Program-made: the position numbers and the translations under genes
The notes under the pieces: generated by a model
Database searches by the model: none
What the model was told of the DNA's origin: nothing
Seen by the model: the letters and a program-made list of their open reading frames with translations, nothing else
Shown here: positions 1 to 32,407 of the stretch, one piece after another
Layout: each line of letters opens with the position of its first letter
Position numbering within the stretch: the stretch's first letter is position 1
From: a virus
Length of the DNA stretch: 32,407 nucleotides
Strand: one strand, 5' to 3'
Virus record (IMG/VR): IMGVR_UViG_3300010885_029377
Span: 1 to 32,407 of that record

Positions 1-123
1 CTAAATATAAAACAAAATGCAAGGAATTGACGAATTAATAGACGAAGTTATTACGATTGTGGATTGGTATAAAGCGCTGGCAAAAGATTATTCGAATATC
101 GAGGATCTGATGTACGCTAGGCA
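1..123. repeat. Left copy of the 123-bp terminal direct repeat
   Basis: Bases 1-123 are identical to 32285-32407. An exact short repeat at both ends is what a circular assembly produces when its overlap is not trimmed. The unit is therefore 32,284 bp and gene order should be read as continuous across the ends. A true short terminal repeat of a linear virion is possible but less likely, because the repeat cuts through the coding region of the 17-442 gene. Confidence 0.95.
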
Positions 124-442
124 AAAGATATGCGGTAATATGTTTATGTTATCGGTTGAACTAGGTAAGGCACGTCAGGCGTGGAAAGAATACGAGTACA
201 CTACTGAATCAATACGCAGGAAAACTATGGCAGAAATGTTAACGGAAGGAACAGCGGTAGGCAAGGCGGATGCTTATGCGAGAGCGGATTCGATGATTGC
301 TATGGAACAGGAACAAATATCTGAATCTTATTTCTATAGATTGAAATTTATGTTCGATTCTAGTCAGGACGTAAATAATACTATCATGCAACATATCAGC
401 GTTTTGAAAAAAGAACGAGAAAATTCTCCGCAATTTACTTAA
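17..442 (+). CDS. Hypothetical helical phage protein
   Basis: This 141-residue protein is rich in charged, helix-forming residues from end to end and has no cysteine-based or catalytic motif that I recognise. No signal peptide or membrane segment is visible. On the circular genome its ATG lies 22 nt inside the end of the NinG-like gene (31777-32322), so the two genes are probably co-transcribed and translationally coupled. That places it at the end of the replication block, just before a promoter-like site at 434-466. A role in replication or recombination can be guessed only from position. I do not recognise the family. Confidence 0.85.
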   Translation: MQGIDELIDEVITIVDWYKALAKDYSNIEDLMYARQKICGNMFMLSVELGKARQAWKEYEYTTESIRRKTMAEMLTEGTAVGKADAYARADSMIAMEQEQISESYFYRLKFMFDSSQDVNNTIMQHISVLKKERENSPQFT

Positions 443-466
443 ATATGAAATAAATTTGTATATTTG
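434..466 (+). promoter_or_regulatory. Bacteroidota-type promoter upstream of the JAB gene
   Basis: TATATTTG at 459-466 matches the Bacteroidota -7 consensus TAnnTTTG. A weak -33 candidate, TTTA, sits at 434-437, 21 bp upstream. The sequence running on from the -7 box, GTGAAACGAAAC, is shared with the promoter at 2195-2202 and nearly with that at 28099-28106, which marks the three as a family. The predicted transcript would have a leader of about 17 nt before the ATG at 488. Confidence 0.6.
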
Positions 467-487
467 TGAAACGAAACAAGAAAAAAT

Positions 488-934
488 ATGAAAATTCCAG
501 AGATTAAAATCAGTTTTAAAATTGATAATGTAAAAAAGTCTGAATTGACAAAGATCACATGCAGCAACGATGGATACGAAGTATTCAGACAAATATTTAA
601 TGCCGATACAATTGATTGGCTCGAAGAGGCTGTAATTCTTTGCCTGAATAGAGCAAATAAAGTTGTAGGATTTTATAAATTAGCATCAGGCGGTATGTCA
701 TCAGTAATAATGGACACAAAAGTTATTTATACTGTAGCGTTAAATAGTGGAGCATCGAGTATAATTGTTGCGCACAACCATCCAAGTGGTCAGTTATTTC
801 CAAGCGATGCAGACAGACAGGTAACAAAAAGATTGATTCAGGCAGGTTTAATAATGGACATTCCGTTATTGGATCACATTATAATTACAGACGAAGGTTA
901 TTATTCATTTGGAGACAAAGGAGAATTAAATTAA
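488..934 (+). CDS. Solo JAB/MPN-domain protein (RadC-like)
   Basis: The protein is 148 aa and is essentially one JAB/MPN metalloprotease-like domain of the RadC type. The zinc-binding signature is clear: HNHPSG at residues 96-101 followed by S106-x-x-D109, with E46/E47 in position for the catalytic glutamate, and the RadC-like tail LLDHIII at 127-133. Full-length RadC is about 220 aa and carries an N-terminal helix-hairpin-helix region; that part is missing here. Historic names call this a DNA repair protein, but the biochemical role of RadC-like JAB domains is not settled. It starts 22 nt after its own promoter-like -7 box and is followed five bases later by a 44-codon ORF. Confidence 0.9.
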   Translation: MKIPEIKISFKIDNVKKSELTKITCSNDGYEVFRQIFNADTIDWLEEAVILCLNRANKVVGFYKLASGGMSSVIMDTKVIYTVALNSGASSIIVAHNHPSGQLFPSDADRQVTKRLIQAGLIMDIPLLDHIIITDEGYYSFGDKGELN

Positions 935-939
935 GATTT

Positions 940-1074
940 ATGGAATTAATCAAACTAAAAAATGGAATTTGGCAGGTTGTAAATTTGTCAAACGAAGAAA
1001 TCCTGCATGAAGGCACGCACGAAAGTTGTGAAAATTACATGCTATCAATCGAGATGTATTTAACAGGAATCTAA
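940..1074 (+). CDS. Small hypothetical protein, 44 aa
   Basis: An ATG at 940, five bases after the JAB gene stops, opens a 44-codon frame that ends five bases before the next gene. It encodes MELIKLKNGIWQVVNLSN followed by an acidic, histidine-containing stretch. The tight fit between neighbours and the usual A-rich start context support a real small gene. The amino-acid pattern (IWQVVNLSNEEILHEG) looks like a small beta-hairpin protein. No function is recognised. Confidence 0.6.
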   Translation: MELIKLKNGIWQVVNLSNEEILHEGTHESCENYMLSIEMYLTGI

Positions 1075-1079
1075 ATTTT

Positions 1080-1928
1080 ATGATAACAGTAAATTCAATT
1101 TCTGGAGGGAAAACCAGCGCTTATCTAGCAAAACATTTTCCAGCAGACATAAATATATTTTCACTTGTAAGGATTGAAGACACTGATAATCTTTGGATGA
1201 AAGGCAAAGACGAAAAAACACGTCAATTAGTTTCAGATAAAATAGGAAAAGAATTTATTGGTACGGCTGAAATGGATGAAATAATCTATACAATTTTAGA
1301 CCTTGAGCAATTCATAGGAAAAAAAATAGATTGGATTTCAGGAGATACATTTGAGCAAGTTATTAAAAATGCAAGTAATTATTTACCAAATAAAATGAAT
1401 AGATTTTGCACGGTAAAAATGAAAATAGAGCCTATATTTAATTTTCTTAAAAATCAAAATTCTATTCCATGTGAAATGCGTATAGGTTACAGACCAAACG
1501 AAAAAACACGTGCTGAAAATATGCTTGCAAGGGCTAATGAAGACGGTTTTGAATATTTTAATACTATTGTAGGAAAAAGAAAATCTCAAAATAAATGGGG
1601 TTTAGTTCCTTATCGACAAGCAAAATTTCCATTAATAGAAGAAAATATTACAAAAGATGTAATTTATAATTATTGGAATGATAAGCCAGTTAGATTTGCT
1701 TATAGAAATAATTGCGTAGGTTGCGTTAATCGTAATCCTTTAATGATTTCACACATGGTAAGTAAAGATATTGATAAGGTAAAATGGTTTGAGAAACAAG
1801 AAATAAAAACAGGCAATACTTTTTTATCTGATGCTAATTTTACAAGCATTTTAAAATTTAATTTACAGGGAAATTTATTTGAAGACGACGACTTTTCAAG
1901 TTGTGATAGTGGAGTTTGTGGAATCTAA
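1080..1928 (+). CDS. PAPS-reductase-like PP-loop ATPase family protein
   Basis: This 282-aa protein begins with a PP-loop, SGGKTS at residues 8-13, the ATP-pyrophosphatase signature of the PAPS reductase / DndC / QueC superfamily. FCTVKMKIEP at 109-118 matches the family's downstream Cys-Thr-x-x-x-K-x-x-P region. Further cysteines form pairs: C212-x2-C215 (NCVGC) and C275-x4-C280 at the extreme C terminus. The last four together with C110 could bind a metal or Fe-S cluster, as some DndC/IbrA-type relatives are thought to do. Sulfate assimilation is unlikely because no partner genes are present. Phage members are suspected of nucleic-acid or nucleotide modification, which is inference here. 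A ParB-like gene lies 4 kb downstream (6279), recalling the IbrA/IbrB pairing. Confidence 0.85.
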   Translation: MITVNSISGGKTSAYLAKHFPADINIFSLVRIEDTDNLWMKGKDEKTRQLVSDKIGKEFIGTAEMDEIIYTILDLEQFIGKKIDWISGDTFEQVIKNASNYLPNKMNRFCTVKMKIEPIFNFLKNQNSIPCEMRIGYRPNEKTRAENMLARANEDGFEYFNTIVGKRKSQNKWGLVPYRQAKFPLIEENITKDVIYNYWNDKPVRFAYRNNCVGCVNRNPLMISHMVSKDIDKVKWFEKQEIKTGNTFLSDANFTSILKFNLQGNLFEDDDFSSCDSGVCGI

Positions 1929-1939
1929 AACGAAAAAAA

Positions 1940-2152
1940 ATGTACGCATTAGCAAAAGAATTAGAATTTATTAGTCAAATTAAAAGAGACGGTTCTGGAG
2001 TTCAAGAAATTCCTGAAAATTATTTAAGACAAATGTTAGAAAATCCGTTGATGAATAAAGAAAATTTTAAAATTCATTGTTTATCGGTAAATGAACAGAC
2101 TTTCTTAGCGCTTGGTTTTAACTCGTTTATAGTTAAATTAAAAAATAAATGA
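1940..2152 (+). CDS. Small hypothetical protein, 70 aa
   Basis: The ATG at 1940 is preceded by an A-rich leader containing ACGAAAA, like other starts in this phage, and is preferred over an upstream in-frame start at 1916 that would overlap the PP-loop gene. The product is a basic, mostly helical 70-aa protein (MYALAKELEFISQIKRDGSG) with no motif I recognise. It follows the PP-loop gene by 11 bases and probably shares its transcript. The next promoter-like signal begins about 20 bases after its stop. Confidence 0.65.
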   Translation: MYALAKELEFISQIKRDGSGVQEIPENYLRQMLENPLMNKENFKIHCLSVNEQTFLALGFNSFIVKLKNK

Positions 2153-2172
2153 AAATAATTATATTTTTTTGA

Positions 2173-2202
2173 TTGTATATATAAAATAAATATATATATT
2201 TG
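2173..2202 (+). promoter_or_regulatory. Bacteroidota-type promoter
   Basis: TATATTTG at 2195-2202 is a perfect -7 element. TTG at 2173-2175 lies 19 bp upstream, the spacing expected for the -33 element. The transcribed start would contain GTGAAACGAAACAAAA, a box shared with the 459 and 28099 promoters. It would drive the 82-aa gene at 2233 and probably the ERF-exonuclease-SSB block behind it. Confidence 0.65.
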
Positions 2203-2232
2203 TGAAACGAAACAAAATTAAAAATAGAAATT

Positions 2233-2481
2233 ATGAAAAATTTATCAATCAATCCTGAATTAGTAAGTGACAACAACACTTTTAACTTCAAAAAAATTCC
2301 TTCAATGTACGATGGTTTTTTCGATGTAATGTACAAAGGACAAAGAATTGCAATTTTAAATGGTTTGTCAGCACCTTTGCAATGGACAGCAAAAAACGGT
2401 TCAAACATTCCTGTAAAAGTTATTGAGCAATTAGAAAAAATGGTAATTAGAATGATTACTAAAACTAGTAAAATAAAATAA
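2233..2481 (+). CDS. Small hypothetical protein, 82 aa
   Basis: The 82-aa product has a mixed N-terminal half (MYDGFFDVMYKGQRIAILNG, plausibly a short beta sheet) and a basic helical C terminus ending in TKTSKIK. No catalytic motif, membrane segment or signal peptide is visible. It is the first gene after the promoter at 2173-2202, and its leader carries the ACGAAAC box. It precedes the recombination genes, so an early accessory role is likely, but the function is unknown. Confidence 0.75.
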   Translation: MKNLSINPELVSDNNTFNFKKIPSMYDGFFDVMYKGQRIAILNGLSAPLQWTAKNGSNIPVKVIEQLEKMVIRMITKTSKIK

Positions 2482-2492
2482 AAAAAACAGGG

Positions 2493-2509
2493 GTGCGACT
2501 GTAACGCAC
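2493..2509 (+). other. Intergenic hairpin before ERF
   Basis: GTGCG at 2493-2497 pairs with CGCAC at 2505-2509 around the 7-base loop ACTGTAA. The sequence after it is not T-rich, so it is not a normal intrinsic terminator. It sits between the stop at 2481 and the ERF start at 2545. It could be an RNA processing site, a protein-binding hairpin or a weak attenuator. Confidence 0.4.
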
Positions 2510-2544
2510 AATTTAACAAAACAAAACAATTTAATAATTACGAA

Positions 2545-3192
2545 ATGAAAAATTTAGCAAAAGCAGTTCTGGCTGTAATGAATGAAGTCAAAGGAATTGA
2601 CAAAAGCATGAATGTAGGAAGCGGTCAAATGTCTTACAAAGGAGTTCCGGATCAAGAGGTCAAAAAAATTGTGGGTCAGGCAATGCAAAAAAACGGTCTG
2701 GTTTTAATACCTACTTCGATAGATCCTAAAACACAATTGAACGAGTGGGACGAGACAACGCAATACGGTGTCAAAAGAAAGCAAAGTGTATTTACGGAAG
2801 TGATCACAAAATATACTTTGATTCACGAGAGCGGAGAAAGTATCGAGGTTTGTGGATATGGTCACGGAGTGGACTCACAGGACAAAGGGGCTGGAAAAGC
2901 GACTACGTACGCCCTTAAATATGCGTTACTGTATATTTTCTTAATACCTACAGGAAAAATTGACGACAGTGACGCTACGCATTCCGAAGAAATTCCTGTA
3001 AGTAAAAAAATTAAGGCACCTGTAAGCAATAAAGGAAAAATTGATAACGATAGATTTTTTAATGCTATCTTAAAAATCCGAACTAATGATTACACTGTTG
3101 GAGCAATGCGCGCGACTTTTGATCTTACAGCAGAACAAGAAACTGAATTAAATAAAGTTGAACTAGAAATACAAAACAAAGATGCAAAATAG
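2545..3192 (+). CDS. erf: ERF-family single-strand annealing recombinase
   Basis: This 215-aa protein is an ERF-superfamily annealing protein, which pairs complementary single strands during phage recombination. The diagnostic stretch lies at residues 104-129 (GYGHGVDSQDKGAGKATTYA and following), with the conserved GxG, D and K-rich GKAxTxAxK pattern. The rest of the N-terminal domain (residues 1-140) fits ERF length. The tail from about 145 is a lysine-rich linker followed by a short helical region. The exonuclease gene overlaps its end by 11 nt and an SSB gene follows, giving a complete annealase-exonuclease-SSB module. The start codon lies within the sequence ATTACGAAAT, which is complementary to part of the candidate small RNA at 4499-4571. 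Confidence 0.92.
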   Translation: MKNLAKAVLAVMNEVKGIDKSMNVGSGQMSYKGVPDQEVKKIVGQAMQKNGLVLIPTSIDPKTQLNEWDETTQYGVKRKQSVFTEVITKYTLIHESGESIEVCGYGHGVDSQDKGAGKATTYALKYALLYIFLIPTGKIDDSDATHSEEIPVSKKIKAPVSNKGKIDNDRFFNAILKIRTNDYTVGAMRATFDLTAEQETELNKVELEIQNKDAK

Positions 3193-3832
3193 ATATTTGA
3201 GTGAAAACGGAGATCTGATCCTTCGACCAAGCAGTTTAGGCAGTATCATGGCCAACGGAAAAGTAAAAGGCGAATTATCTGTAGGAGCAAAAACCTACGT
3301 TAAAACCTTATTCAAAAAAATCTACATGAAGTACGAAGATTTTCTGGACGTAAAAGAGGTCGAAAAAGGATTGACACAAGAGGACGAAGGCATCGAGTTG
3401 CTGAATTTATACTACGATAAGCAGTACAAAAAAAATGAAATCACGGTAACAAATGGATATTTGACAGGAACATGCGATATTCAGAATGAAAACTACATTC
3501 GAGACGTGAAGTTGTCGTGGTCAAAGAAAACATTTCCGCTATTTAAAGAGGACGCTGGCAATAGTACTTATGAATGGCAATTGCGTGCTTATATGATGCT
3601 ATATGACAAAGAAAAAGCGTATCTGGATTATTGCCTAATTGAAACAAACCCGGCACTGATTCCAAAATACGAATCTTTGGATTTACATAAAGTGAACGAT
3701 TTACCTTTGAGTATGCGAGTAACGACTTTAGAATTTGAAAGAGATTACACACTTGAAAGTTTAATTATCGATAAAATAGAATTGTGCAGAAAGGAATTTA
3801 ACGGATTAAAAAACCAATTTAATATTAAGTAA
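3182..3832 (+). CDS. PD-(D/E)XK exonuclease (YqaJ/RecB-like)
   Basis: This 216-aa protein has the order of motifs expected of a YqaJ/RecB-type PD-(D/E)XK nuclease. An acidic helix carries E69/E72 (EDEGIELL). D99 sits in GTCDI. The D-x-K pair D108/K110 is in IRDVKLSW, and motif-IV Q133 is in YEWQLRAYMMLY. Such enzymes degrade one strand of duplex DNA and hand the other to the annealing protein. The ATG lies 11 nt inside the ERF gene, so synthesis of the two partners is likely coupled. Length fits the family. The alternative name would be lambda-exonuclease-like or Cas4-like nuclease, but no Cas4 cysteine cluster is present. Confidence 0.88.
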   Translation: MQNRYLSENGDLILRPSSLGSIMANGKVKGELSVGAKTYVKTLFKKIYMKYEDFLDVKEVEKGLTQEDEGIELLNLYYDKQYKKNEITVTNGYLTGTCDIQNENYIRDVKLSWSKKTFPLFKEDAGNSTYEWQLRAYMMLYDKEKAYLDYCLIETNPALIPKYESLDLHKVNDLPLSMRVTTLEFERDYTLESLIIDKIELCRKEFNGLKNQFNIK

Positions 3833-3833
3833 A

Positions 3834-4223
3834 ATGTCAAAAATTACAGGAAAAATAATTGTAAAATCTGATATAATTATCGTATCAGATAAATTTAGAA
3901 AAATTGAATTCGTAGTTGAAACCGAAGAACAATTTGCTCAAAAATTATCAATTCAATTTACGCAGGATAAATGCGATATAATGAAGTATTACAAGGTAGG
4001 CGACGTTGTAGATGTAAATGTAAACATAAAGGGACGAGAGTGGCTCAATCCTGCAACAGGCGAAACAAAATACTTTTTATCTTTGGATGCTTGGTCAATT
4101 AGTCAAAAAGGTATAACTGAGGAAACGGCAAAGCCTAGAAACAAACTTGGAAACATTGAAGAGAATTTTCAGGAAGAAGCGATTAAAGACATGCAGGAAG
4201 ACGATGATGATCTTCCGTTTTAA
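3834..4223 (+). CDS. ssb: Single-stranded DNA-binding protein, DUF3127 type
   Basis: The 129-aa product has an OB-fold-like N-terminal half (strands around residues 3-10, 23-30, 57-66 and 81-89, with GREWLNPATGETKYFLSLDAW) matching the DUF3127 group found in Bacteroidota and their phages. It ends in DDDDLPF, the acidic tip with a terminal Phe that SSBs use to recruit partner proteins. It directly follows the exonuclease gene and completes the recombination module. It probably coats single strands made by that nuclease and serves replication too. Confidence is high on role, moderate on exact family name. Confidence 0.9.
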   Translation: MSKITGKIIVKSDIIIVSDKFRKIEFVVETEEQFAQKLSIQFTQDKCDIMKYYKVGDVVDVNVNIKGREWLNPATGETKYFLSLDAWSISQKGITEETAKPRNKLGNIEENFQEEAIKDMQEDDDDLPF

Positions 4224-4234
4224 AAAAAAGAAAA

Positions 4235-4456
4235 ATGAAAATAAAAAATTTATCTGAATTAAGCAATATTTCTGCGGAAGTTGCGGAAGTAATTCAAAAG
4301 CATATTGATAAAACAGGAGACACCCCAACAGGCTTTGCGGTCAAGGTTGGGGTGCACCCACTTCAAATGTTAGGATTTTTAAGAGGGGAGCGAGGATTGC
4401 ATATTGCAACAATTGAAAAAATTGGCAGAAAAATAAGTGAAATGAATAAAAAATAA
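4235..4456 (+). CDS. Small helix-turn-helix DNA-binding protein
   Basis: The 73-aa product is all helical and contains a Cro/XRE-like helix-turn-helix at about residues 30-60: the turn-containing stretch TGFAVKVGVHPLQMLGFLRG followed by the supporting helix ATIEKIGRKIS. It is too short for a full repressor and has no dimerisation domain beyond this. It follows the SSB gene by 11 bases, ending the recombination operon, and lies just upstream of the promoter-like site at 4461-4494. It is a good candidate for a local transcription regulator. Its target is not visible. Confidence 0.8.
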   Translation: MKIKNLSELSNISAEVAEVIQKHIDKTGDTPTGFAVKVGVHPLQMLGFLRGERGLHIATIEKIGRKISEMNKK

Positions 4457-4460
4457 TTCG

Positions 4461-4494
4461 TTTCTGGTTTAATTAATAAATAACAGTAACTTTG
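4461..4494 (+). promoter_or_regulatory. Promoter-like site for a short RNA or leader
   Basis: TAACTTTG at 4487-4494 matches TAnnTTTG. The -33 region, TTTCTGG from 4461, is imperfect. Transcription starting about 4-5 bases after the box would reach the terminator at 4535-4571 within roughly 75 nt. Confidence 0.5.
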
Positions 4495-4498
4495 AAAC

Positions 4499-4571
4499 GC
4501 TTAGTATTTCGTAATGCTTTGTTTTGTTTCGTAGAAAGTGATGTTGTTATTCGGCATCACTTTTGTTTTTT
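4499..4571 (+). ncRNA. Candidate small RNA with antisense segments
   Basis: A promoter-like box at 4487-4494 and a strong terminator at 4535-4571 bracket a non-coding stretch of about 73 nt. ATTTCGTAAT at 4506-4515 is perfectly complementary to 2537-2546, which covers the ERF start. TGTTTTGTTTCGTA at 4520-4533 is perfectly complementary to 28433-28446, codons 3-8 of the gene at 28425, and its inner part to ACGAAAC boxes in other leaders. It may be a free small RNA, or only the attenuated leader of the 4586 membrane-protein gene. Confidence 0.45.
4535..4571 (+). terminator. Intrinsic terminator
   Basis: AAAGTGATG (4535-4543) pairs with CATCACTTT (4555-4563) over 9 bp around an 11-base loop, followed by a T-rich run to 4571 broken by one G. 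It separates the recombination operon from the small membrane-protein cassette. Confidence 0.85.
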
Positions 4572-4585
4572 AAAAGAAAAAATTT

Positions 4586-4798
4586 ATGAAAACAGTAAAA
4601 ATCATTTTTGGATTAATATTATTACCGATTGCGTTTGTGCTTTTTGTAATTGACAGATTAATAACAGGGATTTTTTTCCCTAAATACGCGCACCCTGCGT
4701 TCCTAACTTGGTGCAAAGTTAAATATAGTACTTTGGCACTTTTTAGAATCTTTATAGCTGGATTTTTATTCGGAATTTTATACTTAATTTTTAAATAA
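4586..4798 (+). CDS. Small membrane protein, two segments
   Basis: The 70-aa product has two hydrophobic segments, about residues 4-22 (VKIIFGLILLPIAFVLFVI) and 50-68 (ALFRIFIAGFLFGILYLIF), joined by a short loop with aromatic and basic residues. Two helices with a short loop suggest a hairpin in the inner membrane. It is the first gene after the terminator at 4535-4571 and opens a cassette of five small genes. It does not sit in the lysis block, where another holin candidate exists (27198), so a holin role is less likely than a membrane-modifying or exclusion role. Confidence 0.75.
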   Translation: MKTVKIIFGLILLPIAFVLFVIDRLITGIFFPKYAHPAFLTWCKVKYSTLALFRIFIAGFLFGILYLIFK

Positions 4799-4799
4799 A

Positions 4800-5045
4800 A
4801 TGGACAGAAAAACAGCAACACAGGAATTATTTTCAATGCTGGAAATAGATTATCCTGAATTATTTAATGTTAATACTATAAAAGGTAAAGAATTCATAAA
4901 TAAATATCATCATATTTTAGAGATCGAAAGGCAACAGATTGAAGATACTTTTACGTCAAGATGTATGAACTTTGTTTGTAGTGAAACAAAAAACAATTGT
5001 AGTTGTGGCATAGATTATTATAATAAAACCTTTAAATCAGAATAA
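4800..5045 (+). CDS. Hypothetical Cys-rich 81-aa protein
   Basis: The ATG follows the previous stop by one base. The N-terminal half is helical and acidic (MDRKTATQELFSMLEIDYPE). The C-terminal part holds four cysteines at about residues 55, 60, 67 and 69 (C-x4-C-x6-C-x-C), which could coordinate zinc. No membrane segment is present. I do not recognise the family. It belongs to the small-gene cassette 4586-5617. Confidence 0.7.
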   Translation: MDRKTATQELFSMLEIDYPELFNVNTIKGKEFINKYHHILEIERQQIEDTFTSRCMNFVCSETKNNCSCGIDYYNKTFKSE

Positions 5046-5046
5046 A

Positions 5047-5241
5047 ATGGATAGAAGAATTTTAAAAACCGCATTATCAATTTTTGTTGCAATAATATTT
5101 GGATTATTATTACCTATTTTTGGACAATGGTATCAGCAAAAAACAGGAATGATTCCATTTTCTTTAAATATACTTGGAGGTTTTGGAGGAGCCGCAATTA
5201 CATTTTTAAACATTGCTAAAATTTGGGGAGGAATAGAATGA
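5047..5241 (+). CDS. Small membrane protein, 64 aa
   Basis: Two hydrophobic stretches are visible: about residues 7-25 (KTALSIFVAIIFGLLLPIF) and 38-56 (SLNILGGFGGAAITFLNIA), the second glycine-rich. The size and topology fit a holin-like or exclusion-type inner-membrane protein. Its stop overlaps the next ATG in an ATGA junction (5238-5241), so it is probably translated together with the lipoprotein behind it. Confidence 0.72.
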   Translation: MDRRILKTALSIFVAIIFGLLLPIFGQWYQQKTGMIPFSLNILGGFGGAAITFLNIAKIWGGIE

Positions 5242-5450
5242 AAAATTTTTTTTTAATGCTTACAACACTTTTATTTTTAAGTTGTCAAAATGACTACAAA
5301 GAAGGAAATAAAAGTTATTCATTTCCAAGATTTACAAGTGATTTGAATGAAATCAATATTGATGGTTGCCAATATTTATACGGAGATTGGGGAAACGCAA
5401 CAGTACTAACTCACAAAGGAAATTGTAATAATATATATCACTATAAATGA
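5238..5450 (+). CDS. Small lipoprotein, 70 aa
   Basis: The ATG at 5238 is chosen over an in-frame start at 5223 because it forms an ATGA junction with the upstream stop and gives a clean signal peptide. The N terminus is a type II signal sequence, MKNFFLMLTTLLFLSC, with lipobox-like LFLS-C and the acylated cysteine at residue 16. The mature part is about 55 aa, with two further cysteines and several tyrosines. It would be anchored in a host membrane facing the periplasm or the surface. Superinfection exclusion and an outer-membrane spanin component are both possible; the distance from the lysis genes favours the former. Confidence 0.75.
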   Translation: MKNFFLMLTTLLFLSCQNDYKEGNKSYSFPRFTSDLNEINIDGCQYLYGDWGNATVLTHKGNCNNIYHYK

Positions 5451-5617
5451 AAAAATTACTAAAAAGAATAAAGTACGAAATACTACTTTCAAAGAATGAA
5501 AAAATCATGCTTAAAGTTGGCTCGCTAACAATTTTGGAATCTCAAAAAAACAGAAATTTCAGAAGGTCATTATTTAGATCCTCGTTCGGAAATGATTTTA
5601 TAAAACTTTTGAAATAA
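5447..5617 (+). CDS. Small basic protein, 56 aa
   Basis: A 56-codon frame starts at 5447 in an ATGA overlap with the lipoprotein stop and ends in TAATG, sharing one base with the glycosyltransferase start at 5617. Both junctions being coupled argues strongly for a real gene. The product is very basic (MKKLLKRIKYEILLSKNEKI, later NRNFRRSLFRSSFG) with no membrane segment, consistent with a nucleic-acid-binding or membrane-surface peptide. Function is unknown. Confidence 0.7.
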   Translation: MKKLLKRIKYEILLSKNEKIMLKVGSLTILESQKNRNFRRSLFRSSFGNDFIKLLK

Positions 5618-6267
5618 TGGAAAATACAATACCAAAAAGATTTATGCGTGTTTGGATTGGCGGTAAAAATCCAATACCAAGTCAATTTAATCAGTGGTGG
5701 CAAGAATTGAAAGATCTACACCCAGACTATGAATTTATTACTTTAAAGGATTTTTCGTTGCTGGACGTTCCACCTGAATTTAAAAAAATAATTTTAAAGA
5801 TTAAAACGTGCGCAGGAATAGCAGATATAGCAAGAATTTTGGCTGTTTATCAATTAGGCGGAATTTACGTAGATACAGATGTAATGCCAATAAAATCTTT
5901 TGATTCGTTGGTAAATTCAGATCAACCATTTCTAGGAAAACGTTCAAGTACTTCGTTTGAAACTGCTATAATCGGCAGCCCAAAAAATCATCCTGCTTTT
6001 TTAGAAGTGATAAAAGCGTTTCCTGAATGGTATAACGAACACAAAGAAGCATCAGCATCTGTTCAAACTGGTCCAGCATTCGTATCTTCAGTATTATTTG
6101 GACGTAAGGACGTAACGCATTTACCAATAAAAACTTTTTATCCATACAACGGATTTATGGCGCCAAAAAGGCATGAAAAAGAAATGTTATTTAAAGACAA
6201 AAACAATTTCCCTGAAGAGATGATTGCGGCACATTTTTCCAATCATAAGTGGGGCGGAAAACCTTAA
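5617..6267 (+). CDS. DXD glycosyltransferase (GT32 / Gly_transf_sug type)
   Basis: The 216-aa product carries the family signature AGIADIARILAVYQLGGIYV at residues 66-85 followed by the metal-binding DTD at 86-88, typical of GT32-type sugar transferases with a DXD motif (OCH1 and clostridial-toxin-like). The N terminus, IPKRFMRVWIGGKNPIP, matches the usual first strand of the fold. It transfers a sugar from a nucleotide sugar; the acceptor cannot be read from sequence. Candidates are phage DNA, a virion protein or host surface glycan. It lies directly before the ParB-like gene and a second glycosyltransferase, just upstream of the terminase genes. Confidence 0.87.
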   Translation: MENTIPKRFMRVWIGGKNPIPSQFNQWWQELKDLHPDYEFITLKDFSLLDVPPEFKKIILKIKTCAGIADIARILAVYQLGGIYVDTDVMPIKSFDSLVNSDQPFLGKRSSTSFETAIIGSPKNHPAFLEVIKAFPEWYNEHKEASASVQTGPAFVSSVLFGRKDVTHLPIKTFYPYNGFMAPKRHEKEMLFKDKNNFPEEMIAAHFSNHKWGGKP

Positions 6268-6278
6268 TAAATAAAAAA

Positions 6279-7007
6279 ATGGAAATTAAAACAGTAAAAA
6301 TATCGGAAGTTTTTTTGAATCCTGAAAATCCTCGATTGATTAAGGACGATAAATTTAAGAAATTAGTAAAATCAGTCAAAGATTTTCCTGAAATGCTAAA
6401 TATTCGCCCAATAGTCGTGAATAAAGACATGATTATATTGGGCGGAAACATGCGATTTAAAGCATGCAAAGAAGCAGGACTAAATGAAATACCTATTATC
6501 GTAGCAAAAGACCTTACACGGGAGCAAGAACGTGAATTTTTGATAAAAGACAACGTTTCTGGTGGCGAATGGGATTGGGATATATTAGCGGAAGAGTGGG
6601 ACGTGAATCAATTGGATCTTTGGGGGCTCGATATGCCTAAAATAAGCGAGACTGAAAAATTATCAAAATTAGAATTTGAAGACATTTATTACGAGCCAAA
6701 AGAAATTCCAGAAATAAATCTGGAAAAATGTATCGATAAAACTAAATTTGAAGCAAAAATCAAAATAATCGATGAATCTGGTTTAAGCGATGAAAAAAAG
6801 GAAATTTTAAAATTATTTGCTTACAGATTCCTAAAAATTGATTTCGAAAGCGTTGCAAATTATTACTATTTTAATGCTGACGACGAGGAGCAGCAAATTA
6901 TCGAAAGGTTACGACTTGTACTTTGCGATAGTGGGCTGCAAGGGTTCATTGACGATGATTTATTAAGAACACACGAAACACTAGAAGGATGGCAAGACAG
7001 TTTATAG
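6279..7007 (+). CDS. ParB/Srx-like domain protein
   Basis: The 242-aa product has an N-terminal ParB/sulfiredoxin-like domain: KISEVFLNPENPR at residues 7-19 and the box GGNMRFKA at 55-62, the counterpart of GGHRR in ParB, followed by LTREQEREFLIKDNVSGGEWDWDIL, as in phage ParB-like nuclease/DNA-methylase N-terminal domains. The second half (from about 120) is an unrelated helical and acidic region. The ATG at 6279 is chosen over an in-frame start at 6249 that would overlap the glycosyltransferase. Such proteins are not partition proteins in small phages; they often sit beside DNA-modifying enzymes. Here the neighbours are two glycosyltransferases, and a PAPS-reductase-like gene is at 1080. 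Confidence 0.85.
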   Translation: MEIKTVKISEVFLNPENPRLIKDDKFKKLVKSVKDFPEMLNIRPIVVNKDMIILGGNMRFKACKEAGLNEIPIIVAKDLTREQEREFLIKDNVSGGEWDWDILAEEWDVNQLDLWGLDMPKISETEKLSKLEFEDIYYEPKEIPEINLEKCIDKTKFEAKIKIIDESGLSDEKKEILKLFAYRFLKIDFESVANYYYFNADDEEQQIIERLRLVLCDSGLQGFIDDDLLRTHETLEGWQDSL

Positions 7008-7900
7008 ATATTTTCATTCCAAGTTATCACAGGGCATTAAACCTGAAAACGGTAAAATACTTTCTAAAATTAGGCTGGAATGCTAAAAATATTCACGTTT
7101 TTATAGACGACGAAGCCGATGATCACATAGAATATTTAGAGGTCAGTGATAAATTAGGATTTAATTTGCATGTTTTTAACATGGAAAAAGCACGTGAAAA
7201 TTATGACTACGTTCATAGGCCAAGCAAATCAAGACGGAGTGCTGGACAGGCAAGAAATATGTTTTACGATAAGGCAAAGGAATTAGGAATCACTTTTTAT
7301 GTGGTCCAAGACGACGATACAAGCCAATTTCAAACAAAAAAGTTTGGAAAATATTGCGGAATAAGCACGTTTAACGATGTGTTTAATACCTTTATAAGTA
7401 TTGAATCGTTTATGAAAAAGCGAAGAATTGGAATGTTTGGATTATCTCAAACAGGAGATTTTATCGGAGGGACAAATAAAAAACTGCTACGTAACAAAGT
7501 GATGAATACAACATTCGTTTTAACTGATTACATTTATAAGGGCGAAAGAGGTTACGGAGACGACGATACAAGTCAGTTTACAGGCATAATGAATGAAGGA
7601 TTATTTACCGGAAGTTTAGGCGATGGCGTAGTTTTAAGTCAGACAGCATCTGCAACCTCAAAAGGGGGTTTGACTGATCTATACAACGAATGTAAATTAC
7701 TGAATAAATCGTTAATGTGCCCGATACAGTTTCCTTCGGCAATTCATGCTGAATATCAAGTCAAAAATGGCGGTAGATTGCATCATCATATTAGAAATAA
7801 ATATCTTTATCCAAGAATGCTGAAAGAAACAAAGCGAGACAATATTGCTTGGGACACGTATAGTGAAGATTTTCCATTTACTAACGTTCCAAAGAGATAA
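6989..7900 (+). CDS. GT-A fold glycosyltransferase, phage type
   Basis: This 303-aa protein starts with the GT-A pattern IDIFIPSYHRA (residues 6-16), continues with SAGQARNMFYDKAKELG (84-100) and a metal-binding D-D-D at 108-110 in YVVQDDDTSQF. A second acidic motif, ERGYGDDDTSQFTGIMNEGLF at about 186-206, fits the position of the catalytic-base region. DDDTSQF is thus present twice, which is unusual. Similar stand-alone GT-A enzymes occur in phages that glycosylate modified bases, but the acceptor is unknown. The ATG lies 19 nt inside the ParB-like gene, so the two are probably coupled. Confidence 0.8.
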   Translation: MARQFIDIFIPSYHRALNLKTVKYFLKLGWNAKNIHVFIDDEADDHIEYLEVSDKLGFNLHVFNMEKARENYDYVHRPSKSRRSAGQARNMFYDKAKELGITFYVVQDDDTSQFQTKKFGKYCGISTFNDVFNTFISIESFMKKRRIGMFGLSQTGDFIGGTNKKLLRNKVMNTTFVLTDYIYKGERGYGDDDTSQFTGIMNEGLFTGSLGDGVVLSQTASATSKGGLTDLYNECKLLNKSLMCPIQFPSAIHAEYQVKNGGRLHHHIRNKYLYPRMLKETKRDNIAWDTYSEDFPFTNVPKR

Positions 7901-7925
7901 AAAACAGTGAAAAAACAATGAAATA

Positions 7926-8273
7926 ATGGCCAACGAAGAGAATTTAAAACAATTTCCAAAGGGAACAAGTGGAAATCCTGATGGCAGACCCAAAGGAACT
8001 AGAAACAGAAGTACTATAGCGAGACAGTGGCTTGAAGTAAATTCAAAGGTAAAAAATCCTTTAAGTGGTAACGAGGAAACGATGTCGCAGGAGGATTTGA
8101 TGACGCTGGCACTGATAAAAAAAGCACGAGAGGGTGACGTCGGAGCCTACAAAGCGTTAATGGATTCAGGCTACGGTGCGCCTATTCAGCAGGTCGAAGT
8201 GGAGCAGACAACATTTGATCTGTCGCACCTGTCTACAGACGACATCAAAAACATTCTAAGTACTGATGAATAG
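7926..8273 (+). CDS. Terminase small subunit candidate (DUF5681)
   Basis: The 115-aa product begins with the DUF5681 signature, FPKGTSGNPDGRPKGTRNRS at residues 10-29, a basic glycine-rich segment that probably contacts DNA. A helical middle (LMTLALIKKAREGDVGAYKALMDSGYGAP) and a short acidic tail follow. Position immediately before the large terminase, with an 8-nt overlap, supports the small-subunit role: recognising phage DNA and presenting it to the motor. The N-terminal motif alone does not prove this. Confidence 0.78.
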   Translation: MANEENLKQFPKGTSGNPDGRPKGTRNRSTIARQWLEVNSKVKNPLSGNEETMSQEDLMTLALIKKAREGDVGAYKALMDSGYGAPIQQVEVEQTTFDLSHLSTDDIKNILSTDE

Positions 8274-9642
8274 AAAGGAACTAGAACGAGCGTTAAAAGT
8301 TGAATTATCAAAGCGTGAGTTTTGGTCGTTTTGTAAATTTATGGATCCTGAATTCTTTAAGGCACGCCCATTTCTTAAAGATGTAGCGGAAGCGTTTCAG
8401 GAAATCGAAGAGGGGAAAATAAAATCTTTATCTGTATCGATGCCACCAAGGGCAGGAAAATCTTATATTACTTCGCTGGCGTGTGTTTGGATATTAGGTC
8501 GTAATCCTGTTGAATCAATAATGCGTAATACGTGTACTTCTACGCTATATCAAAAATTTTCATACGATGTTCGCGCTTTGCTGGATTCGGATATTTTTAG
8601 GCAGGTATTTCCTGCAGTAAGACTAAGCGATAATAAAAAAAATCTACAGGGCTGGAATCTGAATACTTCGAAACAGGTAGGATATTTTGGGGCTGGCGTT
8701 GGCGGTACTATTATCGGCTTTGGAGCGTCTAAGGTTGCAATAACGGATGATTTATACAGAGGAATTGAAGACGCGTTGAGCGATACTGTAAACGATAGAA
8801 TTCATCAATGGAAAGAATCAACCCACGATTCACGTTTTGAATCTGGATGCGCTCGTGTGGATATTGGCACACGTTGGTCGCTGAACGACGTGATAGGTCG
8901 AAATACAGAGCAAGAAATCTACGATAAAAGTATTGTTATTCCTGCATTGACTATAGATAATAAATCGTTTTGTGAAAATGTAATGACTACCGAGGAATTT
9001 TTGGAGAAAAAAAAGCGAACAACACCTGAAATCTGGCTCGCTGAATACATGCAGGAGCCAGTGGATGCCAAAGGTCGACTATTTAAGGAACTGAATACGG
9101 TAACAGAACAGGAATTTAAGGAACTATCGACAAGTAAAGACAAAGAGGGTAAAGAAATTTCTTTGATTGAAGGTGCGATAGGATACGTGGACGTTTCTGA
9201 CCAAGGAGCAGATTACACTGCAATGGCTGTAGCCGTAATTATTAAGAATCAATTGTACGCTGTCGATTATCTGTTTAGCAGAGAAAATACCGATATCACG
9301 ATACCAATGGCAGCCGCTTTGCTGGAAAAATGGAACGTTGCGTACTGTAGGGTTGAATCGAATTCGATGGGTGCGATGTTTTCAAGAGAATTGCAAAGAA
9401 ACACGAAGACTAAGATCCTGCAAGTTCACAATTCCGTTAATAAAATGACACGAATAATAATGCAGTCAGCTTTCATAATGAATAGTATAATTTTTGTGAA
9501 AAAAGAACAGCCTGAATGCCTGTTATTTTTGCAAAATGTAGAGATGTTTAGTAAGGAGGGAAAAAATAAAAATGACGACGCTCCAGATTGTTTAGCGGGT
9601 TTATCTATATTTGTTCAATCAATGTTTAAAAATTTATCGTAA
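8266..9642 (+). CDS. terL: Terminase large subunit
   Basis: This 458-aa protein is the packaging ATPase-nuclease. The Walker A-like loop MPPRAGKS is at residues 59-66 and Walker B-like VAITDDLY at 157-164. ARVDIGTRWSLNDVIG at 196-211 is the coupling region. The C-terminal RNase-H-like nuclease shows D309 (GYVDVSDQGADYT), E364 (RVESNSMG) and the acidic cluster NDDAPD at 436-441, as expected. It moves DNA into the prohead and cuts concatemers. Length is normal. It starts 8 nt inside the TerS candidate and precedes the portal gene. Confidence 0.95.
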   Translation: MNRKELERALKVELSKREFWSFCKFMDPEFFKARPFLKDVAEAFQEIEEGKIKSLSVSMPPRAGKSYITSLACVWILGRNPVESIMRNTCTSTLYQKFSYDVRALLDSDIFRQVFPAVRLSDNKKNLQGWNLNTSKQVGYFGAGVGGTIIGFGASKVAITDDLYRGIEDALSDTVNDRIHQWKESTHDSRFESGCARVDIGTRWSLNDVIGRNTEQEIYDKSIVIPALTIDNKSFCENVMTTEEFLEKKKRTTPEIWLAEYMQEPVDAKGRLFKELNTVTEQEFKELSTSKDKEGKEISLIEGAIGYVDVSDQGADYTAMAVAVIIKNQLYAVDYLFSRENTDITIPMAAALLEKWNVAYCRVESNSMGAMFSRELQRNTKTKILQVHNSVNKMTRIIMQSAFIMNSIIFVKKEQPECLLFLQNVEMFSKEGKNKNDDAPDCLAGLSIFVQSMFKNLS

Positions 9643-9665
9643 TTTTGTTTTAAATGAAATCGTAA

Positions 9666-11105
9666 ATGGCAGATATTAACGGAAATTGGAATTTTTTAGA
9701 ATCATTTTTTGGATTTGGTTTCAATAAAAATAAAAGAAATATTGATCAATTCAGTAATTTTTTACCTACTTCAAACCAAATTTGGGGCGTAAAGCAGGCT
9801 ATCTGGATTGACACAAACCACGCTTATAAGCATTATTTAGAAATTCCTGAACTAAGGGCAGTAATTGATAAACGTGCTTCAATGATGGCTGCCGGAAAAC
9901 CTTGTTTGTACGATAAAAACGGAGATAAAGTTGAAAAACATTGGATACTGGACTTAATCGCAAAGCCAAATCCAACTCAATCGTGGTCGGATGTTATGTA
10001 CTGTTTATCGGTAAATGATGCTTTATACTCAAATTCCTTTGCTTATTGTCCTGAAAGATCGTTTAATATTCGAAATTTGATGGTTCCGTTGCCTTCGCAT
10101 AAGATGCAAATAAAATTATCGGGAAAAACATTGAAGCAATTAGACGTTGATGGACTTATTGAAGGGTATAAATTCAGCTACGATAATGATAAAATAGAAA
10201 ATTTTGATGTTAAAGAAATTCTGTACCTATGTACTACGGACGGTATAAATATTATAAATCCATCTTCAAAAATAAATTCTTTAAAGTATCCATTATCAAA
10301 TATAAAAGCAGCCTATAATAAGCGAAATGTTTTATTAGAAAATATTGGCGCTATTGGTATTTTATCGGCTCAAAAGAGCGATATGGGCGGTGCAATTCCT
10401 ATGGATCCACAGGAGAAAAAAGACATTCAGATGGATTGGTATCGTAGAAGCAAGGATGAATTAATCATCACGGAAGCATCCGTAGATTGGAAACCGATGT
10501 CGTTTCCTACTCGAGAACTAATGCTGTTCGAAGAAATGAATGCAGATAAATTGGCAATTATAGATGCTTACGGACTAAATTCAAACCTATTTTCTAGCGA
10601 GCAAGGTAGCACGTTTTCTAATGTTCGAGATTCAATTCGTATGGTTTATACTGATACGATTATTCCTGAAACGCAACAAATGTACGACGTTATTTGTGGT
10701 CAGTTTGGATTGACTGCAGAAGGTTATTATTTAGAAGCTGAATTTGACCACTTACCGGTATTGCAAGTTGATGAACAAACAAAGGCAACTGCAAACAAAG
10801 TAAAGGCAGAAACTTATAACATGCTACTTAGAGACGGTATTATTACGACAGAGCAGTATGCTATGGATTTCGGATATACGTTGCAAGAGCAGAATGTAGG
10901 AGACAAAAAAGCGGCTGCTTTGGCACAGGCACAAACTGAATTAAAAGGAACTGTCGGTGGACTTTCTGGAATCATTGAATTAAATAACGCTGTAACGGCT
11001 GGATTGGACAGATCAACTGCAGTAAATATCTTAATAAATTACTACGGTTATGATTCTGTTACGGCAAATTCGATGGTAACTGTTCCTGTAATTGCTACCG
11101 TTTAA
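9666..11105 (+). CDS. Portal protein (HK97-like)
   Basis: The 479-aa product has portal features: an N-terminal region with LRAVIDKRASMMAAGKP at residues 64-80, the wing/clip region with WSDVMYCLSVNDALYSNSFAY at about 103-123, and the helical stem area AYGLNSNLFSSEQGSTFSN at about 304-322, which matches HK97-type portal motifs. It forms the dodecameric ring at the packaging vertex. Position between TerL and the prohead protease confirms it. The C terminus (from about 390) is helical and alanine-rich. A TAnnTTTG-like box lies at 9640-9647, but no convincing -33 element accompanies it. Confidence 0.92.
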   Translation: MADINGNWNFLESFFGFGFNKNKRNIDQFSNFLPTSNQIWGVKQAIWIDTNHAYKHYLEIPELRAVIDKRASMMAAGKPCLYDKNGDKVEKHWILDLIAKPNPTQSWSDVMYCLSVNDALYSNSFAYCPERSFNIRNLMVPLPSHKMQIKLSGKTLKQLDVDGLIEGYKFSYDNDKIENFDVKEILYLCTTDGINIINPSSKINSLKYPLSNIKAAYNKRNVLLENIGAIGILSAQKSDMGGAIPMDPQEKKDIQMDWYRRSKDELIITEASVDWKPMSFPTRELMLFEEMNADKLAIIDAYGLNSNLFSSEQGSTFSNVRDSIRMVYTDTIIPETQQMYDVICGQFGLTAEGYYLEAEFDHLPVLQVDEQTKATANKVKAETYNMLLRDGIITTEQYAMDFGYTLQEQNVGDKKAAALAQAQTELKGTVGGLSGIIELNNAVTAGLDRSTAVNILINYYGYDSVTANSMVTVPVIATV

Positions 11106-11115
11106 AAATAATACG

Positions 11116-11123
11116 TAAATTTG
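11116..11123 (+). promoter_or_regulatory. TAAATTTG box 4 nt before a start codon
   Basis: TAAATTTG at 11116-11123 matches the Bacteroidota -7 element and is followed by AACT and the ATG at 11128. If used, transcription would start at or beside the start codon, giving a leaderless message. No good -33 element is visible. The same arrangement occurs at 16441-16448. Confidence 0.35.
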
Positions 11124-11127
11124 AACT

Positions 11128-11892
11128 ATGGAAAAAATAATTAAATCCTATTCAACAAAGGCGGCACTTGAAATAAAGGACATTTCGTCTGATAAACGAG
11201 AGGTTGCAATCTATTTATCTAAGTTTGGTAACATCGATAGCGACTTGGACATGATTCAAAAGGGAGCGTTTAAAAAATCGATTGAAGAACGAGGACCTGA
11301 TTCAGCATCAAATAGAAAAATTGCTTTCTTACGTTACCACGATTGGGAACAGCAAATCGGTAAGTTCCTGAAACTCGAAGAGGACGATTTTGGATTGTAT
11401 GCGGTTGCACAATGCGGAAATTCTACTAAGGGCGAGGACGCTTGGCAAGACTATCAGGACGGTATTATACGTGAGCATTCAATAGGATTTCAATATATAG
11501 CAGACAAAATAAAGTGGATTGAGGACAGCACAATGTTTGCTGGCGGATATTTTATGGTTACAGAAGTAAAACTTTATGAAGGTTCTGCTGTATTGTTTGG
11601 AGCAAACGAGGACACTCCAACGATATCTGTAATGAAATCTGAAAATAAAAAATCTTTTGCTCAAAAATTATCAACTGATATTGATATAGTCGCAAAAGCA
11701 ATTGTGAATGGTAAAGGTACGGACGACAGACTATACGAACTTGAAATGAAATTAAAATATTTGAATAATCAACTACTGTTACTCGCACAAACGGAACCGC
11801 TGGATGTAAAGCATTCCATTATTGTCGAGCCAAGTTTGGTAACTGAAAGTTCATTTGATTGGAATAAAGTAGTAACAAATTTAAAAGTTTAA
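11128..11892 (+). CDS. Prohead protease (HK97 S78 family)
   Basis: The 254-aa product matches the U35/S78 prohead protease family, which cleaves the scaffold domain from the capsid protein during maturation. The N terminus shows IKDISSDKREVAIYLSKFGN (residues 16-35), the catalytic histidine is H71 in LRYHDWEQQIGK, and the catalytic serine S118 is in IIREHSIGFQ. The C-terminal 80 residues are a helical extension beyond the protease core. It ends five bases before the capsid gene, the standard portal-protease-capsid order. Confidence 0.93.
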   Translation: MEKIIKSYSTKAALEIKDISSDKREVAIYLSKFGNIDSDLDMIQKGAFKKSIEERGPDSASNRKIAFLRYHDWEQQIGKFLKLEEDDFGLYAVAQCGNSTKGEDAWQDYQDGIIREHSIGFQYIADKIKWIEDSTMFAGGYFMVTEVKLYEGSAVLFGANEDTPTISVMKSENKKSFAQKLSTDIDIVAKAIVNGKGTDDRLYELEMKLKYLNNQLLLLAQTEPLDVKHSIIVEPSLVTESSFDWNKVVTNLKV

Positions 11893-11896
11893 AAAA

Positions 11897-13102
11897 ATGG
11901 CTGAAAATTTAACACCAGAACAAGTTGTCGAGCAAATCGAAACTAAGTTCAATGAAAAAATTTCTACAATGGCGACAAAGAGCGACATTGACGGATTGAA
12001 AAATGACGTTGATTCTTTGAAAGGATTGACTGCCAAAAGTGAAGCAATCGAAACTGCAATTGCAGGTTTTGAGGCAAAATTAGTTGCAATGGCTGAAAAA
12101 GCGGAGAATGGTAAAGGTTCACGTAGTTTATCTATTGGAGAGCAAGTTGTTGACGGCTACAAAGGTCAATTGGAAGCGCTTAAAGGCGGTAAGTCTTTAG
12201 ACTTGGATATTAAGGCAGATACTACCATTACTGGTGATTACACAGGTAATATTGCGTTATCTACACTTGAAGCAGGAGTGAACAGAATCGCAAGACAAAT
12301 CCCAAAATTGAGATTGATTGCAAATATCGGTACTACGATTTCTAAATTCGTAACCTATATTCAACAAACTCAAACTTCAACTGCAGGATGGACGTTGGAA
12401 GCGGGTACAAAAACAGAAGGGGAATTAAAGTACGCTGAAGTTTCAAAAGAGGTTAAAAAAGTTGCTGGAATCATCAAAGTTTCAAAAGAAATGTTGGAAG
12501 ATTTGAGTTTTGTGCGCAACGAAATTAACACTGATTTGTTGGCAACTTTGGAGGATGCAATTGAAAATTCACTTTTGAACGGAACTGGTTCAAGTGGTAC
12601 TTTAGAAGGGTTGTTGAGTTTTGCTCAAACTTTCTCAGCTGGTTCATTCGCGTTGTCAATTCCTTTGGCTAATATTTCAGATGTTATTCGCATTGCTGCA
12701 GCACAAATCGAAGGTGCAAAATTCATGGCCACTCACGTTGTTTTAAATCCTGTTGACGTTGCTAAAATGCAATTAACTAAATCAACTTATGGTGAATACA
12801 CCTATCCGTTATTTTATGTCGATAATATGACAGGAGAACCTAAGATAGCACAATTGACAGTAGTTTCTACAACTTGGATGACTGCAGGCAATTTCTTAGT
12901 TGCCGATATGTCTAAATCTAATATCAGAATGCGTGAAAATATGAATGTAACTGTAGGATACGTTAACGACGATTTCCAACGTAACATGGTTTCTATTTTG
13001 GCAGAAGCGAGATTGGTTCACTACGTAAAAGCAAACGATGTTAATGCTTTTGTAAAAGGAAATATTGCAACTGCAATCACTGCAATCAATAAAGTAATCT
13101 AA
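11897..13102 (+). CDS. Major capsid protein (HK97 fold)
   Basis: The 401-aa product has two parts. Residues 1 to about 100 form a charged coiled-coil delta domain (QVVEQIETKFNEKISTMATK and similar) that acts as internal scaffold. The rest is the HK97-fold shell, including ARQIPKLRLIANIGTTISK and the motif EVSKEVKKVAGIIKVSKEML followed by EDLSFVRNEI, typical of the family. Cleavage by the upstream protease is expected near residue 95-110. Length, order and composition all fit. Codons are less extreme in AT than in neighbouring accessory genes, as expected of a highly expressed gene. Confidence 0.95.
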   Translation: MAENLTPEQVVEQIETKFNEKISTMATKSDIDGLKNDVDSLKGLTAKSEAIETAIAGFEAKLVAMAEKAENGKGSRSLSIGEQVVDGYKGQLEALKGGKSLDLDIKADTTITGDYTGNIALSTLEAGVNRIARQIPKLRLIANIGTTISKFVTYIQQTQTSTAGWTLEAGTKTEGELKYAEVSKEVKKVAGIIKVSKEMLEDLSFVRNEINTDLLATLEDAIENSLLNGTGSSGTLEGLLSFAQTFSAGSFALSIPLANISDVIRIAAAQIEGAKFMATHVVLNPVDVAKMQLTKSTYGEYTYPLFYVDNMTGEPKIAQLTVVSTTWMTAGNFLVADMSKSNIRMRENMNVTVGYVNDDFQRNMVSILAEARLVHYVKANDVNAFVKGNIATAITAINKVI

Positions 13103-13125
13103 TTACAACAAAAAATTAGCATATT

Positions 13126-13431
13126 ATGACTACAGGACGAAAAATAAAAAAACCTTTAAATATCAAAATTGACACTAAAAATGTTGACGTAGAAATTAGC
13201 AGAGATGCTGATGGAAATATAAAAGCAAGTTTAGATACAAATTTGATTGACGTAGAGGTTTCAAAAGATCAAAACGGAGTCAGTATTGATATTCATTTGG
13301 ATGATGATAAAGAGTACGAATTCGAGTCAAACGGAAAAGCTGAACATTTGCCTAAGGGTACAATTTGGAAAATAACGGGAGAACTTGCAAAAATATTTTT
13401 GAGTCAAAAATTTGGAAAATTAAAAAATTAA
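13126..13431 (+). CDS. Hypothetical head protein with a tandem beta repeat
   Basis: The 101-aa product contains two copies of a roughly 20-residue unit: NVDVEISRDADGNIKASLD (about residues 19-37) and LIDVEVSKDQNGVSIDIHLD (about 40-59), alternating hydrophobic and charged residues like small beta hairpins. An acidic patch (DDDKEYEFESNGK) and a basic C terminus follow. It sits between the capsid and connector genes, where head decoration or minor head proteins are often found. No family is recognised. Confidence 0.75.
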   Translation: MTTGRKIKKPLNIKIDTKNVDVEISRDADGNIKASLDTNLIDVEVSKDQNGVSIDIHLDDDKEYEFESNGKAEHLPKGTIWKITGELAKIFLSQKFGKLKN

Positions 13432-13434
13432 AAG

Positions 13435-14430
13435 ATGTTTTTGAGCGTATCTGATTTCACAGGAAAATTTGAATTGCATACAGGAATGTATGACGCTGGT
13501 AAATTGAATTCTTATATCGCAAGGTACGAGAAAAAATACCTTGTTCAGTTATTTGGAGTGAATCTTTATAATGATTTTTTGACGGATTTAATTGGCAATA
13601 CGCCACAATCGCCAAACTTTTTAAAGGTTTTTAATCCATTTATTGAACAGCTAAATTTCAATTCAATAGTAATTTCCGAAGGAATTTTAGATATGCTCAA
13701 AGGCTTCATTTATTTTGAGTATGCTAAGGATTTATTTAATCAGATGACGCCGTTTGGAAATGTGTCTCAAAATAGCGAAAACAGCACAGTAGTTACATCT
13801 TTAAACTCGATGATGTACACACGCTATAATGAATCGGTAAAAACTCACAGAGCGATTCAGAGGTACATGTTTTATAATTCAAACGAGCCGATTGGTCAAT
13901 TAGTCAATTATTTGTTTCTAGGGACAGGAATCGGTTATACTGCAAACCTTACGGCAACGTTATTGACAGGTGGATCTGGAAACGGATTAACTATGGATGT
14001 AAATATGTCGTTTATTGGTGGGGTTGTTCAGAATGAATATACAATCGATAACGGTGGAACTGGATACACTAATTTAACTGACTACAATTGTTCTGGTGGA
14101 TCTGGCACAAATTGCGTTGTAACTGTTCAAACGGTTGCTGGCGTTGTCCAGAATTTTGTCGTAAAAAATTCAGGCGAAGGTTACAATATTGGGGAAACGC
14201 TTACTATTCTAGGAGGTAATAACGACGCTCAATTTACGTTGATTAATATCGGAATAGGATCGGTAAAAAATGCAAACACGATTAATGCTGGGAACGGATA
14301 TGTAATTGGAGACGTTTTGACGATTGAAGGTGCATCAATAGACGACGCAACTATTGAAGTAACTTATGTAGGAATTGGTAATTACCAAACTTTTGCGGGT
14401 ATTGATTTACAATTTGCTTATTGGATATGA
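13435..14430 (+). CDS. Head-tail connector-like protein with beta-repeat extension
   Basis: This 331-aa protein seems composite. Residues 1 to about 165 are helical with conserved aromatics (YIARYEKKYLVQLFGVNLYN, MLKGFIYFEYAKDLF) and resemble the DUF6712/gp6-type adaptor of Bacteroidota phages that sits below the portal. Residues about 197-304 contain three repeats built on N-x-G-x-G-Y-x-x-G-x-x-L-T-I: GGTGYTNLTDY (208-217), SGEGYNIGETLTI (246-258) and AGNGYVIGDVLTI (285-297). These repeats predict a beta-rich domain like those on surface-exposed phage proteins. A connector carrying such an extension is unusual. The stop overlaps the next ATG (ATGA). Confidence 0.75.
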   Translation: MFLSVSDFTGKFELHTGMYDAGKLNSYIARYEKKYLVQLFGVNLYNDFLTDLIGNTPQSPNFLKVFNPFIEQLNFNSIVISEGILDMLKGFIYFEYAKDLFNQMTPFGNVSQNSENSTVVTSLNSMMYTRYNESVKTHRAIQRYMFYNSNEPIGQLVNYLFLGTGIGYTANLTATLLTGGSGNGLTMDVNMSFIGGVVQNEYTIDNGGTGYTNLTDYNCSGGSGTNCVVTVQTVAGVVQNFVVKNSGEGYNIGETLTILGGNNDAQFTLINIGIGSVKNANTINAGNGYVIGDVLTIEGASIDDATIEVTYVGIGNYQTFAGIDLQFAYWI

Positions 14431-15098
14431 CAAAAGAGATTTCAAACATAGTCAAAGGCATACTTCAAGGAGTTGACAGCACCATTAATGGAGTTTTTGA
14501 CGAGTTGACTGGTAAAACAATGGTTTGCAAAACTAAGTGGGCACGAATTGGTAAAACGGTAAAAAATTCAGACGGAGATTTATTTTTGATTACTGAAATT
14601 TTAGACGATACTTATATCGTGGCTACACCTGCAGGACTGAATGGCATTATTACTTTGGACAATCCTTATTGGATTACAGGAACTAAAATGTCAGCAAATA
14701 GAGAATGGACAATTTCGAGAAATCATTTGACTGAAAAAACACCGTTAGTGTGGTTACTGGAATTGATTAGATTTTCTAAGTATGGACGAGAAAGCACTTT
14801 GGATTTTGAAACAGAATTGAGAATATTCATTTTAGATGAAACAAATATTACTCAATTTTATGTAGCAGACCACAGGGAACAGGTCGTTTTACCGATGGAA
14901 AATTTGGCTAATGAAATAATCAAAGTAATAAATAATGACAGGAAATTCGTAAAAGTCGATAAATACGATATATTTTCCTTTAGTAGATTTGGCGTCGAAA
15001 AAGAATCTGGAATGTTTCAGAATATTTTAGATGCAAATTTAAGCGGAGTTGAACTGCGGTTCACTCTAAAAAAGTACAAAGAAAATTGTAAATGTTAA
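14427..15098 (+). CDS. Neck/connector candidate, 223 aa
   Basis: The ATG at 14427 forms an ATGA overlap with the previous stop and is preferred over a TTG at 14421. The 223-aa product has a helical N terminus (ISNIVKGILQGVDSTINGVF), a central beta-rich region and a C-terminal part ending in a Cys-containing tail, KENCKC. There is no recognised motif. Its place between the adaptor and the tail-tube candidate suggests a head-closure or tail-terminator role, which is inference from gene order. Confidence 0.75.
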   Translation: MTKEISNIVKGILQGVDSTINGVFDELTGKTMVCKTKWARIGKTVKNSDGDLFLITEILDDTYIVATPAGLNGIITLDNPYWITGTKMSANREWTISRNHLTEKTPLVWLLELIRFSKYGRESTLDFETELRIFILDETNITQFYVADHREQVVLPMENLANEIIKVINNDRKFVKVDKYDIFSFSRFGVEKESGMFQNILDANLSGVELRFTLKKYKENCKC

Positions 15099-15118
15099 CA
15101 AATTAAAACTTAGAAAAT

Positions 15119-16051
15119 ATGGCAGGATGTAATTGCGATATGGGTTTGGCAAACACAGGGAGACCTAATTGCGTACCTATTCAGTCGGTAACTTCGACTT
15201 TAATCATGGTTCCGTTATTTAACAATGACGGCACGAGAAATAAATTAACCTTGACAGGTTTCACTTCGTACAATGCAAATGATTTTATTGCGTATGTGAA
15301 TCAGCAAGATGAATCACGTCGTTGGTTCCCTTTGCCACATTTTGAGAACGTTGAACTGCCAAAAGCAGAATCAAAATTTGAAGAGTCAAATAGTGGTCGA
15401 ATGGTATTTTTACGTCAAGGTAAGCGTTCGTTTTCTGGGGAACTTTGGGCGGAAGATTCAACGCCAACTTTGCTTGGTAAATTGCAAAACAATAGATGCG
15501 TTGATTTCGGAGTTTATATCGTTGATGTAAACGGAAATCTAGTTGGTTCAAAAGGAACGGCAGATTACATGGGTGATACAATTGATGTTTTGTATCCAAT
15601 TCCTGTAGACAATCCGTCTTTTGATCCAAAATTTATGTTTGCGACTGATTCGACGACTCAAAAAATAATGGTTGGATTTGACTTCGATCGTTTGTTTGAC
15701 GAAAGCACAATGTACATGTTAACGGCAGAGGAAGCGAATACAAATTTTAATTCTTTGACTGGTTTAATCGATGTAAACTTTACATTAACGCCAACAATGG
15801 GTTTTGCTGACGTTGATTTTGATTTGAAATTTGATTACGGTACTGCTTTGAATCCAATTAAATTTGTAGGGGCAACTGCAGCCGATATCTTAATGACTGA
15901 TTCAACAGGAGTGCTTGGAATTACAGCGTTGAACGAATCTCCAGAAGGTAGTTACGAACTAGTGCCTGTTGTTCCTTTTGTTTCTGGACAAACTGTTACT
16001 TTTACAATCGTAAAAATAGGTTTTATAGGAAAATTAGTACACACTTTCTAA
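15119..16051 (+). CDS. Major tail (tube) protein candidate
   Basis: The 310-aa product is predicted mostly beta and contains RSFSGELWAEDSTPTLLGKL, a pattern seen in tail-tube-like proteins. The N terminus has an unusual Cys cluster (GCNCDMG). The C-terminal portion (about residues 210-310) looks like an added immunoglobulin-like beta domain, including TPTMGFADVDFDLKFDYGT. Gene order supports the call: connectors before it, a small chaperone-like gene and a terminator after it, then the tape measure. An alternative is another abundant structural protein of the tail. Confidence 0.7.
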   Translation: MAGCNCDMGLANTGRPNCVPIQSVTSTLIMVPLFNNDGTRNKLTLTGFTSYNANDFIAYVNQQDESRRWFPLPHFENVELPKAESKFEESNSGRMVFLRQGKRSFSGELWAEDSTPTLLGKLQNNRCVDFGVYIVDVNGNLVGSKGTADYMGDTIDVLYPIPVDNPSFDPKFMFATDSTTQKIMVGFDFDRLFDESTMYMLTAEEANTNFNSLTGLIDVNFTLTPTMGFADVDFDLKFDYGTALNPIKFVGATAADILMTDSTGVLGITALNESPEGSYELVPVVPFVSGQTVTFTIVKIGFIGKLVHTF

Positions 16052-16061
16052 TCATTTGATA

Positions 16062-16385
16062 ATGGCCAAGAAAAAACAAAAGTTGGTTATTCCATTTTCT
16101 GAAATAGGAATCCGTAAATTCAAAAATGTAAACGAAGCCGTAGATTACTTCAAAAGCAATTTAGATATTGATGCAAGGGAAACGTATATTTTGTTTCAAA
16201 ATTCCTTTAATATTTCAGTAGGGAAATGGTCAATAAATGTTTCTAATTTGCAGGATCTAAATGAAGCTGAATTTTGCAACAAATTAAGTGAAATGTTCAA
16301 AAATCAATCCGGAGAGGCTATTGATAAACTTGTGCAGTTATTTAGTGTGGAGCGAAAAGAGTGGATGAATAAATTCAAAGATTAA
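16062..16385 (+). CDS. Tail assembly chaperone candidate
   Basis: The ATG at 16062 is preferred over a TTG at 16056. The 107-aa product is charged, without membrane segments, and has a helical C-terminal half (DLNEAEFCNKLSEMFKNQSG). It stands between the tail-tube candidate and the tape-measure region, the usual place of the small tail assembly chaperone. No programmed-frameshift partner with a slippery site is visible, because a strong terminator follows the stop by about 20 bases. The function is assigned by position only. Confidence 0.6.
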   Translation: MAKKKQKLVIPFSEIGIRKFKNVNEAVDYFKSNLDIDARETYILFQNSFNISVGKWSINVSNLQDLNEAEFCNKLSEMFKNQSGEAIDKLVQLFSVERKEWMNKFKD

Positions 16386-16404
16386 ATTTTGTTTTTATAA
16401 TTTG

Positions 16405-16437
16405 AAACGGAGGTGCTATCTAGTATCTCCGTTTTTT
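16405..16437 (+). terminator. Intrinsic terminator inside the late region
   Basis: AAACGGAG (16405-16412) pairs with CTCCGTTT (16427-16434) over 8 bp with a 14-base loop and six Ts at the end (16432-16437). It separates head/tube genes from tail-completion and tape-measure genes, and would lower expression of the latter relative to capsid and tube proteins. Confidence 0.88.
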
Positions 16438-16440
16438 GCG

Positions 16441-16448
16441 TAAATTTG
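16441..16448 (+). promoter_or_regulatory. TAAATTTG box 5 nt before a start codon
   Basis: TAAATTTG lies four bases after the terminator and five bases before the ATG at 16454. It fits the -7 consensus and would yield a leaderless or nearly leaderless message. No -33 element at the usual spacing is obvious, so use as a promoter is tentative. Confidence 0.4.
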
Positions 16449-16453
16449 TTTCA

Positions 16454-16924
16454 ATGCAAAGCCTGTTTAAAAATACTTCAGTACTTAATTTGCTTGAAAA
16501 AGCGGTTAAAATTCAGCATAATGAAGTTTGGAAAACGGTATTTACAGACGAGGAATTCGATAAATTTATATTGGATTTAATAAGAATAAAGCAGTTATTT
16601 GACGAAGGAATAGATGAAACAGGTAACGTTATCGGCTACTATTCTTACATGACTGAATTATTATCTGGCGGAGAAAAACAAGAGGGAACGCCTTATACGC
16701 TTAAAGACACAGGAGAATTTTATAAATCAATGAATCTGGATGTTCAATCGGATTTTTTTACGATAGATGCTGATCCTTTGAAACGAGACGGAGCAGGAAA
16801 TGAAACAAATTTATTTACGAAATATGGCGAAGGTATCATTGGACTTACTGAAGAAAATAAGAAAATTCTGGCAGATGAAGTCAAAGAAAGGTTCAGTAAC
16901 GAACTTAAACGACTATTACAATAG
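16454..16924 (+). CDS. Tail completion-like protein, 156 aa
   Basis: The start at 16454 follows the TAAATTTG box; an in-frame TTG at 16436 lies within the terminator and is rejected. The 156-aa product contains GYYSYMTELLSGGEKQEGTP and then YTLKDTGEFYKSM (residues about 62-94), a pattern I associate with virion-assembly proteins near the tape measure in Bacteroidota phages. It has a charged helical C terminus. A role in tail completion or as a minor head-tail protein is likely, but the exact part is unknown. Confidence 0.7.
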   Translation: MQSLFKNTSVLNLLEKAVKIQHNEVWKTVFTDEEFDKFILDLIRIKQLFDEGIDETGNVIGYYSYMTELLSGGEKQEGTPYTLKDTGEFYKSMNLDVQSDFFTIDADPLKRDGAGNETNLFTKYGEGIIGLTEENKKILADEVKERFSNELKRLLQ

Positions 16925-16934
16925 CATTGACGAT

Positions 16935-17348
16935 ATGAAATTGTATAATTGGATAAAATGTACTGCAGGAGATTTAACGTACGTTAGAAAGGCTGAAAAC
17001 GGCACAAAAGAAACAGACAAAATTGTTTGGGAAAAAATATACGATTCATATATTTTGGAATTTGGATTATCGCCTGTTTATTTGAAGTTGCTGAATGCTA
17101 TAAAAGAAAAAACTTTGCTCGAATTGGAGTATGTAATTACAAAGGAAAAATTTAAACTAACTGAAATCGAAATTTCTTTGGCTAAATTGCAGGCAATGAT
17201 GTCGAATAACGGTAGTGGATTAAGTATTGATGAAGCGTTAATACACGTTTCTAAATGGCTCGGAAGTTGGATTGATTCGAGAAATATAACGGTAAGAGAT
17301 TATTTTAATTTAATGAAAGAGTATGGCAAAGCAAATAAAATCAAGTGA
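16935..17348 (+). CDS. Hypothetical tail-region protein, 137 aa
   Basis: The ATG at 16935 begins ten bases after the preceding stop; an in-frame start at 16800 would overlap the previous gene by 125 bases and is not credible. The product is a helical 137-aa protein (LNAIKEKTLLELEYVITKEK, later SKWLGSWIDSRNITVRDYF). It overlaps the tape-measure start by 26 nt. Small proteins in this place often help assemble the tape measure, so a chaperone role is a reasonable guess. Confidence 0.72.
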   Translation: MKLYNWIKCTAGDLTYVRKAENGTKETDKIVWEKIYDSYILEFGLSPVYLKLLNAIKEKTLLELEYVITKEKFKLTEIEISLAKLQAMMSNNGSGLSIDEALIHVSKWLGSWIDSRNITVRDYFNLMKEYGKANKIK

Positions 17349-20300
17349 TTTATTCGAAGAGGAAGACATTTTCAAAGGACTTCGTGATTCAGCACAAAAA
17401 ACTATAGACGTTTTTGATAAATTATCAAATGGAATGAAGCAGTCTGCGGAAGAGATGAAAAAATCTGTAAGCGAGAATGTTTTGACTACGACAAAAAGCA
17501 TTGAAAATCTAATGAAAACGTCCACGAATGCAAGTAAATTGCAAGAGGACAGTATTAAAATTGACAAGGCTAAAGCGGAAGCGTTACGCCAGTATGCTAT
17601 TGCCGAGCAACATTTGGAAAAAATCGAGCAGGAAAAAGAAAAAACTAATCAACAAAAAATTAAGACTGCAGAGCAGGTAAAAAAAGCAGAAGAAGCGGAG
17701 ATAAAAAGAGCAAATGCAAAAGCAAAAGCAGCGAATGTAGAAACTAATGCGTATAAAGTTTTATCGGCACAGGCGAGAGATCTTAAAAATGAATCAAAGA
17801 ATCTGGCTGCAGAATTATACAATCAAAAAAATGCTGGTTTAGCGGGTACTGATTCGTTTAATAAATTACAACAACAGTATCATGAAGTTACTGCAGAAGC
17901 GTCTCGTTTAGATACTCAATTAAAGGATATCGATAGAGTCGTTGGGGACAATCAAAGGAGCGTCGGAGATTACGGAAAAGCGACTGTAGGATTGAAGGGA
18001 CAATTAAGAAAATTAACACAGGCGTTAGCTGAAATGGACGAATCGGATCCACGTTTCCAAAAAATGGCGATGGAAGCGGGAGAACTAAAAGATAAAATTC
18101 AGGACACGCAGGCGGTAGTTAAAAGTTTGGCTGGATCTGCGGTTGAAAATCTAGGGGGCGGATTCGCAAAGGTTGGTAAAATTGGAGTAGATGCGTTTCA
18201 AGGAGTTGAAAGTGCTGGCGTTTTATTAGGCATGAATACTGATCAATTAATGCAGACTATGGTAAGGTTGCAAGCGTTGGCTGGTTTAAGTGATGCGTTA
18301 GAAAGTTTGGGCGGACTTGGCGATAAAATGACTGAAATAAAGGCAGCTTTTATTGGTGCAGCATCTAAATTAGGACTTTTTACGGCTGCAAAAGAGGTCG
18401 ACGTTGTAGTTACTGAAACGCAGGCAATAGTTACTGGAGAAGCGGCAGTGGCGCAAGAGGGTTTAAATGTAGCAATGAAGGCAAATCCGATTGGAATGGT
18501 TATCGCTGGCGTTTTGGCTTTGGGCGCTGCAATAGCTGGATTAATTTATTACTTTGATTCAGAAACAGAAGCGGAAAAAAAGGCTGCAGTAGAAGCAAAA
18601 AAACTTGCAGAGCAGAAAAAATACATGGCTAAATATTCTAAGGAAGCGGCTGAATTTGTCGGTAAGGAAACAGGTAGTTACGCTTCATTGATCTATTCAT
18701 TAAAGGCTACAACTGCAGGAAGTAAAGAGCGTGAAACGATAATGAAGCAAATAAATTCTGAATACGGAACTACATTAAAAAACCTTAGTGACGAGTTTAA
18801 ATTTCAGGAGCAATTAAATAGATCTGTCGAGGATTATTTATCGGTTCAATATAATAAATTTAAGATCCAAAAAAACCAAGAATATTTTGATTATCAGCAA
18901 AAAAAGAGATTTGAACTAGAACAAACTCAGGCTAAATTAATGCAGGATTTTGATCAAAAAAGACAAAAAGCGGGCGAAAATAGATTGGTATTTTTATCTG
19001 GCCAAGAAAAACAAATCAAAACGACTGATATTTTAGCAGCGAATGAAACCTTAGACAGTTATTCAAAAAGGTATCCTGAATTCGCTAAAAGTTTATTGGA
19101 AGTTCAAGGCGCTTTGGCAGAGAATGAATCTGCAACTTTAAGTTTAGGAGTTCGTCGTGAACAATTGTTACAGACTGATCAAAAATTAACCAATAACGGA
19201 AAAGTTTACACTAAGCAAGAATCGGCAAATAAAAGTGCAACGACAACGCAAAAGAAATTGAATACTGAATTTGAATTAAGCAATGAATATCTTACTAAAC
19301 AAATTGAGTTGCTGAATACTTTGGAGCAGTTAAAAATAGCGGAGAATGCGTCTAATCAGCAAACTGCAATCGATGACCAAAAAGCAAATGATTTAAAAAG
19401 AATTAGCGAAACAGGTCAATTAGAAGTCGATACTATCGAGAAATTAGTTGCAGATAAGTATCAAATCGTTCTGGACGGAATTAAGGCTCAAAGAGACGCT
19501 CAAATCGATGCTATAAATGAAACGTATAGACAAGAACGAATTGCTCAAAGAAAACAACTTGGCGATAAGCATCGTGAATTATTATCGCAAGAGGGTTTAA
19601 CGGTTGATCAAAAAAAGAAAATTGAAGAAAATTATCAGGCTGAATTAATTAAAATTGCAGACGATGAAGCGCAAAGAGCAAAGGATCTGGCTACTGAATT
19701 AGAAATAGTAAACAAAGAAACTAATGTAAAAATAGTTGAACAAGAAGCGCAAAAGAATAGTGAAATTGACGGCATAAATACTGAATTGAATGACGCTCAA
19801 AAAGAATATTACGATAAACAAAATGAAAAAGTAGTTGAAACTAACTCAAAAATATTAGAAAATACTGCAAAAACTAACGAGGAAATTAGAAAAATTGTCG
19901 ATCAAACTGCTGAATTCTTTATTAAGAAATCCGAGGAAAAAATTACTCAAATTGACAAAGAAAAAAATGCAGCACAAAAGCAATTTGATTTTTATCAGGA
20001 TTTGGCTAAAACTGGAAATATTAATGCGGAACAATCTTTGGCGGAACAGCAAAAAATTATCGATAAATCTGAATTGAAAAAAGCAAAGGAATTAAAAAGA
20101 CAGCAAAGAATTAAACTTGCACAATCAATTTATTCTACGTATTCTGCAAAGGTCGATTCTGGATCTAAAACGCCACTAGTTGACACGATAAAAGACACGA
20201 CTTTATTGATGCAGTTTATTAATTCTTTGCCTACATTTTACGATGGAACAGAAGATACAGGAACAAACGGTAAAGGATTGGACAATAAGGGCGGATTTCA

Positions 20301-20622
20301 CGCTATATTACACCCTAACGAAAGAGTTGTACCAAAAAATCTTAATGATAAATTAAACGGCATTTCTAACGAGGATTTAACTAAATTAGCAACTGAATAT
20401 AATAACGGAAATATTGTTCACAAAGGACAAGCGAATCAAATGTCGAGCGCTTTGGAGTTTGGATTAATGATTGAGAAACTAGATAAACTAAATGAAACGA
20501 TTCAGAACAAACCTGAACACTCGTACGATGTTGGCAGAATTTCTAGTACGTTATTGGAGTTTGTGGACCAGAAAAAACAAGGAAATACGACTACTTATAA
20601 CAGATATAAAGTAAGAAAATGA
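17323..20622 (+). CDS. Tape measure protein
   Basis: At 1099 aa this is the longest gene. It is dominated by long charged coiled-coil stretches at residues about 1-250 and 420-930. A hydrophobic segment, NPIGMVIAGVLALGAAIAGL, lies at about 388-407, as in many tape measure proteins. The C terminus has GGFHAILHPNERVVPKNLND near residue 987, a motif found toward the end of tape measures in this host group. It sets tail length; with the usual relation of about 0.15 nm per residue the tail would be about 165 nm. This supports a siphovirus-like, long-tailed particle. Its stop overlaps the next ATG (ATGA at 20619). Confidence 0.95.
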   Translation: MAKQIKSSDLFEEEDIFKGLRDSAQKTIDVFDKLSNGMKQSAEEMKKSVSENVLTTTKSIENLMKTSTNASKLQEDSIKIDKAKAEALRQYAIAEQHLEKIEQEKEKTNQQKIKTAEQVKKAEEAEIKRANAKAKAANVETNAYKVLSAQARDLKNESKNLAAELYNQKNAGLAGTDSFNKLQQQYHEVTAEASRLDTQLKDIDRVVGDNQRSVGDYGKATVGLKGQLRKLTQALAEMDESDPRFQKMAMEAGELKDKIQDTQAVVKSLAGSAVENLGGGFAKVGKIGVDAFQGVESAGVLLGMNTDQLMQTMVRLQALAGLSDALESLGGLGDKMTEIKAAFIGAASKLGLFTAAKEVDVVVTETQAIVTGEAAVAQEGLNVAMKANPIGMVIAGVLALGAAIAGLIYYFDSETEAEKKAAVEAKKLAEQKKYMAKYSKEAAEFVGKETGSYASLIYSLKATTAGSKERETIMKQINSEYGTTLKNLSDEFKFQEQLNRSVEDYLSVQYNKFKIQKNQEYFDYQQKKRFELEQTQAKLMQDFDQKRQKAGENRLVFLSGQEKQIKTTDILAANETLDSYSKRYPEFAKSLLEVQGALAENESATLSLGVRREQLLQTDQKLTNNGKVYTKQESANKSATTTQKKLNTEFELSNEYLTKQIELLNTLEQLKIAENASNQQTAIDDQKANDLKRISETGQLEVDTIEKLVADKYQIVLDGIKAQRDAQIDAINETYRQERIAQRKQLGDKHRELLSQEGLTVDQKKKIEENYQAELIKIADDEAQRAKDLATELEIVNKETNVKIVEQEAQKNSEIDGINTELNDAQKEYYDKQNEKVVETNSKILENTAKTNEEIRKIVDQTAEFFIKKSEEKITQIDKEKNAAQKQFDFYQDLAKTGNINAEQSLAEQQKIIDKSELKKAKELKRQQRIKLAQSIYSTYSAKVDSGSKTPLVDTIKDTTLLMQFINSLPTFYDGTEDTGTNGKGLDNKGGFHAILHPNERVVPKNLNDKLNGISNEDLTKLATEYNNGNIVHKGQANQMSSALEFGLMIEKLDKLNETIQNKPEHSYDVGRISSTLLEFVDQKKQGNTTTYNRYKVRK

Positions 20623-22352
20623 AACATTTTTTAAATGATATTGAAATAAGTCCAAAAAACCGTACTGAAATTGGTATTATTTCCACTTTTTCGGAAGATC
20701 CCGATGTGCTAAAATTAAGTACTGATACGATAGTTTTACCACGTGAGGGTTTTGATATTATAAAAAATCATATTGCAACTATTGGGGTTTTTGAGGGTAT
20801 TCCGTATCGAGTAGAATTATCTTGCGGTATTTCTATTGATTATTACGTTGATCTTACTGAAAATACTGTAATAAAACAGCATGAAATTGAAGTAAAAATA
20901 AAGCGTAGAAAGGGGCAGGATTCATTTATTGAGAATGCAAACGCTACAAGTTTTGATTTATTGCTTAGTAAGGGCGTTTTATTTGACACGTTTAACGTGC
21001 CTTATTTTGTGATAAAAGACGACCAATTGCAGACTGCAATTACGTTGGCAATTACTACTTACATAATGGTCAAAGAAACTATTCAGGCTGCAGTTGAACT
21101 AGTAAATTCAATTAGTGATATAGTTGAGGCAGCAACGCCTATTTTAGGAGTTTCGGCTGCTGGTCCGACTGTTTCTTATAATATTGGAGCGATAATTACG
21201 GCTTCACTAAAAGCAACTGCTAAACTGATTTATTTCGCTGCTTTGGTCGTTGCGCTTCTGGAAATGGCAGCAAAATTATTTGTATTGATTTTTCCGCCAA
21301 AATACAATTTGCTTGGATGTAAAGTAAAAGAATTAATATCTAAGGGTTGCGGATATTTAGGATATTCGTTTCAATCTACGTTATTGGATTCAATACCACA
21401 GGCTACAATTTTGCCTGTTCCTTTGGTTCGCGATAGAAAATCGATTTTTGAATTTCTACCGGATGAATTTAATGCACCGTTTAATAAGGGGGTGCCGTCG
21501 GCAAGCGACACAACGCCAACTTTGGGTAGTTTAATTGATGCAATTTGCACGCAATTTAATGCAAGGGTAAAAATATTTAACGGAGTTGTAAGGATTGAAC
21601 GCTGGGACTGGTGGCAAAATCAGGCGGTTAATATGTTAGAACCTGCGCTATCTTTGCAAGGCGAAAGAGACGATGCCTACGTGCTGAATACAAACGATAT
21701 TTGGAAACGGTACTACATAAGATATCAATTGGACATGTCGGATTTGAATACATATGACAAATTATATGATAGGCACGATGCTGAATACTCAACAGAACCT
21801 ACGACGGTAATTAATCAAGATCTAGTTTCGATTAAAGGGTTGCAACAGGTTGATGTTCCGTTTGCTTTGGGACGTCGAAAAGAAAAATTGAATTGGATGG
21901 AAAAAAGAGCAAAAGATTTGTTTAAATTAATTGATTCGGTTTCAGGAATTTTTGGAAATGGCACAAATTACGCAAATGTAATTGGGGAACGTAAAGACTG
22001 CATGCAAATTTCACAAAGATTTTTTAGCACTACAAAATTCCTTTATACTGTAAATGGAAAACAACCTGCAAATTATTTAGATTTTATTAGTGCTGGTTCG
22101 CTTTGGAATAAATATCACTACATTAATCAAATTCAATTAAATTCGTGGAAAATAAAAAATCAAGTTCGTGTAAGATTACAAACTTCGGAATTCGTAACTT
22201 TGCTCGATAATAACTATGTGGAATTGAACGGTGAAATTAGCGAGATTTTAAGTTGCGAGTGGATGGACGAAAAATCTAGTTGTTTAATTACTTATAGGTC
22301 ACGTAACAATTACGCTAATGGTAAAGTTCAAACAATAACAATAAACGATTAA
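20619..22352 (+). CDS. Distal tail/baseplate protein with hydrophobic segment
   Basis: The 577-aa product has a beta-rich N terminus (about 1-125) and C terminus (from about 230) fitting a distal tail or baseplate hub protein, and it directly follows the tape measure. Between them, residues about 133-227 form a long helical and strongly hydrophobic region, including ATAKLIYFAALVVALLEMAA and then KLFVLIF. That is unusual for a baseplate component and could insert into a host membrane during DNA entry. No lysozyme-like or peptidase motif is visible. Confidence 0.75.
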   Translation: MKHFLNDIEISPKNRTEIGIISTFSEDPDVLKLSTDTIVLPREGFDIIKNHIATIGVFEGIPYRVELSCGISIDYYVDLTENTVIKQHEIEVKIKRRKGQDSFIENANATSFDLLLSKGVLFDTFNVPYFVIKDDQLQTAITLAITTYIMVKETIQAAVELVNSISDIVEAATPILGVSAAGPTVSYNIGAIITASLKATAKLIYFAALVVALLEMAAKLFVLIFPPKYNLLGCKVKELISKGCGYLGYSFQSTLLDSIPQATILPVPLVRDRKSIFEFLPDEFNAPFNKGVPSASDTTPTLGSLIDAICTQFNARVKIFNGVVRIERWDWWQNQAVNMLEPALSLQGERDDAYVLNTNDIWKRYYIRYQLDMSDLNTYDKLYDRHDAEYSTEPTTVINQDLVSIKGLQQVDVPFALGRRKEKLNWMEKRAKDLFKLIDSVSGIFGNGTNYANVIGERKDCMQISQRFFSTTKFLYTVNGKQPANYLDFISAGSLWNKYHYINQIQLNSWKIKNQVRVRLQTSEFVTLLDNNYVELNGEISEILSCEWMDEKSSCLITYRSRNNYANGKVQTITIND

Positions 22353-22361
22353 AATTTGATA

Positions 22362-22577
22362 ATGGAAAATTTAAAAGTAATTGATGAAATAAAAAAAAAC
22401 TTAAATAAAATCATGGAAATAAACGACCGTGTTTTACGAAGTTTACCGAAAGAATTACATGAACAGACTAAAAGTATTAGAGACGATATTAAGAATGTTA
22501 CTGATGCAGTAAAAGAGGGAAATTTATCTAAGTTAAACGCTATAAAAGAAAAATATGCCAATCACTCCAATAAATAA
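22362..22577 (+). CDS. Small coiled-coil protein, 71 aa
   Basis: The ATG at 22362 is used; a TTG at 22356 is rejected. The product is almost entirely charged helix (VIDEIKKNLNKIMEINDRVL, then KSIRDDIKNVTDAVKEGNL) and probably forms a coiled coil. It overlaps the next gene by 23 nt and lies within the tail operon, so it may be a tail chaperone or a minor structural protein. No family is recognised. Confidence 0.7.
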   Translation: MENLKVIDEIKKNLNKIMEINDRVLRSLPKELHEQTKSIRDDIKNVTDAVKEGNLSKLNAIKEKYANHSNK

Positions 22578-24798
22578 TACGTACAATGATTATCGAGGAA
22601 CTGTTGGCAGTTTCTTAAAGGCAAACGTCGGAGATAAATTAAAGTCAAAAAGCATTGTCAAAGAAAGTATTTCGGTAACATCTGGAGCGGATGCTTACTT
22701 TCAACTAAATCCGATTGAAAAAATAATAACTTGGACAGGCGGAAATTTTGAACTTGAAGGTTTTCGATACGGAGACGGTGTTTTTTGTGAATTATTTAAC
22801 GGATTTGGAGTATTAATAACTTCGTGGAATGCGGTAATTGAATCAATAAACGAAGATCAAATTGATTTGGATACAGTTCCTGTTTGGATTAATCCCGCAA
22901 ATAATGAAGTTTTAAGAATCACTTCAAAAAATAGAAGGGGCGGATTAATAATTGATATAAATAACACTGAAAATGGAGTTGTAGGTAGCGAATTTTCAAC
23001 TATTGACGGAGAAGTTACACGTTTTAAATTTAGTTTAACTGCAATTTCTGTAGGATCTACAATTAGCGGAATTTCTGTAGGAAATCAGTCAGGGCAATAC
23101 GCTTTAAGTTGCACAATAAAATTAGTTTCTGAATTAAATTACGTTAGGAATTGGGAAGTAATTTTTACCTATATACTTTCTGGAATAAACGAACCTAATT
23201 TATTTACAACTGCAAATTGTCAAAAGTTATTTTTGAAATTTAACTGGCAAAGAATTTATGGCGAACCTGCAAATAATTTAATTTATATTCAATCCGAAGA
23301 TGCTGACACTGGCTATTTTGATGAACCATTTAATAATGGCGGAGATGAAAGTGAAATTATTCAGGCGATAAACGAAATCGATTATCAAGTTGAAACTTTA
23401 TGCACAGTAATCGTTGAGCACACATCTTCACTTTTTGGAATAGGAGCGTGTTACAGCCCGCAAGATGAATTTTATTATAAGAATCAAACTGCAAGTCAAG
23501 CATCGCTTTCAATGGCGATAGGAACGTCTATTCTCGGTGATATTGTTTCAAATATAAATCCAGACGGAGCGTTTTATAATCTGGATCTAATTTCAGTAAC
23601 TGGATTGCCGTTAGGTCAAACTCAAATTGTTTTTAAATTTATTCCGAGTGCAAATTTTACTTCATTCATAAATTCACGAGAAGACGGAGACAGATTGTTC
23701 AAGATTTGGATTCGGGCAGACGATGTGAATTTATTGGTGTTTAATGACCAACTTACAAAAGTGTTGCCAAAAGGTGGTCCGATAGTTTTTGAACAGCATA
23801 TTTTCTTAGACCACAGTGAAAATTCAGTTGAATGGAATAGTTCAAAAGACGGATATTCGGCAAATATTGAAGACGATTTAGCATTTACAGGTGCATTTTT
23901 AGTTCCTTTATTTTCAGTTTCAACTAATTTTATAGCAAAAATAATCGCATACAATAGTGCTACCCAAGCAAGTTTTATTTTGAGTTCCGTAAATTTTAAT
24001 TACAATTCAATACCTATGGTGGGCGGAAAATACATTCTAAATGAAACCGCACCTGTAATAAGCACTTTACCAACGACAAGCGTAAAAAGAAACGCACTTT
24101 TATATTTGAATCCTGCATACGATGTTCCTGTAGATAATTTATACGGAGTGCAAATTTATTTTCCATTTTTGTATCGTTGGGAATACTGGCTGAATCAAAA
24201 TAACGCTTCATCAGATTTTTACCCAAATCAAAACAGGAATTGGTTTCCGTATGGAAATACAGGAGATTGGAAATTAAAATTAAGATTGGAATCAGTTGTT
24301 GATGGTTTATTGTATGACTACGAAAATGAATTGACTATTAAAAATTACGATTCAGACCCTGAAATTGACCAAACTATTGAATTGATAATTGATAGCACAA
24401 ATCAAATTGTTGAAATTATTACGGAAGGTTTATTGATGCGAGTACGTACAACTCACACAATTAATACAGGCACAAATTGGAATCCTGATAACGTTTGGGG
24501 CATGATTACTGTCGAGCCTACGGAGTCAAGTCCGCGCTGGATATGTTCAACAGTTATTCCATTTGATAATAATAATTCAAATCCTTTGACGCCTTTATCT
24601 GGATTGCTTTGCGATTTACAGATTGTTGGAAATATAGCAACAATGGAATGTTATTTTGATCCTTCAAAGGTTAATTTGGAAAATGGTTGTAAATTTACGA
24701 CTAAAATAAAAGGTTGCTTTCAGGAACAGATAGGAAAACAGAAATCTGATACTGTTCTAAAGAAAAAAAGTGATGGAGTAATTAAACAAAAAGCATAA
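22555..24798 (+). CDS. Large beta-rich tail protein
   Basis: The 747-aa product is dominated by short hydrophobic strands and turns rich in N, G, S and T, as in tail-tip, spike or fibre proteins. I see no catalytic motif and no collagen-like repeats. It ends in a lysine-rich tail with a repeated K-K/Q-K-S-D pattern (GKQKSDTVLKKKSDGVIKQK), which might bind negatively charged surfaces or be removed. Position after the baseplate protein and before a jelly-roll protein suggests it belongs to the host-recognition apparatus. Confidence 0.72.
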   Translation: MPITPINNTYNDYRGTVGSFLKANVGDKLKSKSIVKESISVTSGADAYFQLNPIEKIITWTGGNFELEGFRYGDGVFCELFNGFGVLITSWNAVIESINEDQIDLDTVPVWINPANNEVLRITSKNRRGGLIIDINNTENGVVGSEFSTIDGEVTRFKFSLTAISVGSTISGISVGNQSGQYALSCTIKLVSELNYVRNWEVIFTYILSGINEPNLFTTANCQKLFLKFNWQRIYGEPANNLIYIQSEDADTGYFDEPFNNGGDESEIIQAINEIDYQVETLCTVIVEHTSSLFGIGACYSPQDEFYYKNQTASQASLSMAIGTSILGDIVSNINPDGAFYNLDLISVTGLPLGQTQIVFKFIPSANFTSFINSREDGDRLFKIWIRADDVNLLVFNDQLTKVLPKGGPIVFEQHIFLDHSENSVEWNSSKDGYSANIEDDLAFTGAFLVPLFSVSTNFIAKIIAYNSATQASFILSSVNFNYNSIPMVGGKYILNETAPVISTLPTTSVKRNALLYLNPAYDVPVDNLYGVQIYFPFLYRWEYWLNQNNASSDFYPNQNRNWFPYGNTGDWKLKLRLESVVDGLLYDYENELTIKNYDSDPEIDQTIELIIDSTNQIVEIITEGLLMRVRTTHTINTGTNWNPDNVWGMITVEPTESSPRWICSTVIPFDNNNSNPLTPLSGLLCDLQIVGNIATMECYFDPSKVNLENGCKFTTKIKGCFQEQIGKQKSDTVLKKKSDGVIKQKA

Positions 24799-24801
24799 AT
24801 T

Positions 24802-25425
24802 ATGGCAGACGAAATTCAAATGATTCACGGATATGCAGATGCAACAGACGAAAATGATTTAAACGTAAACGAGGTTTTTTTAGATAGCGACGTCGGGGTT
24901 GGGAAAAATCCTGCGACATGGACTTCTAAAAAATTAGGCGTAAATGTTTTGAATGAATGGCTCAAAAGAAATTTGACATTTTATTCAGGGAATTATGTTC
25001 ATATGTCAAACCAAACAACTGCTACAAACAATTTGGAAACAAACGTCAAATTTGGAACCACTGTTTTAAATAATGCAGTGATTTGTACAGGAGAAACAGA
25101 TTTTACTGTTGGAGTAGCAGGAGATTATAGAATAGATGTTCAATTGCAGGTTGTAAGAACTTCAGGAGGTTCTAGTCAACACGTTGATGTTTGGCTTGAA
25201 TATGCAGGCGTAAAGGTTGCAAACTCAAACAGACATTTGACAGTCGTTTCTAATAGTGGCCATGTATTATTAAACCTTTCTCACATGTTGAGGTTTAACA
25301 CAAATTACGATGTTTTACGTATAAAGTGGGCGGTAAGTAGTGTTGAAATTTCTTTAATTTCTGATGCAGCAACAACTTTACACCCTGCAAATCCTAGTTC
25401 ATCAATTTTAATTACTAAGTTATGA
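24802..25425 (+). CDS. Receptor-binding protein candidate (C1q/TNF-like jelly roll)
   Basis: The 207-aa product has an N-terminal attachment region (residues 1 to about 60, with KNPATWTSKKLGVNVLNEWL) and a C-terminal domain of about 140 residues with the strand order of a C1q/TNF-like jelly roll: FTVGVAGDYRIDVQLQVVRT, HVDVWLEYAGVKV, HVLLNLSHMLRFN and the closing strand SSSILITKL. Such trimers commonly form the tip of phage tails and bind host glycans. Its stop overlaps the next ATG (ATGA). The call is based on fold-like pattern, not on sequence identity. Confidence 0.7.
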   Translation: MADEIQMIHGYADATDENDLNVNEVFLDSDVGVGKNPATWTSKKLGVNVLNEWLKRNLTFYSGNYVHMSNQTTATNNLETNVKFGTTVLNNAVICTGETDFTVGVAGDYRIDVQLQVVRTSGGSSQHVDVWLEYAGVKVANSNRHLTVVSNSGHVLLNLSHMLRFNTNYDVLRIKWAVSSVEISLISDAATTLHPANPSSSILITKL

Positions 25426-26912
25426 CAGGAGATTGTTGTATTGAATTAACAATTTGTTATTACGATGGAGAACTTAACACGTGCGAAACAGTTTTACCAA
25501 CAAAAAATGGCGATGAAGGTTATACATTTAATTTTCTGTCTTCGCATTATTTAATTTATTTTGATGGTAGTAAATGGATCATTAAAGATGAATTAAACAA
25601 TGTTTTTGCGTTTATTTCTAGTGAAGAATCAACTGGTTGTCCATCAAATCCAATTTGGAATATCGGAGTTCCAGAAAAAATCCATTCAATTTCAAGTATT
25701 GAAATAAGTTGCGATGTCGTTGACCTTTGCGACTGCGGAATTGAATTATCATATTTTACTAATCTTGATGGTGCACGTGTTGTATCGTTTCTAGTCGTGG
25801 GCGAACAAAACGGTCAACATGTTTTTCAAGGCATCATTAATGATGAAGTTGTTTCTATGTATTGGTCTTTAGTTAATGGTTGGATTATTGTTTGGGGTCT
25901 TATAGATGATGGCGGTTCAACTTTAGCACAATTACATCAAGATATAATTGGGTGTCCAATATCTCCTAAAGAATCAAGAAGTAATTGGGAAATTTTTTGG
26001 ACAAAAGACGATTTTAGAATTGATTATTCAGTAGGCATTCAATGTGCAACTGGTTTATGCGGACGTGAGGATCGATACGCTAAACAATTTGCATCAATAA
26101 AACTACCAATAAGTTTTACGGAACAAAAAAGAGGTTTCAAAGATTGTTGTTGCGAGCAAATTGTATTGGCTTCTAGCGAAACTGAATCGTGGAAAAATGA
26201 CCTAACTAGCGCGTGGATTAAATTATCAAATCCAAGTGATTCTGTAGAATTTAGATGTCTAGACGAAAGTAATAATTTAGTCACTATGATTTCTGCAATT
26301 CCATTTGTAAACGAGCCAAACGCTTTTTACGGTTCTTTGTATTGGATAGATATTTTGAATGCTGCAGGAGCCGGTTGCTATAAAATAGAAGTTCGATATA
26401 ATATTGCAGGAATAGAGGGTACGATTAATTGGGGAACGTATAAATTAAAAGAATATTCAATTGAAAATGCCTTGACAACTGCAAGAGTAAGCGCAATTTT
26501 TGACGGTTATCACGAGATTGAAGGTATAAATTTTAGCGGAAGTAATGTTCCAAGTACGTTTAGATTTCATGGTTTTATCGGCTTTAGACAGCCAAACTAC
26601 GAAATTGATAATTTGATCTATGAAGATAGACAGATGAAGCGTAACATTCGAGAGAACTTGAATGCGTACGAAATTATTACTGAAGCGTCCGACGAGTGTA
26701 TAATCCGCCCCTTAGTCGAACTTTATTTGCTTTCGGAGAATGAACTGTTTATTTCAGATTACAACGCTCACAATCATTCGTATCGTTATTTAGATTTGCC
26801 TGTAATTGTGCAGGAAAGTCCAAAGATTGAATATACTGATCAATTCGCTCGAAAAGCGGTTCTGAAATGTACTGTTGGAGATAAATTTAAAAACAAAAGA
26901 ACGTACTATTGA
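25422..26912 (+). CDS. Cys-rich tail protein with duplicated N-terminal domain
   Basis: The 496-aa product starts with two similar Cys-bounded domains: residues 5-97 (CCIELTICYY ... GCPSNPIWNI ... SIEISC) and 103-208 (CDCGIELSYF ... GCPISPKESRSNWEIFW ... SVGIQC). Each has CxxE/IEL near its start, a GCP in its latter part and a final Cys about 25-30 residues later. The rest (from about 210) is a beta-rich region with a CCC triplet, FKDCCCEQIV, like a baseplate-derived assembly domain. Disulfides could form in the particle. It is the last gene of the tail block; a role in adsorption is likely but not shown. Confidence 0.72.
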   Translation: MTGDCCIELTICYYDGELNTCETVLPTKNGDEGYTFNFLSSHYLIYFDGSKWIIKDELNNVFAFISSEESTGCPSNPIWNIGVPEKIHSISSIEISCDVVDLCDCGIELSYFTNLDGARVVSFLVVGEQNGQHVFQGIINDEVVSMYWSLVNGWIIVWGLIDDGGSTLAQLHQDIIGCPISPKESRSNWEIFWTKDDFRIDYSVGIQCATGLCGREDRYAKQFASIKLPISFTEQKRGFKDCCCEQIVLASSETESWKNDLTSAWIKLSNPSDSVEFRCLDESNNLVTMISAIPFVNEPNAFYGSLYWIDILNAAGAGCYKIEVRYNIAGIEGTINWGTYKLKEYSIENALTTARVSAIFDGYHEIEGINFSGSNVPSTFRFHGFIGFRQPNYEIDNLIYEDRQMKRNIRENLNAYEIITEASDECIIRPLVELYLLSENELFISDYNAHNHSYRYLDLPVIVQESPKIEYTDQFARKAVLKCTVGDKFKNKRTYY

Positions 26913-26913
26913 T

Positions 26914-27201
26914 ATGGAAATTTTTAATTGGATTGTTTGTTCATTAATCGGCATTATTACCTACTTTTTACGTGATTTGCACGCGCAATATAAAGAACAA
27001 AAAAGAATAGCGGACGCTAAAAATTTGCATTTCAGCGAGGAAATTGGTAAACTTAAAGGTAAGATTGAAATGGTTCAACAACAGGCTGTTAACGATATTA
27101 CACGTATCGAGCAAATCACACAGTTAAAGTTGGATCAATTAACTAAGGATGTCGGTGAATTAACAAAAATTATTACTCAACTCGTAAAACAAAAATTATG
27201 A
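26914..27201 (+). CDS. Membrane-anchored coiled-coil protein, lysis-associated
   Basis: The ATG at 26914 follows the previous stop by one base; an in-frame start at 26875 would overlap the tail gene. The 95-aa product has one N-terminal hydrophobic helix (FNWIVCSLIGIITYFLRDL, about residues 3-21) followed by a long charged coiled coil. That is the topology of an inner-membrane spanin and also resembles XhlA-like lysis accessories. Its stop overlaps the holin candidate's ATG (ATGA), placing it in the lysis cassette. Confidence 0.78.
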   Translation: MEIFNWIVCSLIGIITYFLRDLHAQYKEQKRIADAKNLHFSEEIGKLKGKIEMVQQQAVNDITRIEQITQLKLDQLTKDVGELTKIITQLVKQKL

Positions 27202-27401
27202 ATATTTATAAAAGAATAAAAGCAAAAACGCCTGTTAAGGATAAATTCAAAGGTAAAATATTAACTGTTTTAAGCGCAATTTCTTTGACAATAGTAGCAT
27301 CTGGAATCATAAAAGATGAAAGTTTGTTGCTTATTTTCAATATAATTTCAATTTTGTGCGGTGGAAAAGCATTTTATCATGCTCAAAAAGTTTTGAAATA
27401 A
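27198..27401 (+). CDS. Holin candidate
   Basis: The 67-aa product has a basic N terminus (MNIYKRIKAKTPVKDKFKGK) and two hydrophobic segments, about residues 21-37 (ILTVLSAISLTIVASGI) and 43-58 (LLLIFNIISILCGGKA), with a basic C-terminal tail. This size and two-helix topology fit a class II-like holin, which would permeabilise the inner membrane to release or activate the endolysin encoded 90 bases downstream. The gene order coiled coil-holin-endolysin supports it. Confidence 0.8.
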   Translation: MNIYKRIKAKTPVKDKFKGKILTVLSAISLTIVASGIIKDESLLLIFNIISILCGGKAFYHAQKVLK

Positions 27402-27402
27402 T

Positions 27403-27410
27403 TACATTTG
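27403..27410 (+). promoter_or_regulatory. TACATTTG box before the endolysin leader
   Basis: TACATTTG matches TAnnTTTG and follows the holin stop by one base. No good -33 element is visible. A transcript from here would reach the terminator at 27447-27475 after about 60 nt. The endolysin would then depend on read-through or on the box TAAATTTA at 27479-27486, five bases before its ATG. Confidence 0.35.
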
Positions 27411-27446
27411 TGCAAGTTTTTCATAAATAGTAGTAAAAGTTAGGTT

Positions 27447-27475
27447 AAAGCGTATCAAATTGGTACGCTTTTTTA
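27447..27475 (+). terminator. Intrinsic terminator between holin and endolysin
   Basis: AAAGCGTATC (27447-27456) pairs with GGTACGCTTT (27462-27471) with one G-T wobble and a five-base loop, followed by Ts to 27474. It would limit endolysin expression from the late transcript. Confidence 0.88.
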
Positions 27476-27491
27476 ATGTAAATTTAGAATC

Positions 27492-27980
27492 ATGGAAAAA
27501 TATGTAAAAGAAATTGCAGAAAGTTTTATCGGGCAAAAAGAGATCCACGGAAATCAAGGATTTATTGATAAACTTTTTGAAGTCAAAATGCGTGGAGTTG
27601 GTTTTTATACCGGTGCGCCATGGTGTGCTTTTTTCGCTAAATTAGTCTGGAAGGATGCAGGAACGGAACGTTATAAACTGATTGCAGGTTCAGCATTACA
27701 AACGATGCGTAACTTTGTTAAAAGCGAAAAATTAGAGTTGACAGCAAAGCCAAATATTGGCGCTATTGGTATTTATAGAACAATGAAAAATAGTAAAGCA
27801 CAAACCACAGGTCACGTTGCTGTAGTTATTGAAGTGGGAGATAGTACTTTTACCACAATTGAAGGTAATACAAACGCAAAGGGCGGGCGAGAAGGTATTG
27901 AAGTAGCTAAAAAAATAAGATCTTACAAGTTTTACGAGCCTGATGGACTACAATTAATGGGTTTTATTAATTTTAAATAA
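27492..27980 (+). CDS. Endolysin, CHAP/NlpC-like cysteine peptidase
   Basis: The 162-aa product has the cysteine-peptidase layout of a CHAP/NlpC-P60-like wall hydrolase. C45 in GAPWCAFFAKLVW is the nucleophile, H108 in TTGHVAVVIEVG the general base, and E124/N126 in IEGNTN the third polar residue. It would cut peptide cross-links or the amide bond in peptidoglycan. There is no signal peptide, so release depends on the holin. The protein is a single domain with no separate wall-binding region. A terminator closes the transcript at 28025-28052. Confidence 0.88.
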   Translation: MEKYVKEIAESFIGQKEIHGNQGFIDKLFEVKMRGVGFYTGAPWCAFFAKLVWKDAGTERYKLIAGSALQTMRNFVKSEKLELTAKPNIGAIGIYRTMKNSKAQTTGHVAVVIEVGDSTFTTIEGNTNAKGGREGIEVAKKIRSYKFYEPDGLQLMGFINFK

Positions 27981-28024
27981 AAAATATTTTAAGTGTAAAT
28001 ATTTAATTTATAAAGTTTTAAATG

Positions 28025-28052
28025 AAAGCACTGTAAAAAAGTGCTTTTTTTT
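28025..28052 (+). terminator. Intrinsic terminator after the endolysin
   Basis: AAAGCACT (28025-28032) pairs with AGTGCTTT (28040-28047) around a seven-base loop, followed by Ts through 28052. It ends the late transcript before the early promoter at 28099. Confidence 0.9.
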
Positions 28053-28098
28053 ATGATTTTTTTTTTAATAAAAGTATTATATATATAAATTAAATATA

Positions 28099-28106
28099 TA
28101 TATTTG
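28099..28106 (+). promoter_or_regulatory. Early promoter -7 element
   Basis: TATATTTG at 28099-28106 is a perfect -7 element, followed by TAGAACGAAAC, close to the GTGAAACGAAAC tail of the 459 and 2195 promoters. The upstream 40 bases are nearly pure A/T and show no clear TTTG. It lies directly after the late terminator and before a run of small early genes. Confidence 0.6.
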
Positions 28107-28132
28107 TAGAACGAAACTAAAAAATAAATGTT

Positions 28133-28399
28133 ATGAAAAATTACAACAGAAGTGAAATTACAAAAAAAGCGTGGGAAATGTATAGAATACGAATTTCCAA
28201 TTTTTCTACGTGCATGAAATGCGCGTGGGGTATTGCAAAATCTGAAAAAAGACAACTTGAATTAAGAGCAGAAGCGTTGATAAAAATCAATGAAGCAAAT
28301 AATCCAAAAAAAACTAAAAGCGTATTTAGTATTGAAGAAAATATTTTGATTGGCAAAGCGGTTGCTGAAGCGTTTCAAATGAAAGCATATTTTAGATAA
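28133..28399 (+). CDS. Early hypothetical protein, 88 aa
   Basis: The 88-aa product is basic and helical. It begins MKNYNRSEITKKAWEMYR and includes FSTCMKCAWGIAK, a tryptophan-and-lysine pattern seen in small proteins of Bacteroidota mobile elements and phages, though I cannot name the family. It is the first gene after the early promoter at 28099. No membrane segment is present. A DNA- or RNA-binding or host-takeover role is plausible, but not supported by a motif. Confidence 0.72.
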   Translation: MKNYNRSEITKKAWEMYRIRISNFSTCMKCAWGIAKSEKRQLELRAEALIKINEANNPKKTKSVFSIEENILIGKAVAEAFQMKAYFR

Positions 28400-28424
28400 T
28401 TATAAACAAATAAAAACAAACAAA

Positions 28425-28688
28425 ATGAAAATTACGAAACAAAACATCATTGAATCTTTAAAATTAAGAGAGGCAAAGAATTGGGAAATTTATCTGGAAA
28501 TTCAAACAGAATTAAGTTCAATTTACGGTATTGACTATGAAAAAGCAGATCTAAGTATTGACGAAGTAAGACGGTTGCAGAGATACACTTCCAAATGGAT
28601 GTGTATTAACGAAATTCTTAAAGAATTGGAAATTGACGCTTACAGTTATTCTGAAAGAGACGACCTTAAAAAGCAAGGCAAATTATGA
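28425..28688 (+). CDS. Early hypothetical protein, 87 aa
   Basis: The 87-aa product is acidic and helical (ESLKLREAKNWEIYLEIQTE, then IDEVRRLQRYTSKW) without recognised motifs. Codons 3-8 contain TACGAAACAAAACA (28433-28446), a perfect 14-nt complement of the candidate small RNA at 4499-4571. Its stop overlaps a possible 15-codon ORF in an ATGA junction at 28685. Confidence 0.72.
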   Translation: MKITKQNIIESLKLREAKNWEIYLEIQTELSSIYGIDYEKADLSIDEVRRLQRYTSKWMCINEILKELEIDAYSYSERDDLKKQGKL

Positions 28689-28732
28689 AAATGGTATTTA
28701 ATATTTTAGGATTTAAAACGAAACAAATATGA
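28685..28732 (+). CDS. Possible 15-aa leader-type ORF
   Basis: ATG at 28685 overlaps the upstream stop (ATGA), and its own stop TGA at 28730-28732 overlaps the next ATG at 28729 (ATGA). The peptide would be MKMVFNILGFKTKQI. Both junctions are typical of coupled genes in this phage, but a 15-codon frame can arise by chance. It could act mainly to pass ribosomes to the gene at 28729. The ACGAAAC box occurs inside it at 28718-28724. Confidence 0.35.
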   Translation: MKMVFNILGFKTKQI

Positions 28733-29160
28733 AAGCAAAAGTAGAAACGTGGATTGCAAATATTGACAATGGAAATATCAAAAGCAATACTGAAATAATT
28801 TTAAATTGTGTTTTTGAAAATAAAAATGTCAATATTTATTTTATGCGAATTAGATTAGGAATTTCGCATCAATCTTTGACTTCGATAATGTCAACTTTAC
28901 AGGATTACGGAATCGTAAAAGTTACTGATAAAATTGAAATTAAAAACAATCAATATTCAGTTTTTAGTTACGTCGAGAATCTTAAAGAACGTAATTATCT
29001 GGCTGCAGATAGGGAACGTGAAAAAGTGCTGAATTGGTTAAAACAGGGATTTATAAAATACGACAAATATTTTTCTCCAGCAGTTTCTGAAATGGTAAAC
29101 AGCAACTATTCAAGAATAAAAAAAGAGCAGGGAACAGGTATTCAATTAACTTTATTTTAA
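28729..29160 (+). CDS. Winged-helix-like protein with clamp-binding tail
   Basis: This 143-aa protein has a central region (about residues 36-80) arranged like a winged helix: helices in IYFMRIRLGISHQSLTSIM and STLQDYGIVKV, then a beta wing (DKIEIKNNQYSVFSYV). The helical C terminus ends in exactly QLTLF (139-143), matching the bacterial sliding-clamp-binding consensus QL-x-LF, a site normally found at flexible tails of polymerases and clamp partners. It may tether to the host beta clamp and help recruit replication to the phage, or block it. The region around it encodes a DnaA-like protein and a replication initiator candidate. Family not recognised. Confidence 0.72.
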   Translation: MKAKVETWIANIDNGNIKSNTEIILNCVFENKNVNIYFMRIRLGISHQSLTSIMSTLQDYGIVKVTDKIEIKNNQYSVFSYVENLKERNYLAADREREKVLNWLKQGFIKYDKYFSPAVSEMVNSNYSRIKKEQGTGIQLTLF

Positions 29161-29164
29161 GAAT

Positions 29165-29374
29165 ATGAAAGATGAATTATTTTACGTTACTATCGCTGTA
29201 ACATTTGCGATTTTAGTGCTTGGAATTATTAAGGCTGAAAGAGCCATTAAAGGCTACGAGATACGTTACATTCACGGATGGTTTGTAATTGTAGACAAGC
29301 AAACAGATACGTACTTAAAACGGTTTAAAACGTTAGAAGAAGCAAAAGAGTATTTTAACGAAAATTGCAAGTAA
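29165..29374 (+). CDS. Small single-pass membrane protein, 69 aa
   Basis: One hydrophobic helix at about residues 6-23 (FYVTIAVTFAILVLGIIK) is followed by a soluble part of about 45 residues (YEIRYIHGWFVIVDKQTDTY, then a charged helix). The C-terminal region looks like a small alpha-beta domain of the form W-F-V-I-V-D-x-x-T. It lies four bases after the winged-helix gene. Function is unknown. Confidence 0.7.
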   Translation: MKDELFYVTIAVTFAILVLGIIKAERAIKGYEIRYIHGWFVIVDKQTDTYLKRFKTLEEAKEYFNENCK

Positions 29375-29375
29375 C

Positions 29376-29801
29376 ATGAAAAAAGTAAAAAAGAAAGTAA
29401 AAAAAGTAAAAGTTACATACAGCAGTAAAATAATGGATTTAATTTTATATGCTGAAAAACTTGAATCAGTACAATATTTGTACGATTATTTTATACACTT
29501 AAAAAACAATAGAAATTGTTTTGTAGTGGAAATGCGAAGACTGGTTTCAAACGATTTACAAAGCAAAGGATTTACGATTGCAGATATTGCTTTGATATTA
29601 TCAAAAACGCACGCAACGTTAAGTTATCTGAATGACATACGACCTAGCGATTTTGTAGCTGCCGAAGTTTTGGTAAATTATCAAAGTTGGATTGAAGACG
29701 AAGTTTATCCAAAGTCCGTACGAAAGAGAGAAATTTCACATTTGCATAAAAACGGAACAAAAACAGTTGTAATTTACGAATTAAATAGACTGAATGAATA
29801 G
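29376..29801 (+). CDS. DnaA domain IV-like DNA-binding protein
   Basis: The 141-aa product has a very basic N terminus (MKKVKKKVKKVKVTY) and a helix-turn-helix at about residues 50-86, VVEMRRLVSNDLQSKGFTIA followed by DIALILSKTHATLSYL, that follows the pattern of DnaA domain IV (an R-rich helix, then a variant of the DHTTV signature). It lacks the AAA+ ATPase domain. Such small proteins are frequent near replication genes in Bacteroidota phages. It could recognise origin repeats, such as the array at 30415-30469, or host DnaA boxes. The target is inference. Confidence 0.7.
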   Translation: MKKVKKKVKKVKVTYSSKIMDLILYAEKLESVQYLYDYFIHLKNNRNCFVVEMRRLVSNDLQSKGFTIADIALILSKTHATLSYLNDIRPSDFVAAEVLVNYQSWIEDEVYPKSVRKREISHLHKNGTKTVVIYELNRLNE

Positions 29802-29831
29802 TTTGTGAATTAAAAATAATTTGTATATTTG
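29802..29831 (+). promoter_or_regulatory. Strong Bacteroidota-type promoter for a structured RNA
   Basis: TTTG at 29802-29805 and TATATTTG at 29824-29831 are separated by 18 bp, the best match to the -33/-7 consensus in the window. The site overlaps the end of the DnaA-like gene's stop region and drives the structured RNA beginning near 29836. Confidence 0.75.
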
Positions 29832-29835
29832 TACA

Positions 29836-29930
29836 ACGGTTCGGCTTCACACCATAGAACTAAAAAATGTTATTGCCCTTGTAATGAAATTGGACGTGAA
29901 GCCCCAACGGATTTATAAGGGCTTTTTTTG
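29836..29930 (+). ncRNA. Structured RNA: pseudoknot or attenuator
   Basis: The region between the promoter and a T run can form three main stems. Stem A: GGCTTCAC (29843-29850) with GTGAAGCC (29896-29903), 8 bp. Stem B: GCCCTTGTAA (29875-29884) with TTATAAGGGC (29913-29922), 10 bp with one G-T. Stem T: AAGCCC (29899-29904) with GGGCTT (29919-29924), followed by seven Ts. A and B interleave (A-B-A'-B'), a pseudoknot topology; T competes with both. A small stem, GTTC/GAAC (29839-29842/29857-29860), encloses the first half of A. CAACGG is repeated at 29834 and 29905. This may be a leader controlling 29973 onward or a free RNA. Confidence 0.65.
29899..29930 (+). terminator. Terminator stem of the structured RNA
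   Basis: AAGCCC (29899-29904) and GGGCTT (29919-29924) form a 6-bp stem around a 14-base loop, ending in seven Ts (29923-29929). The upstream half is also needed by stem A, so formation of A would prevent this terminator stem, while stem B could serve as an alternative terminator hairpin. Confidence 0.7.
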
Positions 29931-29972
29931 TTAACTAAAGGTTACTCGTTATCCAAAAAACGTTTAGAAATT

Positions 29973-30185
29973 ATGGCAAATGTCAAATTAATATTCTGCG
30001 GAGATCCTGAAGCAGAATGCTGCGAAACAGCAGTTCAAGTTTACGTAAATGATTCTGGAAAATTGTATTTGGAAATAAGAGATTATTTAAGTGATTTTGA
30101 GCAAAGTGAATATACAGTACTGGATAAGGAAACAGCAATAAAATTTTCAAAGGAATTGCGTAAGCAAATCGCATTAATGTATTAG
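29973..30185 (+). CDS. Small hypothetical protein, 70 aa
   Basis: The ATG at 29973 is chosen over a TTG at 29928 that lies in the terminator T run. The 70-aa product is alpha-beta (MANVKLIFCGDPEAECCETA, then YLEIRDYLSDFEQSEY), with Cys9 and a CC pair near residues 16-17. It is the first gene behind the structured RNA, so its expression probably depends on read-through of that element. The replication gene follows by two bases. No family recognised. Confidence 0.7.
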   Translation: MANVKLIFCGDPEAECCETAVQVYVNDSGKLYLEIRDYLSDFEQSEYTVLDKETAIKFSKELRKQIALMY

Positions 30186-30187
30186 TC

Positions 30188-30892
30188 ATGGCGGAAAAAA
30201 GAGATTCAATGATTTTTTATCGTAGTTTTTATGAAGCAATTAGAGAACTATCAAAAGAGCAACAAGGAGAAATTTACAACGCTATTTTTAGCTATGGATT
30301 AGATTTTTTAGAACCTGAATTAAAAGGAATTTCTAAGACTATTTGGACGTTGATAAAACCGCAAATTGACGCAAATATAAAACGTTACAATAACGGTAAA
30401 GTTGAAAAAACAAAGCAAACTAAAAGCAAAACAGAAGCAAAACAGAAGCAAGAAATAAGCAAAACAGAAGCTAATGTAAATGTAAATGTAAATGTAAATG
30501 AAAATAATAATTCTAATCTTAATGTTAAATCAATTAATATTATAGAAGATCGCAAATTAAAATTTGATGAATCATTAAAAATTTATTTGGATGAATACGG
30601 CAGGGAAATGACTAATCAATTTTTTAAATATTGGACAGAGCCGAATAAAACCAATACAAAACTTAAATTTGAACTAGAAAAAACGTGGAGTGTAAAATTA
30701 CGATTGGAGCGTTGGGCGAAAAATAATAAAAACTTTAAAAACGGAAACAATGGAAACAAACAAGAAACAGCAGATGAACGTCTACAGGCAGCCAAATCCA
30801 GAATATTGGGCGAAGATCCTGAATTTAGCAAATCAGAATCAAATAACGAAGATATCGAGTTCACAGGCTACGAGAATGTTAGTAGTTTCTGA
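30188..30892 (+). CDS. Replication protein candidate (DUF6291 N-terminal domain)
   Basis: The 234-aa product begins with a DUF6291-like domain: MIFYRSFYEAIRELSKEQQG (about residues 8-27), then IYNAIFSYGLDF and WTLIKPQIDANIKRYNNG at 53-70. A lysine-rich linker with K-T-E-A-K and NVNVNVNEN repeats (about 71-112) leads to a helical C-terminal domain (from about 125). The layout resembles phage replisome organisers, in which the origin lies inside the gene. The linker DNA carries an 11-bp repeat array (30415-30469) and a 6-bp repeat with AT-rich DNA. It overlaps the next gene by 17 nt. Confidence 0.75.
   Translation: MAEKRDSMIFYRSFYEAIRELSKEQQGEIYNAIFSYGLDFLEPELKGISKTIWTLIKPQIDANIKRYNNGKVEKTKQTKSKTEAKQKQEISKTEANVNVNVNVNENNNSNLNVKSINIIEDRKLKFDESLKIYLDEYGREMTNQFFKYWTEPNKTNTKLKFELEKTWSVKLRLERWAKNNKNFKNGNNGNKQETADERLQAAKSRILGEDPEFSKSESNNEDIEFTGYENVSSF
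30415..30469 (+). repeat. 11-bp iteron-like array, five units
   Basis: Units start at 30415, 30426, 30437, 30448 and 30459. The second, third and fifth are identical (GCAAAACAGAA); the first and fourth match it at 8 of 11 bases. All share GCAA-x3-A-x-AA. Eleven base pairs is about one helical turn and is not a multiple of three, so the repeat drifts through the reading frame and cannot be explained by protein repetition alone. Confidence 0.8.
30473..30496 (+). repeat. 6-bp tandem repeat AATGTA x4
   Basis: Four perfect AATGTA units are followed by AATGAA and then about 60 bases of nearly pure A/T. In the frame of the replication gene it encodes alternating N and V. It may be slippage-prone low-complexity coding DNA or the unwinding region next to the 11-bp array. 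Confidence 0.8.
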
Positions 30893-31538
30893 ATCGGTAG
30901 CAGAAAATTCTAAGGTTGTAAAGGATATTTTAATTTCAGTATGCAATATTTTGTACGGAATTTCGCCAGCAAACATAAATACTGATTTAATAAATGTTAG
31001 TTTTAAGGCGATATCGGATAAGTTTATAGGAATTACTGTACAAGATATAAAAAATGCTTACCAAGACGCTGAAATCGATAAAAAAGCGTTTGTTTCTATT
31101 ACACGTGATGAATTGATTTTACCAATAAAACAGTATTGGAGCAAAAAAAGTAATTTGATAGCTAAAATTAAGGAAATTGAAAACGAAGTGAATGCTGAAA
31201 ATCAAAGTAAATTTTTGCGTGAACAATTCCAGATTGAATCTTTAAGAATTTTGAATGAATCATTAAATCAAAAAATCTGGATTGGCAGTCCGGTAAATGC
31301 GTTTTCAATTTTAAGTCAGCACAAAGCAAACGGTAATAATGAAATTTCAGGAAAATTTGATCAATTCGAAAAAGATGAATTATTTAAAAAATGCCTGAAT
31401 GAAAATAATACGGCAAAGCATATTGATCTGGATAAATGCGAAAAAAAAGAGGTTTATAAATGGATCGATAAATTGGTCGACCCGAAGTGGACTTTTGCAA
31501 ATGAATTAATCAAACTTTATTTTGAGCGTTATGTTTGA
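30876..31538 (+). CDS. Hypothetical helical protein of the replication block, 220 aa
   Basis: The ATG at 30876 gives a 17-nt overlap with the replication gene. An in-frame ATG at 30750 would overlap it by 143 nt, and its extra 42 residues look like a shadow of the other frame. The 220-aa product is helical, with VVKDILISVCNILYGISPAN near the start and a coiled middle (SNLIAKIKEIENEVNAENQS). There is no Walker A, so it is not a classical helicase loader ATPase. Position between the initiator candidate and NinG-like protein suggests a replication accessory, perhaps a loader lacking ATPase activity. This is a guess. Confidence 0.72.
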   Translation: MLVVSESVAENSKVVKDILISVCNILYGISPANINTDLINVSFKAISDKFIGITVQDIKNAYQDAEIDKKAFVSITRDELILPIKQYWSKKSNLIAKIKEIENEVNAENQSKFLREQFQIESLRILNESLNQKIWIGSPVNAFSILSQHKANGNNEISGKFDQFEKDELFKKCLNENNTAKHIDLDKCEKKEVYKWIDKLVDPKWTFANELIKLYFERYV

Positions 31539-31773
31539 ATTTGAGCAGCTGAATAAATTAACTTTTTTTGAGTTGGTAGCAGATATTTTTACAGTTGAAA
31601 ATCAGTACGTGGAAACAAAGTATTTCATTTGTAAAAACACGCATTTCACGGCAACTAAACAAAAAGAAATAGTTGAAGCAATAATCGCAAAAGGAATAGA
31701 TCCACGAAAAAGCAAAGAATGTATAAAAGCAAAGCAACGAATAATTGAAATATTGATTGAACTAAATAAATAA
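31531..31773 (+). CDS. Small hypothetical protein, 80 aa
   Basis: The ATG at 31531 overlaps the upstream stop by eight bases and is preferred over a TTG at 31522. The 80-aa product is helical and basic toward its C terminus (KQKEIVEAIIAKGIDPRKSK followed by ECIKAKQRIIEILIELNK). There are two cysteines but no metal-binding pattern. It precedes the NinG-like gene by three bases. No family recognised. Confidence 0.68.
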   Translation: MFEFEQLNKLTFFELVADIFTVENQYVETKYFICKNTHFTATKQKEIVEAIIAKGIDPRKSKECIKAKQRIIEILIELNK

Positions 31774-31776
31774 ACC

Positions 31777-32322
31777 ATGCCAAAATGTAAAAAATGCAAA
31801 GAACGATTTGAGCCTAGATTTTCAACGCTCGAAAAATACTGCTGGAATCAGGAATGTAAACTAAAGGAAGCGATGGAAAAATTAGAGCAAACTAAGAAAA
31901 AAGCGTCAAATGAATGGCACCAAAAAAAGCAAATTATTAAAAAATCTTTGCTTACAAATTCAGATTATCTGAAATTGGCGCAGGCGGTTTTTAATAAATT
32001 TATTCGTTTACGAGATAATGGACAGATGTGCATTTCCTGCGAAAAAAAATGCCTGAAAGAAAACGCTGGCCACTATTTTTCATCTGGCGGACACAGTAAT
32101 TTAAGATTTAACGAGGATAACGTCCATTTGCAGTGCGAATATTGCAATACGTATCTAAGTGGAAACCTTCTCAATTATCAGGTAGGAATCGAGAAGAGAA
32201 TAGGCGGAGAAAGGTTGCTGAAGTTACACGAGAATGCGCATGCAATTAAAAAATGGTCGAAAGACGAACTTGAAAATTTAATTACTAAATATAAAACAAA
32301 ATGCAAGGAATTGACGAATTAA
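31777..32322 (+). CDS. ninG: NinG/Rap-like recombination protein (HNH type)
   Basis: The 181-aa product matches lambda NinG (Rap), a structure-specific endonuclease acting on branched recombination intermediates. An N-terminal zinc-ribbon-like segment has C4-x2-C7 (PKCKKCKERFEPRF) and C22/C27. The core carries C85-x2-C88 in CISCEKKC, AGHYFSSGGHSNLRFNEDNV (97-116) and VHLQCEYCNTYLSGN with C120-x2-C123, which form the HNH-like metal site. The C terminus is helical and basic. It partners logically with the ERF-exonuclease-SSB set. It overlaps the next gene on the circle (ATG at 32301, equal to 17). Confidence 0.92.
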   Translation: MPKCKKCKERFEPRFSTLEKYCWNQECKLKEAMEKLEQTKKKASNEWHQKKQIIKKSLLTNSDYLKLAQAVFNKFIRLRDNGQMCISCEKKCLKENAGHYFSSGGHSNLRFNEDNVHLQCEYCNTYLSGNLLNYQVGIEKRIGGERLLKLHENAHAIKKWSKDELENLITKYKTKCKELTN

Positions 32323-32407
32323 TAGACGAAGTTATTACGATTGTGGATTGGTATAAAGCGCTGGCAAAAGATTATTCGAATATCGAGGATCTGATGTACG
32401 CTAGGCA
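32285..32407. repeat. Right copy of the 123-bp terminal direct repeat
   Basis: Identical to 1-123. It contains the end of the NinG-like gene and the first 107 bases of the gene at 17-442, which is therefore cut off here but complete at the left edge. Confidence 0.95.
32301..32407 (+). CDS. Second, partial copy of the 17-442 gene (assembly overlap)
   Basis: The first 35 codons of the helical hypothetical protein are repeated because the circular contig overlaps itself. It is not a second gene. It shows that the gene starts 22 nt before the NinG-like stop in the closed genome. Confidence 0.9.
   Translation, partial: MQGIDELIDEVITIVDWYKALAKDYSNIEDLMYAR

Follow-up and report, generated by a model that had tools for sequence, protein, structure and literature searches.

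A predicted kissing-loop RNA with its own terminator lies upstream of DNA-replication genes in many viruses of flavobacteria

We analyzed a 32,407-base stretch of viral DNA, the IMG/VR virus record IMGVR_UViG_3300010885_029377, which we call the window. About 170 bases without a conserved gene lie between a 141-amino-acid gene (29376-29801) and a 70-amino-acid open reading frame (29973-30185). A sequence-only reading had proposed that this gap encodes a structured RNA. We find that the structured non-coding RNA is real and lies almost where that reading placed it, with a different anatomy: two hairpins of the same molecule kiss through their loops, and hairpin II is the terminator. The features are:

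29376-29801, + strand: 141-amino-acid upstream gene; a DnaA-domain-IV-like gene is at the equivalent place in many relatives
29824-29831, + strand: -7 promoter element TATATTTG (Bacteroidota TAnnTTTG), from the sequence and its conservation in homologues
29836-29929, + strand: predicted transcript, from the start site (29836/29837) to the end of the T-run; covariance-model match and homologues
29838-29842, + strand: P1 5' strand GGTTC of hairpin I (minimum-energy fold; covariation)
29843-29850, + strand: A5' kissing strand GGCTTCAC in the loop of hairpin I (98.0% paired, double changes at 6 of 8 pairs)
29851-29856, + strand: rest of loop I, ACCATA (family consensus A-N-TATA from the alignment, mostly fixed by the search pattern)
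29857-29861, + strand: P1 3' strand GAACT (minimum-energy fold; covariation)
29862-29874, + strand: unpaired linker AAAAAATGTTATT, conserved in sequence (consensus AAAGNNGTTATT)
29875-29884, + strand: B 5' strand GCCCTTGTAA, outer stem of terminator hairpin II (covariation)
29885-29889, + strand: internal loop, 5' side, TGAAA (module classes in 62 homologues)
29890-29893, + strand: C 5' strand TTGG, inner stem of hairpin II (inner-pair conservation)
29896-29903, + strand: A3' kissing strand GTGAAGCC in the loop of hairpin II (covariation with A5')
29904-29907, + strand: C 3' strand CCAA, directly next to A3' (inner-pair conservation)
29908-29912, + strand: internal loop, 3' side, CGGAT (module classes in 62 homologues)
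29913-29922, + strand: B 3' strand TTATAAGGGC, which closes the terminator hairpin (covariation)
29923-29929, + strand: seven-T run of the intrinsic terminator (sequence; alignment columns 112-116 are 95-100% T)
29973-30185, + strand: 70-amino-acid small open reading frame of unknown family, the first gene 3' of the RNA
30188-30892, + strand: DUF6291 protein (PF19808, E = 4.2e-22), probably of replication-initiator type

The 70-amino-acid reading frame has no Pfam match; in about half of the relatives, a small reading frame (~50-80 amino acids) separates the RNA from the initiator gene. We found nothing on DUF6291 in the open-access literature. The DUF6291 gene contains tandem repeats at 30473-30505 (AATGTA, 5.5 copies) and 30407-30471 (an A-rich 33-base repeat), which encode asparagine-rich low complexity and are present in relatives too; these are possibly origin iterons, or only a protein linker. 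The window's 141-amino-acid protein has no significant Pfam match. In relatives, the upstream gene matches Bac_DnaA_C (E = 1e-7 in locus L006, 2.7e-11 in Danklef_1, and 1.2e-13 in phi18:3), and a similar gene is found just upstream of the RNA in 23/58 cases.

When the RNA was compared with phages by blastn, all of the matches listed were short or attributable to chance, so we found relatives through their neighbors, patterns, and structure. The first four (L003-L006) were identified via neighboring proteins. A profile search with DUF6291 gave 80 viral loci, and a free-position DNA pattern matched 115 stretches, of which 80 were retrieved. Almost every retrieved match to the pattern was the RNA; L126, L132, and L142 (and L153) contain the pattern without the structure and look like coincidences in coding sequence. 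Relatives are present in more than 100 IMG/VR stretches, and the same layout is found in the named phages Flavobacterium 11b, Cellulophaga phi13:2, phi18:3, and phi19:3, and Polaribacter Danklef_1. There is no such RNA near the matched gene in Riemerella phages GRNRAP2, CRP19, and CRP5 or in Bacteroides phage BS-TP3. One scan of cellular genome contigs gave two Clostridia loci only, and blastn identified no plasmid-borne copies. A heavily conserved fold precedes DNA-replication genes in many viruses of flavobacteria.

The sequence-only reading did not recognize a named RNA family, and Rfam agrees. None of the Rfam 15 covariance models matched the window at the gathering threshold, and no family came near threshold even at E ≤ 10. 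Among the loci of 20 relatives, the only Rfam match was an unrelated tRNA in L115 (at 1359-1428, on a contig that also carries the RNA). In the open-access literature, candidate tables of gut phage RNA surveys aside, we found no description of it. We consider this to be a new RNA family, with a type of control that is already known.

The DNA pattern fixes GTTCG, CACA, and TATAGAAC and leaves four bases of A5' and the entire 3' half free, so whether A, B, and C pair tests the structure independently of the search. Across 65 distinct homologues and 25 pairs, 98.3% of pair cells are paired, versus 76.5% after shuffling. There are double-sided changes in 23 of the 25 pairs (333 cells, versus 86 shuffled), and controls with slid partners pair at most 51%. 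Because the model contains an effective number of only 3.9 sequences, these cells cannot be treated as independent, which is why the diverged named phages matter.

Compensatory changes in the two interleaved stems, which the sequence-only reading had offered as its own test, are extensive. Both stems lie exactly where they were drawn: A as 8 base pairs (29843-29850/29896-29903; 98.0% paired in the 65 homologues) and B as 10 base pairs interleaved with it (29875-29884/29913-29922; 99.1% paired, with double changes at 10/10 pairs). Stem A alone is 97.8% paired versus 79.8% for shuffled sequences, and its 12 sequence types are fully paired in 62/62 homologues. Stem B is complete in 59/63, versus a swap null of 5.7. 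The interleaved anatomy was incomplete as first described: A and B are real, and P1 and C, which both fold and covary, had been missed. P1 is 96.9% paired, with changes on both sides at 5/5 pairs in the 65 homologues, but the search pattern fixes most of it, and the only loci that contribute P1 variation are those identified in other ways. In stem C, the three inner pairs form in 62/62 homologues, versus a swap null of 27% (maximum 44%).

A third stem (29899-29904/29919-29924) had been proposed as a competing, mutually exclusive terminator. It is paired in 79.6% of cases across the homologues, versus a partner-swap null of 80.9%, so we reject it as a match in the window's sequence only. Stem B is itself the terminator that is conserved, and it can form together with the A pairing. 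In short, the RNA has two separate hairpins with complementary loops, and there is compensatory change both in the hairpins and in the loop pairing.

The unpaired linker is conserved although the search pattern does not fix it: alignment columns 37, 43, and 44 are invariant, and columns 45 and 47 are at 0.89. Among 62 homologues, the internal loop of hairpin II is UGA/GGA in 35, AGUA/GAA in 14, a flipped GAA/AGUA in 6, and another type in 7. The loop-E (sarcin-ricin) module has AGUA/GAA as its consensus, while UGA/GGA is compatible with tandem purine pairs. Conserved, junction-like unpaired nucleotides and known three-dimensional modules might be expected of a ligand-binding riboswitch. However, the internal loop swaps modules, so no single binding pocket is kept; we found no expression platform with alternative pairing; and the downstream genes do not share a metabolite pathway. 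We consider a riboswitch to be extremely improbable.

The minimum-energy fold of the window's RNA gives hairpin I (P1) and hairpin II (B together with the inner stem C) and leaves both loops open. Folding L103, Flavobacterium phage 11b, and Cellulophaga phi18:3 gives the same nested structure; in 11b, the predicted inner stem extends into the A3' strand. As a free duplex, A5'/A3' has an energy of about -12 kcal/mol. Without the kissing stem, the folding energy is unremarkable (z of -0.5 to -1.0), while hairpin II alone has z = -3.1. The covariance model matches the window at 87.4 bits (E = 1.4e-16), with the window being a member of the training set. We also searched for the combination of promoter, P1, A, B, and T-run. 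In the window, this search scored 61.0 at the RNA, with the next-best match at 44.0 and reversed decoys at 44.0 or below. When it was run on the window, 11b, Danklef_1, and the first 50 kb of phi18:3, the RNA ranked first in each (60-62.5), with other matches at 52.5 or below and reversed decoys at 48.5 or below. Interleaved-stem scores of at least 45 are common 5' of the downstream gene in relatives, and control coding stretches reach 38.5 at most, which puts the interleaved stems beyond chance.

A promoter-like sequence, TTTG-N18-TATATTTG, occupies 29802-29831: a -33-like TTTG at 29802-29805 is followed by an 18-nucleotide spacer and the -7 element. In Flavobacterium johnsoniae, transcription starts 4 or 5 nucleotides after the -7 element TAnnTTTG, and the -33 element is weak (PMC6847099). 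Applying this rule to the -7 element predicts a start at 29836/29837. An exact TAnnTTTG lies 2-4 nucleotides 5' of the aligned RNA start in 52/65 homologues, while the -33 box shows no conservation across the 65. This had been called the best promoter in the genome. By count, it does not stand out (4 matches, versus 5 in the reversed control), so it is the conservation of the -7 box, and not the count or the -33 box, that supports it. A second promoter-like sequence, at 448-473 of the window (88% over 25 bases), lies just 5' of the gene at 488 and has no RNA.

The seven Ts are indeed present at 29923-29929, and they directly follow a stem (B) with a G+C-rich base, as in an intrinsic terminator. 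A simple scan for terminators had missed hairpin II because it allowed only loops of 3-8. Elsewhere in the window, a simple terminator-like hairpin with a T-run lies at 28024-28048, shortly 3' of the CHAP endolysin gene. Could hairpin II be an ordinary terminator or insulator between operons, with an incidental kissing stem? Essentially all copies have the hairpin and T-run, and the upstream genes run in the same direction as the RNA and usually end close to it. But such a terminator does not need an 8-base-pair kissing pair, and A is kept in 62/62 homologues with 12 sequence types, as well as in the named phages with other sequences. Also, the promoter is 5' of the terminator, not 3'. This explanation seems very improbable.

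The RNA had been proposed to sit, like an attenuator, upstream of a replication-initiator gene, and this placement is supported, with the gene being of replication-initiator type. The median distance from stem B to the first ATG is 24 nucleotides (50 in the window, to the small reading frame), and TAnnTTTG occurs between them in 0/60 cases. The terminator thus lies between the promoter and the first start codon with no other such promoter in between, and downstream transcripts must cross it.

The genes that follow are not homologous to each other: they are replication genes, DNA methyltransferases, or HNH endonucleases. DUF6291 is the commonest (24/78 are matched by the N-terminus of the window's protein), and elsewhere its place is occupied by DnaD-like loaders and O-like initiators. 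Others are HTH_36, an MT-A70 methyltransferase with a ParB-like part, DNA helicase, Prim-Pol/DUF3987, a primosomal-type protein, and HNH endonuclease. Because the same RNA precedes unrelated genes, the trigger is probably not the downstream gene's own product, and self-regulation by DUF6291 in particular is unlikely.

Five contigs contain two copies, each with its own promoter, RNA, and gene, and with different kissing sequences. In L172 and L140, one copy precedes a ParB-methyltransferase gene; the other precedes an O-like initiator in L172 and, in L140, a 497-amino-acid protein similar to an L107 protein that matches phrog_28855. Several second copies are 13 nucleotides 5' of HNH endonuclease genes. 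Second copies before methyltransferase and HNH genes weaken the idea that the element is an origin of replication. In L110, L160, and L168, the RNA 13 nucleotides before HNH homing-endonuclease genes is of a second type, with a P1 of GTAG/CTAC or similar and an A of GTTACGG/CCGTAAC or ATTGCGG/CCGCAAT; among viral contigs, only four match the pattern for this type.

The leader had been described as encoding no protein, and we found no conserved protein there. In the main group, reading frames are short and inconsistent, so we rejected a peptide-coding leader. In three diverged groups (L067-L069/L081; phi13:2/phi19:3; and L024/L027; the loci with this feature include L014 and L015), a reading frame of 31-41 amino acids (MKNI.../MKIF...) begins within the RNA, and its end overlaps the beginning of the gene that follows. 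These reading frames suggest that ribosomes could open the terminator in those three groups.

The main rival to cis attenuation is that the main product is the terminated RNA, a stable small RNA of ~94 nucleotides whose targets in trans would be RNA or protein of the host or the phage; the downstream genes would be expressed by leaky read-through or from upstream transcription. The whole fold is conserved up to and including the terminator, which is also expected if the terminated RNA is the product, and so counts against an attenuator. Unpaired linker and loop positions are conserved as well, and the structured internal-loop modules would suit a folded product or a protein-binding RNA. There is also a prophage precedent, IsrK of Gifsy-1, which is reported as a terminated small RNA together with a read-through mRNA (PMC4825925). 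On the other hand, the loop strands vary freely with compensation, so there is no conserved target-pairing sequence, and the RNA sits right before a gene almost everywhere it occurs, also where a second copy precedes an unrelated gene. This constant placement before unrelated genes, with each copy having its own promoter, favors action in cis, and we think that a trans-acting RNA is rather unlikely.

Another cis-acting possibility is processive antitermination, in which the nascent RNA would bind and modify the polymerase, as the put RNAs of phage HK022 do, so that its own terminator and later ones are ignored. The RNA is compact, with its kissing fold, it lies at the very start of an early-type operon transcript, and the same element is 5' of many operons. 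However, the RNA has an intrinsic terminator of its own at its 3' end, and a put-like element would have no need of one. We judge this to be improbable.

We favor the view that the RNA is a cis-acting attenuator leader of the replication operon, and we consider this reasonably likely: it is probably a gate that decides whether the replication genes are made. Host RNA polymerase would start at 29836/29837, from a housekeeping-type promoter. Hairpin I would fold first and present A5' in its loop, and as hairpin II emerges, the A3' loop would kiss A5'. A5' adjoins P1 and C3' adjoins A3' with no unpaired base at either junction, so P1, A, and C could stack as one rod. Stem B would then close beside the T-run, and most transcripts would end at about 29930, giving an RNA of ~94 nucleotides. 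The downstream genes would be expressed only when polymerase passes the terminator. Read-through would then be the controlled step, and the kissing pair would set the efficiency of termination in vivo. It counts against this proposal that we found no conserved antiterminator that would exclude the terminator: the proposed third stem fails, and there was no other conserved alternative. We also rejected the idea that the A strands hide the downstream start, as their complementarity to the start region equals the swapped null.

If kissing tunes termination, then this would be a simple intramolecular attenuator whose pairing codes are freely exchangeable. More tentatively, a terminator hairpin that is switched by a kissing 5' hairpin of the same transcript might represent a new class of regulatory RNA: a portable module of flavobacterial phages that gates genes for replication, methylation, and homing endonucleases, with copy-specific kissing sequences that prevent cross-pairing among several copies in one genome. 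The element is widespread and clearly conserved in structure, it has no Rfam entry, and replication genes must be transcribed through it; little has been described of how Bacteroidota phages control their replication. Its presence in cultured phages (11b, phi13:2, phi18:3, phi19:3, and Danklef_1) makes the model directly testable, and the covariance model could be used to annotate replication modules in metagenomic phages.

Several known RNAs resemble parts of this one. In phage P4, the processed CI RNA pairs in trans with sites in the leader, which controls premature termination in the leader of the replication operon. The flavobacterial phages would likewise combine leader termination of a replication operon with RNA-RNA pairing, but the pairing that we examined in them is intramolecular and includes the terminator hairpin. 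The put RNAs of phage HK022 are structured, lie at the start of early transcripts, and act in cis to prevent termination; they lack a terminator of their own, unlike the flavobacterial phage RNA (a comparison by description). The leader of T4 gene 32 contains a pseudoknot that is bound by the gene's own product. It is likewise a pseudoknotted leader of a phage replication gene, but the flavobacterial RNA is followed by genes that have no relationship to one another, which speaks against self-regulation. In the pistol ribozyme, a hairpin loop pairs with a downstream strand inside a second stem, and there is an A-rich linker. Loop pairing with a strand held in a second stem and an A-rich joining linker are shared features, but the second stem of the flavobacterial RNA is a terminator, and Rfam gave no match near threshold at E ≤ 10.

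Phages have other conserved structured RNAs, such as the c4 antisense RNA (RF01695) and others described by Weinberg et al. 2010 (PMC2864571), but no Rfam family matches the flavobacterial RNA at the gathering score. In Salmonella prophage Gifsy-1, the short form of IsrK is reported to act in trans on its own read-through mRNA (PMC4825925). Like IsrK, which yields a terminated short form and a read-through mRNA from one start, the flavobacterial RNA is phage-borne and has its own promoter. It differs in that it precedes replication genes, in a different host phylum, and in its kissing-hairpin fold, which the abstract of that study does not mention for IsrK (PMC4825925).
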